Part shown: positions 1-64,000 of the stretch, piece by piece
Layout: the number at the start of each line of letters is the position of its first letter
How positions within the stretch are numbered: position 1 is the first letter of the stretch
NCBI RefSeq assembly: GCF_002879855.1
Contig: NZ_PNYB01000005.1
Location: forward strand, 186,001-250,000
DNA: 64,000 bases
DNA from: Trinickia soli
Lineage (GTDB): Bacteria; Pseudomonadota; Gammaproteobacteria; Burkholderiales; Burkholderiaceae
Reading direction: 5' to 3'
Notes under the pieces: model-generated
What the model was told of the DNA's origin: nothing
What the model saw: only the letters and a program-made list of their open reading frames with translations
Database searches by the model: none
Position numbers and translations under genes: made by a program

Positions 1-262
1 GGAATCCCCCCGCCGTCAACGCCCACTGGCCATTGAGCCAGCATTCCACCCCAAGGCCGGGATTGACGTCTTCGAACGATTTCTTCGGGTGGATGTGATG
101 TGAGGCCAACATCGCGTCGACCCAGACTCCGCCGCCACACCAATTTGCCGCATAGGCCTGGGTCGAACCCATGGCAAAAAGACTCGCGCCGACCATGAGA
201 GCTGACGCCGCCTTAACCGCGCGCAGGCCCGATCTGCGCGCCGCCCGTATCCTCAAACGCAT
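1..262 (-). CDS. N-terminal part of an exported, probably outer-membrane protein (runs off the left edge)
   Basis: The reading frame opens at the ATG at 262 on the minus strand and is still open at the window edge, so only about 87 residues are seen. The start has a basic N-region, then a hydrophobic stretch and a likely cleavage site near TQAYAA, so it is probably exported. The following residues include SHHIHPKKSFEDVNPGLGVE and then WLNGQWALTAGGF. The NPGLGVE...WALTAGG pattern resembles the first strands of small outer-membrane beta-barrels annotated as PagP-like in Burkholderiales. The family call is inference from this short stretch; the exported N-terminus is directly visible. Confidence 0.6.
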   Translation of the reverse strand, partial: MRLRIRAARRSGLRAVKAASALMVGASLFAMGSTQAYAANWCGGGVWVDAMLASHHIHPKKSFEDVNPGLGVECWLNGQWALTAGGF

Positions 263-489
263 GCCCGCTCCGTTTGCCGGCCGCCCGCCGGCATAGGTTG
301 TTATTCATCGAGACTTTCGGCGTTCGCCGTTCGTCGCGCACTGTACTACAGCAATCCGCGTACGTGACGAATAGAGGCACGACTCGGGCGAAGAGGGCCG
401 CCGCGCGCCGCACACCGGCATCAACGTCTCATTGCGAGCATGCAACGACTTCGGGCAACGCACGGCGCGATACGGCAATGCATCGCGTA

Positions 490-975
490 TCAAAGCCCCA
501 GATCGGAGAGCCCCGGGTGATCGTCGGGCCGGCGGCCGAGTGGCCAACGGTACAACCGATCGCTTTCGCGAATAGGCAAATCGTTGATGCAGGCGAAGCG
601 CCGGGCCATCAACCCGTGTTCATCGAACTCCCAGTTCTCGTTGCCATACGAGCGGAACCAATTGCCCGAATCGTCGTGCCACTCGTAGGCGAAGCGCACC
701 GCGATACGGTTGCCGTCATGCGCCCATAGCTCCTTGATGAGGCGATAGTCGAGCTCTTTCGCCCATTTGCGGCTTAGGAATGCGACGATCCCTGCGCGCC
801 CTGTCACGAATTCGGCGCGATTGCGCCAGACGCTTTGCGGTGTATACGCCAAGGCGACGCGCTCGGGATCGCGCGTATTCCAGCCGTCCTCGGCCGCTCG
901 CACTTTCTGCTTTGCCGTCTCGAGCGTGAAGGGCGGCAACGGCGGCCGCGTTTCGTTAGGACTCCTATCGGACAT
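490..975 (-). CDS. DUF1348 / NTF2-like (SnoaL-type) family protein
   Basis: This 161-residue protein starts at the ATG at 975. The family is recognisable from [23 protein letters not shown], the [20 protein letters not shown]-like segment, [19 protein letters not shown] and a C-terminal NDLPI. These are typical of the DUF1348 branch of NTF2-like cone-shaped folds, whose biochemical role is unknown. Length matches the family. Its start overlaps the end of the TetR gene by 11 nt, so the two are probably co-transcribed and the regulator likely controls it. A longer in-frame extension upstream lies inside the tetR frame and is rejected. Confidence 0.88.
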
Positions 976-1690
976 GACGCTTCTCCTGGTTCGACGTTGA
1001 TGCGCGCTTCGGTTTCGAAGCCGGGGGGTGCGGCGATGATGCCGCGAAATCGAGCAACTGCCGCGCGACTGCTTGCGCATCGCCCGCTGCATCGGCACAG
1101 CCGCTGACGAGCGCAACGCCGATTGCGCCGTCGACGAGCACCAGCCATTGGCGCGCGAGCGCCTCGGCCTGCCGCGCGTCGAGCCCGTGCTCTTCCGCAA
1201 ATGCATTGCAGCGCTGCATGATGAAATGCAGCAGTGCCGCCTTATGCTCCCGGGCGACGACGCGGATCGGATCGTCAGGCGATGCAATTTCACCGGACGC
1301 ATTCAAGAACGCACAGCCGTGAAAGCCCGGCATGCCAAACCACTCTCGTAGCAGGTCGAACATGCCGAGCAACTGCGTCCGCGGCGTTTTGCCGTTGCGC
1401 AGCGTACCTTCGACGAACCACGCCATCCAACGCCCGTGCCGCCGCTCGAGTGCCGCGGCCACGAGCGCATCTTTCGATTCAAAGTAGGTGTAAAAGCTTT
1501 TGCGCGTAGCCTGTGCGGCTCGCACGATGGCGTCGACGCCGGTCGCGTGAATGCCGCCCGCGTAGATCAACGCCTCCGTCGCATCGAGCAGTCGATCGCG
1601 TGCGCCGGGCGGTTTCACGTCCGGGTCGAGGTCGCGTTCTGCGCTGACGCCCGCGGTGGCGCGGGTAGACATGGCGTCGTGTGTCTTCAT
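965..1690 (-). CDS. TetR/AcrR family transcriptional regulator
   Basis: About 241 residues if started at the ATG at 1690; a TTG at 1726 and an ATG at 1672 are alternatives, and no convincing ribosome site separates them. After a disordered N-terminus comes a classical TetR helix-turn-helix: [40 protein letters not shown] and ESKDALV, roughly residues 30-85. The all-helical ligand domain follows and ends in a Pro/Lys-rich tail. It precedes and overlaps the DUF1348 gene and is divergent from the yceI-type gene; a palindrome lies in the shared promoter region. Local repressor of one or both neighbours is the likely role; the ligand is unknown. Confidence 0.9.
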
Positions 1691-1702
1691 GGTCGCAAAG
1701 GT

Positions 1703-1716
1703 AGAACGATCATTCT
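1703..1716. promoter_or_regulatory. Candidate TetR operator
   Basis: AGAACGATCATTCT is an inverted repeat with a single mismatched pair, of the kind bound by TetR dimers. It lies just upstream of the tetR ATG at 1690 and inside the divergent promoter region shared with the YceI lipoprotein gene. Binding by this TetR is inference. Confidence 0.5.
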
Positions 1717-1833
1717 CCTTTGTCAATTCGATTCGCGCATATAAGCTGTCGGACGAAAGGTGAGAACTTGCGGGACCCTACGCGAAACGGCGTGCGGACC
1801 GTTTCGAACAGAATCCAACAAGGGAACGGAAAG

Positions 1834-2499
1834 ATGACACAGCTTCTGAAGTGGGGTGGCGCGTCGCGCACGCTGCTGCTGGCGGCCGTCTCGGCCAGCG
1901 TGCTTTCGATCGCAGCTTGCACGCCGCTACGCGTCGTGACACATACGGTCGGGACCGACGAAGCACAAGTGCCCATCGGCGCTTATGCCATGGACGCTGA
2001 CCATTGGAGCATCACCTTCGATGTCGAACACCTGCAATACTCGCGCTACGTGATGCGGTTCGATCGCGCGCATGCACAGCTCCAGTGGAATAAGGGTGGA
2101 CTTGAAGCGAGCACGGCCGACGTGACGATCGACGCAGCCAGCGTCGATACGAAAATCCCGTTGCTCGACAAGATGGTCAATGGGCCGGACATGTTCGACA
2201 CAGCGACCTATCCGACCATTCATTTTGCCGGGAAGCGTTTCGTCCGCACGGGCCCCGCACGCGGCACATTGGAAGGCGACCTCACGATCCGCAACGTGAC
2301 GCGCCCCGTGACATTGAACGTCACGTTCAACGGTTACGGCCGCAACCCGCTGACAAAGGCGGACACGCTGGGTTTTTCGGCCGTAGGTGCATTCAGCCGC
2401 GCGCAGTTTGGCTTGGCGACATGGTATCCGGCTGTCGGCAACGACGTTCACGTGCGAATCGAGGCGGAATTCGAGCGAACGCAGCAGCCGGCTTCCTAG
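1834..2499 (+). CDS. YceI family lipoprotein
   Basis: A 221-residue protein started at the ATG at 1834, after a purine-rich GGGAACGGAAAG ribosome site; a longer in-frame extension has no support. A signal peptide ends in a lipobox LSIAAC, so a lipoprotein anchor is likely. The mature part has the YceI beta-barrel pattern: YAMDADHWSITFDVEHL near the start, the DMFDTATYPTIHF signature, LTIRNVTRPVTLNVTF, and GFSAVGAFSRAQFGL near the end. YceI proteins bind isoprenoid-type lipids in the periplasm. It diverges from the TetR gene and converges on tdh. The lipoprotein form is less common than the soluble periplasmic form. Confidence 0.93.
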   Translation: MTQLLKWGGASRTLLLAAVSASVLSIAACTPLRVVTHTVGTDEAQVPIGAYAMDADHWSITFDVEHLQYSRYVMRFDRAHAQLQWNKGGLEASTADVTIDAASVDTKIPLLDKMVNGPDMFDTATYPTIHFAGKRFVRTGPARGTLEGDLTIRNVTRPVTLNVTFNGYGRNPLTKADTLGFSAVGAFSRAQFGLATWYPAVGNDVHVRIEAEFERTQQPAS

Positions 2500-2511
2500 C
2501 GCATGCGGGAT

Positions 2512-2536
2512 TGCCCGCCCGAGCATCAGGCGGGCA
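2512..2536. terminator. Candidate bidirectional terminator hairpin
   Basis: TGCCCGCC and GGCGGGCA form a perfect 8-bp stem around a 9-nt loop, 12 nt after the YceI stop and between two convergent genes. There is no strong T-run on either side, so it is a weak intrinsic terminator or an mRNA-stabilising hairpin. Confidence 0.5.
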
Positions 2537-2567
2537 TGATTCGTTAGTAGAACTCACTCACTGTCGA

Positions 2568-3602
2568 TCAAACGGTCCAGTCGAGAATCACCTTGCCGCT
2601 TTCTCCCGAGAGCATGGTTGCAAAGCCCTTCTGGAAGTCGTCCACGGCGAAGTGATGGGTGATGATCGGCGAAAGATCGAGCCCGCTTTGCAACATGGCC
2701 ACCATCTTGTACCAGGTCTCGAACATCTCGCGGCCGTAGATGCCTTTGATCTCGAGCCCCTTGAAGATCACCTGATTCCAGTCGATGGCCGTTTGCGCAG
2801 GTGGGATGCCGAGCAGTGCCACCTTGCCGCCGTGATTCATCGCTTCGAGCATGCCGGTGAATGCGCTCGGCACGCCCGACATTTCGAGGCCCACGTCGAA
2901 GCCTTCGGTCATGTGCAGCTCGCTCATGACGTCGCGCAACGACTCTTTGGCGATGTTGACCGCGCGCGTCGCTCCCATTTTGCGAGCCAGGCCAAGCCGA
3001 TATTCGTTGACGTCCGTGATCACCACATTGCGGGCTCCCACATGCCGTGCGATGGCCACCGCCATGATGCCGATAGGCCCGGCGCCGGTGATGAGCACGT
3101 CTTCGCCGACCAGATTGAACGACAGCGCAGTATGCGTGGCATTGCCGAACGGGTCGAAGATCGCGGCCAGATCGTCGGAGATTTCGTCGGGGATCTTGAA
3201 CGCGTTGAAAGCCGGAATCACGAGGTACTCGGCAAACGCCCCTTCGCGGTTCACGCCGACGCCGACCGTGTTGCGACACAAGTGCCGTCGTCCTGCCCGG
3301 CAGTTGCGACAGAAACCGCACGTGATGTGGCCTTCGCCCGACACGCGATCGCCGATCGCGAAACCGCGCACTTCCTGCCCCATCTCGACGATTTCGCCGA
3401 CATACTCGTGGCCCACATGCATCGGCACGGGAATCGTCTTCTGCGCCCAGTCGTCCCACTTCCAGATATGGATGTCAGTGCCGCAAATCGCCGTGCGCTT
3501 GATGCGGATCATGACGTCGTTGTGGCCGACTTCAGGCTTGTCCACTTGCGTCAGCGTCAATCCCGGCGCGCGTTCGAGTTTCGCGAGTGCTTTCATTTTC
3601 AA
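2568..3602 (-). CDS. tdh: L-threonine 3-dehydrogenase
   Basis: A zinc-dependent medium-chain dehydrogenase of 344 residues that oxidises L-threonine to 2-amino-3-ketobutyrate with NAD. Catalytic zinc ligand Cys40 is in [16 protein letters not shown], followed by GHEYVGEIV. The structural zinc cysteines are in [15 protein letters not shown], and the nucleotide-binding region is [14 protein letters not shown]. The [11 protein letters not shown] signature separates threonine dehydrogenase from other alcohol dehydrogenases. The gene lies 7 nt downstream of kbl on the same strand, so the unstable ketobutyrate can pass directly to Kbl. Length and start match the family. Confidence 0.97.
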
Positions 3603-3609
3603 GTTCTCC

Positions 3610-4809
3610 TTAGACGATGCCGAGCGCGCGTCCTACGCGCGTGAATGCATCGACAGCGCGATCGATCTGTTCCGACGTATGCGCAGCGCTCATCTGCGTG
3701 CGGATGCGCGCGCGCCCCTTCGGAACGACCGGATACGAGAACCCGATCACATAGACGCCCTCTTTCAGCAGCGCATCGGCCATGCGCGAAGCGACGGAAG
3801 CATCGCCGAGCATGACGGGAATGATCGGATGCTGCCCCGGCACCAGCGTAAAGCCGGCCGCGCTCATCGCCTCCCGGAAATGCTCACCGTTCGCGCGCAC
3901 ACGGCGGCGCAGGCGATCGCCCTCGTCGCTCGTGAGCAGTTCGAGCACCTTGAGCGAAGCCGCTGCGATGCTCGGCGTCAACGTGTTCGAGAACAGGTAA
4001 GGCCGCGAACGTTGACGCAGCAGTTCGACGATTTCGCGACGTGCTGCCACGTAGCCGCCCGAAGCGCCGCCGAGCGCTTTGCCGAGCGTGCCCGTGATGA
4101 TGTCGACGCGACCTTCGACGCCGCAAAACTCCGGCGTGCCGCGCCCGTGTTCGCCAATGACACCGACGGCGTGCGAATCGTCCACCATGACGAGCGCGCC
4201 GTAGCGGTCCGCCAGATCGCAGATGCCGGCGAGATTCGCGATGATGCCGTCCATCGAAAAAACGCCGTCGGTTGCGATGAGCTTGAAGCGTGCCCCGGCT
4301 GCATCGGCTTCTTTCAGCTTCGCTTCGAGATCGGCAAGATCGTTGTTCTTATATCGATAGCGCTTCGCCTTCGACAACCGGATGCCGTCGATGATGCTCG
4401 CGTGGTTGAGTTCGTCGCTGATGATGGCGTCGGCTTCGTCGGTCAACGTTTCGAATAATCCCCCGTTCGCGTCGAAGCAGCTCGAGTAGAGAATGCAGTC
4501 CTCCGTGCGCAGAAATGCAGACAACTCGCGCTCGAGATCCTTATGGACCGTTTGCGTGCCGCAGATGAAACGCACCGACGCCATGCCGAAGCCATCTTTG
4601 TCGAGACCTTCCTTCGCCGCCGCAATGAGGCGGGCGTCGTCGGCAAGGCCCAGATAGTTGTTCGCGCAAAAGTTGAGCACATCGTCACCGGCGGCCAAAT
4701 GCACCATGGCCGATTGCGGGCTCGCGATCACGCGTTCGGATTTGTAAAAGCCGTCGGCTCGGATCTGGTCGACCGTGCCGCGCACGTGGGCGAGAAAGGA
4801 ATCGCGCAT
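3610..4809 (-). CDS. kbl: Glycine C-acetyltransferase (2-amino-3-ketobutyrate CoA ligase)
   Basis: A 399-residue PLP enzyme of the alpha-oxoamine synthase family. It splits 2-amino-3-ketobutyrate with CoA into glycine and acetyl-CoA, the second step after Tdh. Visible are [13 protein letters not shown] near the N-terminus, [19 protein letters not shown], and the PLP lysine motif [14 protein letters not shown]. The N-terminal segment [16 protein letters not shown] is typical of Kbl rather than of 5-aminolevulinate synthase or BioF. It is the first gene of a kbl-tdh operon and is divergent from an XRE-cupin regulator, which probably controls it. Confidence 0.97.
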
Positions 4810-4926
4810 GGGTTCGCTCCTGGCGGGAAAAAGCCGCTCGCGCCGGATAGCGGGCGATGCGGGCGTCTATTGCTGTTATAGTCGGTTGTCCGGTTATGCC
4901 GAACAATTCCAGTTTTTCGAACCAAA

Positions 4927-4942
4927 GTTCGATATAGCGAAC
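4927..4942. promoter_or_regulatory. Candidate operator in the kbl / XRE-cupin divergent promoter
   Basis: GTTCGATATAGCGAAC is an inverted repeat GTTCG-N6-CGAAC. A related arm, TTCGAACCAAAGTTCGA, overlaps its left side. It lies about 24 nt before the regulator start and about 120 nt before kbl. Symmetry and position suit a dimeric XRE-family regulator; binding is inferred. Confidence 0.5.
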
Positions 4943-4965
4943 AACTTTAAACGATCGAAATTCGA

Positions 4966-5616
4966 ATGGCAAGTTCCGCCACCCGGCGCACCACGCCCCC
5001 GTCGCAGTCCCCGTCGCAGTCCCCGTCCCAGCCGCAGGCCGTTTCCGGCGCACCCTCGTCGATATCGGCGCCGCCGCGGGTCGGCGAGCAGATTCAACGA
5101 TTGCGCACGGAACGGAAACTGACGCTCGACGACCTGTCGCGCGCAGCAGGCGTATCGAAATCGATGCTCTCGGAGATCGAGCGCGACAAGGCGAACCCGA
5201 CGATTGCCGTTGCCTGGCGGCTGACCAACGCGCTCGGCGTGAGTCTCGATCAATTGTTTGCCGCACAGCGCGCGCCCGAGACGATTGCCGTCTCGGGGCC
5301 GCACGACATTCCGACGCTGGACGGGCACGACGCCAAATATCAGCTTCGCGTCTGGGGGCCGATCGAGCTGGCCGGAAAATTCGAATGGTACGAACTCACC
5401 CTGCAACCGGGCGGCGCGCTCGTGTCCAATGCGCACGAGCCTGGCACGCGCGAGCATTTGACGGTGCTCGCCGGGTCGATCGAAATCGAGGCGGACTCGG
5501 AAGTCAGGCGGCTCAAGCCCGCCGACACGGCACGCTATCAGGCCGACGTGCCGCATGCGATCCGTAACGCGGGAAAGAACGAAGCGAAGGCGTTGCTCGT
5601 CGTCATTCACGGCTGA
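4966..5616 (+). CDS. XRE family regulator with C-terminal cupin domain
   Basis: A 216-residue protein. After a Ser/Pro/Gln-rich N-terminus comes a helix-turn-helix from about residue 40 to 100 (VGEQIQRLRTERKLTLDDLS, AAGVSKSMLSEIERDKANP). A cupin follows from about 140, with LQPGGALVSNAHEPGTREHL, LAGSIEIE and a final PHAIRNAGK segment. Such proteins sense a small metabolite through the cupin. Divergence from kbl-tdh, with an inverted repeat between them, suggests control of threonine or glycine catabolism. The low-complexity N-terminus is encoded by a short tandem repeat near 4998-5030, which could expand or contract. Confidence 0.93.
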   Translation: MASSATRRTTPPSQSPSQSPSQPQAVSGAPSSISAPPRVGEQIQRLRTERKLTLDDLSRAAGVSKSMLSEIERDKANPTIAVAWRLTNALGVSLDQLFAAQRAPETIAVSGPHDIPTLDGHDAKYQLRVWGPIELAGKFEWYELTLQPGGALVSNAHEPGTREHLTVLAGSIEIEADSEVRRLKPADTARYQADVPHAIRNAGKNEAKALLVVIHG

Positions 5617-5663
5617 CGCCCGCTCGGAAGACGTGGTCGTCTACCTGTCCGCGTCCAGCGAAG

Positions 5664-5683
5664 TACTGTATATTTCCACAGTA
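5664..5683 (+). promoter_or_regulatory. LexA (SOS) box
   Basis: TACTGTATATTTCCACAGTA contains a perfect CTGT-N8-ACAG core and differs from the E. coli LexA consensus at only three inner positions. It sits 24 nt upstream of the ATG at 5707. The CTGT-N8-ACAG form is the established LexA site in gamma- and betaproteobacteria. Confidence 0.78.
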
Positions 5684-5706
5684 TCTCGATATCCTGGTGA
5701 GCGGCC

Positions 5707-6087
5707 ATGAACGAACATGATCTTGCCGCGCTGCGCTTTCAGGCCGCGGCGCGCGACCTCGAACACATCGTCCGTCATATTGCGGGGCGCTATATCGTGC
5801 AAGGCGTCCCGCTCAGTTGGCGTCTTTTGCACGCCATCGAAGCCGAGGCTCTCGCAGACCTGGGTTTCGCCGGTCGGCATGATGCGTACGTGCTCGATCT
5901 GTTCAGGCGGCCCGAGCATATGACCTATCCGGAAACAGACGACCCGGCCACGTTCGGTAAATCGAACGCATTGCCCGCGGCATTCGCGTTCGCCGTTGCC
6001 GCATACGAGGAAGCGCAGATCGCCCAAGCGGCGGATGCGCCTCGTCGGCATGGCGGCCACCCACCGGGGGCCGGCTGGCGCGACTGA
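5707..6087 (+). CDS. Hypothetical protein, predicted SOS-inducible
   Basis: A 126-residue protein with no family I recognise. The sequence is helical-looking and acidic, with conserved-looking segments GRYIVQGVPLSWRLLHAIEA and HDAYVLDLFRRPEHMTYPET, and no signal peptide or membrane segment. The C-terminus is Pro/Gly/Arg-rich. A LexA-type box lies immediately upstream, so DNA-damage induction is the best clue to its role. It ends 8 nt before the first of two inverted iterons and next to the kfrA-like gene, so it may belong to the replicon maintenance region. A link to DNA repair, cell division control or replication is inference only. Confidence 0.7.
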   Translation: MNEHDLAALRFQAAARDLEHIVRHIAGRYIVQGVPLSWRLLHAIEAEALADLGFAGRHDAYVLDLFRRPEHMTYPETDDPATFGKSNALPAAFAFAVAAYEEAQIAQAADAPRRHGGHPPGAGWRD

Positions 6088-6094
6088 AGTCGAC

Positions 6095-6137
6095 GCTCCC
6101 GAAAAAGCTCACGTCTGCGCTCCCGAAACATCTCACC
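6095..6137 (-). repeat. Two inverted outlying iterons
   Basis: Read on the minus strand, 6095-6113 is CGTGAGCTTTTTCGGGAGC and 6119-6137 is GGTGAGATGTTTCGGGAGC. Both match the 19-bp iteron consensus of the main origin array, but in the opposite orientation and 1.65 kb away, on the far side of the kfrA-like gene. They lie between the SOS-box gene and the kfrA-like gene. Confidence 0.85.
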
Positions 6138-6147
6138 TCTGTGACAT

Positions 6148-6168
6148 TTGGCGCGACATTTGCGCCAA
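6148..6168 (-). terminator. Candidate hairpin after the kfrA-like gene
   Basis: TTGGCGC and GCGCCAA form a 7-bp stem with a 7-nt loop, 12 nt beyond the stop codon of the minus-strand kfrA-like gene. No clear T-run follows, so it is a weak terminator candidate. Confidence 0.35.
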
Positions 6169-6179
6169 CAATCAGACAA

Positions 6180-7394
6180 TCATGCAGTCAGGTCCGGCGA
6201 ATCGGTGCGGGTGGACGCGAGAAAGCGCGTCACCGCTTCGAGCCGCGACCGCTTGACGCCTGATGAGTGGTCGCATTCCGGGCACACCAGCTCGAAGCCA
6301 TTGCCGGCTATCGCGAGTTCGGGCTCGCCGTCTTCGCACTTGGGGCAATGGGCGGGAACGTCGACGTGCGCGTCGAGGGCGGTGCCAAGTGTGGCCAGGT
6401 CAGAATCGTCGAAACGACCGCCCTTCGCCCACGACCGGATGAGACTTTCGAGTTCGGGCGACAATGCGCCTCTTTCTCGCGCAGCCGTCAGCTCGCCCGT
6501 CAATGCGTCGATCTCGTCGGACAGCTCGCGGACCTGAGCTTCGAGGCGATCGCCTCGGCCTTTGGCCGCACTCAGTTGTTGAATGAAATCGAACTCTTTG
6601 CGGCTGGCATCGCGAATGCCGGTTTGATAGGTGCTCGCCATGCTGCGCAACGAATCAAGTTCGACGAGCATTGGCTTGACGCGACGTTCCGCTTCTGCGA
6701 TGGCATCTTTGATCTGGTCGGCGTAGTGCTCGGTGCTCTGGCGCAGCTCTTGATGCAATGCGTCGATACGTTCGCGCAACGATGCATTTGTCGCCTGCTC
6801 TGCTTCGAGCCGTTCTTCGAGCCGAAGCTTCTCGGTCTCGAGCCGCGCGACCGTTCCCTGTAGCGCTTCATTCGAACTCAGACCCAGTGCCGCCGACGCG
6901 CTCAACTGGCTTTCAAGTTCCCGTACGCGCGCGAGCGCAGCATCTGCGCGTGCCTCGCTGCGCTGCCACGCCTCGAGCGCCGCTTCCCGGCGAATCTCAG
7001 CCTCTTGAAGCGCGCTCTTGCCTTGGTCGAGCGATTGGGCCACCTGCTGGCGTTCGTCGTCGAGCGTCTGCCGGGCCTCGGCCATGGCATATTCGAACAA
7101 AGCACCGAGTAATTCGCCGGCTTTGTCTTCGAGCGATTGCGGGATAACGCCAGCGCCGACCCGGACGCGCGATGCATCGCGGATACGCTCCCAGAAATAA
7201 TCGATGTCTTTCGGGATATCGCTTGCGCTACCTGTCTGGGTCAGATCTCGGACAGCTGCGCTCGATGGCCGAATCCCCAAATCGAAAAACAAGCGCTTGC
7301 AGGCGTGTAGCGATAACTCCCGACGGTGGGTGCCGCTCGCACGGAGCGATTCGAGTTCCTTTCGGATGGCGTTGCGCTCTTCGTCGATGGTCAT
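6180..7394 (-). CDS. KfrA-like DNA-binding coiled-coil protein with C-terminal zinc ribbon
   Basis: A 404-residue protein started at the ATG at 7394 (MTIDEERN); upstream in-frame codons are AT-rich and not protein-like. The N-terminal about 110 residues resemble the KfrA DNA-binding domain of plasmid proteins (LGIRPSSAAVRDLTQTGSAS, DIDYFWERIRDASRVRVG). Then comes a long Glu/Arg/Ala-rich coiled coil, roughly residues 130-330 (ARLETEKLRLEERLEAEQAT). The C-terminus carries CPKCEDGEPELAIAG and VCPECDHSSG, a two-knuckle zinc ribbon. KfrA proteins of IncP plasmids help plasmid stability and autoregulate. The position beside the iterons and repA supports a segregation or nucleoid role. The zinc ribbon is unusual for KfrA. 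Confidence 0.82.
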   Translation of the reverse strand: MTIDEERNAIRKELESLRASGTHRRELSLHACKRLFFDLGIRPSSAAVRDLTQTGSASDIPKDIDYFWERIRDASRVRVGAGVIPQSLEDKAGELLGALFEYAMAEARQTLDDERQQVAQSLDQGKSALQEAEIRREAALEAWQRSEARADAALARVRELESQLSASAALGLSSNEALQGTVARLETEKLRLEERLEAEQATNASLRERIDALHQELRQSTEHYADQIKDAIAEAERRVKPMLVELDSLRSMASTYQTGIRDASRKEFDFIQQLSAAKGRGDRLEAQVRELSDEIDALTGELTAARERGALSPELESLIRSWAKGGRFDDSDLATLGTALDAHVDVPAHCPKCEDGEPELAIAGNGFELVCPECDHSSGVKRSRLEAVTRFLASTRTDSPDLTA

Positions 7395-9220
7395 GGTCGC
7401 TTCTGTTTGTTTGAAATGTAGTGATAATAACGAAATACGTGTCATATGGTACGGTTTTCGTTTATTGCTAGTTTGCAGCCTGAAGCAGTCCGGTCGGCGG
7501 TTATCTTGTGCCGTTTGAGCGTTGCAGAGGGTGCTTTTTCCGTGAAACAAAGCGAAGAACTGGATATAAATGATTGATTTGTTTACGAATTGTGGTTTCA
7601 ACCTGGGTTCGCGACTTGTTTCACGGGACTGATCCGTTTTTGTGCGGTGTATTTTTCGGGGCTCGCGGGTCATGTCTTGAGAGTCATTGAAGTAAACACC
7701 CTTGAACCCTTGTTAAAGACGTTAACGCCACGGCAATCCCTTGCCCAGCAAGGCTTTCAGCCTGATCGAGTGAAGCTTTACGGGAGTCGAGGTGAGCTTG
7801 GGCGGGATGCGACCGTGATGGGGTTCGGGGACGAGCGTGAGCCATGACGGGAAGCGATGTGAGGGGATTCAGGAGGCATCGCTTTAGCGCTATGTCGTCA
7901 CGGTGAGTATTTGCGGGAGCGGAGCGGCGCTCGAGCCTCACGTGCTGGTGGGGGGCGTCGACCGCAGTATTTGCAGCCGGTGAGATTTTTCGGGAGCCGC
8001 TAAAACGGTCCAATTGCATCCCCTTTCATGCGCCGGAAGGGGTGTGGTGAGTTCTTCCAGGAAAGAAGATGCGCCGGAAGTGAGTTTTTTCGGGAAAACC
8101 CTGGTCTTCCGGAGCCCGAATCGCGTCAAGGTGAGCTTTCTCGGGAGCATAAACATGGATGAGCAAAAGCCTGGGAAGCCGTTTCCTGGCTCGTCCCGCG
8201 CTGCTTGGTGTTTCAGGTGAGACTTTCCGGGATGAGTCCAGACGGTGTTGATTCCGGCCTCGAACCATTGGCACCGGGGTCTCATCGGTGAGCCTTTTCG
8301 GGATCTCGATTGGCGGCCGAAAGCGCGTGCCGCGCGAAGTTAGTCTCCACTTTCTCGGAAAGCTACGCCAATTCGGGTTGGTGAGTTGAGTGGGCTGCGT
8401 CGGGGTAAGGCAAAAGGTGAGTGTTTTCGGGGAGTACCGGAGCGCCGATTCCGCAAAGGCGACACTGCTGTGCGACCGGGTTCAGGTGAGGTAATTCGGG
8501 ACCTGATTTGTGCGTGCAGCGTAAGAGGGGTTGCATCGCTAAGTATCGGATCCAGTTGAGAAATATCGGGGCGCTCTGGTTCAGGTGAGCCTTTGCGGGA
8601 TGTGCGACGCGTGACGCGCGCGGCGAGGGGGCATCGTGATCTCCGCCTCTTGCGGTGAGGCTTTACGGGATGGACCGGCGGTTGACGATGTAGCTGGATC
8701 GTCTCTGTGGCCGGCGGCGCGGCGGCCTGGTTGGATCGACGGTGAGCCTTTTCGGGACTTCCTTGACCTGCGCGTGGAGCGAGGCGAAGTACCCCGATGA
8801 GGGTCTGGGCTGCGACGACGTCTTGAGAATCAGTTATGTGGCCGGCTGTTTGCCGGCCGCCGTCGCGGGGTCGATGGTGAAGATGAGGCCCGGTGCCGAT
8901 CCTTCAGTGATCGTCGATCGACCACAGCTGAATTTATCGCCGAATCCCGTCGCGAAATCGCTACATCGGTGGCGGTGAGCGAATACGGGAGCGTGCCCGG
9001 AGCTGCCGGCAGCCATCGCAGCAATGGCGATTTCGCCGACGCCGCGTCCGACAACGAAACGGCGCCAACCATCAAATCGAGCATGGTGAGCGTTTCCGGG
9101 AGCAGTCCCAGGTGAGTTGCGACTGAGAAGCGCCATTCACCGCGAAGGGTGAGAGCGTACTTGTAGACGCCCATCACCGCACTCTGTATCCTGTCGAGAA
9201 ATTTCCTTCTCGACCGACGC
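7395..9220. other. Gene-free origin region between the kfrA-like gene and repA
   Basis: About 1.8 kb with no believable protein gene. The first 300 bases, upstream of kfrA, are AT-rich and are a candidate unwinding element and promoter region. The rest is the iteron field. The spacers between iterons are GC-rich and of no obvious class, and short ORFs here run straight through the repeats. Confidence 0.8.
7791..9103 (+). repeat. Iteron array: 17 direct copies of a 19-bp repeat, the likely replication origin
   Basis: Consensus GGTGAGNNTTTNCGGGANS. Copies start at 7791, 7836, 7902, 7979, 8046 (degenerate), 8079, 8130, 8216, 8287, 8416, 8485, 8555, 8584, 8654, 8741, 8974 and 9085, all on the plus strand. 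Start-to-start spacing varies from 29 to 233 bp, unlike the regular phased iterons of small plasmids. Half-matches near 9111 and 9148 continue toward repA. The array lies in the long gene-free stretch directly upstream of repA, so these are probably RepA binding sites for initiation and copy control. No full DnaA box was seen within it. Confidence 0.93.
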
Positions 9221-10579
9221 ATGGCAACGAAGCGCGCGAAGAAAACCGATGTGGTGAGCCCAAGCTCCGCTGAATTGCGAAAAGCCGTCGAAGCGATCGC
9301 GATTCAGCCCAAGAGCGGCAAGATCACGCTCCTGACGCGAAAGCTGTTCAACGTCCTGCTGGCCGTGGCGCAGCAGGCTGACGAGTCGGGCGATACTTAT
9401 CGCGCGCTGCTGTCGGATATCGTCGCGAACTCGGCATTTGATTCGAACGACACGGCCCTCGTGAAAGAGCACTTGCGGCGAATGGTGTCGGTCCAGGTCG
9501 AATGGAGCCAAGGCACGTCAAGCCAAAAGCCTGGCCGCAAGTGGGGCATCTCCACGCTGATCGCTGACGCCGAAATTCTCGAAGACCCTTCCACACGCCG
9601 CGTGTGGGTCGAGTTCTCGTTTGCGCCGAAGATCAAGAAAAAGCTGCTCGACCCTGTGCAATACGCACGCTTGAGCTTGCAGTTTCAAAGCCAGCTGCGC
9701 AGTAGTGCGGGGCTGGCGTTGTATGAGATCTGCGTCCGCTACCTCACGAATCCGAGCCACCTCACGATGCGCGAGTCGTGGGCGTGGTGGCGACCGATTC
9801 TTTCCGGTACGCCGGACACCGAGGCGGGCGACGAGGCGAAGCGCGAGTATAAGTACTTCAAGCGCGATTACCTGCGTCCCGCGATCGCGGAAGTGAACGC
9901 CGTGACGAACATCTTCGTGGAGCTCATCGAGCATCGCGAGGGGCGACGTGTCGCGGAGATCCAATTCAGAGTCACCGAACGCAAACAGCCGATGCTGGCG
10001 CTCGACGAGCATCCGAACGTATTCGACAGTACGTTGATCGATCGGATGGTCAAAATCGGCATCCCGCTGAAGGAAGCACAAACGCTGTACGCGGATAGCG
10101 AGGAGAACCGGATTCGGGCGGCGCTGCAGATGACGGAGCAGCGCATGCGCAGTACCTCGTTGCCACCCGTGCGCAGCGCGCCGGCGTTATTCAAGGATGC
10201 GCTCAAGAAGGGTTATGCCCCACCGATCGATCTTGTCGAGCAGCCGGCTGGTGGCACGGTCAAAGGCCTCTCCGGCACCGTGCCGGCCGACGAACTGAAA
10301 GCGCGATTGCTCGACGAGTACGCCGCATATCGCCGCAAGGAGGCACGTTCGCTGTATGAGGAGCAAGGTGAGTCGGAACAGGAGCTCGCACGCCAGTCGT
10401 TCGAAGAGGACATGCTTCCGCAGCTCGGTTCTCACCTACGTGAAGATTGGCGCCGCCGCGGCTTGAGTTCGAAGCTCGGCGAAACGGCCTTCCTCGACTG
10501 GCTCGCACGTAAGACGTGGGGCGAGCCCACCGACGGCGATTTGCTCGCGTTCACATTGAGTCAATCGCGGGCCGCTTGA
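9221..10579 (+). CDS. repA: RepA-type replication initiator protein
   Basis: A 452-residue initiator of the class found on Burkholderia second chromosomes and megaplasmids. Features: a basic start (MATKRAKKTD), PKSGKITLLTRKLFNVLLAV, the winged-helix region DTALVKEHLRRMVSVQVEW, LYEICVRYL, and EYKYFKRDYLRPAIAEVNAV, which closely follow plasmid initiators with two winged helices. The C-terminal third is charged and less conserved. It should bind the upstream iterons to melt the origin and load the helicase. It converges with parB, whose stop codon lies only 20 nt away. A weak ribosome site and iteron half-sites in front suggest autoregulation. Confidence 0.93.
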   Translation: MATKRAKKTDVVSPSSAELRKAVEAIAIQPKSGKITLLTRKLFNVLLAVAQQADESGDTYRALLSDIVANSAFDSNDTALVKEHLRRMVSVQVEWSQGTSSQKPGRKWGISTLIADAEILEDPSTRRVWVEFSFAPKIKKKLLDPVQYARLSLQFQSQLRSSAGLALYEICVRYLTNPSHLTMRESWAWWRPILSGTPDTEAGDEAKREYKYFKRDYLRPAIAEVNAVTNIFVELIEHREGRRVAEIQFRVTERKQPMLALDEHPNVFDSTLIDRMVKIGIPLKEAQTLYADSEENRIRAALQMTEQRMRSTSLPPVRSAPALFKDALKKGYAPPIDLVEQPAGGTVKGLSGTVPADELKARLLDEYAAYRRKEARSLYEEQGESEQELARQSFEEDMLPQLGSHLREDWRRRGLSSKLGETAFLDWLARKTWGEPTDGDLLAFTLSQSRAA

Positions 10580-10599
10580 CGCCGCGCCCGCAGCAACAC

Positions 10600-11661
10600 T
10601 TAGTCCGGCTGCAACATCTTCTCGATCTGCCGTAGCAACTCGTCCCGCTTTTCCCGCGTCAGCCCTCGCAACCGCAGTTCTATCCGGTCGTCGCCGTACG
10701 ACTTCAGATCGCCCACCGCTACGCCACCGAGCTTGATCTCCATCCGCTGCGCGTAGCGTTGGCGCGTGGCCGGTCTCGAGGCCTCTTGCGGATTTGCGCG
10801 ACCCTTGACGATATCGGCCACTTGCCGCGTGCTCAGATCGTCCGCGACGATGCGGTTGATCAGGCGCAGCGTGGCCTCGACGCCCCGCGCGGAATGATAG
10901 CGACCGACGTGATACGCCATATTCGAACCAAAGCGATCGGGCCTTGCCACCATTTCCTGCATGATTGATTCGGGTAGCTTCGCGAGCGATAGCGCGACGG
11001 CTACGGTCGATTCATCAAGCCCCAGGTGCTCAGCCAGCTCCTTTTGGCTTTGGAAGTGGTTCTCGTCGAGGAATCGCCGCCAGACGACGGCGTTGTCGAA
11101 CACGGTCTGGGAATCACGCTGAACGTTGAGGTCGTAGCCGAGCTTGTAGCTCTCGATTCCGATCGGCAGATCGACGACGACAGCCTTGACCGTTTCCTTA
11201 TTCGCCTCTTTCAAAGCGCGCACGCGCCGGCCGCCGTCGCTGACGAAATATGTGCCGTGATTGGCGTAGTCGGGAATAACGTGGATCGCCTGCTGCTGGC
11301 CTTGTTTGGCGAGGTTAACGGCCAGCTCGGCGATCGACGCCTTCAAATAAAAGTGACGCGGGTTGAACGGACTCGGCTTAATGGCCTTCAGATCGAGATC
11401 GATCACTTGGCCCGGCTGGTAGCTGTTTGCGAGCCTCCACTGCCGATACTCGGCAGACTCATGGACGTGCGTCGCTTCGTTCGAAGACCCGACCGCATGC
11501 AGTACAGTTTCAGCTCGCGCCGACGAGGTTTTGGTCGAAGGCTGCGTGTCGCTCGTGACGAGGTCGTCGATCGCGTTGAGCCGATCGAGGGCAGTGCGCT
11601 TTTCGCTGCTCGTTGTATCGGGACGCGCTTGGAAGCCTTTAGCGAACTGGGACGGTTTCAT
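10600..11661 (-). CDS. parB: ParB family chromosome/plasmid partition protein
   Basis: A 353-residue centromere-binding CTPase-type partition protein. The N-terminus is variable and polar. The ParB core starts with IDLDLKAIKPSPFNPRHFY and has GQQQAIHVIPD, then the GGRRVRALKEA nucleotide-binding motif. The helix-turn-helix lies in SQKELAEHLGLDESTVAVAL, and the C-terminus is a basic dimerisation region (KLGGVAVGDLKSYGDDRIEL). It follows parA on the same strand. The TTTATGCGCATAAA palindromes within and upstream of the operon are its probable parS sites, and one lies directly before its start, suggesting autoregulation. Confidence 0.95.
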   Translation of the reverse strand: MKPSQFAKGFQARPDTTSSEKRTALDRLNAIDDLVTSDTQPSTKTSSARAETVLHAVGSSNEATHVHESAEYRQWRLANSYQPGQVIDLDLKAIKPSPFNPRHFYLKASIAELAVNLAKQGQQQAIHVIPDYANHGTYFVSDGGRRVRALKEANKETVKAVVVDLPIGIESYKLGYDLNVQRDSQTVFDNAVVWRRFLDENHFQSQKELAEHLGLDESTVAVALSLAKLPESIMQEMVARPDRFGSNMAYHVGRYHSARGVEATLRLINRIVADDLSTRQVADIVKGRANPQEASRPATRQRYAQRMEIKLGGVAVGDLKSYGDDRIELRLRGLTREKRDELLRQIEKMLQPD

Positions 11662-11669
11662 TGGGGATC

Positions 11670-11685
11670 CTTTATGCGCATAAAG
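11670..11685. promoter_or_regulatory. parS: parS-like partition site 1 (between parA and parB)
   Basis: CTTTATGCGCATAAAG, a perfect 16-bp palindrome in the 24-bp gap between parA and parB, ending one base before the parA stop codon at 11686. Same core as the three other copies. Confidence 0.88.
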
Positions 11686-12348
11686 TCAGGGGAGCATCGA
11701 GGCGATTTCGTCCGCGCAGGCGCGGATTTCCGCTGCAGCGAGCTTTGCGCCCCGATCGCTCATTTGCAGAACGGTTTGACCGAGTGCCATCGCCTGTTTA
11801 TAGGCTTCGCGCGTCGGAATTTGCGTCTTGAGGAGCGGGAAGCCTAGTTCTTCCAACGCGCGCTTGAGTTCGCGCGTGAGCATCCGTTTTTCTTCGGTCT
11901 TGTTTAGCAAGAAGACGGCGCGAAGGTCTTCGTTCATCACCTGGGCCTGTTGGACAAGCTTGACCAAGCCAACGCTCGACCAGTAGTCGGCCGGGGAGGA
12001 CGAAGTCGGGATGACAGCGACAGTCGCGGCCAATAAGACGACGCCCGATACTTTCTCCGTGATGGACGGGGGGCAGTCGACGACAATCACGTCGTAATCC
12101 GCAATGAACTTCTTGATCTCGCGGTGGATTTGGCCGCCGGCTTCGGACAGGTTGACGACAGGAAATGGAATACCGTTGTCGCCGTCGGCCGAGGCACTGG
12201 CCCAGTGAACCAGCGTGTTTTGTCCGTCCGCATCTACGACGAGAACACGCTTACCCCTTTCATGAAAAGCCGCGCCAAGATGCATGGCGATGGTGCTCTT
12301 GCCCACCCCGCCCTTCTGTTGAGTTACCGCGACGATTTCGGCTGCCAA
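11686..12348 (-). CDS. parA: ParA family partition ATPase
   Basis: A 220-residue deviant Walker-type ATPase. The Walker A motif QQKGGVGKST is at residues 10-19, IVVDCPPSI is the Walker B region, and VIPTSSSPADYWSS is the A'-type loop region. It lacks an N-terminal helix-turn-helix, so it is a short ParA that probably does not itself repress the operon. The start is a TTG at 12348, supported by AAGGAG seven to eight bases upstream and by the family N-terminus. It forms an operon with parB and uses ATP-dependent nucleoid binding to space replicon copies. Confidence 0.95.
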   Translation of the reverse strand: MAAEIVAVTQQKGGVGKSTIAMHLGAAFHERGKRVLVVDADGQNTLVHWASASADGDNGIPFPVVNLSEAGGQIHREIKKFIADYDVIVVDCPPSITEKVSGVVLLAATVAVIPTSSSPADYWSSVGLVKLVQQAQVMNEDLRAVFLLNKTEEKRMLTRELKRALEELGFPLLKTQIPTREAYKQAMALGQTVLQMSDRGAKLAAAEIRACADEIASMLP

Positions 12349-12447
12349 TTTTTTTCGCTCCTTAACAGATTGACGGATTCTACCTTGTAGATTTTCGATT
12401 TCAATCTTTTCGTCGTTACTTCACCACGAATTAGCCGTTCAGCCGAG

Positions 12448-12463
12448 GTTTATGCGCATAAAC
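12448..12463. promoter_or_regulatory. parS: parS-like partition site 2
   Basis: GTTTATGCGCATAAAC, a perfect 16-bp palindrome 100 bp upstream of the parA start. This is the form I recall as the ParB target of Burkholderia cenocepacia chromosome 2; the match should be confirmed by comparison. Confidence 0.92.
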
Positions 12464-12848
12464 AGGACGCGCGGCGCCACTAGGGCTGCCGCTTTAACGC
12501 CGTGTTCCACTGTGATGACTGGTGGCCGCTTTTTCGTCATCTCCTCCTGAGAAACAGCGACGCAGGCAGTGGTCTCTGGTCGGGCGAACGGAGAATCGTT
12601 GGAGAAGGTGTTGCATCGGTCGAGGTGTGCTCATTAGACGGCAAGGGCTTTGAGCGCGCGGCGGCTCAAACGCGCGAGACATGCCGTCGCCGTCTCGGGC
12701 GTCGCGGAGCTTGCTCCTACGGAACTGGCAGATGTCAGCGGTATAGCTGCGGCTGATGTGTCGACCGGAGCGCGAGCCCGGGCGCGATAAACGTGGGCAC
12801 AGCTACGTCGTCCGTTCCGTCACGCGCCGCTGCAAAGCGGTCGCTCGG

Positions 12849-12864
12849 CTTTATGCGCATAAAG
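12849..12864. promoter_or_regulatory. parS: parS-like partition site 3
   Basis: CTTTATGCGCATAAAG, a perfect 16-bp palindrome in the gene-free stretch upstream of parA, identical to site 1. Confidence 0.9.
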
Positions 12865-13284
12865 TCCACCGAGCTCGGCGCGAGCGTCTGGTTTGCACAT
12901 CGGTTCTGTGGGCGGTGCATGTGACGTGGACCAAGTTATTGGCCGCGCGCATTACGAGCGCAGAACCAGCAGGATGGCGATGGCGGCACCTGATGTCGCT
13001 GAGCATTCAGCAAACTCCGCGCGCAAGTAGATGGGCGTGGCAGGCAGTTCTTCTCTTCTGCCTCAGGCGAGCAGCCATTCTGGCCCGTCACATCGATGCG
13101 CATAACCCGGTGTTGCAGAGCGTGCCGATCAAAGACTGCAATAGCGAGTTCGAAGCACTGACGTAGTATGGAGTGCATGGTCGTCGTCAACGACGGCCTG
13201 CTGACAGCTTCACTCTTCCTCGTGCGGAGCACGGCGAGGTGACGCGGGCGCGACCGGCGCTTCTGAGCGGTCGGTGGCTCCCCG

Positions 13285-13300
13285 GTTTATGCGCATAAAT
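13285..13300. promoter_or_regulatory. parS: parS-like partition site 4
   Basis: GTTTATGCGCATAAAT, matching the 16-bp palindrome at all but the last position. A further partial copy, ATGCGCATAA, lies at 13096-13105. Confidence 0.85.
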
Positions 13301-13502
13301 CGATGGGATGGCGCGCGGCATGCATGGCGGCAACGATCGCCCGCAACAATCCACAGAACTCGCGCCCAGCGACGCATTAGCGAGGGCGACTACGCACCGC
13401 TTCCATTCGCACAGGGCAGGATGGGCGCAGAAATCATCATCAGCCCAACGCCAACGGCCCGATACAATACCTGCCTCCTGGCAATCCAACGAAACAACCG
13501 TC

Positions 13503-13862
13503 ATGATCACCATCTATCACAACCCCCGGTGCTCGAAATCGCGAGGCGCGTGCGAACTCGTCAGCGAAACCCTGAACCAAGCTGGCGAATCTGTGGAAAT
13601 TATCGAGTACCTGAAGGAGCCGCTGTCCGTTGAACAGCTTAAAGCGCTGCATCGCATGCTCGGCGGTTCTGTGAGAGATATGCTTCGCGATGGCGAAGCA
13701 CCGTACAAAGATCTGGGATTGGATCGATCAACACTCACCGACGACCAACTGTTTGAAGCGATCGCGGCCCACCCCATACTGCTGCAACGCCCCATCGTTG
13801 TTCGCAATGGCCGTGCGGTAATTGCACGGCCTCCGGAACGCGTCGAGGCGCTGTTCAAATAA
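13503..13862 (+). CDS. arsC: ArsC family arsenate reductase (glutaredoxin type)
   Basis: A 119-residue thioredoxin-fold protein starting at the ATG at 13503; the longer frame upstream is not protein-like. MITIYHNPRCSKSR contains the catalytic Cys10, and IIEYLKEPLSVEQL, LLQRPIVVRNGRAVIARPP and a final EALFK match the ArsC/YffB family. It reduces arsenate to arsenite with glutathione and glutaredoxin. No ars operon neighbours (arsB, arsR) are present, so it may be a stand-alone housekeeping-type ArsC rather than part of a resistance cassette. Confidence 0.92.
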   Translation: MITIYHNPRCSKSRGACELVSETLNQAGESVEIIEYLKEPLSVEQLKALHRMLGGSVRDMLRDGEAPYKDLGLDRSTLTDDQLFEAIAAHPILLQRPIVVRNGRAVIARPPERVEALFK

Positions 13863-14034
13863 CGGTATCGGTGCATCGAGGCCGGCCAGAGCGGTTTGTT
13901 GCAACGACTGGTCGTTTGATCACGCAACGGGCCGCCGCGTCGCTAGCTCGGTCGATGGACAAGGTGGTCAGCTTCGGCGCAACCCCGACGAAGTTGGCTT
14001 GCTGCGTCTGCGCTTCAAACACGCCACTTCGTGA

Positions 14035-14496
14035 TCAAGCGTGGTTTCCTCGCACGCCGGCGATCCGGCCACGATGAAGAAAGCCTTGAAGCGACCAGCG
14101 CCCAACCCCATGGAAGAAAAGATAGGCGATCAACACTGCCCACAGCACATGGTCCTTGATCATGACGGGTTCCAGGCCCGGGTAAGACAGCACGGCAACG
14201 AGATTGACCACGAACAGTCCCGCCGCGGCAAATCGCGCTTGAAAGCCGAGCAGTAGCAGGACAGGGAAAATCAACTCACCGCCTGCGCCCATCACAGCGG
14301 CTACCGCCGGAGGTAGAACCGGCACATGATATTCGTTAGAAAACAAATAAAGCGTACTGTCCCAACTACGCAATTTGGTCAGACCGGATAAGAAAAACAC
14401 GCGGAATAAATAAAGTCGTATCGCGAGCGCAAACAACGGCTGCAAGGTGATCGCAACGTCGTCGAGCCGGCGAAACAGGCTACATATCTTTTTCAT
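14035..14496 (-). CDS. DoxX family membrane protein of the bufferin operon
   Basis: A 153-residue inner-membrane protein with four predicted helices, started at the ATG at 14496 (MKKICSLFRR). DoxX features are LRLYLFRVFFLSGLTKLRSW-like N-terminal residues, MGAGGELIFPVLLLLGFQAR in the centre, and HVLWAVLIAYLFFHG near the end. DoxX proteins are usual partners of bufferin (DUF2282/MNIO) operons, possibly in electron supply. The start overlaps the end of bufC by 17 nt, showing translational coupling. It is the last gene of a bufA-bufB-bufC-doxX operon. Confidence 0.92.
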   Translation of the reverse strand: MKKICSLFRRLDDVAITLQPLFALAIRLYLFRVFFLSGLTKLRSWDSTLYLFSNEYHVPVLPPAVAAVMGAGGELIFPVLLLLGFQARFAAAGLFVVNLVAVLSYPGLEPVMIKDHVLWAVLIAYLFFHGVGRWSLQGFLHRGRIAGVRGNHA

Positions 14497-15253
14497 GATC
14501 GGGTTCCTCAATAGCATGAACGAGTCGATGACTAAACAGCCGCGCGAGCAACGAACCCGCGTCGGCGCCACTGCTGGTGAACGCTGATTGGACGGCGTCT
14601 CCCTTCATCAGCGCAGTGATTGCCTCCGCTTCCGCTGGTCCAAGCGGTTCCCAACGCACGGCGAATCGCTCGCGCCAAATCAGTACCGATTGTCCGCCCG
14701 CCCCCAGATGTGCAGATGAGCCCCCGGTATGCATGCGCAGGATGTCGGCGATCGGCCAGCGGCTCGATCGCGCGAGATCGACGCATGGCACGAACCGAAC
14801 CGACGCAGCGGCAAACCGCTCGGGTCCGAGCCTGGTCAGCGCCGAGCTTTCGATCGCATGGCAGTCTTCTGCGAAGTACGCGCGATGCAACCGCCAATCG
14901 ACATCAGCGACATCGCCCAAATAGGGCAGCCCGGCGGCTGGCTCGAAGCCGCGCACGAACTCGGGCAGCTGCGCGCCGTCGTCGTGGAGGTTGGCACTCC
15001 GGGCCGGCGTGCGATCCACATAGGCACGCGCGAGCGCGCAAAAGTAGTCGCGGCCCACGAGCTTCACCACGTTGCCGAAGGCGTCGGCTAACGCGGCAAT
15101 GCGGTTCAGCCGTACGTTGTTTCGGTAAACGCTGATGCGCGTCGCCGTCGCCGTCGCCGTCGTCGATGTCATGCCGACCGGCGCGTTGCGGTCGTCGCCG
15201 AGCGATGTCGCGAAAGCGTCAAGCAGAGCCGCGTAGTCGGGCTGGCCTAACAT
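14480..15253 (-). CDS. bufC: BufC / HvfC family protein (DUF2063), bufferin maturation partner
   Basis: A 257-residue protein of the DUF2063 family. YRNNVRLNRIAALADAFGNV, LVGRDYFCALARAYV and LPEFVRGFEPAAGLPYLGDV are the family hallmarks, and the C-terminus is a less conserved small domain. Members work with the MNIO enzyme as recognition partners for the precursor peptide, although older annotations call them DNA-binding. Its start overlaps the bufB stop by 7 nt. A run encoding TSTTATATATR comes from a hexanucleotide repeat near 15141-15160 that could vary between strains. Confidence 0.92.
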   Translation of the reverse strand: MLGQPDYAALLDAFATSLGDDRNAPVGMTSTTATATATRISVYRNNVRLNRIAALADAFGNVVKLVGRDYFCALARAYVDRTPARSANLHDDGAQLPEFVRGFEPAAGLPYLGDVADVDWRLHRAYFAEDCHAIESSALTRLGPERFAAASVRFVPCVDLARSSRWPIADILRMHTGGSSAHLGAGGQSVLIWRERFAVRWEPLGPAEAEAITALMKGDAVQSAFTSSGADAGSLLARLFSHRLVHAIEEPDHEKDM

Positions 15254-16113
15254 GTCGCCTCCTCGGCGGACCGTGACGCTTTCGCGGCCATGCGAGCGGT
15301 CGCGGCTTCCACGCGTGCCTCGACTTGCGCATACTCTTGCAGCAATTCATCCAAGGGCGGCAGGTTCGTATCGCGCTCAAGCAATACCGGTGTCGGGCCA
15401 AACCGATCGAGCGCCGCATCGAGCAGCGCCCAAACGGCATCGCAGACGGGCGCGCCGTGCGAGTCGATCGCGGTCGTGTCGAGCCATTCGAAGCCGGCAA
15501 CGTGCATTTCGCGGATGCAGTGCCGAGGCAATCGCGCGAGCTCCGCGAGCGGGTCTACGCCAAGATTCAGCGCATTGACGTACAGATTGTTGAGATCGAG
15601 CAGTACGCCGCAGCCGGTCCGCGCGACGAGTTCGCCGAGCATTTCGGCCTCGGTGCATAACTCGCGTTCGAACGCGACGTACGCCGAGACGTTTTCGATC
15701 AAGATCGGTCGACCGAGCGCGTTCTGGGTGGCGTCTATGTGCCGGGCGACGAGTTCCAGCGCGCCTTCCACGCGTGGCACGGGCAGCAGGTCGTTGAAAT
15801 AGCGACTGCCAGACCGATTCCAGCAAAGATGCTCGGAGACGAGCGCCGGCTCGATGCGAGCAACGAGCGCTGCCAGTTGTTTCAGGTAATCGCCGTCGGG
15901 CGCTTCGACGCTGCCGAGCCCCAGCCCCACGCCATGCAAACTGACGGGGTAGCGTTCACGCACGCGCTCCAGTGCCGCGACCGGCTCGCCGCCGCCGAAG
16001 TAGTTCTCGCTATGCGTTTCCCACCATCCAACCCGAGGTGTGCACCCGAGAACGGTAGCGACATGCGGCCCGCGCAGCCCGAGACCTGCGCCTATCAATG
16101 CCTGCTGGTTCAA
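15247..16113 (-). CDS. bufB: MNIO family enzyme BufB (DUF692), multinuclear non-heme iron oxidase
   Basis: A 288-residue TIM-barrel protein. The start is a TTG at 16113 with AAAGGAG seven bases upstream. Metal-binding motifs are VGWWETHSENYFGGGEP, SLHGVGLGLG, LVSEHLCWN, LIENVSAYV, LLDLNNLYVNA, REMHVAGFEW and the SHGAPV histidine. MNIO enzymes convert cysteines of a partner peptide into thiooxazole-type groups using iron and oxygen. Here the substrate is the bufA product upstream, the partner is bufC. The operon probably protects the periplasm from copper. Confidence 0.95.
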   Translation of the reverse strand: MNQQALIGAGLGLRGPHVATVLGCTPRVGWWETHSENYFGGGEPVAALERVRERYPVSLHGVGLGLGSVEAPDGDYLKQLAALVARIEPALVSEHLCWNRSGSRYFNDLLPVPRVEGALELVARHIDATQNALGRPILIENVSAYVAFERELCTEAEMLGELVARTGCGVLLDLNNLYVNALNLGVDPLAELARLPRHCIREMHVAGFEWLDTTAIDSHGAPVCDAVWALLDAALDRFGPTPVLLERDTNLPPLDELLQEYAQVEARVEAATARMAAKASRSAEEATC

Positions 16114-16218
16114 TGTCGTTGCTCCTTTGAGCCGGACGACCGCGTACTGGCGTGAGCGAGACGCGCGATCGTCCGTGGGCCGCCCGCTTGGAGCGGCTAT
16201 CGTTGACTCGCGCGGTGA

Positions 16219-16473
16219 TTACATGCCGGGCGTCAGCGAGCCGCCGAGTTGAGCGCAGGTTCCCTTTGCGACAGCCTTGAATTCGCCCTTGTCCATGCTC
16301 TTGGTGGCCTGACCGGCGCACGAATGGCTGTTGCCCTTGCAATCGTTCTGGCCGGCTTTCGCGACGCCATAGCACTTTTCCATGTCGGCGGCGAATACGG
16401 GGGTGGCGAGCGTCGCTCCCAGGGCTGCGGCGAAAGCGGCGGCGGCGATCCATTGCTTGTTCTGCTTGTTCAT
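16219..16473 (-). CDS. bufA: BufA-type bufferin precursor (DUF2282), copper-binding RiPP
   Basis: An 84-residue peptide started at the ATG at 16473 (MNKQNKQWIA). A signal peptide with a run of Ala/Leu ends near TPVFAAD. The mature part keeps four cysteines, Cys34, Cys45, Cys52 and Cys73, in KCYGVAK, NDCKGNSHSC and KGTC, the pattern of DUF2282 bufferin-1 peptides. In characterised cases two cysteines are modified by the MNIO enzyme and the product chelates copper in the periplasm. It is the first gene of the operon; a 105-bp gap to bufB allows separate expression levels. The function here is by family, not shown directly. Confidence 0.93.
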   Translation of the reverse strand: MNKQNKQWIAAAAFAAALGATLATPVFAADMEKCYGVAKAGQNDCKGNSHSCAGQATKSMDKGEFKAVAKGTCAQLGGSLTPGM

Positions 16474-16954
16474 TCGATTCTCCAGAGATTGATTTTCAAC
16501 AATGAGGAAGCCGATAGCGAGGCTTCGGTAGCGCGAGTCGGCTGCCCCACAGCGCTCTGCAGCCGATCGACGAGCCGGCATTGCGGTTGCCGGACCGGCG
16601 GTCGAAGCGGATGGATGACGCACGACTCTTGCTGCCTTCAATACGCTGGGGTTGGCGCAACGGATGCAATACAAAACGGAAAAATGCGGCGGTTGATCCC
16701 GGAGAGCTGATCGGGCGGTCACCGAAACGTCATGGATGTGTCGATTCGTAAGCGGGGCGGGATATTGACGACTTATCCACAGATTCTGTGGAAAAGGTTG
16801 TGGAAAGGCGGGGCAAGAAGCCCGGCCGGCCGGGCGTTTAGTGGGTTGCCGGAAAAACGGGCCGGCGAAGCGAAGCGTAGGCGGCTATGATGAAAAACCT
16901 GGCGGAACCCTCCGCTTTTTGGCGACGTCGTCCTCACACGTAGGAGCAATGACC
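16474..16954. other. Divergent promoter region of bufA and the FMN reductase, with DnaA-box-like pair
   Basis: No believable gene lies in these 480 bases. Within them TTATCCACA (16773-16781) faces TGTGGAAAA (16787-16795), two inverted DnaA-box-like sites that also form a short hairpin, with a weaker third TGTGGAAAG at about 16799-16807. GCCCGGCCGGCCGGGC at 16820-16835 is a perfect palindrome just after. The bufA promoter must lie here as well. Confidence 0.65.
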
Positions 16955-17512
16955 ATGGCTTACAAAATCGAAGTGGTTGTCGGCAGTCTACGGCGGGAAT
17001 CGTTCAACAAGCAGCTGGCGCACGCGTTGGCCAAGCTCGCCAGCAGCGACTTCGAATTTTCTTTCCTGGACATCGGCTCGCTGCCTCTCTACAGCCAGGA
17101 CTATGATGCCGATTTCCCCGACGTGGCCAAAGCGTTGAAGGCGCGCGTAGAAGCGGCGAACGGCCTGCTGTTCGTTACGCCCGAGTACAACCGCTCCATG
17201 CCGGGCGTGCTGAAGAACGCGCTCGATTGGGGCTCGCGGCCCTGGGGCGCGAATTCCTGGAAGGACAAACCGGCAGCCGTCTGCGGAATTTCCGTCGGCG
17301 CCACCGGCACGGCGCTGTCGCAGCAACATCTGCGCAACGTGCTGGCTTACTTGGACGTGCCGACCCTCGGTCAGCCTGAGATCTTCCTCAAGCACACCGA
17401 TTCGTTCTTCGACGCCCATGGCGGTATCGCCAACGACGACACGCGCAAATTCCTCACGACGTTCGTCCAGCGCTTCGAAGCGTGGGTGAAACGCCACGCT
17501 TCGACGAAGTGA
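16955..17512 (+). CDS. NADPH-dependent FMN reductase family protein
   Basis: A 185-residue flavodoxin-fold reductase. The ATG at 16955 is preferred because TAGGAG lies about nine bases upstream; an ATG two codons earlier is possible. Diagnostic segments are VVVGSLRRESFNKQLAHAL for flavin phosphate binding, PLYSQDYDADFP, FVTPEYNRSMPGVLKNALDW and the GISVGATGT loop. Such enzymes reduce quinones, azo dyes or chromate with NAD(P)H and help against oxidative stress. It is transcribed away from the bufferin operon. Confidence 0.92.
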   Translation: MAYKIEVVVGSLRRESFNKQLAHALAKLASSDFEFSFLDIGSLPLYSQDYDADFPDVAKALKARVEAANGLLFVTPEYNRSMPGVLKNALDWGSRPWGANSWKDKPAAVCGISVGATGTALSQQHLRNVLAYLDVPTLGQPEIFLKHTDSFFDAHGGIANDDTRKFLTTFVQRFEAWVKRHASTK

Positions 17513-17516
17513 TCGC

Positions 17517-18269
17517 TCACTTTGATTTAGGAGCCGGCTCGTCGCCACCGTAGTGCTCGGCATCCTGCAGGTATTCGTCGGGTACCGACGCCGGGCGCGC
17601 CGGGACGCTTTCGGGCGGTGGCGCCGGTTCAGTCGCACCCGTGGCAAAGACGGCGCCCATGCCGGGCGCTGAGCCGGCGGCGACGGCGGTGGCCGCAGCT
17701 TCCGTCGTCGCAGTGTGACCGGCGTTTGCCGCGTCGCCAGCCTCCTTGACAGGCGCAGGCGCCGCAGTGCCGCGGGCGTAACTACGTACGGAGGAGCCGG
17801 ACCGTCTCGGCGTGGACGGGACGCCCGCCCTCAGACCGAGTTCTTCGAGTGGAGAATGAGCGCGGGTGGCTTCATCCCCGGGTGCGTGCCAGGTGGCCGC
17901 GCGCTCCTCGATATCCAGCGGGCCCATGGCTTCCAGTGTGGACCGCGTGAGTTGCGCGAGCGCATCGGTTGCTGCATCGACGCAGACCATCACGGCGCCG
18001 CGTCTGACGGCTTCGGCGTATTGCAGCGATACCGATTCGGGCGGCGCCGTCGTGAACAACGATTCGAAAAAGCGTTCGATGCTGGCCAGCAACCCTTCGT
18101 TAGCAGTCGGCGCTGAATCGACTGCCGACGTTGCATCGCTCGCATAGGTTGGCTCGCATCGGGCCTTGAGCACCACATCCTCTTGTGCGATACCGGCTGC
18201 GACGAGTGCATCGCGCGCCGCCTCGGCCTGGGGATAGGTGTCGAAAAACGCAAGAACGGTGTGTTGCAT
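17517..18269 (-). CDS. Hypothetical protein with N-terminal stress-protein-17M-like domain
   Basis: A 250-residue protein started at the ATG at 18269 with GAGGAGG just upstream. The first about 110 residues (TVLAFFDTYPQAEAARDALV, AGIAQEDVVLK, AEAVRRGAVMVCVDA) resemble the small alpha/beta domain of general stress proteins that sense or bind a ligand. The C-terminal half is low complexity, rich in Ala, Pro, Gly and Thr, and unlikely to fold. No membrane segment is visible. It converges with the FMN reductase and lies downstream of the hybrid kinase. Function unknown; a role in stress is inference. Confidence 0.75.
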   Translation of the reverse strand: MQHTVLAFFDTYPQAEAARDALVAAGIAQEDVVLKARCEPTYASDATSAVDSAPTANEGLLASIERFFESLFTTAPPESVSLQYAEAVRRGAVMVCVDAATDALAQLTRSTLEAMGPLDIEERAATWHAPGDEATRAHSPLEELGLRAGVPSTPRRSGSSVRSYARGTAAPAPVKEAGDAANAGHTATTEAAATAVAAGSAPGMGAVFATGATEPAPPPESVPARPASVPDEYLQDAEHYGGDEPAPKSK

Positions 18270-18356
18270 GATGACCTCCTCGAGGCGGGGCTGCCAAGGT
18301 TTGCCTATATCGGTAGTCAGACCCGATACGGGCATGCAAAACTCGCGCCGCCTGAC

Positions 18357-20660
18357 TCAGGTCGCCCTGCCGTCCGCGTGGCTGCGGACTTCGCGCTTGC
18401 GCGCTATCTTCTGAAGCATGGATTCGAGCAGGCCGATATCAAAAGGTTTTGACAGCACGCGCACGTTGACATTCCTCGCACGCTCGAGCTCCTGCGCATA
18501 TCCGGTAATAAGAATGACCGGAATCGGGGGCGCAAGCATCTGCGCCGCTTCGGCCAGGTCGATACCGTTGTTTGCGCCCGGCATGTGGATATCGGAGATA
18601 AGAACGTCGAAAGGCTCCTCAGCGCTCGACAGGTTCTCGGCGATCATGCGCAAAGCGGCGTCCGCGTTGTACGCGCACGTCACACGGTGTCCCATCATGC
18701 GTAACAGCGCCTCGGTCCCCGCCGCGACTTCGTCGTTGTCTTCGACTAACAGCACGTGCAGCTCGCCCGCCGGCTCGGCCTCGGCGGCATGCTGCGGAGC
18801 CGCGGCCGCTGCGCCAGGCGCCTCGGCCGCGCGCGGTAGGTAGAGCCGCACCGTGGTGCCGACGCCGGGGGTGCTGTCGATGGTCGCGAGGCCGCCCGAA
18901 CGATCGCAGAACGCAAAAACCTGCGGTAAGCCCAATCCCGTTCCCATGCCTTTGGGTTTCGTCGTAAAGAGCGGCTCGAACGCATGAGCCAGCACGTCGG
19001 GCGCCATACCGGCACCCGTGTCCTCGAGCGAGATCTGCACGAATTCGCCTGTCAGCGCGAACCCGCTTTCCCGCTCGAGCCGAACGTTCGTGGCGCGCAC
19101 GGTGCAGCGGCCGCCGCTCGGCATGGCGTCGCGAGCGTTGACGGCCACGTTGATGAGCGCGAGCTCCAGCTCCGCACTATCGACCTCGATCGGCCACACA
19201 TCGCGGCCGATGTCGACCACGAGCGCGGCCTTCGCGCCTAGCGACATGCGCAAGAGCTCGCGGCTTGCCGTCATCCAGCGCGACAGATCGATCACCTCGC
19301 TGCGCAGCGGCTGCTTACGCGCGACGCCGAGCAATTGACGCGTCAGCGATTGGCCGCTTTTCAGTGCGCGTTCGATGGCGCTCAGTTCGCGATCGAGCGG
19401 TGCGGCGTCACGTCGCCGCGCGATCTGGACGTTCGTCGCAATGATCGTCAACAGATTGTTGAAATCGTGCGCGACGGTCCCGACCAGATTGCCGAGCGCT
19501 TCCATCTTGCGAGATTGCCGGTACGCCGATTCGATCGAGCGCCGCATCGATGCTTCCGCCTGCCAACGCTTCCACGCCTGCTTCTCCGCGGCGAGGCGTT
19601 TCAGCGACAGCACCAGCACGAACCAAAGCACAATCGAAGGAACGAAAATGGATGCCGCGGACACCAAGGCCCGTTTGTACCAGGCTGTCCAAATGGCCGC
19701 CTCGCTGTAGGCGCACGAAACGTAGACGGGATAGGCGCCTACCTGACGATAGGCAAGGATTCGTCCGCCGCGCGGCTCGCGCCTGCCGTCTTCGCCGGCA
19801 GTGCGCAGCACCCCGGAGCGGCTGCCATGGGCAAGCGCCGCAGCCAGTTCGCGCGGTGCCATGGCCGATCCGGAACCCCCCGGGTAAGACGCGAGCACCG
19901 CGCCGTCGGTGCGCGCCAGCATCAACGTCATGGCGCCGCGCTCGTTGCCGAGCAGCTCTCGATAGAACGACTCGAAGTATGAACGGCGCAGCGCGACCGA
20001 GACGAGCCCCGCGAATGCGCCGTTGGCACTGCGTCGCGCGATGCCCGTATTGAAAACGGCCTCGCCGTTACCCCCGTGCCAGGTCATGACCTTCGACACG
20101 TGTTCGAGAATGCGCCCGCCGCGGATGCCGACGAAATCGTCGCGCGTTGCGATCGAGGCATGGGGGGCCGGGTAGTAACGGCTATTGGCGAGCAGGGCGC
20201 CTGCGGGTCCGAAGATAGAGACCGATGCAACCTGCGGGTAGCCGCCGCCGATGGTTTGCAGCTTGTTGTGGATGTCGGCTTCGCGGGTGCGGATTGCTTC
20301 GTCGTCGAGCCCGCGTACGAGGTCGTCGACACGTTGGTCGAGCGTTTCGTTCAGATCGAACACTTTCAGCGCATGTTCTTCTGCGATGCGGGCCGTTCTG
20401 ACCGTTGCATCGGTGGCCGAGGCCACGCGTGCCCGAAAATCGGAGTAGGCGACGGCAGCCGCATAGACGCCCGGAAGGACGATGGCGGCAGCAAGCAACA
20501 CGATCAACGTGGTACGTCGGACGGAAAAGTCCGGCTCGGGCATAGCCGGCACGGGCGAGCCGTCCTGCCAATCTTCGGGCAACGCGTTCTTGGTCGCATC
20601 GTCGAGCCGTTGGCGGGTCATGTTCGTAATGGTTTCAATTGGGATGCGGTTACCGTTCAT
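18357..20660 (-). CDS. Hybrid sensor histidine kinase with receiver domain
   Basis: A 767-residue membrane sensor. A transmembrane helix (about residues 50-70) and a second near 340-360 flank a periplasmic sensor region of the dCache type. The cytoplasmic part has the H-box VGTVAHDFNNLLTIIATN, the N-box VAVNARDAMPSGG, the G-box EDTGAGMAPDV and GMGTGLGLPQVF, then a receiver with phosphoacceptor Asp in LISDIHMPGANNGIDL and the Lys of LSKPFD. The HDFNN type of H-box is common in kinases that signal through an attached receiver. A start at residue 14 is also possible. No cognate output regulator is adjacent. Confidence 0.94.
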   Translation of the reverse strand: MNGNRIPIETITNMTRQRLDDATKNALPEDWQDGSPVPAMPEPDFSVRRTTLIVLLAAAIVLPGVYAAAVAYSDFRARVASATDATVRTARIAEEHALKVFDLNETLDQRVDDLVRGLDDEAIRTREADIHNKLQTIGGGYPQVASVSIFGPAGALLANSRYYPAPHASIATRDDFVGIRGGRILEHVSKVMTWHGGNGEAVFNTGIARRSANGAFAGLVSVALRRSYFESFYRELLGNERGAMTLMLARTDGAVLASYPGGSGSAMAPRELAAALAHGSRSGVLRTAGEDGRREPRGGRILAYRQVGAYPVYVSCAYSEAAIWTAWYKRALVSAASIFVPSIVLWFVLVLSLKRLAAEKQAWKRWQAEASMRRSIESAYRQSRKMEALGNLVGTVAHDFNNLLTIIATNVQIARRRDAAPLDRELSAIERALKSGQSLTRQLLGVARKQPLRSEVIDLSRWMTASRELLRMSLGAKAALVVDIGRDVWPIEVDSAELELALINVAVNARDAMPSGGRCTVRATNVRLERESGFALTGEFVQISLEDTGAGMAPDVLAHAFEPLFTTKPKGMGTGLGLPQVFAFCDRSGGLATIDSTPGVGTTVRLYLPRAAEAPGAAAAAPQHAAEAEPAGELHVLLVEDNDEVAAGTEALLRMMGHRVTCAYNADAALRMIAENLSSAEEPFDVLISDIHMPGANNGIDLAEAAQMLAPPIPVILITGYAQELERARNVNVRVLSKPFDIGLLESMLQKIARKREVRSHADGRAT

Positions 20661-21121
20661 TCATCATAAGCGAGTTATTCCTGCGTCGGCTTTTGACGTT
20701 GCCAAAGACATATGACACGTCCGAACGTTCGCCCTAAAACAGCGACGAAACCGGAAGCGCAAACGTACACAAAAGAAAAATTACCGCATATTTTGCCAAA
20801 TATGTGTGAATCATTTCTTCATACTGGTCAAACAAGCGGGCTTGCGCGATCGATTTCGAAATTGGAGAGTTGATTTTCCGCGGGTTTGCTCCGAGAATTT
20901 CGCTTCATTTTGACGCGACATGACGCGCTCGCTCTAGCGGGCGCACGCCGAAGTGCAAGCTTCGGCCGCTCTCGCGCACCGCGCTCCCGCATCGGTCGAC
21001 AGCGACTGGATCGCGACCGCTTTGCGTACGCTGCCCGTGGACACGCTCCAGTCCTGCTAAAGAAAGGGTTCCGAGCCGCCGTTAACCCGATATAGACCGT
21101 TTTCGTTTTTCGCACCCCGCC
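20661..21121. other. Divergent intergenic region, no gene seen
   Basis: About 460 bases between the hybrid kinase and the response regulator. Around 20700-20880 it is AT-rich and could hold both promoters. Short ORFs here have no family similarity. Confidence 0.5.
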
Positions 21122-21490
21122 ATGCCTCTGCCGATTGTGATCGCCGATGATTCCCTGCTTGCCCGTAAGGTTCTGACGAAAGCCTTGCCGGCCGATTGGG
21201 ATGTCGACATCGCGTACGCATCGAACGGTCGCGAGGCGCTCGCACTGTACCGGGAGGGCAAAGCGTCGGTGATGTTCCTCGACCTGACGATGCCGGACAT
21301 GACGGGCTACCAGGTGCTGGAAGCGCTTCAGCACGAGGACTTGAATACGTTTGTGATCGTCGTATCGGCCGACGTGCAGCCGCTCGCTCAGGAGCGCGTG
21401 CGCGCGCTGGGTGCCGCCGCTTTCATCGCCAAGCCCGTGACCCCCGAGGCGATCCTGCCCATCCTCAAGGAGTACGGGTTGTATGCGTGA
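21122..21490 (+). CDS. Single-domain response regulator (CheY-like)
   Basis: A 122-residue stand-alone receiver. Conserved acidic pair Asp9-Asp10 in VIADDSLLARKVL, phosphoacceptor Asp in MFLDLTMPDMTGYQ, Ser in VIVVSADVQP and Lys in AAAFIAKPVTPE are all present, so phosphotransfer should be intact. It is the first gene of a three-gene cassette and overlaps the next gene by 8 nt. It likely receives phosphate from a kinase encoded elsewhere, perhaps the divergent hybrid kinase, and is dephosphorylated by the CheC-like neighbour. Confidence 0.94.
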   Translation: MPLPIVIADDSLLARKVLTKALPADWDVDIAYASNGREALALYREGKASVMFLDLTMPDMTGYQVLEALQHEDLNTFVIVVSADVQPLAQERVRALGAAAFIAKPVTPEAILPILKEYGLYA

Positions 21491-22106
21491 GCACGTGTTC
21501 AGCGAAGAGCAGCGCGACGCCTTGCAGGAAATCGCCAACCTGGCGATGGGACAGGCCGCGACCCGGCTCGCGCGGCTGCTCGATACGTTCATCGAGTTGT
21601 CCGTGCCGCGCGTTCGCGTCGTGGGCGCCGAGGACGCGGCGCGCACGTTGCGGGAGATGACGGGCATCGACGAAAGCGTAACGGCGGTCCGACAAGGCTT
21701 CCGTTCCGACATCAAAGGCGAGGCGCTCGTGATCTGCCGCAGTAGCGGGGTCGGCCATCTCTGCTCGCTCGTCAACGATCCGTACGTCAATTCTTCTTAC
21801 GATTCCGTGAGCCAGTCAGAGCTCATGTTCGACGTGGCGAATGTGCTGACGGGCGCATGCGTCTCATGCATCCTCAATCAGCTCGACCGCACGCCGATTT
21901 TTTCGGCTCCCGGTTTGCTCGGCGAAAAGATTGCGCTCGAGGATGTCTTTCAGGCCGACGTGGTTGCATGGAAGGTCGCCCTTCTGCTGGAGGTGAATTT
22001 CGCGCTCGAAGATCAGACGTTTCGCGCGCACCTCGTCATGCTGATGGCCGAGGATTCGATTCGCCGAATGAACGAAGCGCTCGATGCGCTCCTGTCCAGC
22101 CTATGA
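21483..22106 (+). CDS. CheC-like phosphatase
   Basis: A 207-residue protein of the CheC/CheX/FliY phosphatase superfamily. Two phosphatase-type helices are visible: ALQEIANLAMGQAATRLARL at about residues 14-33 and SQSELMFDVANVLTGACVSC near 105-124, each with the Glu-x2-Asn spacing that attacks phospho-CheY. The gene overlaps the receiver gene by 8 nt and the PAS-GGDEF gene by 4 nt. This order suggests that it dephosphorylates the adjacent receiver. No chemotaxis genes are nearby, so the pathway is probably not classical chemotaxis. Confidence 0.9.
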   Translation: MREHVFSEEQRDALQEIANLAMGQAATRLARLLDTFIELSVPRVRVVGAEDAARTLREMTGIDESVTAVRQGFRSDIKGEALVICRSSGVGHLCSLVNDPYVNSSYDSVSQSELMFDVANVLTGACVSCILNQLDRTPIFSAPGLLGEKIALEDVFQADVVAWKVALLLEVNFALEDQTFRAHLVMLMAEDSIRRMNEALDALLSSL

Positions 22107-23044
22107 GCGACACGATGGAGCAATCCCTCAGCGATCTGGTGATCGAGCGCGTCGGTTTTGGCATTTTCGTGCTCGATCGGGACATGAAAGTGCTGATGTG
22201 GAACCGGTTCATGCAGGACCACAGCGGGCAGCCGGCCGATGTCGTCGTCGGCAGGTCGATCTTCGATACGTTTCCCGAATTGCCGCGCGTGTGGCTGTCC
22301 CGCAAGATCGAAAGCGTTTTTCAGCTCGGCAGCTTCGCATTCAGCTCGTGGGAGCAACGTCCCTATCTGTTCAAGTTCGATCATGATCGGCCGATCACGG
22401 GCGGCGTGGACTTCATGCAGCAGGACTGCACGTTCATGCCGCTAACGCGCGGGCGGGAAGTTGTCGCCGTCTGCGTCACGATCTCCGACGTCACGCACGT
22501 CAGCGTCGTGCAGCGCGAACGCGAGGAAGCCGTCGAAAAGCTGCAGGAGTACGCGAACCGCGACGGCCTGACGGGGATCGCGAACCGGCGTTTCTTCGAA
22601 ACGCGGTTGCGCGACGAATTCCTGCGTTGGCAGCGGTACGGCGGCGAGCTCTCGGTGCTGCTCTTCGATCTCGATCACTTCAAGGACATCAACGATCGCT
22701 TCGGTCACGCTGTCGGCGATACGGTGCTGCGCGTGATGGCGCAACGCGTCGCGGACGCCGTGCGGGTGCAGGACACGTTCGGCCGCTTTGGCGGCGAGGA
22801 GTTCGCGTTGCTGCTTCCCTGTACGCCGTTGGCCGATGCGATGATCGTCGCCGAAAAAATCCGCCTGACGATCAGCGAGACGCCCGTCGAGGCCGACGGC
22901 GTGCGCGTGCCGGTGACGGCGAGCGTCGGCGGCGCGGCGGCGCGCCCAGGGCTGCCGAGCTACGAAGTGCTCATCAACGAAGCCGACGCCGCGCTGTACA
23001 GCGCCAAACGTCAAGGGCGGAACCGCTCGGTCGCACTCGCCTGA
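22103..23044 (+). CDS. PAS-GGDEF diguanylate cyclase
   Basis: A 313-residue protein started at the ATG at 22103, which overlaps the CheC-like stop in an ATGA. Residues 10-140 form a PAS domain (VERVGFGIFVLDRDMKVLMW-like segment). The C-terminal GGDEF domain has RDGLTGIANRRFFETRL, DLDHFKDINDRFGHAVGD and an intact GGEEF signature in GRFGGEEFALLLP. The product-inhibition site RxxD is present as RVQD before it. It should make c-di-GMP from GTP. No membrane segment is seen, so it is a cytoplasmic output of the receiver/CheC pair. Confidence 0.94.
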   Translation: MSDTMEQSLSDLVIERVGFGIFVLDRDMKVLMWNRFMQDHSGQPADVVVGRSIFDTFPELPRVWLSRKIESVFQLGSFAFSSWEQRPYLFKFDHDRPITGGVDFMQQDCTFMPLTRGREVVAVCVTISDVTHVSVVQREREEAVEKLQEYANRDGLTGIANRRFFETRLRDEFLRWQRYGGELSVLLFDLDHFKDINDRFGHAVGDTVLRVMAQRVADAVRVQDTFGRFGGEEFALLLPCTPLADAMIVAEKIRLTISETPVEADGVRVPVTASVGGAAARPGLPSYEVLINEADAALYSAKRQGRNRSVALA

Positions 23045-23285
23045 GCGTAGAGTGGCCCTCTTGCACGCAGGGCCTGAATCGGCAACTGCGGGGCCGCGAG
23101 CGGCGCCAAATGAAACGTTGGTATACTTTTGGCCGTTTCCGGCTCCCTTGCCGGCGCGTCGCACCGCCAGTTGTACGATGCGGGTTGCGCGCACGCGCGA
23201 CGGTGTCCTCGCGGCCCGCGGCAATCGGCAACGGTACAGCAACGATTTTCATTCGCCCTGCAGGGGCGCCACAGCGGAGTTCGCC

Positions 23286-24140
23286 TTGGCCGTTTCAAAT
23301 CTCGTCGCGGACGAACCAGCACCCGACGCCGCAGCCGCAGCCGTGACGTCGGGCAGTTCGTTCTACCTCGCCATGCGCATCCTGCCTGCTGCGCAGCGCG
23401 ACGCGATGTTCCAGATCTACGCGTTCTGCCGCGCCGTCGACGACATCGCCGACAGTGACGCGCCGCGTGCCGAGCGCAGTGCCGCGCTCGAGCGTTGGCG
23501 CGCCGACATCGACGCGTGCTACGACGGCGAGCCGCGCCAGGGCCTGGCTGCATTGGCGCGCCAGATTCGCGCGTTTGGTCTGCGTCGCGACGATTTCCAC
23601 GCGATGATCGACGGCATGGCGATGGACGCCGCGGCCGATATTTGCGCACCTGACGAAGCCACGCTCGACCTTTATTGCGACCGCGTCGCAAGCGCCGCGG
23701 GCCGCCTCTCGGTGAGAGTTTTCGGGATGAACGACGAGGCAGGGCATACGCTGTCGCACCATCTGGGTCGCGCGCTGCAATTGACCAACATCTTGCGCGA
23801 TATCGACGAAGACGCCGCGATCAACCGGTGCTATTTGCCGCGAGAGTTGCTTGCGCGTGAAGGTATCGCGGCCACGAACCCGATTGCGATCGCCGACGAC
23901 CCGTCGCTGCCGCGCGTTTGCGCGACGCTGGCGCAGCGCGCGCTCGAGCATTTCGCTCGTGCCGACGCAATCATGGACGCCTCGCCACGCAACGTCGTGC
24001 GCGCTCCGCGCATCATGTCCGGCGTTTATCGCTGCCTGCTCGAACGCACGCTCGAACGTGGCTTCGACGTGCCCCGTACGCCCGTGGCGAAGCCGCGTCT
24101 GCGGCTCTTGTGGATCGTGGCGCGCTACGCGTTCTTTTGA
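23286..24140 (+). CDS. hpnD: Presqualene diphosphate synthase HpnD
   Basis: A 284-residue prenyl-condensing enzyme that joins two farnesyl diphosphates. A TTG at 23286, with GGAG six to seven bases upstream, gives the family length; the longer upstream frame is not conserved. The first Asp-rich motif is in FCRAVDDIADSD and the second in NILRDIDEDAAINRCYLPREL. SSFYLAMRILPAAQRDAMFQIYAF and LSVRVFGM are typical of HpnD. In this pathway HpnC and HpnE complete squalene synthesis, but neither was found here. It is followed by shc and hpnG. Confidence 0.93.
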   Translation: MAVSNLVADEPAPDAAAAAVTSGSSFYLAMRILPAAQRDAMFQIYAFCRAVDDIADSDAPRAERSAALERWRADIDACYDGEPRQGLAALARQIRAFGLRRDDFHAMIDGMAMDAAADICAPDEATLDLYCDRVASAAGRLSVRVFGMNDEAGHTLSHHLGRALQLTNILRDIDEDAAINRCYLPRELLAREGIAATNPIAIADDPSLPRVCATLAQRALEHFARADAIMDASPRNVVRAPRIMSGVYRCLLERTLERGFDVPRTPVAKPRLRLLWIVARYAFF

Positions 24141-24273
24141 CCGGACGGCGCACGTTTGGCAGATCGCATGCGAGGTCGTGGCCGCGGCGCCTGACGCTCG
24201 CAGCATGGGCGGTTCGCAATAGTTTGAGAATTCGACGGACGAAGCCCGGTGCTTCGTCTTCAACGCATTAGAG

Positions 24274-26274
24274 ATGCCAATGAACGACATTTCCGCCCCG
24301 TCCGCCGTGATGACGGCTTCGAGCCTGCCCGGCGCGGCCGATACGCGCGCCGCGCTCGACGTCTCCATTGCGCGCGCGACGAATGCCATCCTCGCCGACC
24401 AGCGTCCCGACGGGCATTGGGTCTACGAGCTCGAAGCGGACGCGACGATCCCCGCCGAATACATCTTGCTCGTCCACTATCTCGGTGAAACGCCGAACGT
24501 CGAGCTGGAACGGAAGATCGTGCGCTACTTGCGTCGAATTCAGCTGGCCGACGGCGGCTGGCCGCTGTTCACCGACGGCGCGATGGATGTCAGTGCGAGC
24601 GTCAAGGCGTATTTCGCGTTGAAGATGGCGGGAGAACGCGAGGATGCCGACCATATGCAGCGCGCCCGCGCCGCGATTCTCGGTGCAGGCGGGGCGCAAG
24701 CCGTGAATGTGTTCACGCGGATTTTGCTCGCGTTGTTCGGCGTCGTGCCTTGGAGCGCGGTGCCGATGATGCCTGTGGAAATCACGCTGCTGCCGCAGTG
24801 GTTTCCGTTTCATCTTTCGAAAGTGTCGTATTGGGCGCGTACGGTCATCGTTCCGTTGCTTGTGCTCAATGCGCGGCGCCCCGTTGCGAAGAACCCGCGC
24901 GGCGTTCGCATCGACGAACTCTTTCTCGGCGATCCCTCGGCGACGGGCTTGCTGCCGCGCGCCGGACATCAGAGCCGAGGCTGGTTCGCGTTTTTCCGCG
25001 TCGTCGACACGGTGTTGCGCAGCGTCGATGGGCTGTTTCCGAAGAAGACGCGCGAGCGCGCGATTGCGGCCGCGGTGGCATTCGTCGATGAGCGTTTGAA
25101 CGGCGAAGACGGCTTGGGCGCGATTTTCCCGGCGATGGCCAATGCCGTGATGATGTACGACGCGCTCGGCTATGGGCCCGACTACCCGAACCGCGCGATC
25201 GCGCGCGCGTCGATCGAAAAGCTGCTCGCCGTCGGCGACGAAGAAGCGTACTGCCAGCCTTGCTTGTCGCCCGTTTGGGATACGTCGCTCGCTGCCCATG
25301 CGTTGCTCGAAACCGAAGAGGCGCGTGCTCAGGAGGCCGCGCTGCGCGGTCTGCAGTGGCTGCGTCCGCTGCAAGTGCTCGACGTACGCGGCGATTGGAT
25401 TTCTCGCCGTCCAGACGTACGGCCCGGCGGCTGGGCATTCCAGTACGCCAACCCGTATTACCCCGACGTCGACGACACGGCTGTGGTGGCGGCTGCGATG
25501 CACCGCGCGGCGGCGCTGACGCGCTCGAACGTCGACCGCGAAGCGATCGCGCGAGCGCGCGAATGGATCGTCGGTATGCAAAGCAGCGATGGCGGGTGGG
25601 GCGCCTTCGAGCCCGAAAACACGCAGTTCTACCTGAACAACATCCCGTTTTCCGATCACGGCGCTTTGCTCGATCCGCCGACGGCCGACGTCTCGGGGCG
25701 ATGCCTGTCGATGCTGGCTCAACTCGGCGAATTGCCGGGCAACAGCGAACCGGCGCGTCGCGCGTACGACTACCTGCTCGCGGAGCAGGAAAGCGACGGC
25801 AGTTGGTACGGTCGTTGGGGCATGAACTACATCTACGGCACATGGACCGCGCTGTGCGCGTTGAACGCCGCAGGCCTCGCGCATGACGACGCGAGGATCA
25901 AGCGCGCAGTAGCGTGGCTGATCTCGATTCAAAACGAAGACGGCGGTTGGGGCGAGGACGGCACGAGCTATAAGCTCGACTATCGCGGCTATGAACAGGC
26001 GGCGAGCACGGCCTCGCAGACAGCATGGGCGCTGCTCGGTTTGATGGCCGCGGGCGCAGTTCAGGAGCCGGCTGTCGCGCGCGGTATCGAATACCTGATG
26101 AAGACGCAGCGGGACCATGGCCTGTGGGACGAGACGCGCTTCACGGCCACCGGCTTCCCGCGCGTGTTCTACCTGCGTTATCACGGCTATCGCAAATTCT
26201 TTCCGCTGTGGGCGTTGGCGCGTTACCGGAACCTCAAGCGCGACGGCCGCGTGCGCGTAATCGTGGGACTTTGA
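24274..26274 (+). CDS. shc: Squalene-hopene cyclase
   Basis: A 666-residue monotopic membrane cyclase that turns squalene into hopene. The acid motif DVDDTA is intact at residues 398-403, and several QW repeats are seen (LADGGWPLF, MQSSDGGWGAFEPEN, QNEDGGWGEDGTSYK, ADGTWYGRWG-like ESDGSWYGRWGMNYIYGTWT). The C-terminus with TGFPRVFYLRYHGYRKFFPL is typical. Length matches the family. It lies 133 bases after hpnD and its stop overlaps the hpnG start (TGATG), indicating a hopanoid operon. Confidence 0.97.
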   Translation: MPMNDISAPSAVMTASSLPGAADTRAALDVSIARATNAILADQRPDGHWVYELEADATIPAEYILLVHYLGETPNVELERKIVRYLRRIQLADGGWPLFTDGAMDVSASVKAYFALKMAGEREDADHMQRARAAILGAGGAQAVNVFTRILLALFGVVPWSAVPMMPVEITLLPQWFPFHLSKVSYWARTVIVPLLVLNARRPVAKNPRGVRIDELFLGDPSATGLLPRAGHQSRGWFAFFRVVDTVLRSVDGLFPKKTRERAIAAAVAFVDERLNGEDGLGAIFPAMANAVMMYDALGYGPDYPNRAIARASIEKLLAVGDEEAYCQPCLSPVWDTSLAAHALLETEEARAQEAALRGLQWLRPLQVLDVRGDWISRRPDVRPGGWAFQYANPYYPDVDDTAVVAAAMHRAAALTRSNVDREAIARAREWIVGMQSSDGGWGAFEPENTQFYLNNIPFSDHGALLDPPTADVSGRCLSMLAQLGELPGNSEPARRAYDYLLAEQESDGSWYGRWGMNYIYGTWTALCALNAAGLAHDDARIKRAVAWLISIQNEDGGWGEDGTSYKLDYRGYEQAASTASQTAWALLGLMAAGAVQEPAVARGIEYLMKTQRDHGLWDETRFTATGFPRVFYLRYHGYRKFFPLWALARYRNLKRDGRVRVIVGL

Positions 26275-26972
26275 TGGCGATCGCTGCGGGTTTGCCGCTC
26301 GTAGTAGTGACAGGCATGGCGTTCGAAGCGCGCATCGCGCGCGGTCCGGGCGTCGAAGTCGTCTATGCGGCGCGCGCCGACCGGCTCGAACATGCGTTGC
26401 GGCAGGCGTTGGCGCGTGGCGCGTCGGGCGTGATGAGTTTCGGTACCGCAGGCGGCCTTGCCCCGGGTTTGTCGCCGGGCACCCTGATCGTTGCCGACGC
26501 TATCGAAGGACCTTCGGGCCGCGCTTCAACCGATCGCGCCTGGGCCGAGCGCATCGCATCGGCGCTGCGCGCCGCGCTGCCCGCAACGCCGATCGAGCGC
26601 GGCGTGCTCGCGGCGGTCGCAGCGCCTGTTATCACGCGAGAGCAGAAAGAAGCACTGCATCGAACGACGGGCGCGCTGGCTGTCGATATGGAATCGCACA
26701 TTGCTGCAGCCCACGCCGGCGCGCTAGGGCTGCCGTTCGCCGTTTGCCGGGCGATCGTCGACCCGGCATGGCGCACTTTGCCGCCGGCCGCGACGGCCGG
26801 GCTGCGTGACGATGGCACGACCGCACTCGCGCCGATCTTGCGTGAACTTGCCGGTGCGCCTGCGCAATTGCCGGAATTGATCCGTCTGGCCTTCGATGCG
26901 CGCGCCGCGCGATCGTCGCTCGTGGCCGGCCGTGCGGCATTGCTTCGTGCAGGCGCATTGAGGGCGGTTTGA
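26274..26972 (+). CDS. hpnG: HpnG-type phosphorylase / adenosylhopane nucleosidase
   Basis: A 232-residue protein of the nucleoside phosphorylase superfamily, starting at the ATG at 26274 that overlaps the shc stop. Motifs are LPLVVVTGMAFEARIARGPG, SFGTAGGLAPGLSPGTLIVAD and ALAVDMESHIAAAHA, the conserved acidic pair of the nucleoside-binding site. In hopanoid biosynthesis HpnG removes adenine from adenosylhopane made by HpnH. The hpnH gene is 12 kb away on the other strand in this window. Confidence 0.92.
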   Translation: MAIAAGLPLVVVTGMAFEARIARGPGVEVVYAARADRLEHALRQALARGASGVMSFGTAGGLAPGLSPGTLIVADAIEGPSGRASTDRAWAERIASALRAALPATPIERGVLAAVAAPVITREQKEALHRTTGALAVDMESHIAAAHAGALGLPFAVCRAIVDPAWRTLPPAATAGLRDDGTTALAPILRELAGAPAQLPELIRLAFDARAARSSLVAGRAALLRAGALRAV

Positions 26973-27099
26973 CTGGCCCGCGCTACTTGCGCCACTACCG
27001 GGTTTCAGCTGATCTGCATTCGGACAGCCATCTCTTGATGGCGGCCTGAAAACGCTGGCAGCAACGTACCGGGCGCATCAGGACGCAATGAGCTTCAGC

Positions 27100-27363
27100 C
27101 TAACTCCCGCCGAAGCCCTTGGCCGTGGATTGAAGCACAGCGCCGCAGCTCGTTTTGTGACCGTCGAATGCAACGGCGCGGCCATCGACGACGAATTCGG
27201 AATCGCCTTCGACGATCGTGCAGTTTTGATGTCCGTCCATCGGACACGTGCAAGTGTCGCCGACGCATGCGACGGGGATGCCGTCCACCTCGAAATCGGA
27301 CGCGCCTGTTATCACTTTGCCGCCGTGGCTGGTCGGATCACCGACGCGAATGACGTTTTTCAT
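27100..27363 (-). CDS. PAAR domain spike-tip protein
   Basis: An 87-residue protein that is nearly all PAAR domain. MKNVIRVGDPTSHGGKVITG begins with the PAAR-type metal site, and CPMDGHQNCTIVEGDSEFVVDG and VAFDGHKTSCGA complete the zinc-binding repeats. PAAR proteins sharpen the VgrG tip of the T6SS and carry effectors. It lies about 200 bases downstream of vgrG1 on the same strand. It has no effector extension, so any cargo must be a separate protein. Confidence 0.95.
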   Translation of the reverse strand: MKNVIRVGDPTSHGGKVITGASDFEVDGIPVACVGDTCTCPMDGHQNCTIVEGDSEFVVDGRAVAFDGHKTSCGAVLQSTAKGFGGS

Positions 27364-27566
27364 GACGAAGGCTCCCGGAATTGTTGTGAGCGAGATTATA
27401 CGAAGGTTGGATGTCGCAAATTGCGACTATCGATGACAGTTCGATCATTTGCGCGGGTTCGACGAGCTGGCGAATCGGATCGACGCCGGTAGGTTCCGCG
27501 CTTCTCATTCCCACGTGCACGAAGGCTGCGGCTCAGTTCCGAAACGATCGACGTAGGTGATCTTGA

Positions 27567-30500
27567 TCAACCCAACTTCGGCATCGAGAGCCCACCGAGC
27601 CCCCCAAGCCCGCCTTGAAGCAGATGGCCGATCGCCGGAACGGCGGCGCCAACCTGACCCGCATGCGACAGCACGCTTTGGGCTCCGGTGGGCAGCACTT
27701 TGGCCATCGCTTGCTCCGCGAAGCTCGACCCCTGGCTCATGGCCGTTCCCACCAACGACGACGCGCCACCGAACGCAGGCGAGGCCGAGCCCGCCCCGGA
27801 AGCGGCGGCGGCCGCGCCATTTGCAGACGGCATCAAGCCGCCGAGCGAATCCGCAATGCCGGCTGCGGCATCGCTATCAGCGCTGGCAGCCGCATCGCCA
27901 CTATTGGCCTGCTCCGCAGCCGGCCATTTCGGCGTCTTGAACTTGCTCGCCGTCTGATCCTGCTTGCGCGGATCGTCGCCGAATCTGACCTGCACGACAC
28001 CGGAGGGCAGCCCGCTGACGATCGTGTGCCCGGCCGCATCGAGCGCGCCCTTGTTCAACAACGCGCCGCTCGCGTCTAATACGGAGAACGCGCCGCCTTT
28101 CACAGCCGCTTCGTTCGCATACTTGTGCACCAGCTCCAATTGCCCCGGCGCATCGGGCCGGGAAGAGGGCAGGGGATAGCCCATGCTGGCCGGGCCGTTG
28201 AAAAGCCGCTGTGCGCCTTTGACATCGACCGTGCCGGGCCCATGAATCTCGATGTTGCCACCCGCGATCTTGATGTAGGCGCCGCCGCTGGTCAGCAGGA
28301 TGCCCTGATCGGCGGCGATCTCGATCGAATCGGTCGACGACACGATCTTCACGCCCTTTTGCGCGCTCAGTTCGATGTTGTCCGATTGCGACTGAACTTC
28401 GATCTTGCCTTTCGCCGCGAACAACTTCATGCCGGCATTCTGCACAAACAAGCTCAGCTTCTCGCCGACGCTCGCAAGCAACGATTTCCCGGCCGCGATA
28501 TGAAGGCTTTGGCCGCTCGCGAAATTCACGTGGTCCGTGGCCGCAACATGCACCGACTGTTGCGTGGACAAGCCGATGCCCGCCGGACTGCCGAACAGCA
28601 TGACAGGCTGATCGAAGCCGTTCGCGCTGCCGGTTCCGCCGCCAGCCGTGCGACCGTCGCCCGATGCCGAGCCCGCCACGGCCCTTTGCGTCGCATCGGT
28701 GTAGGCGCGCATCGCGTCGTAGCCGTCTTTGAGGCTTTCCGCCTGGTGCTGCTCGCTGGCTTGCGACAGCGATTCGACGATGCTTTCCGCGTTGATCAAC
28801 TGACGCTGCGAATCGCTGACGTCGAGCGGCTGGCTGCCCGACGCCTTTCCATACGTCGAAACGTATAGCCCCTGCCCGGCCCGAATGGCGCCGTATGCAT
28901 TCGATTTCAAATCGAAACCGCTGCCGAGATACGCGCCGCGCGTATTGTTCGTGTGATCGACGAGATAGCCGAGATGCAAATGCGAATCGGCGCTCGTCGA
29001 ATAAAGATGGATGCGGTTTTGCCCGGTCGCGTCGTCCATCACGAGTTGATTGAACCCGCTGCCCCCATACTCCTTCGATCGATAGCCCGACAGCAAACCG
29101 TTCGTATGCCAGACCGGCGGCGTCGCGCCCCCGTGCATGCGGCTCAGAATCACGGGGCGGTCGCAATCGCCCTGCATGAATCCGACAATCACCTCGTCGC
29201 CTTTTCTGAGCGGATAGTGGCCGCCGCGATCGCTTCCCGCGTCGGGGAAGGCGGCACGCACCCACACCGATGCGCCTTCGTCGCCTTCGTTGCGGCGATT
29301 CCAGGGAAACCAGACTTTCACGCGATTGAGCGCGTCGGTATAGATCTCCTCGTCGTTCGGCCCTGCGATGATGCCCGTCTGCAATTGCATGACGGGCTTC
29401 AGATGTTCGAGCGGGCTGCGAAAGGGGGTACGGCGCCGCTGCGCCTCGATCTCGACCTGGAAGAAGCCTTCGCTGCCGTCGGGATGCTTCACCGTTGCGC
29501 CGCCAATGCCGGCCGTCGCCGCATGATTGACTTCGGACTGCAGACTTTCCGGGAAGTCCGCGACACCGTCCATGCCGGGCAGGTTGTTGCGGATCGTCCA
29601 GGTCGTACCGATGATGGCGAACTCGCGGTCTTGCTCGGCCTCGCGATCGTGAACGGGGTGGCCCGTCAAAGTGAACCAATAGCCGGGGCTCGCGGTGCGC
29701 AAGCTGCCAATGCCGTGATAACGCTTCGCTTGCGACTGCCAGGCTTCAGTGCGCACGCTCGCCTGATGATCGCCGTGGTCGCGTACGCCCCACGTATAGG
29801 CGCCCGTGTAGTCGTACACCTCGCCTTGCGCGGGAATGGCTTCGCGTTTGTCGATCGCGCTCGTCACTGCCTTCGGCAAATCGGGCCGCTTGTAATCGAA
29901 GGTGCGCGTCGTCAGCGTCGCACTTTGAATCTGTTGCTGCTCTTTCCATTGCGTCAGGCCATCGACTTCCTCGCGCAAGCCCGTGCGACGAAACCCGACA
30001 GTCTTCGCTTCGAGTTGGGGCATCAAATACGCGTCGTCCGTTAATACGAGCGTGTGCGACTTACCATCTTGCGCCTGTTCGAAACGGCCGAATACACCCG
30101 CTTCTTCAAGGCTGCGATGCACGAAGTTCCAGTCGAATTCCCACTGCACACGATTCGAATACTGCGGCATCGGCTGGCGCAGATCGAATCGATAGGCGCC
30201 TTGCGCTTGCGGATGTTGGTCGAACACGTCGGAGATGATTTGCTCGCCCGTTTGCTCTTGCCAATCGCGCATATCACGGCGAAGGCGAAGAAAATACATC
30301 CACGAGGAAAACCGCAATTGGTAGTAAGTAAGCGGTCCATCGGCTCCCAGGCGACTGAACGCGTGAACATAGCCGTGATAGGGCAAATAGCCGCCGTCCG
30401 CTTTTTGCAGCCATAGCGTGACAGCCTGGCCGATCAGTGCATCGAGCTTGATCTCGTTGCCGTGGATCGAGGCCGCATCGACGATAAATTCGTAATCGCG

Positions 30501-30632
30501 CCCAAGCCTGGCATTGCCTTTTACTTGCAGCGGCGCCAGCCAATCGGCACCTAACGGTGTGTCGAGCTTGATAAGGCGATTGCGCCCGGCCGCCCCGTCA
30601 TAGAGCGCATTGAGAAGCGTATTCGACGTCAT
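27567..30632 (-). CDS. vgrG: VgrG (TssI) T6SS spike protein with a C-terminal extension
   Basis: A 1021-residue spike protein with the gp27-like hub (RLIKLDTPLGADWLAPLQ start, EQTGEQIISDVF, GVFGRFEQAQDGKSHTLVL), the gp5-like OB fold (VKVWFPWNRRNEGDEGASVW, GGHYPLRKGDEVIVGFMQGD) and the DUF2345 needle. After about residue 855 an extra region starts with QLELVHKYANEAAVKGGAF and SGVVQVRFGDDPRKQ, which resembles a transthyretin-like adaptor domain that recruits cargo. A low-complexity Ala/Ser/Gly tail of about 100 residues follows. It precedes the PAAR gene. VgrG2 at 49.2 kb is closely similar but lacks the tail. Confidence 0.96.
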   Translation of the reverse strand: MTSNTLLNALYDGAAGRNRLIKLDTPLGADWLAPLQVKGNARLGRDYEFIVDAASIHGNEIKLDALIGQAVTLWLQKADGGYLPYHGYVHAFSRLGADGPLTYYQLRFSSWMYFLRLRRDMRDWQEQTGEQIISDVFDQHPQAQGAYRFDLRQPMPQYSNRVQWEFDWNFVHRSLEEAGVFGRFEQAQDGKSHTLVLTDDAYLMPQLEAKTVGFRRTGLREEVDGLTQWKEQQQIQSATLTTRTFDYKRPDLPKAVTSAIDKREAIPAQGEVYDYTGAYTWGVRDHGDHQASVRTEAWQSQAKRYHGIGSLRTASPGYWFTLTGHPVHDREAEQDREFAIIGTTWTIRNNLPGMDGVADFPESLQSEVNHAATAGIGGATVKHPDGSEGFFQVEIEAQRRRTPFRSPLEHLKPVMQLQTGIIAGPNDEEIYTDALNRVKVWFPWNRRNEGDEGASVWVRAAFPDAGSDRGGHYPLRKGDEVIVGFMQGDCDRPVILSRMHGGATPPVWHTNGLLSGYRSKEYGGSGFNQLVMDDATGQNRIHLYSTSADSHLHLGYLVDHTNNTRGAYLGSGFDLKSNAYGAIRAGQGLYVSTYGKASGSQPLDVSDSQRQLINAESIVESLSQASEQHQAESLKDGYDAMRAYTDATQRAVAGSASGDGRTAGGGTGSANGFDQPVMLFGSPAGIGLSTQQSVHVAATDHVNFASGQSLHIAAGKSLLASVGEKLSLFVQNAGMKLFAAKGKIEVQSQSDNIELSAQKGVKIVSSTDSIEIAADQGILLTSGGAYIKIAGGNIEIHGPGTVDVKGAQRLFNGPASMGYPLPSSRPDAPGQLELVHKYANEAAVKGGAFSVLDASGALLNKGALDAAGHTIVSGLPSGVVQVRFGDDPRKQDQTASKFKTPKWPAAEQANSGDAAASADSDAAAGIADSLGGLMPSANGAAAAASGAGSASPAFGGASSLVGTAMSQGSSFAEQAMAKVLPTGAQSVLSHAGQVGAAVPAIGHLLQGGLGGLGGLSMPKLG

Positions 30633-30972
30633 TCCGCCATTCCTTTAGAGCATCGGGTGTGCGCTATCGGCAGCGCAAGCGAGGCGGTGATTTTAATTGA
30701 CCTCCATGACAAAATCGATAGTCGATTCTTTCAACGTAAGCGCTGCGCTCGAAACAAGCGTTTTATCTGAGGCGTTAGTGAGTGAAACAGTGAAATCTCA
30801 GAAAAATCTGCTGAATCGTGGCGTGATCTGTGCTGATTAAGTAATTTTTGCGGAGCGTGAGTCTATTGCCGGCCGATGCCCGTCGACGAATATCGTCGCG
30901 TCGGTTAGCGCGATATCGATGGACGTGATCCTGGATTGCGCGCAGGTTGTCTGCGCGGGCTTTCCTCTATCG
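30633..30972. other. Upstream region of vgrG1, no gene seen
   Basis: 340 bases between vgrG1 and the TauE-type gene. The part near vgrG1 is AT-richer and probably holds its promoter. Nothing else was recognised. Confidence 0.5.
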
Positions 30973-31767
30973 CTACGCCCCCATTGCTTTACGAATCATC
31001 TGCACCGCGGTGCCGAGCACAAACAGCAAGACGATGATACGAAACGCGTGCGGCGGCAGCTTGTCCCGTAGTGGCCGCGCGATGACCATGCCCGCGATCA
31101 CGGGGATGCTCGCGGCGGCCGAGATGAGCAGGTCGGTGCTCGATGCATGAGCGCCGCTCTTGAACGCGAGCAACAGCGTCACGATCGAAACGACGAGAAT
31201 GATGGCCATTTGCTTCGTGAAGACTTTCCCGCGCGCACCCGACGAGATCAGATAAATCGCGAGCAGCGGCCCCGGAATCGACGCAATGCTTTCCATGAGG
31301 GCGGCGCCGAAGCCGAGCACGAAGCCGACCGGTCGGACCCACACCGGCGCGAGCGAAAACTTCGGCGATGCAAGCAGCAACAGCGCGGCAAACGCGAGGA
31401 GGCCGCCTGCAACGGCCTGCGCGTGATGCGGTTCGAGCGATATCAGAATCGACACGCCAACGATATTGCCGAGCACCGTCCCTACCAGCGGCGCGATAAT
31501 GCGCCGCGCCGTGGCGAGCGTCTCGCCTCCTTCCAAAGCCTGCGGGATATTGCCGAGAATGACGGGCATCGACAGCAGCAGCACCGCCTGCTTCACGGGC
31601 ATCATTTGACTCAGAATCGGCATCGCGACGAGCGGCACGCCGATACTGACGATGCCTTTCACCATACCGCCCACGAGAAGCGCCGCGACAATGCCGGCGA
31701 GTGCATAAGGATCGAGCGCATGCAACGTGGAGCCCAACATACCCTGGAAGAAAGCCGTGTGAAACAT
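30973..31767 (-). CDS. TauE/SafE family exporter
   Basis: A 264-residue multi-spanning membrane protein with about eight hydrophobic segments. AGIVAALLVGGMVKGIVSIGVPLVAMPILSQMMP is the conserved N-terminal repeat (given here in two parts by the family), followed by PVKQAVLLLSMPVILGN and AFVLGFGAALMES-like segments. TauE/SafE proteins export sulfite or organosulfur compounds, but many members have unknown cargo. It is downstream of mlaA on the same strand with a 20-base gap, so it may be part of the hpnN-mlaA transcript. Confidence 0.85.
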   Translation of the reverse strand: MFHTAFFQGMLGSTLHALDPYALAGIVAALLVGGMVKGIVSIGVPLVAMPILSQMMPVKQAVLLLSMPVILGNIPQALEGGETLATARRIIAPLVGTVLGNIVGVSILISLEPHHAQAVAGGLLAFAALLLLASPKFSLAPVWVRPVGFVLGFGAALMESIASIPGPLLAIYLISSGARGKVFTKQMAIILVVSIVTLLLAFKSGAHASSTDLLISAAASIPVIAGMVIARPLRDKLPPHAFRIIVLLFVLGTAVQMIRKAMGA

Positions 31768-31787
31768 GGTCGAGGTCTATCCGCTTT

Positions 31788-32636
31788 CTATTGTTTATTG
31801 CCTTCGCCGTTCGAAGGCGGTGCGCCCGCGGGCGCATTGATCGGAGGGACCGCCGAAGCCGCGGCGGCAGGTGCTGCCGCGCTTGCCCCGTTCGGCGCGG
31901 CCGGCGTTGCGCTGCTTTCGTCGTCGTCGCCGTAATTCGGCAGCGCAGGCGGCTTGCCCGAATCGGCGCCGAGCGCGGCGCGGCGCTGCTGCGTGTACGC
32001 ATCGCGCACGAACGAATATTTATCGAGCGCCGCTTGTTCGAGAATGTTCGTCGCGCCTAGCATGTCGGATCGAGCGCTGACGAACTGCAACGCGTAGAGC
32101 GGCCTGCGCGAATCTGCCGGCGCGTAGATCAGCGGACTGAAGCGCGTGTCGACGGCAAGCCCCACGCCGTCGCGGAACGAACTAGGCCCAAAAATCGGCA
32201 GCACCAGATAAGGACCAGACGGGATGCCCCAATGCCCGAGCGTCAGGCCGAAGTCCTGATGATGCTTCGGCAGGCGGGCCGGTGTGGCGAAATCGATGAG
32301 GCCCCCGATGCCGAACGTCGTGTTCATCGCAAAGCGGATCAAATCCTCCGTGGCATCGGTGATCTTCAGTTGCAGCAACTCGTTCGCGATATTGTTCAGG
32401 TCGCCCAGGTTCGAGAAGAAGTTGCTGATCGCGGTGCGCAACGGATGCGGCGTGACCGCTTGATATCCCTTGGCGATAGGGACGGCAACCGTGCGATCGA
32501 TCGTGTCGTTGACCTTGAAGATCGCGCGGTTCATCGGCTCCAACGGGTCGCCGGCCGTCCGCTTGTCCGGGCTCGCGCACCCGACCAAAAGCGCCGCGGC
32601 GATCAACGTCGCGGCCGAGGTTCGTAGGTTATCCAT
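31788..32636 (-). CDS. mlaA: MlaA (VacJ) family lipoprotein
   Basis: A 282-residue outer-membrane lipoprotein. The signal peptide ends with lipobox LLVGCAS. Family motifs are [54 protein letters not shown] and [19 protein letters not shown]. MlaA removes phospholipids from the outer leaflet of the outer membrane. The C-terminus is a Pro/Ala-rich tail with unclear role. It overlaps the end of hpnN by 8 nt; co-transcription suggests that hopanoid transport and phospholipid transport are linked here. Confidence 0.96.
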
Positions 32637-35265
32637 CGATTCCTTCTGGTTCTTTCTCTTGGGTGCGCGCGGCGCGGGGTTTGCCCATCAATACGGGCTG
32701 GAAGACGACGGCGCCGACGAGCGTGCAAGACAGCGCAAGCGCCAACAGCCGGCCCATGCTCGCCGTGCCGGGGTGGTGCGAGAGCCACAGGCTGCCGAAT
32801 GCGGTGGCCGTCGTGGCTGCGCTGAACAATACCGCATGTGTGAGGCTCGAGGCGAGCAGGCTGGTCTGCCCCGAGCGCCATGCCATCACGAAATAAACCT
32901 TGAATGCGACGCCGACGCCGAGCATCAGGGGCAACGCAATGATGTTCGCAAAGTTCAACGGCATGTCGAACACGACGCAAAGCTCGAGCGTCACCAACGC
33001 AGAGACGAGCAGCGGAATCATCGTACGCAATACATCGCCGAATCGACCCAGCGTGACCCATAGCAACACGGTGATCGAAAGCACGGCCCAAGCGGCCGCC
33101 TGCAAAAACGCCTTGATGATCGTGTCGGCCGAATGCAGGATCGAAATCGGGCCGCCGATCGCGCCGGGCTCCGCTTGTTTTACAGCATGGGCGAAACGAC
33201 GCAGCATGGCGTCGTCGTTCGCGTCGACGCCCGCTGGCACGCGTGGCGAGATCTGCACAAGCGCGCGGCCGTCGGGGGCGACCCAATCGCGCACGAGCGC
33301 CGGCGGCAGCGTGTCGCGCGTAATCGCGGACGGCTGCAGCAGCATCGTGAGCTGGTGCAACGCGAGCCGAAGCGGCGTCGCGAATGCCGCTTCGGCTCGC
33401 TCACGTGTCGCCGCGTCGGCCGCCGCCAGCTTCGCCAGCGATGCCGAAAGCCGTTTGGCTTCTTTTGCACCGGGGCCCGGATGATCGTCGGCCGCATACG
33501 CGAGCTGATTCGAAGCACGTTTCAACGCGGCTACGCGCTGTGCGTCGGTGGCAGGCGGCGCGCTCGGCTGCGTCAATGCGGGCAACAGTGTTTGCGCCGC
33601 TTGCGCGATCAGCGCGAGCTTCTGCGGTTGATCGGGCGGGATGAACGTCGTGAGTGTCGTCACGCGCCCTACCTCGGGCACGCTGCTCAAGCGGTGCGCC
33701 GCCGAATCGGCCGCGGTGAGCGAGGGCGCCAACACGGCGACATCGTTGATCGATGCCTCGGGCGAGTCTTTCAACGACAGCAGCGTCGCCATCGATTCCG
33801 TCGTCGGATCCTTCAGATGAAGCGGGTTGAAGTCGAAGCGCAAATGCAGCAGTAACGGCGTCGCGCCGAGCACGACGATGAGCGTGCCCAGCAAGATCGG
33901 CTTGCGGTGATCCTGCAGAAAATCGTCGACGGGCGCGAGGCGCGGAAAGCCGGGCCGCGACGCCTCGCCGGGCGGCGCCATCAACTTGAGCAGCGCGGGC
34001 AGCAGCGTCATCGTGCTGAAGTAGGCGACGATCATGCCCACGCCCGCGATGAGGCCTAGCTCCGAAACGCCGCGATAGGCCGTCGGCAGAAAAGAGAAGA
34101 AGCTGACGGCGACAGCTGCGGCGGCCAGTGTGAGGGGCAGGCCCATCGAATGCGCGGCGCCGACGAGCGCATGATCGAGCCGCGGGTCGCGGTGACGCTC
34201 TTCTCGATACTTGACGCCGTATTGGATCGCGAAATCGGCGCCAAGCCCGATGAACAGGACCATGAACGCGACCGAAATCATGTTCAACGAGCCGACCATC
34301 ATGAGGCCGAGCGCGGCCGTAATCGGCAAACCGACGGCGAGGGTCACGAGCACGGCGAGAATCATCCGCTTCGAGCGCAGCGCCACCCAGAGAATCGCGA
34401 GCACGACGATCAGCGTGCCGATGCCATTGACGATCGCGCCGTCCTCGACCGAAGCAAATTCTTCGTCGGCGAGCGGCTGCTCGCCGGTCAGGCGCACGAC
34501 GGCGCCGTAGCGCTTTTGCAAGTCGAGCTCGCGCGCCACGGCGCGGATCGTGTCCGATGCCTGCGCACCGGCTTGCAGCGCCCCGTAGTTCACGACCGGT
34601 GTCACCGTTACGAACGATCGCGCGGGTTGATGCGCCGCATCGGCATCGACGAGAGCCCGCCAGGAGAACGCCGCGTTCTTGCCGGCCAATACGGCGTCGA
34701 CCGTATCGGCCGCGCGCGTGAGCAGCGTCGCCATGGCCGGAAGTTTGACCTGGCCTGATTCGAGCGGCAGGCCGAGCATCGTCGACAACGTCGTGGCGAG
34801 GCCCGTTACGCTCGGATCATGGGCGAGCGTATTGACGAGCGGACGGGCTTGCGAAAGTTGCGCCGTCGTACTTGCCACGCTATCGGTCGGCAAAAACAGC
34901 ATGCCGTTGTGCTCGAACAGCGGACCGCCGCCTGGCTGCGAGACAGCCCCGACCGCGGGGCGGTGCGCCGGACTCGACAGGCCCGCGGCAAGCGCGTCCG
35001 CCGCGGCGTCGGCCATCTCGGGCGCGCCTGCCTCGACCACGGCGAGAATCGTCTGACTGCGATCGGGAAAGGCACGGTCCATCGCATCGCCGAGCGCCGA
35101 CCATTGCGGATCGCTTTCGATGAGCTTGCTGATGTCGGTATTGATCTTGAAGTGTTGCGCCATGTAGACGCCGCTTGCGGCCGCCAGCACGAGCGAGAGC
35201 GCGACGATCCATATGGGTCGGCGCACCGAGAAGGCAACAAGACGAACAATGAGGGGCGTCAGCAT
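32629..35265 (-). CDS. hpnN: HpnN hopanoid transporter (MMPL/RND family)
   Basis: An 878-residue membrane protein with about twelve helices and two large periplasmic loops. The start is the ATG at 35265 ([10 protein letters not shown]), since the upstream extension is not hydrophobic. [20 protein letters not shown] opens the first helix, [20 protein letters not shown] is the first loop signature, and [19 protein letters not shown] and [20 protein letters not shown] are helix-rich RND motifs. HpnN moves hopanoids to the outer membrane. It is divergent from hpnM and coupled to mlaA. Confidence 0.95.
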
Positions 35266-35588
35266 GAATCGGGATCGGCCGGCAGCGGGAAGGCAGGGAG
35301 CAAAACGCCTAAGTATACCGGCGGACGGGCTCGGGCCGCGGGTTGCCTCGCAGGCCGGCGCGGAACCGCACGGCGACCGCATGCGTCGAAGCTGAGGATG
35401 CACAGGCGAGGGTCGTTATACTGCCGAAATCGCTGGCGGAGTCGCTGACGGAATCGCTTCGCGGGTTTTTTCCGGCTTGCTTCCCGACGCGCTGTCCCCA
35501 ACTTCGTCCGGTTCGCCCAACGGTCTTTCGTGCAAGTTCAGGCACGAGCGATGCTGTCGATCCCCTTTCAATCGAGTCCCTACCTTCC
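35266..35588. other. Divergent hpnN/hpnM promoter region, no gene seen
   Basis: 323 bases between two divergent hopanoid transport genes. It must contain both promoters. I saw no convincing operator or hairpin. Confidence 0.45.
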
Positions 35589-36185
35589 ATGAAACGTTAC
35601 CTCTTCGCATTCTTTACGGCGGCATTCGTAAGCGCAGCCGCATGGGCCCAGACGGCGCCTGTCGACGTCGTCAGACAAGCGGTCACCGGCACCGTCGATA
35701 CGATGAAGCAAGACCCGGCCGCACGCGGCGGCGACATGTCGAAGATCGTGCAGATCGTGCAGACGCACTTTCTGCCGGCCACCAACTTCGAGAGGACCGC
35801 GCGCATTGCCGTGGGCGATGCCTGGAAGCAGGCGACGCCCGCCCAGCAGCAGGAACTGACGAAGCAATTCAAAGTCCTGATGACGCGCACCTACGCGGCC
35901 TCGCTGGCGCAACTCGGCACGCAGGATGCGCGGTTTTCGTTCAAGCCGGAGCAGGCGACGCCTACGGATGCGTTCGTGACGTCCACGGTTACGACGCCAG
36001 GCGACAGCCAGCAGGTGGGCTACCGTCTCGGCAAGGTGGGCAGCGACTGGAAGATCTACGACATCGACATGTCCGGTGCGTGGCTCATCCAGGTCTATCA
36101 GAATCAATTCAAGGCGCAGCTTGCCCAAGGCGGCATCGACGGCCTGATCAAATACCTCACCGCGCACAACGCGCGCAGCGAATAG
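35589..36185 (+). CDS. hpnM: HpnM / MlaC-type periplasmic lipid-binding protein
   Basis: A 198-residue exported protein started at the ATG at 35589. The signal peptide is MKRYLFAFFTAAFVSAAAWA. The mature protein has the MlaC/Ttg2D fold signature: IVQTHFLPATNFERTARIAV, QELTKQFKVLMTRTYAASLA, YRLGKVGSDWKIYDIDMSG and QFKAQLAQGGIDGLIKYL. MlaC proteins carry lipids across the periplasm; the hopanoid-locus version is called HpnM. It is divergent from hpnN, with which it may work. Confidence 0.93.
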   Translation: MKRYLFAFFTAAFVSAAAWAQTAPVDVVRQAVTGTVDTMKQDPAARGGDMSKIVQIVQTHFLPATNFERTARIAVGDAWKQATPAQQQELTKQFKVLMTRTYAASLAQLGTQDARFSFKPEQATPTDAFVTSTVTTPGDSQQVGYRLGKVGSDWKIYDIDMSGAWLIQVYQNQFKAQLAQGGIDGLIKYLTAHNARSE

Positions 36186-36206
36186 CCGGCACCGGGCCGG
36201 CGTCGA

Positions 36207-36851
36207 TCAACGCCGGCGTCGCTCGACGGCGAATTTGATCAGTTCGGCCTGCCCCTCGATTTCGAGCTTGCGTTTGATGTTGAGCCGGTGGGTCTCGACG
36301 GTGCGCACGGAAAGCGAATAGCGCTCGGCAATCTGCTTGCTCGAGAGCCCTTCGGCCAGCGCATCGAGGATTTCGCCCTCGCGCGGGGTGAGGCGCTCCA
36401 CGGGTGTCTGCATGGCGCTCGCCTGGATCATGCGGGCGGCGATGCCCGCGCTGAAGAACGTGCGATTTTGCAGCACGGCTGAAATCGCATGCACGATCTC
36501 CGTGGCCGGCGAATCCTTCAACACGTAGCCGCTCGCGCCCGCTCGCACGGCCTGCATGACGTATTCGATGTTGTCGTGCATCGACAGCATCAGCACGCGC
36601 ACCGCGGGAAAACGCTCGTGGAACACGCCGGCCAGCGCGATTCCGCTCATTCCGTTCATGCCGACATCCATCAACGCAAGATCGGGCGACAGCGTTTGCG
36701 CGAGCGCGAGCGCCTCCTCGGCATTACCCGCTTCGCCGGCCACGATGAGGCCGGGCACGCCCTCCAATCGAAGACGCAACCCGTCGCGTACGAGCGGATG
36801 ATCGTCGACGAGGATGATGTTGGCGGAACGGGAAGAAGCGGGCGCGTTCAT
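36207..36851 (-). CDS. NarL/LuxR-type response regulator
   Basis: A 214-residue two-domain regulator. The receiver has Asp-Asp in IILVDDHPLVRDGLRL, phosphoacceptor Asp in LALMDVGMNGMSGIAL and Lys in YVLKDSPATEI. The output helix-turn-helix lies in LTPREGEILDALAEGLSSKQ and SLSVRTVETHRLNIKRKL. Its 5' end overlaps the kinase gene by 4 nt, making a two-component pair. It sits between hpnM and hpnH, so hopanoid or envelope genes are possible targets; that is inference from position. Confidence 0.95.
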   Translation of the reverse strand: MNAPASSRSANIILVDDHPLVRDGLRLRLEGVPGLIVAGEAGNAEEALALAQTLSPDLALMDVGMNGMSGIALAGVFHERFPAVRVLMLSMHDNIEYVMQAVRAGASGYVLKDSPATEIVHAISAVLQNRTFFSAGIAARMIQASAMQTPVERLTPREGEILDALAEGLSSKQIAERYSLSVRTVETHRLNIKRKLEIEGQAELIKFAVERRRR

Positions 36852-38278
36852 GTCGGATGCTTGTCCTGCGAAGGTTCAATGGGCCTTGCGAGTATCGGAT
36901 GCGGGAGCGGCGCGGACGCGGAGACCAGCGTAAGTCCTGGTTGCGAGGCTATCGTCAGCGTACCGGCAACGGCCTCGAGCCGCTCGCGCATGTTGCGCAA
37001 GCCGATACCGCCGCGTGCATCGGCTTGCACGCGTTCGATGTCGAAGCCCCGCCCATCGTCGGCGATGGCGAGCGTCACCGTGTGCTCGGCGACAACGAAT
37101 GCGAGCGTCACGTGCGCAGCCTGCGCGTGCCGCACGATATTCGTCAACGCCTCCTGCGCAACGCGGAACAAGGCGGTGTTGACGGCCGCCGGCAACACGG
37201 CCGCGCGCGAAGCGGCGTCGGTCTCGACGCGCATCTCGATGCCCGTTTCTTCGCTGAGTTCGCGCGTCAATTGTTCGAGCGCCGCGGCAAGACCGAGATC
37301 ATCGAGCATCGACGGGCGCAGCGCATGCGAAATGCGCCGCACTTCGCGCAGCACATGCGAAAGGCGTGTTAGCGCAGTGCCGAGCGCCGCTTCCGCGCTC
37401 GGCACGCGCCGCTCCGGATGGCTCGCATGTTCGAGACGCGCGAGCGCCGATTCGAGCAACAGCTTGACCGACACCATCATTTGGCTGATGCCGTCGTGCA
37501 GTTCGCGCGAAAGCCGTGCGCGTTCGTGCTCCTGCGATTCGACAACCTGCTGCGCCAGCCGCTTGAGCTTGGCATCGGCGCTGCGATATTCGGAAACATT
37601 CAAAAATAGCGCACAGGCGGCGATGACGCCGAACCCAGCCAGTGCAATTGCACCGATCCACGTCATCGTGCGCGTGATATTGGCCGATGCGCTCGTATCG
37701 ATTCGGGCCAGCGCTTCAGTGACGCCGTCGAGATAGATACCGGTGCCGATCATCCAACCCCAACGCGGCAACGGTACGACGTAACCTAGTTTCGGTTCGA
37801 GTCGATTCGTGGACGGACGATGCCAAAGGTAGCGTACGTAGCCTCCACCCGCATTGGCCGCCGAAATGAGCTGCTGAATCGTCAGCGAACCCTTAGGATC
37901 CCTAAGCAACCACCAGTTGTGGCCGACGAGATCGGGTTCGCGCGGGTGCATCAGCGAATCGCCTTGCATGTCGTAGACGAAGAAGTAGCCGTCGGGCCCG
38001 AAGTCCATGCGCTGCAGCATGGCGAGCGCTTCGCGCTTGCGCGCCTCATCGTCCTGCGCATTGCCGGTAGCGTTATAGAGCGGCTCGATGGCCGTCACGG
38101 CAAGATCGACGTAGTGCTTGAGTTCGGTCCGCTTGCTCGAGAGATAGGCGGCCTCGAACGTCTCGCGTTGGGCCTTGGCGAGCGCGGCCGCTTGCAGACG
38201 CACGCCGATGCCGATCCCTACGATCGCTACGACGAATGGGACGATCGCCAGCAAAAAGATCTTTGTTTTGATCTTCAT
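36848..38278 (-). CDS. Cache-domain sensor histidine kinase (NarX/LiaS type)
   Basis: A 476-residue membrane kinase. One helix near the N-terminus (IFLLAIVPFVVAIVGIGIGV) and one at about 200-225 enclose a Cache-type periplasmic sensor (MDFGPDGYFFVYDMQGDSLM, GWMIGTGIYLDG). The HisKA_3 phosphoacceptor is in RARLSRELHDGISQMMVSVK, and the ATPase has IVRHAQAAHV, ADDGRGFD and GIGLRNMRERLEAVAG. It is the first gene of the pair with the LuxR-type regulator. Small organic acids are common Cache ligands, but the ligand is unknown here. Confidence 0.94.
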   Translation of the reverse strand: MKIKTKIFLLAIVPFVVAIVGIGIGVRLQAAALAKAQRETFEAAYLSSKRTELKHYVDLAVTAIEPLYNATGNAQDDEARKREALAMLQRMDFGPDGYFFVYDMQGDSLMHPREPDLVGHNWWLLRDPKGSLTIQQLISAANAGGGYVRYLWHRPSTNRLEPKLGYVVPLPRWGWMIGTGIYLDGVTEALARIDTSASANITRTMTWIGAIALAGFGVIAACALFLNVSEYRSADAKLKRLAQQVVESQEHERARLSRELHDGISQMMVSVKLLLESALARLEHASHPERRVPSAEAALGTALTRLSHVLREVRRISHALRPSMLDDLGLAAALEQLTRELSEETGIEMRVETDAASRAAVLPAAVNTALFRVAQEALTNIVRHAQAAHVTLAFVVAEHTVTLAIADDGRGFDIERVQADARGGIGLRNMRERLEAVAGTLTIASQPGLTLVSASAPLPHPILARPIEPSQDKHPT

Positions 38279-38343
38279 GGTCGATAGCGGCGCGCTGTTG
38301 TGTCAATCATCTGAACCAATGCAACGGCGCATTGCCGTAAAGC

Positions 38344-38375
38344 AAACGGCGCGGCCCATTGGGACCGCGCCGTTT
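38344..38375. terminator. Strong hairpin between hpnH and the kinase gene
   Basis: AAACGGCGCGG (38344-38354) and CCGCGCCGTTT (38365-38375) form a perfect 11-bp stem with a 10-nt loop, 35 bases past the hpnH stop. On the minus strand it is followed by GCTTT, so it is a likely terminator for the ispH-hpnH transcript, separating it from the two-component genes. Confidence 0.72.
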
Positions 38376-38409
38376 CGGGTTGTGCGAAGGGGTCCGCCCG
38401 CGCCGATGC

Positions 38410-39561
38410 TCAGTGCGCCGCCGCCGTACGCGTGTTTTTCGCGTTGGCTGCGCGCCCGATTTCTTCGAGTTTGATCTCGACGTGGCGCGAGAAGACGTAT
38501 TCGGCCGGCCGCTGCTTGTCGAGCGGAATGTCCTTGGCGAAGGCGCCTTCGATCTTCGGGCCGCGCATGCTGACGCCCAATGCCTTCAGCGGATGTGCAA
38601 CCGTATCCATGACGGCCGTTGCTTCGAAACCGCTATGGACCATGCAATCCGCGCACTTTTCGTAGTTGCCGGTGCCATAAGCGTCCCAGTCCGTTTCTTC
38701 CATCAGTTCCTTGAAGGTCTTTGCGTACCCTTCGCCGACGAGATAGCACGGACGCTGCCAGCCGAACACCGTGCGCGCCGGGTTGCCCCATGGCGTGCAG
38801 TGATAGGTTTGGTTGCCGGCGAGGAAATCGAGGAACATCGCCGACTGGCTGAACGACCAGTTCTTGCCGCGATTGCCGCGCTTGAAGATTTCGCGGAACA
38901 ACTGCTTGGTTTTATCGCGGTTGAGGAAGTGCTGCTGATCGGGCGCGCGCTCGTAAGCATAGCCGGGCGAAACCGTGATGCCGTCGACCCCCATCGGGCC
39001 GAGCGTATCGAAGAACGCGGCGACGCGTTCCGGCTTCGCATCGTTGAACAGCGTGCAGTTGATGTTGACGCGAAAGCCCCGGCGCTTGGCCTCGCGAATC
39101 GCGGCGACGGCCTTGTCGTATACGCCGTCTTGCGACACCGAATGGTCGTGCATCGCCTGGTCGCCGTCGAGGTGAACCGACCAGACGAAGTACGGGCTTG
39201 GCTGATAGTCGTCCATCTTCTTTTCCATCAGCAGCGCGTTCGTGCAGAGATAGACGAACTTCTTGCGTGCGATGATGCCCTTCACGATGGTGGGCATTTC
39301 CTTATGCAGCAGCGGCTCGCCGCCGGCGATCGACACCACCGGGGCGCCGCACTCGTCCACCGCGCCGAGGCACTCTTCCACCGACAGCCGTTGATTCAGG
39401 ATCGGATCCGGGTAATCGATCTTGCCGCAGCCGTTGCATGCGAGGTTGCAACGAAAGAGCGGCTCGAGCATCAGCGCGAGCGGATAGCGTTTGTTGCCGC
39501 TGAGATGCTGGCGCGTGATGTAGGCGCCAACGCGAAGTTTCTGCAAAAGCGGGATGGACAC
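38410..39561 (-). CDS. hpnH: Adenosylhopane synthase HpnH (radical SAM)
   Basis: A 383-residue radical SAM enzyme that adds the adenosyl group to hopene, the first step of C35 hopanoids. The iron-sulfur cluster cysteines Cys38, Cys42 and Cys45 are in FRCNLACNGCGKIDYP. SIAGGEPLLHKEMPTIVKGI is the SAM-binding motif. PWGNPARTVFGWQRPCYLVG and YGTGNYEKCADCMVHSGFEA are typical HpnH C-terminal features. The gene lies 10 bases downstream of ispH and forms an operon with it. The C-terminal tail is short and basic. Confidence 0.96.
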   Translation of the reverse strand: MSIPLLQKLRVGAYITRQHLSGNKRYPLALMLEPLFRCNLACNGCGKIDYPDPILNQRLSVEECLGAVDECGAPVVSIAGGEPLLHKEMPTIVKGIIARKKFVYLCTNALLMEKKMDDYQPSPYFVWSVHLDGDQAMHDHSVSQDGVYDKAVAAIREAKRRGFRVNINCTLFNDAKPERVAAFFDTLGPMGVDGITVSPGYAYERAPDQQHFLNRDKTKQLFREIFKRGNRGKNWSFSQSAMFLDFLAGNQTYHCTPWGNPARTVFGWQRPCYLVGEGYAKTFKELMEETDWDAYGTGNYEKCADCMVHSGFEATAVMDTVAHPLKALGVSMRGPKIEGAFAKDIPLDKQRPAEYVFSRHVEIKLEEIGRAANAKNTRTAAAH

Positions 39562-39571
39562 GGCAAACTCC

Positions 39572-40516
39572 TTAAACTTGGCGTGCGTCGGCAGGCTCGA
39601 TGAGCTTTGCCGGCAGCTTGAATTCGACTTTTTCTTCGCGGCCCGACATCGTCGAAACTTCGACGGGGCCCAGTTTGCGCAGCGCGCTGATCACGTGTTC
39701 GACCATTTCTTCCGGCGCCGATGCGCCAGCCGTGATGCCAACCGTCTGCGCATTGGCGAACCATTCGGGCTTCAGTTCCGAGCCGTCGGCCACGAGGTAG
39801 CTCGGTACGCCGGTTTCGGCGCCGATCTCGCGCAGGCGATTCGAATTCGAGCTGTTGGTTGCGCCGACCACGAGCAACACGTCCACTTGCTCGCTCAATT
39901 CGCGCACTGCGGCCTGCCGGTTTTGCGTGGCGTAGCAGATATCGCGCGTATCGGGGCCGACGATATTGCTGAAACGCCGCGTGAGCGCTTCGATAATGCC
40001 GCGCGTATCGTCCACGGACAGCGTGGTTTGCGTCACGTAGGCGAGCGGCGTGTCCTCGGGCAGATCGAGCGTGGCGACTTCGGCCTCGCTTTGCACGAGT
40101 AGCACCTTGCCCGGGATCTGGCCGATCGTGCCTTCGACTTCGGGGTGCCCGGCATGGCCGATCAGGATCAGCGTGCGGCCGGCGGCCACATATTGGCGCC
40201 CTTGCACATGCACTTTCGTGACGAGCGGGCAGGTGGCGTCGAGCACATCGAGCCCGCGGGCCTGCGCGTCGCGTTCGACGCTTTGCGCTACGCCGTGCGC
40301 GCTGAAAATGGCGACCGCGCCGTGCGGCACTTCATCCAATTCCTCGACGAACCGCGCGCCTTTGCTGCGCAGATTCTCGACGACGTGCCGGTTATGCACG
40401 ATTTCGTGTCGCACGTACACGGGGGCGCCGTGCCGTTGTAATGCGCGATCGACGATTTCGATCGCACGTACGACGCCCGCACAAAAGCCGCGGGGTTGAG
40501 CAAGGATGACTCGCAT
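39572..40516 (-). CDS. ispH: 4-hydroxy-3-methylbut-2-enyl diphosphate reductase
   Basis: A 314-residue Fe4S4 enzyme, last step of the MEP isoprenoid pathway, yielding IPP and DMAPP. The start is the ATG at 40516. Cluster Cys12 is in [16 protein letters not shown], the second region is [12 protein letters not shown] and the third [31 protein letters not shown] is also typical. Many Burkholderia have a second ispH copy in the hopanoid locus, so this may be the duplicate that boosts precursor supply. Confidence 0.96.
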
Positions 40517-40840
40517 TGATGGCGAACTCCGACCTGACCGGGCGACCGAGCCGCCGGCGATGAGCGGCGTGATGGCCCCGATTCCAAACCTATTATTAGA
40601 AAGCGGCCGCGATAGCCGGCAAACCAACCCAAACGCGCATTCTAACGCTATCGGGCCGCGAACGCTTTCCGCAAGGCACACAGGCGTTGCGAAATACCAG
40701 CATGTCCGGCGGCCGCGGGCCGGGTCGACGGATCAGGGGCGGCGGTCGCGCCATCCCCGGCGGCAAGCCGGTAGACTAGCGAACCGCGCGCATTTGGTTG
40801 CGGTTTGCTTTCGCCAATCCTTTCAAATTCATTTCGTCGC
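40517..40840. other. Divergent ispH/hpnB promoter region, no gene seen
   Basis: 324 bases between divergent hopanoid genes. A TATTAT element near 40589 could be a promoter -10 box. Nothing else was recognised. Confidence 0.4.
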
Positions 40841-42004
40841 ATGTTATTCGGCCTGTCGATCCTCTCGCTGATCATTTGGTGCGTCCTGCTGTTCGCGCGG
40901 GGCGGGTTTTGGCGTACGCGCTGCGCCCCGTCCGTCGCCGTCGATACGATCGAGACCTGGCCGGCCGTGGTGGCGGTCGTGCCAGCACGCAATGAAGCCG
41001 ACGTGATCGGCCCGGCGGTGACGTCGTTGATCGAGCAGGCATATGCCGGGCCGTTCCATGTCGTCGTCGTCGACGATCACAGCACGGACGGCACCGCGGA
41101 CGCGGCTCGTGCGGCTGCCTTGGCGCTCGGCAAGCCCGACCGGCTGACGGTCATCGCGGCCGAGCCGTTGCCCGCGGGGTGGTCCGGCAAAGTCTGGGCG
41201 CAGTCTCAAGGCGTGGCGGCCGTCACCGGACGCGGCTTGCCGGCCGATTACCTGCTGCTGACGGACGCGGATATCGCGCACCCGGCAGATGCCGTCACCG
41301 AACTCGTTGCGCGCGCAACGATCGAGCAGCGTGATCTCGTTTCGCTGATGGTGCGGCTGCGTTGCGATTCCTTCTGGGAGAAGGCGCTGATTCCGGCGTT
41401 CGTGTTTTTCTTCGCGAAGCTTTATCCCTTCAAGTGGGTGGGCAATCCGCGCAACAAGACGGCGGCCGCGGCCGGCGGCTGCATGCTCGTCAAACGCGCG
41501 GCACTCGAAGAGGCCGGCGGGATGGCGTCGATCCGCTCGGCGCTCATCGACGATTGCTCGCTCGCGGCGCGCATCAAACACCGTGGGCAAGGCGGTCATT
41601 CGATTTCGCTCGACGTTGCGGCGAAGAGCCATTCGCTGCGCCCGTATGACGGCCCCGGCGAAATCTGGAACATGATCGCGCGCACGGCCTTCACACAATT
41701 GCATTATTCGCCGTGGCTGCTTGCCGGCACCTTGGTGGGCATGACGGTGATCTATCTCGCGCCACCCGTCGTCGCAATCGTGCTTGGCCCGCTCGGCTGG
41801 CCGGCATGGCTTGCGTGGGGCGCAATGTGCTGCGCCTATGCGCCGATGCTGCGTTACTACGGCCGCTCGCCCTGGTGGGCGCCGGCTCTGCCGCTCGTCG
41901 CGTTGTTTTACGTCGGTGCGACCGTTGCATCCGCCGTGCGTTATTGGCGCGGCAAGGGCGGCCAGTGGAAGGCGCGCGTCCAAGCGCCGGCGCGGGGCAA
42001 TTGA
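40841..42004 (+). CDS. hpnB: Hopene-associated glycosyltransferase HpnB
   Basis: A 387-residue family-2 glycosyltransferase. The ATG at 40841 (MLFGLSILSL) gives the usual family N-terminus, which is a membrane anchor. The catalytic fold has VVAVVPARNEADVIGPAVTS, VVVDDHSTDGTADAARAA and LLLTDADIAHPADAVTEL, the DxD-type metal site. Three hydrophobic segments follow in the C-terminus. HpnB is a conserved hopanoid-cluster transferase whose exact substrate is not settled. It diverges from ispH-hpnH. Confidence 0.92.
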   Translation: MLFGLSILSLIIWCVLLFARGGFWRTRCAPSVAVDTIETWPAVVAVVPARNEADVIGPAVTSLIEQAYAGPFHVVVVDDHSTDGTADAARAAALALGKPDRLTVIAAEPLPAGWSGKVWAQSQGVAAVTGRGLPADYLLLTDADIAHPADAVTELVARATIEQRDLVSLMVRLRCDSFWEKALIPAFVFFFAKLYPFKWVGNPRNKTAAAAGGCMLVKRAALEEAGGMASIRSALIDDCSLAARIKHRGQGGHSISLDVAAKSHSLRPYDGPGEIWNMIARTAFTQLHYSPWLLAGTLVGMTVIYLAPPVVAIVLGPLGWPAWLAWGAMCCAYAPMLRYYGRSPWWAPALPLVALFYVGATVASAVRYWRGKGGQWKARVQAPARGN

Positions 42005-42031
42005 ACGCCGCTCCGATGGCTGCCGTTGCTG

Positions 42032-42520
42032 CTATTTCTGTGTCAGCAACATGTAAAGCTGAATCGCGGCGTCGGGGGAGAACGCGAACGGCACCCAGCC
42101 GTGGCCCGTATGCCGCGCAAACAAGAGACGGTCGCCGTTTGTCTGCTTTTGCATGGCCATGACGGGGTTTTTCGTGGAGGCGAAACGCCAACCCGGCGCA
42201 AGCGCCATCGGCGGCTCGGGCTTCATCGACGCGCGCGCGTTCGCGAGTTCCTCGATCAATTGACCGATCTGCTCGGGGCGCAGCGTAACGGTTTGCGCGC
42301 CGATGCTCAACGTCAGCTCGTTGTGCGAAGGACGCGCGACGCGTAGCGTCGGCTGTGCCTCCGGTCCTGCGGACGGTTCGGGCGCTGCGTTGGCTTCGGT
42401 TTCGGTTTCGGGCAAGGCTTCGGCCCTGGCCTGCCCGGCGGCGGCCTGCGCAAGCCGAAGGAGCTCACTGAGCCGATCGACCTGTGCGTCGATCGCACCG
42501 ATCTGTTCTTCCAGGTTCAT
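42032..42520 (-). CDS. Hypothetical protein with N-terminal coiled coil
   Basis: A 162-residue protein with no family I can name. Residues 1-30 (MNLEEQIGAIDAQVDRLSEL) look like a short coiled coil. A Pro/Glu/Ala linker leads to a beta-rich C-terminal part (NELTLSIGAQTVTLRPEQIG, APGWRFASTKNPVMAMQKQT, GWVPFAFSPDAAIQLYMLLT). It lies between hpnB (convergent) and hpnA on the same strand as hpnA. No signal peptide is seen, and a hopanoid role is unproven. Confidence 0.8.
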   Translation of the reverse strand: MNLEEQIGAIDAQVDRLSELLRLAQAAAGQARAEALPETETEANAAPEPSAGPEAQPTLRVARPSHNELTLSIGAQTVTLRPEQIGQLIEELANARASMKPEPPMALAPGWRFASTKNPVMAMQKQTNGDRLLFARHTGHGWVPFAFSPDAAIQLYMLLTQK

Positions 42521-42635
42521 ACGACGACGGCTATCTCAAGCAAAGAGACGCGATTCTACCGGGTGCGCGCCGACTGCATTCGCGCGCGAGGCCGTCGAGT
42601 TGTAACAAAATGCACGCGCCGCGGTCGGCCATGCG

Positions 42636-43646
42636 TCAGCCTTGCAGGTAACCGGCTTCGCGAAACCATTGCAACGCATCGCGCAGCCCGTCGAGATAGG
42701 GCCGCGCGCGGTAGCCCAGTTCGCGCTCGGCCTTGGCCGACGAGAAATACATTTTGTTCTTCGACATCTTGAGCCCATCGACGGTCACGAACGGTTCGCG
42801 CCTGGTGAACTTGGCCACGCATTCGGCGCCGAACGCCAGCGGATAGAGCGGCCAGCGCGGCAGGCTGATCGACGGCGCTTTGCGGCCGGTTTCCTGCGCG
42901 ATATCGGCAAGCATCTGTTGCAGCGGCAGGTTTTCGCCGCCGAGGATATAGCGCTCGCCAATCGTGCCGCGCTCGAGTGCGAGCAGATGACCGCGCGCCA
43001 CGTCATCGACATGCACGAGGTTCAGGCCCGTATCGACGAATGCAGGAATTTTGCCGAGTGCCGCTTCGAGGATGATGCGGCCCGTCGGCGTGGGGCGCAC
43101 GTCACGCGGCCCGATCGGCGTCGACGGATTGACGATGACGGCGGGCAGGCCCTCCCGCTCGATCATGCGTTCGACGGCGCGCTCGGCCAGCACCTTGCTG
43201 CGCTTGTAGACACCGATCGCTTGAGCGGCCGTCAGCGGCGCCGTTTCGTCAGCTACACGGCCTTCGCTCGTGACTTTGAGCGTGGCCACGCTGCTCGTAT
43301 AGACGATGCGCTCCACCCCTTGCGCGAGCGCGGCACGCATCGTCGCTTCGGTGCCTTCGAGGTTGGCGCGCTCGATCTCGGAGGGATCGGGCGCCCACAG
43401 CCGATAATCGGCCGCTACGTGAAAGAGATGGCGCACGCCGCGTAGCGCGTCGCGCATCGACGATTCGTCGCGCATGTCGCCGACGACGATTTCGGCATCG
43501 AGCGATTCGAGATTCTTGCGCGGACTCGTTGCGCGCACGAGCACACGTACGCGCATGCCGCGCGCGAGCGCCGCCCGGGCGACGGCGGAGCCGACGAAGC
43601 CCGATGCGCCCGTGACGAGCACGAGATCGCTGGAAGATTCAGTCAT
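42636..43646 (-). CDS. hpnA: HpnA: NAD-dependent sugar-epimerase-like dehydrogenase
   Basis: A 336-residue extended short-chain dehydrogenase. The Rossmann motif is VLVTGASGFVGSAVARAALA, followed by VVGDMRDESSMRDALRGVRH, the catalytic-type tyrosine in IGVYKRSKVLAERAVERM, and VNPSTPIGPRDVRPTPTGR. These features match hopanoid-associated sugar epimerase HpnA, related to dihydroflavonol reductase. It may modify the polar head group or its precursor. It is upstream of the hypothetical gene on the minus strand. Confidence 0.93.
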   Translation of the reverse strand: MTESSSDLVLVTGASGFVGSAVARAALARGMRVRVLVRATSPRKNLESLDAEIVVGDMRDESSMRDALRGVRHLFHVAADYRLWAPDPSEIERANLEGTEATMRAALAQGVERIVYTSSVATLKVTSEGRVADETAPLTAAQAIGVYKRSKVLAERAVERMIEREGLPAVIVNPSTPIGPRDVRPTPTGRIILEAALGKIPAFVDTGLNLVHVDDVARGHLLALERGTIGERYILGGENLPLQQMLADIAQETGRKAPSISLPRWPLYPLAFGAECVAKFTRREPFVTVDGLKMSKNKMYFSSAKAERELGYRARPYLDGLRDALQWFREAGYLQG

Positions 43647-43724
43647 GGTATGGCGCTTGCGCGATGGTTCGCTGCGTTCGTTGCCTGGATTCGGCGAGAT
43701 TGTACTGAAAGTTGTCGGCGCCGC

Positions 43725-46700
43725 TCAGCTATGCGCGAGCGCGCCTTCGTTGAACTGACTGATGAATGCATGCGCATCGGCGGCCGGCATCGGCCGAGCG
43801 AAGCGATAGCCTTGCACGACCCGGCAGCCGTGTCGGCGCAGGAACGAAAGCTGCGTGTCCGTTTCGACGCCTTCGGCTACGACCTGGAAGCCGAGTGCGC
43901 GTCCAAGCGAAAGAATCGCACGCGTGATGACTTCGTCTTCGCGATGACGGCCGATGCCGGAAACGAACGACATGTCGAGCTTGAGCCGCTCCGCATGGAA
44001 ATTGCGAATGTAAGAAAGGCTCGAATAGCCGGTGCCGAAATCGTCGATCGCGATATCGATGTCCATTGCACGCAATGCGCGCAATACGTCGAGTGCGCCG
44101 ACCGACATCAACGCGCCCTCGGTGATCTCGAGCTCGAGCAGCCGCGGCGATAGACGCGCGCGCGCCAGCGCACGCTGCACGACGCGCAGAAAATCGCCGC
44201 GGGCGAATTGCCGCGGCGACAGATTCACCGACATGCGCAGCCCAGGCAACGACGCCTGCCATACCTGTGCCTGGAAACAGGCTTGCTGCATGACCCACTC
44301 GCCGATCGGAACGATGAGGCCGTTTTCTTCGGCGATCGGAATAAACGTTGCGGGACTGACGGGACCGAGCTCGCTGTCGGTCCAGCGCAGCAGCGCCTCG
44401 ACGCCGGTGACGCGGTTCGATTGCAGATCGACCTGCGGCTGATAGTCGAGGCGGAATTCGCCGTTGGACAAGGCAGCGCGCATGCGGCGCGACAGCGCGA
44501 GCCGTTCGTCGGCGCGCCGGCCCAGTTCGGGCGTGAACTGCTGCAGCGCGTTGCGGCCGTTCGATTTGGCGCGATACATTGCAAGGTCGGCGCGGCGCAG
44601 CAGCGTTTCGGGGTCGTTGCCGTCGCGGGGGAAACAGGCAACGCCGATGCTCGCTTCGACATAGAACTCGGTATCGTCGATCCATACGGGCCGCGCGAAC
44701 GCTTGCGATACGCGCGCGAGCACGCCGGTGAGGCGATCCTCGTGCGCGCCTTCGCAGACGACCATGACGAATTCGTCGCCGCCGTAGCGTGCGACCGTGT
44801 CCGTCTCGCTCACGCACGAAGACAACCGCTCGCTGATTTCGCGTAGCAGGCGATCGCCGATGCCGTGCCCCAGGCTGTCGTTGACATCCTTGAAGTGATC
44901 GATGTCCATGAACGCGACGGCGCCGCGCGTGCCGTCGCGTTCGGCGTCCCGGATCGCCTGGACGAGGCGTTCGTTGAGTCGGTAACGATTCGGCAGCGAC
45001 GTCAGCGAATCGAAATTCGCTTGCTGGCTCAGCAAATCGCGCGATTGAACGAGTTCGGTGACATCGTTGACGACGCTGATGTGATGGGTCACTTCTGCGT
45101 TGTCGTCGCGCACAGGCGCGATATAGATCTGATTCCAAAAGAGCGTGCCGTCGCGCCGATAATTGCGCAGCAACGTCGTGACTTCGCGTTGCTCGGCCAG
45201 AGCGCTGCGAATGGCGTCGATGCCGACCTGTTGGCGATCGTCTCGCTGCAGGAATCGGAAGTCCAGGCCTTTGACGTCTGCGACCGAATATCCGGTGATG
45301 CGCTCGAAAGCGGGATTGGCGTATTCGATCAGATTGCCTTGTTCGGTCACACGCGTGATCAAAACGGCATTGACGATGGCGTCGAGCGCACGACTGCGCA
45401 ACCGCAACGCGAGCTCGACGCCTTTGCGCTCGGTCACGTCTTCGTAGGTGGCGAGCAGACCGATGACCTCGCCCTGCGCATTGCGCAGCGGCACCTTCGT
45501 CTTGCGCAGCCAGCGCCAAGCGCCGCTTGCCGACGGTGAAAACTCCTCGTAGTTGGCCAGCGGCCGGCCGCTTTGAATGACTTCGCGATCGCGCATGCGT
45601 GCGCTTGCGGCGGCTGCGCGCCACGGCAGATCGTCATCGGTGACGCCGACGATCTGCGAAGCGTCGGCAAGGCCCACGTCCTGCGCGAACGCTCGATTGC
45701 ATCCAAGGTAGCGCGAATCCTTGTTCTTCCAGAAAATGCGCTGCGGCACGCTGTCGATGACAGCCTCGAGCATTTGCTTCGACTCGCGCAGGGCGGCTTT
45801 GGCGGTCTCTTTTTCCGTGACGTCGATCGCCACGACGAAGCACGCGCGCCGATTGGCGTAGGTCATGAAGTGATAAGACGCCTCGACGAAGAAGCGCGAA
45901 CCGTCTTTGCGGACGTGCGTTCGAACGAGGGTCGAGCCGCTCGTCGTACCAGATGTCGACGCCAGCTCGGCAAATCGGGCCATGAAGGCGGCGCTTTCCT
46001 CGGCCGGCCTGAGCGCCGCGATCGACATGCCCGCCAGTTCGTCCCGTGCGTAGCCGTATTGGCGCACGGCGGCGCCGTTGATGGCCGCGATCGTCAGCGT
46101 TTCGACATCGTAAATGAGCATCGGCAACGGATGCTCCTCGAAGTACTCGCGAAAGCGCGCTTCGCCTTCCTCGGCCGATATGCGCGCACGGGCGCGCACC
46201 AGGCTGAGTCGATGGTTTGCTCGAAAGGCGCAGACAAGTAAAAAGAAAGCGGCGGCAGCCGCGGCGGCGAGTGCGATGCGTTCCGAGGCAGAACGTCGTG
46301 CGATTTTGCTTGTGTGCGCGCCGGCGGAAAGCTCTTGCCTGGCGTCTAACGTGCGAAGTTCGCTGGCTACGCGGTGGCGGCTGTCTTCGATTGCCAGCAG
46401 CGCGACACGCGGCAGCAGCACGGCTTGCCCGGCGGATTGCGCGCCAAGCATGGCTTGACCGATGCTGCGCTGCCATTCATGCGTTGCGCCGCGCAACTGT
46501 TCGATGCCGGCCGTGCGTTCGTGCGAAGCGGCGTAGGCTTGCGACAAGGCATCAAGCGCGCGTTCCGCACGCTCGATGCGGTCAACGGGCCAAGGGATAG
46601 CGTGCGATTCGGGATCGGCGACGAGATGCAGAAAATCCGCGTCGGCATCGGCGTACACGCTTTCCAACCGCTCGACGCTGTCGCGTACCTGCAGCGCGCG

Positions 46701-46898
46701 CGCGAGTTGCACGTCGTCGAGTTCGCGCGCGGCAAAGATCTGGCTTGCGCCGAACGCGACGATCCCGACGGCGATCGCGCATACGACGACCGTCAGCATG
46801 GTCGTGCTTCTTTCGGCGAGCCGGCTTCGGAAAAAGCGGGTTCGACCGACTCGCGCCGCGTGATCCAGTAGCGCCACCGTAACGCCTCCTTTCGCCAA
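43725..46898 (-). CDS. Membrane PAS-GGDEF-EAL c-di-GMP protein
   Basis: A 1057-residue regulator. Two transmembrane helices near residues 35-55 and 205-225 flank a periplasmic helical sensor. Three PAS segments follow (FREYFEEHPLPMLIYDVETL; then RIFWKNKDSRYLGCNRAFAQ; then the LITRVTEQGNLIEYANPAFE region). The GGDEF domain has an intact signature in ARYGGDEFVMVV but no RxxD inhibition site. The EAL domain keeps GVEALLRW, NLSPRQF, LELEITEGAL, IDDFGTGYSSLSYIR and FVSGIGRHREDEVI. Both synthesis and hydrolysis of c-di-GMP look possible. No partner gene is adjacent. Confidence 0.95.
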   Translation of the reverse strand: MAKGGVTVALLDHAARVGRTRFFRSRLAERSTTMLTVVVCAIAVGIVAFGASQIFAARELDDVQLARALQVRDSVERLESVYADADADFLHLVADPESHAIPWPVDRIERAERALDALSQAYAASHERTAGIEQLRGATHEWQRSIGQAMLGAQSAGQAVLLPRVALLAIEDSRHRVASELRTLDARQELSAGAHTSKIARRSASERIALAAAAAAAFFLLVCAFRANHRLSLVRARARISAEEGEARFREYFEEHPLPMLIYDVETLTIAAINGAAVRQYGYARDELAGMSIAALRPAEESAAFMARFAELASTSGTTSGSTLVRTHVRKDGSRFFVEASYHFMTYANRRACFVVAIDVTEKETAKAALRESKQMLEAVIDSVPQRIFWKNKDSRYLGCNRAFAQDVGLADASQIVGVTDDDLPWRAAAASARMRDREVIQSGRPLANYEEFSPSASGAWRWLRKTKVPLRNAQGEVIGLLATYEDVTERKGVELALRLRSRALDAIVNAVLITRVTEQGNLIEYANPAFERITGYSVADVKGLDFRFLQRDDRQQVGIDAIRSALAEQREVTTLLRNYRRDGTLFWNQIYIAPVRDDNAEVTHHISVVNDVTELVQSRDLLSQQANFDSLTSLPNRYRLNERLVQAIRDAERDGTRGAVAFMDIDHFKDVNDSLGHGIGDRLLREISERLSSCVSETDTVARYGGDEFVMVVCEGAHEDRLTGVLARVSQAFARPVWIDDTEFYVEASIGVACFPRDGNDPETLLRRADLAMYRAKSNGRNALQQFTPELGRRADERLALSRRMRAALSNGEFRLDYQPQVDLQSNRVTGVEALLRWTDSELGPVSPATFIPIAEENGLIVPIGEWVMQQACFQAQVWQASLPGLRMSVNLSPRQFARGDFLRVVQRALARARLSPRLLELEITEGALMSVGALDVLRALRAMDIDIAIDDFGTGYSSLSYIRNFHAERLKLDMSFVSGIGRHREDEVITRAILSLGRALGFQVVAEGVETDTQLSFLRRHGCRVVQGYRFARPMPAADAHAFISQFNEGALAHS

Positions 46899-47049
46899 TT
46901 GAGCTGTCGCGCATACGCAATCAATCAGTGCATTTAACGACTGCTTTGGACCTTTTCTTTAGCGCCGGATGCAAGGGAGCGATCCGAAACCGTTTTCGAG
47001 CCGGCGACTACAATGCGGGATTGACGAAACTCAGGCAGGAGAGGCTGCG

Positions 47050-47346
47050 ATGGAAGGCCCGGATTTGGATAAGCGAATGGAGACGTACTATGTACGCGTT
47101 CGCGGGGTGGTGCAGGGCGTCGGGTTCAGGCATGCGACCTTGCGGCATGCACATGCGCTTGGCGTGACGGGATGGGTGGCGAACGTGTCGGACGGCTCTG
47201 TCGAGGCGATGCTGCAGGGCTCGGCGAACCAGATCGACCGGATGCTTGAATGGATGCGGCGCGGCCCGCCTTCCGCAAGGGTGACCGACTTCTTCAGCGA
47301 GGAGCGGCGCGTCGATAAGCGCTTTGCGAGGTTCGAGCAGCATTGA
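47050..47346 (+). CDS. acyP: Acylphosphatase
   Basis: A 98-residue protein. The ATG at 47050 is preferred because AGGAG lies about nine bases upstream; METYYVRV at 47077 would give the bare domain. YVRVRGVVQGVGFRHATLRH contains the phosphate-binding loop and catalytic Arg, and GVTGWVANVSDGSVEAMLQG contains the catalytic Asn. It hydrolyses acyl phosphates in the cytoplasm. It precedes the EamA transporter by about 90 bases. Confidence 0.95.
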   Translation: MEGPDLDKRMETYYVRVRGVVQGVGFRHATLRHAHALGVTGWVANVSDGSVEAMLQGSANQIDRMLEWMRRGPPSARVTDFFSEERRVDKRFARFEQH

Positions 47347-47436
47347 GCGGCGCTTCGCCATACAATGCGGGCCTTTTTTGTCGGCTACGCGAAGGAATGA
47401 CATGCGGCTTGCATTGAAATCGCCGAATAAAAATTG

Positions 47437-48348
47437 ATGGATCGAAACCAAACGGGGCAAGGTATTGCGCTGTCGGTCGTGGCAACGACGTTGTTCGCGC
47501 TGTTGTCCGTTTATACCCGCATTCTGCGCCCCCTCGACGGCCTCGATATCTTCGCGTGGCGCATCGTATGGACGGTGCCCGGTGCGCTGCTGCTGGTCGT
47601 CTTGCGCGGGCGCAGTGCGCAACTGATGCAACTTATGTGCGCGACAGTGCGCGAGCCGGTGCGTGCGCTGATGCTTTTGTGCGCGAGTGCATTGCTTGGT
47701 GCGCAGCTTTGGCTCTTCATGTGGGCGCCGTTGCACGGCCGCATGCTCGAGGTATCGCTTGGCTATTTCCTGCTGCCGCTGTCGATGGTGCTGGTCGGCC
47801 GGTTCTATTACCGGGAGCGGCTCGTGCCGCTGCAATGGTTGGCCGTGGGGTTCGCTGTGTTGGGCGTCGCGCACGAGCTATGGGTGACGCACGCGTTCTC
47901 CTGGCCGACGCTGCTCGTTGCCGTCGGGTATCCGCCGTACTTCGTGCTGCGTCGTAAGCTTGGCGGCGACTCGCTGGCTACGTTTGCGTTGGAAGTGCTG
48001 CTGTTGTTGCCCGCCGCGCTGCCGATCATCGCATTGAGCGCCGGCGCGCAGGCCGCATTGCGGCAGCCGCTGTTATGGGCGCTGCTGCTGCCAGGACTGG
48101 GCGCGCTCAGTACGAGCGCATTGGCGAGTTACCTGAAGTCGAGCCGCCTGTTGCCGATGGCGCTGTTCGGCATCCTCGGCTATGTCGAGCCGGTCTTGCT
48201 GGTTTTGTTTTCGGTCACCTTCCTTGGCGAATCGCTGACCGTGCAAGAACTTGGCACCTATGTGCCGATCTGGATCGCTGTCGCCGTCACGGCCGTGCAT
48301 AGCGTGTTGCTGTTGCGCATGCCGAGCGGTGTTCGTCAGATTGGTTGA
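47437..48348 (+). CDS. rarD: RarD-type EamA family transporter
   Basis: A 303-residue membrane protein with ten hydrophobic segments of the drug/metabolite transporter type. GIALSVVATTLFALLSVYTR, RIVWTVPGALLLVVL, AWLPLHGRM-type loop WAPLHGRMLEVSLGYFLLPL and RFYYRERLVPLQWLAVGFAV match RarD. The substrate of RarD proteins is unknown. The ATG at 47437 is one codon after an in-frame TTG; no strong ribosome site distinguishes them. Its end overlaps the convergent Mpo1-like gene by 13 nt. Confidence 0.9.
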   Translation: MDRNQTGQGIALSVVATTLFALLSVYTRILRPLDGLDIFAWRIVWTVPGALLLVVLRGRSAQLMQLMCATVREPVRALMLLCASALLGAQLWLFMWAPLHGRMLEVSLGYFLLPLSMVLVGRFYYRERLVPLQWLAVGFAVLGVAHELWVTHAFSWPTLLVAVGYPPYFVLRRKLGGDSLATFALEVLLLLPAALPIIALSAGAQAALRQPLLWALLLPGLGALSTSALASYLKSSRLLPMALFGILGYVEPVLLVLFSVTFLGESLTVQELGTYVPIWIAVAVTAVHSVLLLRMPSGVRQIG

Positions 48349-48875
48349 TGTGGATTTTGTTGGTCGTCACGTAGTGCGCTGGCTTTGCGTTCGATCGTGT
48401 CGCGCAACACGCGACGCCAGCCGAAGCCGAACAGGATTTCGGCAAGCACGAACAAGGGGCCTATGACGAGCCCGATCAGATCGTCGGCGAAGGCCGGCTT
48501 GCGGTGTTCGTAAGCTACGTGTCCGATGAATTGAAAGACCCAGCCGACGATGAACAGGCCCGCGCCGCTGCCGGCCCATAAGGCCGTCGATGCGTGGGCG
48601 AGTTCGGCGCCGATGACGAGACAGACGGCCGAGACCGCTGCCATGAGGATGCCTAAAGCTGCGTCGAGCACGATGTAATAGATCGTCGCGCAGACGAACA
48701 TGACGAGCGCGGGGGAAACGCCGAAGGGAAGAGGCGTGGATTGCCACTGTGGACGGCTCAAGAGGATGGCCAGGGCGAGCACGATCATCGGAATGCCGAC
48801 GAAATGCGTGGCGATGTTGCGCCGGTCGCGGTGGTAGGCGGCGTACTGCGCAAGCTGGTCGGTCAGGGTCTTCAT
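48336..48875 (-). CDS. Mpo1-like (DUF962) membrane protein
   Basis: A 179-residue protein with four or five hydrophobic segments. YAAYHRDRRNIATHFVGIPM contains the conserved HRD and His motif, and WVFQFIGHVAYEHRKPAFAD contains the second GHxxYE-KRPAF-type motif; both provide the metal-binding histidines of the Mpo1/YGL010w family. Yeast Mpo1 is a dioxygenase that shortens 2-hydroxy fatty acids. A lipid-linked role is suggested by family only. It converges on rarD with a small overlap. Confidence 0.9.
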   Translation of the reverse strand: MKTLTDQLAQYAAYHRDRRNIATHFVGIPMIVLALAILLSRPQWQSTPLPFGVSPALVMFVCATIYYIVLDAALGILMAAVSAVCLVIGAELAHASTALWAGSGAGLFIVGWVFQFIGHVAYEHRKPAFADDLIGLVIGPLFVLAEILFGFGWRRVLRDTIERKASALRDDQQNPHQPI

Positions 48876-49239
48876 TGTTTGATTGTTGCGCGTGGTGTTC
48901 GAGGCAGGGCGCTACGAGTTGTCGAACCATCGCATGCGCACGGCTGATCTTCAAGCGATTGAATGTTGCATTCGCATAAGAAGTAGGCGGCGATTGCCGA
49001 TAGGCAATTTCTGATTCGGGAATCGACTAGCTCGATGTCATTTGCCAGGGGCGGTAATAAGGTGGCGGTCAGCGCGTCAAATCCTGTCCTCTTCGGAAAA
49101 ATATTCTCTATACAGATCTGTATTATTTGAGAATGTCCAAAAATATGCCGGCCGGTTTATCGATTTCTACATGCGGCTCAATTAGAATCCTCGCCTCAGA
49201 AGACTTATTCCCTGCTTGCGAAGGATATGGAGTGGCGGC
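48876..49239. promoter_or_regulatory. Upstream region of vgrG2 with nested palindrome
   Basis: 364 gene-free bases, AT-rich near 49090-49140. ATACAGATCTGTAT at 49110-49123 is a perfect 14-bp palindrome and lies inside the wider pair ATTCTC (49103-49108) and GAGAAT (49129-49134). The site is about 105 bases before the vgrG2 start, consistent with an operator for the island. The protein that binds it is unknown. Confidence 0.5.
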
Positions 49240-51759
49240 ATGGCATTCACCCCGCTTTTTGACGCGCTTTTCTACGGGAACGCGCAACACAATCGTTTAA
49301 TCAAGCTCGATACGCCGCTAGGGGATGATTGGCTTGTGCCGTTGCAGGCGAAGGGCACGTCCCGGCTTGGGCGCGATTATGAATTTGTCGTCGATGCGGC
49401 CTCGTCGTATGGCGACCGAATCGAACTGAAGGCGCTTATCGCGCAACCCGTCACATTGTGGGTTCAGCAAGCCGATCGCACCTATTTGCCGCATCACGGT
49501 TATGTCAAATCATTTTCGCGAATGGGAAGCGACGGCTATTTGACGTACTACCAATTGCGCTTTTGCTCGTGGATGTGCTTTTTGCCATTGCGTCGGGATT
49601 TGCGCGACTGGCAAGAGCAGACCGGCGAGCAGATCGTGGCCGACGTCTTCGATGCACACCCGCAGGCGCAGGGCGCGTTTCGTTTCGAACTTCGGCAAGC
49701 GATGCCGCAGTATTCGAACCGTGTGCAATGGGAAGACGATTGGAACTTCGTGCATCGAAGCCTGGAAGAGGCGGGGGTGTTCGGCCGCTTCGAGCAAGCC
49801 AGCGACGGGAAGTCGCATACGCTCGTGTTGATGGACGATTTGTACTTCGTACCGCAACTCGAGCAGAAAAGCGTGCGATTCATTCGCGCGGGCTTGCGTG
49901 AAGAAGTGGACGGGTTGACGCAATGGAAAGAGCAGCAGCAGATACAGAGCGCGAAGCTGACGACGCGCACGTTCGATTACAAGCGGCCCGATCTTCCCAA
50001 ACAGATCGATAGCGCCATCAGCACGCGCGATGACGTGCCCGCACAAGGCGAGGTGTACGACTACACCGGTGCTTATTCGTGGGGCGTACGCGACCGGGGC
50101 GAACATCGCAATGCCGTGCGCGTGGAAGCGTGGGAATCGCAGATGAAGCGGTTTCATGGGATCGGCAGCTTGCGTTCGGCCCGGCCCGGCTATTGGTTTA
50201 CGTTGGAAGGGCATCCGATTCACGATAAGGATCCGGAAGAAGACCGTGAATTCGCGATTCTCGGCACGAAGTGGATCATTCGCAACAATCTGCCGGGCAT
50301 GGATCATGTCGTGGATTTCGCGGAAAGCTTGCAGTCCGAAGTCATGGCGGCGGCGCAGGCGGAGGTCGGCGGTGTGAAGGTCCGGCACCCTGACGGCAGT
50401 GAAGGGTACTTCCAGGTCGAGATCGAAGCGCAGCGGCGACGCCTGCCGTTTCGCAGTCCACTGGAGCATCGCAAGCCTGTCATGGCGTTGCAGACGGGGA
50501 TCATTGCCGGGCCCGATAGCGAGGAGATTTACACCGATTCGCTGAACCGCGTGAAGGTGTGGTTTCCGTGGAATCGGCGCAACGAGAGCGATGAGCGTTC
50601 ATCGGTATGGGTGCGGGCGGCGTTTCCTGATGCGGGGTCGAAGCGGGGCGGGCACTTTCCGCTGCGAAAGGGTGACGAGGTGGTGGTCGGCTTCATGGGC
50701 GGCGATTGCGATCGGCCCGTGGTGTTGAGTCGCATGCATGGTGGCCCGACGCCGCCGGTTTGGCATACCAATGGGTTGCTGTCGGGCTATCGATCGAAGG
50801 AATACGGCGGCAGCGGATTCAATCAACTCGTCATGGACGATGCGACGGGGCAGAACCGCGTGCATCTCTATTCGACGAGCGCCGATTCGCATTTGCACCT
50901 CGGATACCTGGTCGATCACAACGGCAACACACGTGGCGGGTATCTGGGCAGCGGTTTTGATTTGAAGTCGAATGCGTACGGGGCGGTTCGCGCAGGGCAG
51001 GGGCTGTATGTGTCGAGCCATCCTGCGTCGGTTAAACAACCGATGGATGTGCGGCCCGCCAGCAGTCAGCTCGTCAATGCGGAAAGTGTGATTGAAGCGC
51101 TATCGGATGCGAGCGTGGCGCATCAGGCGGAGAGCTTGAAGGATGGGCATGATGCGCTGAAAGCGTTCACGAATGCGACGCAGCAGAGCGTGGCGGGGGA
51201 TGCGTCGGGCGGCGGGCGAACCGCGGGCGGCGGTACGGGTAACGCGAATGGGTTCGCCGAGCCGATCATGCTGATGGCGAGCCCTTCGGGTATTGCGCTG
51301 GCGACGGAGAAGTCGACGCAGATTGCAGCCGATCAGCACGTGAACATCGTCAGCGGTGGGAGTACGCTCGTCGCGAGCGGAAAGTCGCTCATTGCTTCGA
51401 TTGGGGAGAAGCTGAGTCTCTTTGTGCAAAACGCGGGGATGAAGTTGTTTGCGGGGAAGGGGAAGGTGGAAGTGCGGGCGCATTCGGATGGAATCGAACT
51501 GCAGGCGCACAAGGGCGTGAAGGTGATCTCGATCACCGATGTCATCGAAATGGCGGGCAAGCGCGAGATCCTGTTGACCTCGGGCGGTGCGTATGTCCGC
51601 ATTAAAGACGGCAACATCGAGATACATGCGCCGGGGACGGTCGATGTGAAGGGGGCGAAGCGGGTGTTTGCGGGGCCGGTCAGTGGTAACTATTTCATGC
51701 ACGGGGTTGCGGGTCAGGGCCAGATGGAACCTGGACGATCGTTGGATTTTTCGGGCTGA
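49240..51759 (+). CDS. vgrG: VgrG (TssI) T6SS spike protein, second copy
   Basis: An 839-residue spike protein started at the ATG at 49240, preceded by GGAG. Same architecture as the other VgrG: gp27-like hub (RLIKLDTPLGDDWLVPLQ, WEDDWNFVHRSLEEAGVFGR), gp5-like OB fold (VKVWFPWNRRNESDERSSVW, GGHFPLRKGDEVVVGFMGGD) and DUF2345 needle, and it stops soon after it. It lacks the transthyretin-like and low-complexity extension. The downstream effector gene starts 57 bases later, so this spike probably delivers that protein. No PAAR gene follows it here. Confidence 0.96.
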   Translation: MAFTPLFDALFYGNAQHNRLIKLDTPLGDDWLVPLQAKGTSRLGRDYEFVVDAASSYGDRIELKALIAQPVTLWVQQADRTYLPHHGYVKSFSRMGSDGYLTYYQLRFCSWMCFLPLRRDLRDWQEQTGEQIVADVFDAHPQAQGAFRFELRQAMPQYSNRVQWEDDWNFVHRSLEEAGVFGRFEQASDGKSHTLVLMDDLYFVPQLEQKSVRFIRAGLREEVDGLTQWKEQQQIQSAKLTTRTFDYKRPDLPKQIDSAISTRDDVPAQGEVYDYTGAYSWGVRDRGEHRNAVRVEAWESQMKRFHGIGSLRSARPGYWFTLEGHPIHDKDPEEDREFAILGTKWIIRNNLPGMDHVVDFAESLQSEVMAAAQAEVGGVKVRHPDGSEGYFQVEIEAQRRRLPFRSPLEHRKPVMALQTGIIAGPDSEEIYTDSLNRVKVWFPWNRRNESDERSSVWVRAAFPDAGSKRGGHFPLRKGDEVVVGFMGGDCDRPVVLSRMHGGPTPPVWHTNGLLSGYRSKEYGGSGFNQLVMDDATGQNRVHLYSTSADSHLHLGYLVDHNGNTRGGYLGSGFDLKSNAYGAVRAGQGLYVSSHPASVKQPMDVRPASSQLVNAESVIEALSDASVAHQAESLKDGHDALKAFTNATQQSVAGDASGGGRTAGGGTGNANGFAEPIMLMASPSGIALATEKSTQIAADQHVNIVSGGSTLVASGKSLIASIGEKLSLFVQNAGMKLFAGKGKVEVRAHSDGIELQAHKGVKVISITDVIEMAGKREILLTSGGAYVRIKDGNIEIHAPGTVDVKGAKRVFAGPVSGNYFMHGVAGQGQMEPGRSLDFSG

Positions 51760-51816
51760 ACAACGGTGCTTCTTGCGTGCATTGACATCAACGTTGATCG
51801 ATAAGAAAGAGACGCC

Positions 51817-54807
51817 ATGAGCACAACGAACCCTCCACATCCCGCAGGCCGTAAGAAGGCGCCTTCGCATCCTACGCCGGCTTCGGCATCACCGCCTGTG
51901 CCCCCGGCACCTGCATATGTGCCTTTGAAATGGAGCTACCCATTCGCGAGGGGGGACAATAACGAGGCAGACGACGCACATTCCTTCTTCGAGGCGCTCA
52001 GCAACGCCGAAGACGGGTTTTATCCGTTGGGCGCCAATGGTATCTGGCACGGGGGAATTCACTTCGACACGGCAACCGGACAGATCCTGAAGCAGGAGGC
52101 CGGTGTACGCGCGATCGCCGATGGCGAGGTCGTCGCGTATCGCATCGATTCGAAGTATCCCGTGCTGAAGTATCAGGACGGCAAGAGCTGCATGTACTCG
52201 ACGGGCTTCGTGCTTGTGCGGCACAAGCTCGTATTGCCGCCGGCACAGAACGTATCGGGTACAGCGAGTGCCGCTTCCCCTGCGTCTGGCTCTGCGAGCG
52301 CCTCAAGCCCGCATGCGGCGTCGGCTGGCCGATCAACAGGACCGGTGTCTACTGCAGCGTCCGCAGATGAAAAGCTTACGTTTTTCAGCGTGTACATGCA
52401 TCTGCTCGACTGGAAGAGCTATAAGAGCGCAATTGACGTCCCGCAGCCGGCAGGCGATCCCTCGAAAACGTCGAACCAACCAGCCACGTCGCCGATTAAG
52501 TGCATGTCATTTTGGAAGGGCGAAAAGCGGTACCGGGTAGGTGCCGCGGCTAACGATACGCAACATGAGCCGAGCACATTCGACTTTTCGTTGCCGGATT
52601 CGCTGCGCGTTGATTCACTCGGCGGAAGCTTTGACCCCTCGCGCATGACGGCTGGCTTCCCGGATCTGTCGGGCGCTTCGCTGAACTGGCTGGAACCTAC
52701 GACGCCGGCGGCGGATCCGAGCGCGGCGAATCCCTTTCGGCTTGATCGACAACAACCGCCTGCCAAGCCAAATTCAACGCAGCCTTTGGCAAAGGGCGCG
52801 CAGGTATATAGCAAAGCGAAAGGTGACGCGATCGGGATATTGCCCGTTGGCTGTGAGGTTCGGCTTGGTGCGGTGACGGAGAAGGATAAGGGGTGGGCGC
52901 CGATTGCGAAGATCGTGAAGGGCGAGCCGTTGGGTGTGGTAGTGGGCGATCCCGTTGATCCCCGGGTGCCAACGGGCTGGGTCAAGATTGATCAGTTCGA
53001 TCTATTGATCGACCCGAATCCGATGGATTCGGTCGTGGTGCTCGACACGCCGTATCCCATTGCTGCGGGTGCGGTGGTTGGCTACTTGGGCGAGTATCAG
53101 CGTTATCGCGAGGCCTCCAAGCTGCCGCCAACGGCGCAGCGGCCAATGATCCATTTGGAGGTGTTCGCGGGGTCGGACTTGCCGGCGTTCATCAGGAAGA
53201 GTCAGGCGCGCGCGAGGCAGTTGGCTGACCGGAAGGCGTTTCTGAACGTGCAGGCCGGGGCCATGCTCGTCGATGTCGCCGAAGCGAAGGAGACTGTCGC
53301 TCACGGCCTCTTGCTCAAGCCACTCGCCAAAGCGGGTGGTGCAGGGCCGTGGGTCAAGGTGCAGCCGACACGCGTAACGATGCCGATACCTGCTCCAGCT
53401 GCGAAACAGGCGGGACATTCTCATCTGCCCTCGAATTCACACCACACGAAGGTAAAACCGATCGAGACGGCGGAGGGCTCGCCCGTTTGGGTTGAGCGCG
53501 CGCTTTCAGGCAAGACAACTACGGCGGCGACCAAAGCTTGGAGCAGTTTTCCGTTGAATGTGTCTAATGCGCATGGACCGGCGGCGGGCTTTGACGATGT
53601 GTATTCGCGCAGCGAGTTGGATAAGCTCGGCGCAGCGGCAAAAGCGCAGGACGATAAGGCGGCTCAGTGGTGGAAGATTACTGTCGGGACCGCTGACGGC
53701 AATAGCCGTGAGGGATGGGTGTGCGAGACAGGGCATGAGCATGTGGGGTGGCATAGCGCTTGGGAGTGGCCCGGGTTCGAACTCATCGACAACACGAGCG
53801 TATCGGTAATCGATTCGTTCAAACGTCATCTATATGTCTACGACATGTTATTTGACGGCGACAAAGCGGATTTCGAGCCGAGCGCTCTGAGCGTTAACGG
53901 CAGCGCGCTGATTACGAGGTTGGAGAAGGTTGTTGATAAGCTCGGAAACAACGATGGGAAGGTGAGTGCGCAAGAGCTTGGCCGAGCGCAGCGGGTGCGG
54001 TGGGTTGCGCAGGCGATGTCGCATTTGGTCGTGCGCTACGAAAGCGAATGGGGCGGAGATCTGAGCAAGTGGGAATCGCTGTCCTCTCTGATGAAGGAGC
54101 GGAAGTACATCTGGCAGTCGGAACTCGAGCGGATCGAGAAGCTGCGGTGGTGGGACAAGGTACATGGAGTCGCGGGGTTGCCTGCGGATCCGGCTGTATA
54201 TCATTTTCATCCGGTGGGGTTGGTGGGGAATTTTTCCATTCAGTCTGACGGCAAGATTGCATGGGGTGCGAAAGTCAGTCCAGAGTTTAAGCGGAAAGTG
54301 CTAGAGATCTGCAAGGAACTTGAAGTGGATCCAAATTACCTTATGTCATGCATGGCGTTTGAATCGGGCGAGACCTTCAGAGCGAACATACGGAACCCGT
54401 ACTCAAACGCTGTCGGGTTGATCCAGTTTATGCCAAACATCGCCGTAGAGTATGGCACCACTTCGGATGCGCTGGCCGCGATGACAAACGTCGAGCAGCT
54501 CGACTACGTGAAAGCGTACTTCATGAACTGGCGCGGGCGGCTCAAAACATTGGCTGACGTTTACATGCGAATATTCTGGCCGGCCGCAATTGGGAAGTCT
54601 GAGGGGTATGTGATCGCAGAAAAGTGGGCTAAAAATCATGACGGAAGTTACAAGACGGATAAAAATGGAAACAAAATCGTGAACCCTGTTTATACTCAAA
54701 ATAGCGGGTTTGATACGAATAATGACGAATTGTTTGCTAAAGGCGAAGCTGCTGCTGTTGTTCAAAAAAAATATGACAAGGGAATGGGTGAGGGATTTTA
54801 TGGATAA
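51817..54807 (+). CDS. Predicted T6SS peptidoglycan-hydrolase effector (M23-like plus lysozyme-like)
   Basis: A 996-residue protein downstream of vgrG2. After a Pro-rich N-terminus, residues about 40-140 and 400-450 look like a split M23 metallopeptidase: GIWHGGIHFD (His78, His82, Asp84), VRAIADGEVVAYR, FFSVYMHL, then AAGAVVGYLGEYQRY and RPMIHLEVFAG where HLHFE is expected. An SH3-like insert (AQVYSKAKGDAIGILPVGCE) lies between. An EF-hand-like loop LGNNDGKVSAQEL is near residues 709-721. The C-terminal about 150 residues are lysozyme-like, with Glu849 in CMAFESGETF and GLIQFMP at 867-873. It should cut cell walls of rival bacteria; both activities are predicted. Confidence 0.82.
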   Translation: MSTTNPPHPAGRKKAPSHPTPASASPPVPPAPAYVPLKWSYPFARGDNNEADDAHSFFEALSNAEDGFYPLGANGIWHGGIHFDTATGQILKQEAGVRAIADGEVVAYRIDSKYPVLKYQDGKSCMYSTGFVLVRHKLVLPPAQNVSGTASAASPASGSASASSPHAASAGRSTGPVSTAASADEKLTFFSVYMHLLDWKSYKSAIDVPQPAGDPSKTSNQPATSPIKCMSFWKGEKRYRVGAAANDTQHEPSTFDFSLPDSLRVDSLGGSFDPSRMTAGFPDLSGASLNWLEPTTPAADPSAANPFRLDRQQPPAKPNSTQPLAKGAQVYSKAKGDAIGILPVGCEVRLGAVTEKDKGWAPIAKIVKGEPLGVVVGDPVDPRVPTGWVKIDQFDLLIDPNPMDSVVVLDTPYPIAAGAVVGYLGEYQRYREASKLPPTAQRPMIHLEVFAGSDLPAFIRKSQARARQLADRKAFLNVQAGAMLVDVAEAKETVAHGLLLKPLAKAGGAGPWVKVQPTRVTMPIPAPAAKQAGHSHLPSNSHHTKVKPIETAEGSPVWVERALSGKTTTAATKAWSSFPLNVSNAHGPAAGFDDVYSRSELDKLGAAAKAQDDKAAQWWKITVGTADGNSREGWVCETGHEHVGWHSAWEWPGFELIDNTSVSVIDSFKRHLYVYDMLFDGDKADFEPSALSVNGSALITRLEKVVDKLGNNDGKVSAQELGRAQRVRWVAQAMSHLVVRYESEWGGDLSKWESLSSLMKERKYIWQSELERIEKLRWWDKVHGVAGLPADPAVYHFHPVGLVGNFSIQSDGKIAWGAKVSPEFKRKVLEICKELEVDPNYLMSCMAFESGETFRANIRNPYSNAVGLIQFMPNIAVEYGTTSDALAAMTNVEQLDYVKAYFMNWRGRLKTLADVYMRIFWPAAIGKSEGYVIAEKWAKNHDGSYKTDKNGNKIVNPVYTQNSGFDTNNDELFAKGEAAAVVQKKYDKGMGEGFYG

Positions 54808-55246
54808 AAGATATTTTTGCAAATTTGCAATTTTTATGTTGTTTGCGAGTGCCGGTCCTGGTTATGCGGGGCCGCTGCCGCAGCAATGGGTCGGTAATTA
54901 TTCGTATCAGTACGTAATGGGACACGCTTCAGGTGCGCCTGCGCCGGCGTGGATTTTTAATTTGACCGTAAAGGACGATGAAAGCTGCGAGTTGACATGG
55001 CAAGGGTATCAAAAATATGATGACATCCTTTGCAAAGCATCTGGTGATAGTGAAGATCTGAAAATATATTATACGAGTTTTGCTGACGGGAGCACTGTAG
55101 ACCCATCTGGAAATCAAGCGTACAAACCGGGCGAGAAACTACTTGAGCTAAAAACGAGCAAGAGCGGAGACAAGATATGGACAAAATGGTGGGCGTTGAA
55201 TAAGGGTAATGTTTTAAAAGACGGCGTACGATTTGTGCGCGATTGA
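54800..55246 (+). CDS. Exported small protein, likely cognate immunity
   Basis: A 148-residue protein started at the ATG at 54800, overlapping the effector gene by 8 nt. The signal peptide is MDKRYFCKFAIFMLFASAGP followed by GYAGP, so it is periplasmic. The mature part (WVGNYSYQYVMGHASGAPAP, ESCELTWQGYQKYDDILCKA, DKIWTKWWALNKGNVLKDGV) is beta-rich with two cysteines, and I cannot name its family. Translational coupling to a predicted wall-degrading toxin and periplasmic location fit an immunity protein. GC content drops sharply compared with the effector. Confidence 0.78.
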   Translation: MDKRYFCKFAIFMLFASAGPGYAGPLPQQWVGNYSYQYVMGHASGAPAPAWIFNLTVKDDESCELTWQGYQKYDDILCKASGDSEDLKIYYTSFADGSTVDPSGNQAYKPGEKLLELKTSKSGDKIWTKWWALNKGNVLKDGVRFVRD

Positions 55247-55435
55247 TTGAAAAGATCGACGGTCGTCCGTATATTTATAGATGATTTATCGTGCGCTTAT
55301 TCGCTTTTCCGTCGACCCGGAGGCGTAAGCCGATATGGTAGTTCGATGGCGGAACATTGTATAGGCTTCGGGACAGCGGTGTGCGGAAAAACAAAACAAT
55401 ATTTCCTATAACCAATTAGTCGAACGGGCGATATT

Positions 55436-55972
55436 ATGATCGGAAAGAAAATTATCGGCGCACTTGTGTTATGTTTAATTTTAGGTTCGCCCGCATTGGC
55501 TCAAAACCGTCTGAATAATCCTGAATTTTCGAACTATCCTGCGACGATTTTTGTGGGGCGCCTGATGATACCCCCTTATTACGTAAAATCTGCCGACGTC
55601 TGGCGTGACGATATGGGGAAGCAGGTGGCTGCGCCGACAGTCAATTTTGCTGGAAAGCATTACGTTGGGCTTCATAGCTGCGGGACTGAATGCCGCTATT
55701 ACACGTTATCAGATCTTTCTACTGGGAAAGATTTAAAGGCGCTGGATATGTTCTCTTCGGATGGGGAGAAGCCTTTGAAGACACGAGATGGTCGGACATA
55801 TATTACAGAACTGGTAACCCGTCCCGACAGCGCGATGATCGTAGCGCGATATCGCATCGATGAATCATCGGGCCATCCGGCAGAATGCCGCGAACGAATC
55901 TTTACGTTAAGTTCGGATGGACAAAAAGTGGCCCCGATCACTGGAACAATCAAGGGCTGCGTTAGCCGCTAG
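55436..55972 (+). CDS. Exported hypothetical protein in the T6SS island
   Basis: A 178-residue protein with signal peptide MIGKKIIGALVLCLILGSPA ending at LAQ. The mature part has NFAGKHYVGLHSCGTECRYY, a motif I recall from uncharacterised periplasmic proteins near T6SS and toxin genes. Four mature cysteines could form disulfides. It may be an extra immunity protein or an orphan of a lost effector. AT-rich relative to the replicon. The ribosome site is weak. Confidence 0.75.
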   Translation: MIGKKIIGALVLCLILGSPALAQNRLNNPEFSNYPATIFVGRLMIPPYYVKSADVWRDDMGKQVAAPTVNFAGKHYVGLHSCGTECRYYTLSDLSTGKDLKALDMFSSDGEKPLKTRDGRTYITELVTRPDSAMIVARYRIDESSGHPAECRERIFTLSSDGQKVAPITGTIKGCVSR

Positions 55973-56404
55973 ACTGGCGTGTTGGGGCATCGAGGCATGC
56001 GATGATGGTACAAGGACCGCAATGCGATTGACCACGTAGTGAGGTGGGTTCATGTAATGGAAAAAACAAAAGGTTCGTTGGGGTATTTGGATAGAGTGCG
56101 GGAGAGCACATAAGTGCCGCTCGGCCCTCCGCGCTCAGACGCGCGTAACTCTTCTTCATCGCAACACCCTACCTCAATTAACGTGTTGCACTTGGAACTA
56201 GAAACTAAGTCGTCGGGGTTGCCGCCGGTCCCTCGCATGCTGCGTATACGTGTGATGGAGGAGACATGAACGTAATGATATATGCTCTTCACCATGGCGG
56301 CACGAGCCCAACGTACCGTGGACGAGGGATTTTGGAGGCGAAGATCATGTCGAAATTTGATCTGGGCCTGCGAAACATTTGCGATGATTTCCTTGGGTAA
56401 AAAA
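55973..56404. mobile_element. Gene-free segment with a probable IS30-family end remnant
   Basis: On the minus strand from 56159 a frame reads MKKSYARLSAEGRAALM and then diverges, resembling the first residues of IS30-type transposases. Upstream of that ATG is TTCCAAGTGCAACACGTTAA (on the minus strand), like an IS30 terminal region. The rest of the element is missing. At 56347 the plus strand has a well-spaced GGAGG and a 17-codon ORF MSKFDLGLRNICDDFLG, perhaps the stub of a lost gene. Confidence 0.45.
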
Positions 56405-56868
56405 ATGAAGAAGAAATTCCTATGGATTATGCTCGGATTGAGCGCGACGTTCGCTGTTTCCGCCCATCCGTTACCGTTAATAATCGAGGATGAAGGCCTA
56501 GCCGCGGTTAGCGATGAAATTTCGTCGATGGTATATCAGGATAAATCGTTTGATTCCTTCAAGAATTATTCCTGTAAGGTCGTCGGTGAAAAGGCCGCAC
56601 TGTCTGAGAGTGCAGCGGTGGAAGCCTATTTCTTAACGACCGCTGATGCCTGCGGGTGGGGCGCCGCGTTCGGTCCGATGTGGTTGGTAAGAACTTCCGG
56701 GGGGGAGGGATCCATTGTGTTCAGCACGGGCGGTTGCTCGATTTATGCCGGAAGGTAGCGAGAAATTGGATGCGAAATATCAAGGTTGGTGGCGGAGTCA
56801 CAGGGCATTCCGAATTTGTAATTTATGAATTTATTGGGCGGCTCTATCAAAAATCCGATAGAAACTAG
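56405..56868 (+). pseudogene. Exported protein gene with a probable frameshift
   Basis: The ATG at 56405 opens a frame with signal peptide MKKKFLWIMLGLSATFAVSA and continues to STGGCSIYAGR, where a stop occurs at 56756-56758 (117 residues). In the next frame the sequence continues with NWMRNIKVGGGVTGHSEFVI and YEFIGRLYQKS up to 56868. Exported proteins of this type normally end with a GGYSI... segment followed by a gene-specific beta-strand and a Y-F-G-x-Y ending, so the two parts probably belong together, interrupted by one lost or gained base near 56745-56755. A real shorter protein or sequencing error is also possible. Confidence 0.6.
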
Positions 56869-56899
56869 GGTTTGATGTTGTTTCGCGTCGGGTCGGCGC

Positions 56900-57682
56900 G
56901 TGGCTAAATGGAGTGTACCCTTGACTTCAGCGATAAGATTTCATCAAAATTCGATCCTGGTGATAACCAAGAAGGTGACCCTTTCCAATTTCTTAATTAC
57001 AGGACTCGCCGCTGCTCTTTCTTATGCGGCCTACGTGGATGATTTCGCCGTATCCAATTGGCCATGGAGGACCAGCCTATTTGTCGCCTGCATATGCTCT
57101 CTGGGGCCGTTTCTCGTATACCTTCCGACGCGCCGCACGAATGCATTGAGAACATGCGGATTCATGGCGGCAATTGGTGTTTTCGCCGTTTATTATTTTT
57201 TCGGGATATTTGGATATTTCTTCTATTTTGGATTTGCGCCGATGCCGGGTTGGTCACGCTGGCTTGGCCTGATAGGCGGTGCGGCATTGACCGCGTATTG
57301 GGCGGCAAAAACCCACAAATCTGTCAAGTATACTATTGATCACACGTCTTTCGTAACATCGGCATTCGCCGATGGAGATGATGTTGTCTCATATGATATT
57401 CAAAGGGGAATGGCCAAATTTGAAAAATTGCATAAGGAAAGTTCGCCGTTTCCAAAAATTTATGCATATATCGTCTATGCGATAGCTCCGTTTTATCTGG
57501 TATTGAATCGGCTTCTCGGGAGTGATTTTGGATCTACCGGAGTTTTCTTGTTTATAGCGATTTTGGGGATGCCGTTGTCGTTATGGCTTGTTGCACTTTT
57601 TGTTCGGGTACTTTTGGTGATGATTGTGCTTCCGATCGAACTTGAAAGAAAGCATCACAAGCGCGTCGTCGTGACAGTTTAA
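56900..57682 (+). CDS. Integral membrane protein, copy A of a paralogous pair
   Basis: A 260-residue protein with about five or six hydrophobic helices, probably starting at the GTG at 56900. TRRTNALRTCGFMAAIGVFA, VYYFFGIFGYFFYFGF and the C-terminal PIELERKHHKRVVV align in order with the protein at 59201-59962, so the two are duplicates of one ancestor. The family is not known to me. Position in the tail of the vgrG2 island suggests immunity against a membrane- or periplasm-acting toxin, but no direct evidence shows that. Confidence 0.8.
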   Translation: MAKWSVPLTSAIRFHQNSILVITKKVTLSNFLITGLAAALSYAAYVDDFAVSNWPWRTSLFVACICSLGPFLVYLPTRRTNALRTCGFMAAIGVFAVYYFFGIFGYFFYFGFAPMPGWSRWLGLIGGAALTAYWAAKTHKSVKYTIDHTSFVTSAFADGDDVVSYDIQRGMAKFEKLHKESSPFPKIYAYIVYAIAPFYLVLNRLLGSDFGSTGVFLFIAILGMPLSLWLVALFVRVLLVMIVLPIELERKHHKRVVVTV

Positions 57683-58047
57683 GCCTCGGTTTGAATCGCA
57701 TTCCAGTGCGCCTTGCCTTGCCGGAACGGGTTGAGAACTGATTGAAGGTTGCCGGGGCACACCAGGACATAACGTCGATAAGATGAAGAAGCGCCCTGTC
57801 GTGATATCTGTGCCTGATAGAATGGTACGGAAATCATACAACTGTATCGGCAGTGGTGGATTTTTTGTCACCGTTAAAAATAGCGATGTAAATCTCGAAA
57901 TAGACGTGAGCCGTGGCCTCGTTTGAATGGCAAAGTCAGAAAAGGGTGGTGAAAAAATTCAGCCGCAGTAACGCACGCGATCGATGGTTGCTATATAGGT
58001 AAGGATGAGCATTATCTCGCGACGCGCAATGCTCTAAAGGTGTTAAA
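57683..58047. other. Intergenic segment with two short ORFs
   Basis: 365 bases between two island genes. A 47-codon ORF at 57783-57926 reads MKKRPVVISVPDRMVRKSYN and later GGFFVTVKNSDVNLEID, which looks protein-like but has no clear ribosome site. A 14-codon ORF starting at the adjacent ATG reads MAKSEKGGEKIQPQ. Both may be gene remnants. Confidence 0.4.
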
Positions 58048-58686
58048 TTGAGATTAAATAAACACTTCGCGCTTTTCCTCTGCTTGGCTGCGTCCTCTGC
58101 ATGCGCTGATGACCCGGTATCTGTCAAATTCAACCCCTCGACTCAGGCCATTGCGATCGATGTCGGTGGGGGGCAGGTCAAGCATTGTGGATTGGCCAGG
58201 AAGATTGAGCACGCGGCTCCCCACTTCAATTGGAACAAGAAAGTGGTCATTCTCACGGACGTCGATTTCGTCAGGGTACGTGATGTTCAAGTCTGCTCAG
58301 GTGGTAGCGTAGTGCCATCGCACATCCCTCAAAAGGTGGGATTTTTGGTCGATGTGAACCAGGAGCATAACGTGTATCTGGCACTCGATCTCGTCGGAGT
58401 CACCCCAATGGCGTTTACGGCAACGGTCGCGAGGTTGGGCGAGACGCGGTCGGTCTTGAGTGCCCCCGGCATTTATAGTGAGAAAAAGGGCGATGGGAAG
58501 ATGAAGGAAGAGGCCTTTAGTCACGTGATGTCGACCCCTGGACGCATTTCTCCCGATGGCCGGTACGTTAGTGCAGACGGCTCTATGGATTGTCGAGCCG
58601 GGTCTTATCCTGGTGTTTGGGACTTAACGTTAAAGAAGCCGGTTACAAGGGACGATGGGTGTGAAGAACTATTTCCCGAAAAATAG
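58048..58686 (+). CDS. Exported hypothetical protein in the T6SS island
   Basis: A 212-residue protein, probably from the TTG at 58048. The signal peptide is MRLNKHFALFLCLAASSACA. The mature part starts DDPVSVKFNPSTQAIAIDVG and contains five or more cysteines, including a DCRAG near the end. I do not recognise a family. It lies between the two membrane-protein paralogs. Periplasmic location and position suggest another island accessory or immunity protein. Confidence 0.72.
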   Translation: MRLNKHFALFLCLAASSACADDPVSVKFNPSTQAIAIDVGGGQVKHCGLARKIEHAAPHFNWNKKVVILTDVDFVRVRDVQVCSGGSVVPSHIPQKVGFLVDVNQEHNVYLALDLVGVTPMAFTATVARLGETRSVLSAPGIYSEKKGDGKMKEEAFSHVMSTPGRISPDGRYVSADGSMDCRAGSYPGVWDLTLKKPVTRDDGCEELFPEK

Positions 58687-58688
58687 AT

Positions 58689-58952
58689 TTGGATTTTCAT
58701 TCAATGCGAAAGTACTATTGTCGGAGAATGGGCAATAAGATCGGCGCGAGATTTTTTGCGCCGCAATCATTTCGGAAACCTTCTGGGCTTGAAGAGGCGT
58801 TCAGCTATCACGAGGAGTTACTGTCGATGGCAGGTACCAAAGGGGGTAATGAAGGAAGCGGGCATGGTCGCGCTGATATTCACGATTACGCTTGATACGG
58901 CTGAGTGGCCGAGCGACTGTAAGCAGATCGGGCCAGATTCATAAAGGCCGGA
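58689..58952 (+). other. Short degenerate ORFs
   Basis: Two overlapping short frames are open here (58689-58895 and 58756-58944). The first contains MAGTKGGNEGSGHG at 58827, the second ends VALIFTITLDTAEWPSD. Neither has a family match or strong ribosome site. The area could be the decayed start of a gene whose end is the small ORF that follows. Confidence 0.25.
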
Positions 58953-59168
58953 TTGAGTGCAGCTATTGCCTCCGCGCTCCTCGGCGGGGCAGTCGCATGG
59001 CTGACGGGAGGAGCGGTATTGCCGGTCCTTTTGATTGTGGTCGGTACGCTTGCTGCCGCCCTTCCGGCGGTGAGGAGTGTTGGGGTGATGTTAAAGAAAT
59101 CTGCGGACTATCTGCGAAGTGTTGCGGCCAAAGATTACGGTCGCTATTCGGCGATGGCCGCGAAATGA
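58953..59168 (+). CDS. Small membrane-type protein, possibly a gene fragment
   Basis: A 71-residue frame from a TTG at 58953. The first half is one long hydrophobic stretch (AIASALLGGAVAWLTGGAVL, PVLLIVVGTLAAALPAVRSV), followed by a charged tail KKSADYLRSVAAKDYGRYSA. Codon use is closer to the replicon average than its AT-rich neighbours. It may be a small membrane protein or the C-terminus of a broken gene. Confidence 0.4.
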   Translation: MSAAIASALLGGAVAWLTGGAVLPVLLIVVGTLAAALPAVRSVGVMLKKSADYLRSVAAKDYGRYSAMAAK

Positions 59169-59200
59169 TTGGCGCCGTAACCTAGATTTTCGGAGCTGGA

Positions 59201-59962
59201 ATGAGTGAGGCACATCAAGTGGATCGAGATTACGTTGTGGAGATGATTGGAAAAACGATCCCTATTTGTTTGGTGTTCCCGCTTTCAGGGGCGGGGCTGG
59301 GCTACGTTATTTATGGAGATAGCAGGGTCGCCTCAGGGTTGTCATGGGAGGTTGGTGTTTTTGTCGCGATCATTTGTTGTTTTTTACTGGCATTTGTCTA
59401 CTCCAAGTATCGAAGGACGAATGCGTTGATGGCATACGGAATCGTTATGTCACTTGGTGTTGTTGCGATTTACTATTTCTTTGGGGTGCTGGGTTATTTC
59501 TATTTTTTCTTATTCTCTGATGAAAATTGGATCTTCCGATGGATAGGGGTGGCATTTGGACTTGGTCTTTCCGTGTCGTGGATGTGTGTTGCATATAATA
59601 ATGTTAAAAATGTAATTCGAGCGACGAATTTTGTTGAGAAGGCATTCGTGGGGATTGAGGGAGCTATTGTTTATCGCATTCAGAATGGAATACTGTTATT
59701 CGATGAGGTGAATAATCAAAAGCGTTCGCCCCGGAAGATATATGCGTCTGCCGTATACGGCGTGACGCCATTTGGTTTCGTGTTGTATAGAATTTTGTCG
59801 ACTAATTTTGGTGGTAGCGGTGTATTAGTTTTCGTTGCGGCGCTTGGTATGCCGGTATCTCTGTGGTTTGTTGGATTTTTCGTGCGCGTGTACCTGATAA
59901 TGATCGCCTTGCCCGTTAAAGTCGAAAGGCAGCAGCAAAAAAGGGTTGTGGTTGCGGCTTAG
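59201..59962 (+). CDS. Integral membrane protein, copy B of a paralogous pair
   Basis: A 253-residue protein with the same order of helices and motifs as the gene at 56900: KYRRTNALMAYGIVMSLGVV, IYYFFGVLGYFYFFLF, GGSGVLVFVAALGMPVSLWF and the end VERQQQKRVVVAA. The start at the ATG at 59201 has GGAGCTGG upstream. The N-terminal about 40 residues differ between copies. Low GC. Function unknown; duplication inside a toxin island suggests selection for immunity to diversified toxins. Confidence 0.83.
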   Translation: MSEAHQVDRDYVVEMIGKTIPICLVFPLSGAGLGYVIYGDSRVASGLSWEVGVFVAIICCFLLAFVYSKYRRTNALMAYGIVMSLGVVAIYYFFGVLGYFYFFLFSDENWIFRWIGVAFGLGLSVSWMCVAYNNVKNVIRATNFVEKAFVGIEGAIVYRIQNGILLFDEVNNQKRSPRKIYASAVYGVTPFGFVLYRILSTNFGGSGVLVFVAALGMPVSLWFVGFFVRVYLIMIALPVKVERQQQKRVVVAA

Positions 59963-59969
59963 AATCGGG

Positions 59970-60360
59970 TAGCAGACGAGCCTGACGCGCTGGCGTAAGC
60001 GCCTGGGTGAAGCCGGCGTCGAAGAGTTGCTGGCCGAGACGATTGAAGCGGCCAAACGCGCGAACGTCATCAAGACTTCGAGCCTGAAGCGGGTGATCGT
60101 CGATACGACGGCGGTGGAAAAGGCGATTGCCCATCCGACCGATTCACGGCTGCTCGAACGCTGCCGCGAACATCTGGTGAAGGCTGCGGCTCAACACGGG
60201 CTGCAGCTGCGGCAGAACTAAACCCGTGAAGCGCCGCGACGTGCCCCAAATCGGCCGCTACGCGCATGCCAAACAGTACATGCGGATGCAGAAAGCGCTG
60301 CGCCCGTTGCGTTCGCGAGTGGGACGCGTGATGCGCGACGTCGAGCGGCAACTGGACCGG
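59970..60360 (+). pseudogene. IS5-family transposase remnant
   Basis: Fragments SLTRWRKRLGEAGVEELLAE, SLKRVIVDTTAVEKAIAHPT, DSRLLERCREHL and, in another frame from 60226, VPQIGRYAHAKQYMRMQKAL with VGRVMRDVERQL match the middle of an IS5-group transposase. The N-terminus, the catalytic C-terminus and the inverted repeats are missing. A stop codon and frame change at 60219-60226 break it. The GC content returns to the replicon average here, after the AT-rich island. Confidence 0.8.
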
Positions 60361-60500
60361 GGTTTCCGCCGCAGCGTTGCCCGCCTCGTCGCGGTCGTAT
60401 GCAATCCACACACGCTCAGTGCCGTGACGCTTCACGAAGATGGCGAACAGCGCCAGTCCTGGCGCCGACCAACGAGAGGTGATGGCGAGTGGGCGCGAGC
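60360..60500 (-). pseudogene. Toprim/primase-type remnant on the opposite strand
   Basis: On the minus strand the frame reads APGLALFAIFVKRHGTERVW and IAYDRDEAGNAAAE, a typical Toprim motif of CHC2-type primase-like proteins on mobile elements. It continues directly into the IS5 remnant, where the match ends. Only about 45 residues remain, with no start or stop of its own. Confidence 0.55.
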
Positions 60501-60551
60501 CTGAAATCAGTCAGTCGCCAAACGAAGGACCGGCGCCTGCGCCGGCTTCGC

Positions 60552-60818
60552 TCAAACAAACGGATTTCGCACCGACCCCGTGTCGTCCGGCGGCGCGCTG
60601 CCCGCTTTCTCCGGCAGCGTCTTCTCGCGCTCGAGCGCCGCGACAATTGCATCGACAGCCGCCTTGAGCGCAAGCGCTGCCTTCAGTCCGCGCTTGTCCT
60701 TCGCGATTTCGAGCGAGCCCGCCAGGGACACCGATTCCGTCCCGTTCGATATCGTCAACGCATCGCCTTCAATATTGACGACCTCATCGTCATTCGCAAA
60801 TGCATGAAAGTCAGACAC
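60552..60818 (-). CDS. Small hypothetical protein overlapping the nuclease gene
   Basis: An 88-residue acidic protein started at the ATG at 60818, overlapping the nuclease stop by 8 nt. MSDFHAFANDDEVVNIEGDA and TESVSLAGSLEIAKDKRGLK are followed by an Ala/Leu helix and a Pro-rich tail. No signal peptide is seen. Coupling to the nuclease suggests a regulatory or inhibitor role, but its partner is exported, so simple cytoplasmic inhibition is uncertain. Confidence 0.72.
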   Translation of the reverse strand: MSDFHAFANDDEVVNIEGDALTISNGTESVSLAGSLEIAKDKRGLKAALALKAAVDAIVAALEREKTLPEKAGSAPPDDTGSVRNPFV

Positions 60819-61560
60819 CTTTCAGTCCTCCGATTCGTTGGTCTTTCAGCGATTCAGGAATCCCCGGAAAGCGCATCCCGCTCATTGCTTCGAGTTCGTG
60901 GACGGTCTTCACATCGTAGCGATTCGTCGAGACGTTATCGACGACCACAGCAAACGCCATTTTCGCGGCCGGCACATAAACCACCTTGAACAGTTGCGTC
61001 GGCACGAACACATGCGAAGCGCCGATCGTCCGCAGCGTTTGTCCCGCGAACAACGGCCCGGTCATGACGTATGCCTCGCCGTAGCGCTTCGCAATCTTGC
61101 GCACGGCTGTTTCGACATGCGCCCACAGGTGCTGATTGTTCTCGCGATCTTGTGGCACGACGTTGGCGAGCGTAAAAGATTGCGCCATCGCTTCGCCGTT
61201 CCAGCGATCACCCGCGGGGCTCATGTGCCCGCGGTCGAAACCACTGCGCTTGTAATCGGCCAGCGTCGCCCCTTCGCCCGGCGGCAGCGAAGGATCCTGA
61301 AAGAACTTGTTCGTACGCACTTGTTCTTTGGCTTCGTCCAGATGCGCTCTCGTCAGATGCTCGGCCGACCATAGCGGCCCATGCGTCAAACCCGAATGCA
61401 GCACGGCGAAGTCGGTGTAGCAGAGCAGCCGCGTCTTCGGCGCCATCTTCGCGTTGGAGAGCACGGGAAACTGCCCGTTCGGCGCGAACTGCGGACATTC
61501 CGCCGCCACGACTGCGTGTGCGGCGGCGGCCATCAGGAAGGTGACTAAAAGCTTCTTCAT
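60811..61560 (-). CDS. Exported DNA/RNA non-specific endonuclease
   Basis: A 249-residue protein with signal peptide MKKLLVTFLMAAAAHAVVAA, started at the ATG at 61560. The catalytic motif DRGHMSPAGDR has the His of the beta-beta-alpha metal nuclease (NucA/Serratia type). SFTLANVVPQDRENNQHLW adds the metal-binding Asn. It cuts DNA and RNA in the periplasm or outside the cell for nutrition or DNA processing. Followed by and overlapping a small gene. Confidence 0.93.
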   Translation of the reverse strand: MKKLLVTFLMAAAAHAVVAAECPQFAPNGQFPVLSNAKMAPKTRLLCYTDFAVLHSGLTHGPLWSAEHLTRAHLDEAKEQVRTNKFFQDPSLPPGEGATLADYKRSGFDRGHMSPAGDRWNGEAMAQSFTLANVVPQDRENNQHLWAHVETAVRKIAKRYGEAYVMTGPLFAGQTLRTIGASHVFVPTQLFKVVYVPAAKMAFAVVVDNVSTNRYDVKTVHELEAMSGMRFPGIPESLKDQRIGGLKGV

Positions 61561-62293
61561 CGGAGCAAGTGTTTGTGCATCGTTTGAGCATTGAGAGGGA
61601 CGCAAGTATAGCGGCGCCAGCAGCATCGCAGCACATCTCTTTCATCGAGCGAAAATAATCAGAACTCCTACTTTTATAACCGAGCAGACACTCACGCGGA
61701 CTAGTGATCGGCCAAAGCGAGGAGTCTGTCCCGGACAAGCGTCGATTCGACGCGCAGCCGCGAACCGAGAGATGCTGCGTTGCACAATTTGTCGGAAGCT
61801 GCGAAGACCGTCGACCAGCTGACAATTGGAATTGAGTGAAATTAAAATGAATGGAGATAGAAAGCAAAATGCAATTTATAAGTTAACAAAGTTAGATGAA
61901 CCCTTCTAATGAGAACCTCTTCGGTTGTGAATTTCATCCTGCTATTGTCTCCGAACCTGGCTTTACGGCCGCTGCCACGACGGGTTGAATTGATTGATAG
62001 AAGTTGCAACCCGGTTGCGATAAGGAGGATTTCCAATCCCGTCTTCCTCAGGGTTAATTGGCGAGAATGCTATATACGAAAAGCATTTAGCCCCACAGGC
62101 TATGTGGTGTGAAAGGTTGCACCGTTCGTTGCGCTGCTTCACTGGTGGGCAGGCCGCCCTACGCTGGCGCACGGGGGGTTCCGGTGCAAGCACAGAGGCG
62201 GTGCGTGACGAAAAGGGTCGGCTCGGGGTAAACCTTCGGTAAACCTAATTTAGTTCTATCAAACAATTTTTGACGGCCGGTTTCTGTCCTGAT
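61561..62293. other. Long gene-free segment
   Basis: About 730 bases with no convincing gene. The part around 61820-62110 is AT-rich. Short ORFs on both strands lack ribosome sites and family similarity. The right end must hold the promoter of the XRE-cupin gene. Confidence 0.5.
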
Positions 62294-62869
62294 ATGGTTC
62301 CGCACACTGAAGATAAGACAAACGCTGCTCTTGTGCTGGGCAGCAAAATCAGAGCGCTTCGCAAAAGGCTCCAACGCACACTCGATGAGACGGCAACTGC
62401 TGCAGGCATCTCAAAGCCGTTTCTTTCGCAGGTTGAGCGAGGGCTGGCAACACCGTCCATTACGTCATTGGCCGGTATTGCGCGAGCGCTTGGTGTAACG
62501 GTGCAGTTCTTCGTCGAAACGCCAACGGAAGCCAAGTCGGTCAGGCGTGCGGACGAATTGCAGTTCTTTAGCTTTGCCGATTCGGCCAACCTTTTCGCCC
62601 GGCTCACGAACGTGTCCGGCGACAGGCAGCTCGACGCGATTCTCGTCAGGCTGCCTGCAGGACAGCCGCCGTCGGAAGTAACAACGCATGCGGGAGAAGA
62701 GTTTCTCTATGTGTTGCGTGGTGAGATAACGCTGAACCTCGAGGGCACGACATTCGTTTTGCACGCGGGAGATAGCGCGCACTACGAATCCACGGTCCCG
62801 CACGGATGGGCCAACACCGCCAATGATGAGACGGTGCTCGTCTGGGTCGGGACGCCAAGGTTGTTTTGA
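62294..62869 (+). CDS. XRE family regulator with cupin domain
   Basis: A 191-residue protein started at the ATG at 62294; a TTG eight codons earlier is possible. The helix-turn-helix is in LGSKIRALRKRLQRTLDETA, AAGISKPFLSQVERGLATPS. The cupin has SEVTTHAGEEFLYVLRGEIT, LHAGDSAHYESTVPHGWANT. Similar in design to the regulator at 4966 but not a close copy. It is upstream of and in the same direction as the TonB receptor gene, with an intervening region that carries two palindromes. Confidence 0.93.
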   Translation: MVPHTEDKTNAALVLGSKIRALRKRLQRTLDETATAAGISKPFLSQVERGLATPSITSLAGIARALGVTVQFFVETPTEAKSVRRADELQFFSFADSANLFARLTNVSGDRQLDAILVRLPAGQPPSEVTTHAGEEFLYVLRGEITLNLEGTTFVLHAGDSAHYESTVPHGWANTANDETVLVWVGTPRLF

Positions 62870-63235
62870 TTAGCCGCTGTTGGTTTCCTAGCGGCTGCTG
62901 GTTTTCGCATGACAGTTAGGAATCCTAACTAAACCCAACATATGGGACCGGCAGCCAGGCGCCTCTCGCCGCGTACTTGCGGCCGAGGTCGCACGCCTGC
63001 ACGCTGAATTTGGACATGCGGGCGCGGTGCAATTCCGGTGAGTTAGGAGTACTAACTAACATGCCGGGTCGGGTGCAGTCGTTTCGCGCATCGGCGCCCG
63101 ATGGCAGTCAAGGGTTGTGACGAAAGTGCAAGAACGGGGCAGTCAACAGGGGCGGTGCAGTGGTGCCGCAAGCGAGAAGGCGCGCCAGGCCTTCTCGCAA
63201 AACAACTTGGCGTTACTGACGAAAGAAGGGGAAAA
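62870..63235 (+). promoter_or_regulatory. Promoter region of the TonB receptor with two related palindromes
   Basis: AGTTAGGAATCCTAACT at 62914-62930 is a 17-bp palindrome broken only at its centre. AGTTAGGAGTACTAACT at 63041-63057 shares the outer arms AGTTAG and CTAACT, 127 bases downstream. Two such sites with the same arms in one promoter region suggest cooperative repression or looping of the receptor gene by a dimeric regulator. No other feature was seen in these 366 bases. Confidence 0.6.
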
Positions 63236-64000
63236 ATGAAACTGACGGCTTTAGGATCGGCCATACGAACCATCGTATGGGCTGAAGTGGCGTTGACGGC
63301 GGCGTTGGGCACGTCGGTGGCCTTCGCCCAGAGTCAGCCCGCGGCACAAGGTGCGTCTTCGACGGCCGCTGCGCCGGCTGGGGCGTCGGGCGCAGCAGCA
63401 TCGAGCAAGACGGCTACGCCTGCCACGGGCGAAGCAGCGAAGACGAGCGGCCATGTGCAGAAGCTGCAGCGCTTCGAAGTGACCGGCTCGCTGATCCGCC
63501 AGTCCGACAAAGTCGGTTTCAATCAGGTTCAAACGGTGACGGCGAAGGAGATTCAGCAAAGCGGCGCTTCGTCGGTTGCGGACTTCCTGCGCAATACGAG
63601 TGCGAACTCGGCCAATAGCTGGAGCGAGGGGCAAACGGGCAACTTCGCGGCGGGCGCGGCCGGCATGGCCCTGCGCGGCCTTAGCGAAAAGTACACGCTG
63701 GTGCTCGTAGACGGGCAACGCGTCGCGCCGTTCGCAGCGTTCTCCAATACGGTCGACTCGTTCTTCGATCTGAACACGCTGCCGCTGAACGACATCGAGC
63801 GCATTGAAATCGTGAAGACGGGCGCCGTGTCGCAGTACGGTTCCGACGCCATCGCGGGCGTGGTCAACATCATCACGAAGCACAACTTCCACGGCGTGCA
63901 GCTCGACGGCAGCTATGGCAGCGCCATCAATGGGGGCAACGGCCAAGGCACGACCAAGTTCGGCATTCTCGCCGGCTTCGGCAATCTGAACAGCGATCGC
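63236..64000 (+). CDS. TonB-dependent receptor, N-terminal part (runs off the right edge)
   Basis: 255 residues are visible from the ATG at 63236, which has GAAGGGG just upstream. A signal peptide ends near VAFAQS, followed by an Ala/Ser/Thr-rich linker. The plug domain starts at RFEVTGSLIRQSDKVGFNQV and has VADFLRNTSANSANSW, GMALRGLSEKYTLVLVDGQR, IERIEIVKTGAVSQYGSDAI and AGVVNIIT, all typical of TonB-dependent outer-membrane receptors of the type with an N-terminal Gly-Ser-Arg-like motif. The transported compound is unknown. The barrel lies outside the window. Confidence 0.94.
   Translation, partial: MKLTALGSAIRTIVWAEVALTAALGTSVAFAQSQPAAQGASSTAAAPAGASGAAASSKTATPATGEAAKTSGHVQKLQRFEVTGSLIRQSDKVGFNQVQTVTAKEIQQSGASSVADFLRNTSANSANSWSEGQTGNFAAGAAGMALRGLSEKYTLVLVDGQRVAPFAAFSNTVDSFFDLNTLPLNDIERIEIVKTGAVSQYGSDAIAGVVNIITKHNFHGVQLDGSYGSAINGGNGQGTTKFGILAGFGNLNSDR

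Follow-up and report, generated by a model that had tools for sequence, protein, structure and literature searches.

A putative LexA-repressed DUF2471 gene beside a secondary-replicon origin in Trinickia soli

Introduction

LexA boxes have been predicted before two hypothetical genes of beta-proteobacteria, hypA and hypB (Sanchez-Alberola et al. 2012, PMC3323433). There, hypA is described as having no homologues outside the multi-chromosome beta-proteobacteria and hypB as confined to Burkholderia; neither gene is given a function, an operon context or distant homologues in the text. The two distributions fit those of the core DUF2471 gene and of a Burkholderia-only branch related to it (see below), the match being by description only, and for hypB an alternative is a box-preceded gene of 95–96 amino acids at L261 and L262. 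The 2012 prediction probably includes the DUF2471 family, again as matched by description. SOS regulation of DUF2471 is thus probably not new as a prediction, because both branches fit what is said of hypA and hypB.

Two further kinds of described system invite comparison. The ImuA-ImuB-DnaE2 mutasome, with its ImuB-C domain (PMC3765255), is likewise SOS-controlled, and DUF2471 paralogues are found at such cassettes; the DUF2471 protein, however, has no Pfam match to any ImuB-related domain, and the core gene lies outside the cassette. SulA and the other SOS division inhibitors share with DUF2471 a small, putatively LexA-controlled product of an otherwise lineage-specific gene, but they differ from it in sequence and fold, and DUF2471 has no division-gene context. 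The Pfam entry for DUF2471 (PF10616) gives no function, and a literature search yielded no paper using the name. What is new here is how widely the LexA box is conserved, along with the duplicated branch, the neighbouring repair genes and the evidence against a role tied to one replicon; relative to the Pfam entry, the probable SOS control and the branches are new.

Results

The window (the whole stretch of 64,000 nucleotides of Trinickia soli DNA that was analysed) contains a DUF2471 gene of 126 codons at 5707–6087 on the plus strand. It is preceded by the LexA (SOS) box TACTGTATATTTCCACAGTA at 5664–5683 (plus strand), with a perfect CTGT-N8-ACAG core at 5666–5681. From the end of the box to the ATG at 5707 there are 23 nt, and a possible ribosome-binding site, GGTGAG (5696–5701, plus strand), read from the sequence, ends 5 nt before the start codon. 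A sigma-70 promoter scan of the region gave no site. A −35/−10 pair guessed from an alignment of relatives was dropped, as the window sequence does not fit it.

The bare core alone proves little: the window holds two copies where 0.26 would be expected, and the genome-wide count is about equal to that of the reversed control (36 versus 33 sites), which means no enrichment. Sites were scored with a matrix made from six boxes of the same genome only, namely those of lexA (two sites), recA, dinB, imuA and a radical-SAM gene. The score of TACTGTATATTTCCACAGTA was 26.7 bits, and the six matrix sites, each left out in turn, gave 18.9–30.3 bits; the runner-up in the window reached 12.4 bits, so that TACTGTATATTTCCACAGTA is the best site there by far. 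The best boxes of the genome lie beside genes that include recA (one box), lexA (two boxes), dinB, imuA and a radical SAM gene of the PA0069 family; LexA and RecA are thus both encoded under this motif. The sequence-only reading had described an SOS box with a perfect core, 24 nt before a 126-codon gene of no known family. Box and gene length are borne out, the score lying within the range of the genome's known boxes; the spacing is corrected to 23 nt, and the family statement was inexact, since the protein matches PF10616 with an E-value of 3.3e-55 (185 bits, cut-off 25).

Conservation of the box was assessed among homologues at different distances. A DUF2471 homologue was present in 29 of 101 genomes (that of the window and 100 relatives), and of the 30 homologues retrieved, 28 have a perfect core upstream. 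All 26 members of the core branch, the window included, have it, down to 36% identity. The distant homologues carry more weight: at 36–40% identity the box is kept in Mycetohabitans (G054), G026, G027 and G047, and it is still present before the short, divergent homologues (about 30% identity) of G053, G845 and G067, the last of which belongs to another taxonomic family. A fourth such homologue, in G899, has a box with one mismatch, and no box was found for an apparently frame-broken homologue in G863. Named bacterial genomes, when scanned, contributed 80 loci of Trinickia, Paraburkholderia and Burkholderia, which are close relatives and not independent, with a perfect core in 80/80; CTGT, ACAG and most inner columns are invariant among them, while the flanks drift. 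Equivalent upstream stretches at the named loci, taken as a control, had a box in 0/79 cases for tdh, 0/80 for kbl, 0/79 for the HTH-cupin gene and 2/77 for Rep3. In a tree of 48 proteins the label for having an own box changed once, compared with 14.8 changes when labels were shuffled, the bootstrap being not fully settled.

The DUF2471 protein was modelled twice with AlphaFold2, from 30 and 55 sequences, the alignment omitting three rows from annotated plasmid records. Both gave confident models (pLDDT 86.6 and pTM 0.76; pLDDT 84.9 with the deeper alignment) of an all-alpha four-helix protein, with helices predicted at residues 3–31, 38–54, 60–66 and 91–110 and order up to about residue 110. 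In the family alignment E45 is invariant and R28, L36, W38, L41, D78 and P90 are nearly so. Two PDB searches and one viral structure search with the models gave no match with an E-value below 2. When solved structures were searched by sequence, the best match (E 0.013, 0.3 with a larger profile) was a purine nucleoside phosphorylase, taken as a chance match. As these searches revealed no relative of known function in either fold or sequence, any biochemical activity ascribed to the protein is a guess.

A second, DUF2471-like branch of 134 amino acids carries its own LexA box in 12/12 copies, all of them in Burkholderia (L259:1034–1438, L265:1578–1982 and L267–L278). It falls just under the PF10616 cut-off, with 24.7 bits, and is joined to the family by hhalign with an E-value of 3e-6. 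A mobile clade of short paralogues, carried by plasmids and variable regions, lacks a box immediately before the gene. In the copies on Pandoraea plasmids a box instead precedes the upstream gene of the same apparent unit: in pPO70-1 and pPO70-2 (L060:7546–8309 and L063:7546–8309) an SOS-type box is followed by a 113-aa orphan gene and then the DUF2471 gene, and pPV15 (L059) has the same gene pair with a variant box. On 5 of about 20 contigs, boxless paralogues have an imuA-imuB-dnaE2 cassette or the remnant of a dnaE2 gene beside them. The link to imu could stem from shared mobile elements, because these paralogues are boxless, mostly on the strand opposite to dnaE2, and in some cases beside dnaE2 fragments.

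Several other genes follow SOS-type boxes. A 95–96 aa gene without a Pfam match stands directly after one in two Burkholderia genomes (L261:1215–1502 and L262:1517–1807) and is a candidate SOS gene; in G899 a 127-aa gene, also without a Pfam match, is placed likewise (L258:1536–1919). In the genome of the window, a gene for a DUF1345 membrane protein (L047:1694–2359) comes after a 20-bit LexA-like site (L047:1530–1545).

Two homologues share their box with a repair gene. The DUF2471 reading frame of G026 overlaps the start of a gene for an AlkB-like 2OG-Fe(II) oxygenase (PF13532, E 1e-35), with one box for both. In G047 the next gene, about 60 nt after DUF2471, encodes a fusion of a DnaQ-type exonuclease with a Cho-like excinuclease (Cho, E 4e-66), again with one shared box; in E. 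coli, cho is an SOS gene. Each of these repair operons was found in a single genome, and the next member of the same genus is without it.

In the window, the DUF2471 gene has as its upstream neighbour an HTH-cupin regulator gene (HTH_3, Cupin_2; 4966–5616, plus strand), which is syntenic in relatives and not under the box. On the other side, a KfrA-like coiled-coil gene (6180–7673, minus strand; PF11740, E 3e-16), whose real start is probably near 7394, is convergent with it. Next come the iteron array of a secondary-replicon origin (7786–9101, plus strand), with at least 12 irregularly spaced copies of an 18-mer like CGGTGAGCCTTTTCGGGA, a Rep3-type initiator gene (9221–10579, plus strand; PF01051, E 1e-11), parB (10600–11661, minus strand) and parA (11686–12348, minus strand). 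The gene thus adjoins a replicon maintenance region, as the sequence-only reading had it. The order Tdh-Kbl-HTHcupin-DUF2471-KfrA-Rep3-ParB-ParA is kept in near genera only.

Two observations were made around the origin. Burkholderia carries a palindrome like GCCTGTACATGCATACAGGC about 340–366 nt upstream of the chromosome-2 initiator gene (L062:14275, L079:1710, L080:5802, L081:14102 and 20 further Burkholderia loci among L112–L175); it has a LexA-like core and GC-rich flanks, scores at most 17 bits, and is absent from the Trinickia and Paraburkholderia loci checked. Further along the window, three consecutive minus-strand reading frames (14035–16113) resemble what we take to be a DoxX–DUF2063-like–DUF692-like cluster.

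Discussion

The box is conserved in the core branch, at the named loci, before divergent homologues and in the second branch, and putative LexA control of the DUF2471 gene is therefore nearly certain. The check for the box before homologues, proposed in the sequence-only reading, thus turned out in favour of SOS control (26/26 core members, 80/80 named loci), and the idea of a DNA-damage-induced factor is strongly supported at the level of sequence. It is scarcely credible that the match arose by chance or that the box serves another gene: genome-wide, the core by itself is about as frequent as the reversed control, but a conservation of 80/80 with invariant box columns, a score among those of known boxes, the lack of a box upstream of tdh, kbl and the HTH-cupin gene (0/79–80) and the position of DUF2471 as the sole gene reading away from the box all speak against it.

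What the protein does is a separate matter. The neighbourhoods away from the chromid origin point to repair, and we hold it somewhat more probable than the opposite that DUF2471 is a LexA-repressed SOS gene whose product serves most likely as an accessory in general repair or damage tolerance, its location at the origin being inherited and not functional. In an undamaged cell, LexA would occupy the box, immediately before the coding sequence, and keep DUF2471 repressed. Upon DNA damage, RecA-driven cleavage of LexA would free the box and the small, soluble four-helix protein would be made; it may then act as an accessory factor in translesion or excision processes on any replicon. The place beside the chromosome-2 origin would have been inherited as a neighbourhood shared by Burkholderia, Paraburkholderia, Caballeronia and Trinickia. 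Going further, and more tentatively, DUF2471 may be an unrecognised lineage-specific family of SOS effectors, duplicated in Burkholderia and present on plasmids and near mutasome cassettes: a small adaptor modulating translesion or excision repair, with a fold unlike solved structures.

The main rival explanation is an SOS-induced checkpoint inhibitor of cell division that replaces SulA and halts septation until repair is done. It owes this rank to the lack of any SulA scoring above the family cut-off in the six genomes tested; in the genome of the window ImuA alone matched, and weakly, with 24.8 bits against a cut-off of 150. Small, strictly SOS-linked, lineage-specific proteins of other phyla, such as YneA, SidA and DidA, are often division inhibitors. 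The DUF2471 protein, however, shows no sign of a membrane helix in its sequence or its model, which sets it apart from those three, and no RecA-like fold, unlike SulA. It has no NCBIfam match to SulA, and its all-helical model has no PDB match. Its neighbours, moreover, are repair genes and not division genes. On this evidence we consider a division inhibitor unlikely.

A second rival, put forward in the sequence-only reading, is that the protein regulates replication or partition of this secondary replicon in response to damage. KfrA and Rep3 adjoin the gene in all 21 near relatives with flanks read (L065–L085), ParAB does so in 20 of these (the last is split by the start of the record), and in Mycetohabitans the gene is on the megaplasmid, about 57 kb from rep, with the box kept. 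The linkage to rep and par is not constant, however. In G026 and G027 the DUF2471 gene and the initiator are on different contigs; in G845, an assembly of three contigs, DUF2471 is on the largest (4.4 Mb) and rep on another; and in G067 (one contig, 5.2 Mb) no homologue of this Rep3 initiator was found. All four keep the box. Since it is retained in every unlinked genome, SOS control is what stays constant and the neighbourhood of the origin is what varies. The proposed link from damage to replication of this replicon thus goes unsupported, the box being kept far from the initiator, on another replicon, even a main chromosome, or in a genome without this initiator; a replicon-specific role is not supported as the general function, and we regard it as improbable. 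The family keeps its switch wherever it is located, and DUF2471 is therefore probably a general DNA-damage helper and not a chromosome controller.

Slightly more doubtful still is a toxin-like or selfish mobile-element gene that uses the SOS response for its own spread and was captured beside the chromid origin. Paralogues do occur on Pandoraea conjugative plasmids and in variable regions, but the core branch has stayed at a single syntenic position by vertical descent, no phage record with a DUF2471 gene was found, and the searches of PHROG and of the defence systems in PADLOC gave no match at a meaningful E-value.

Overall, the accessory role in repair or tolerance is the reading we prefer. 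Closeness to a chromid origin need not imply control of the replicon. No SulA was recognised in the genomes of this group that were tested, and the Burkholderia SOS response is of interest in work on persistence and on the release of prophages. The strict SOS link of the DUF2471 family, its retention throughout the group, its possible new fold and its repair-gene neighbours make it a ready target for tests of damage tolerance and mutation.
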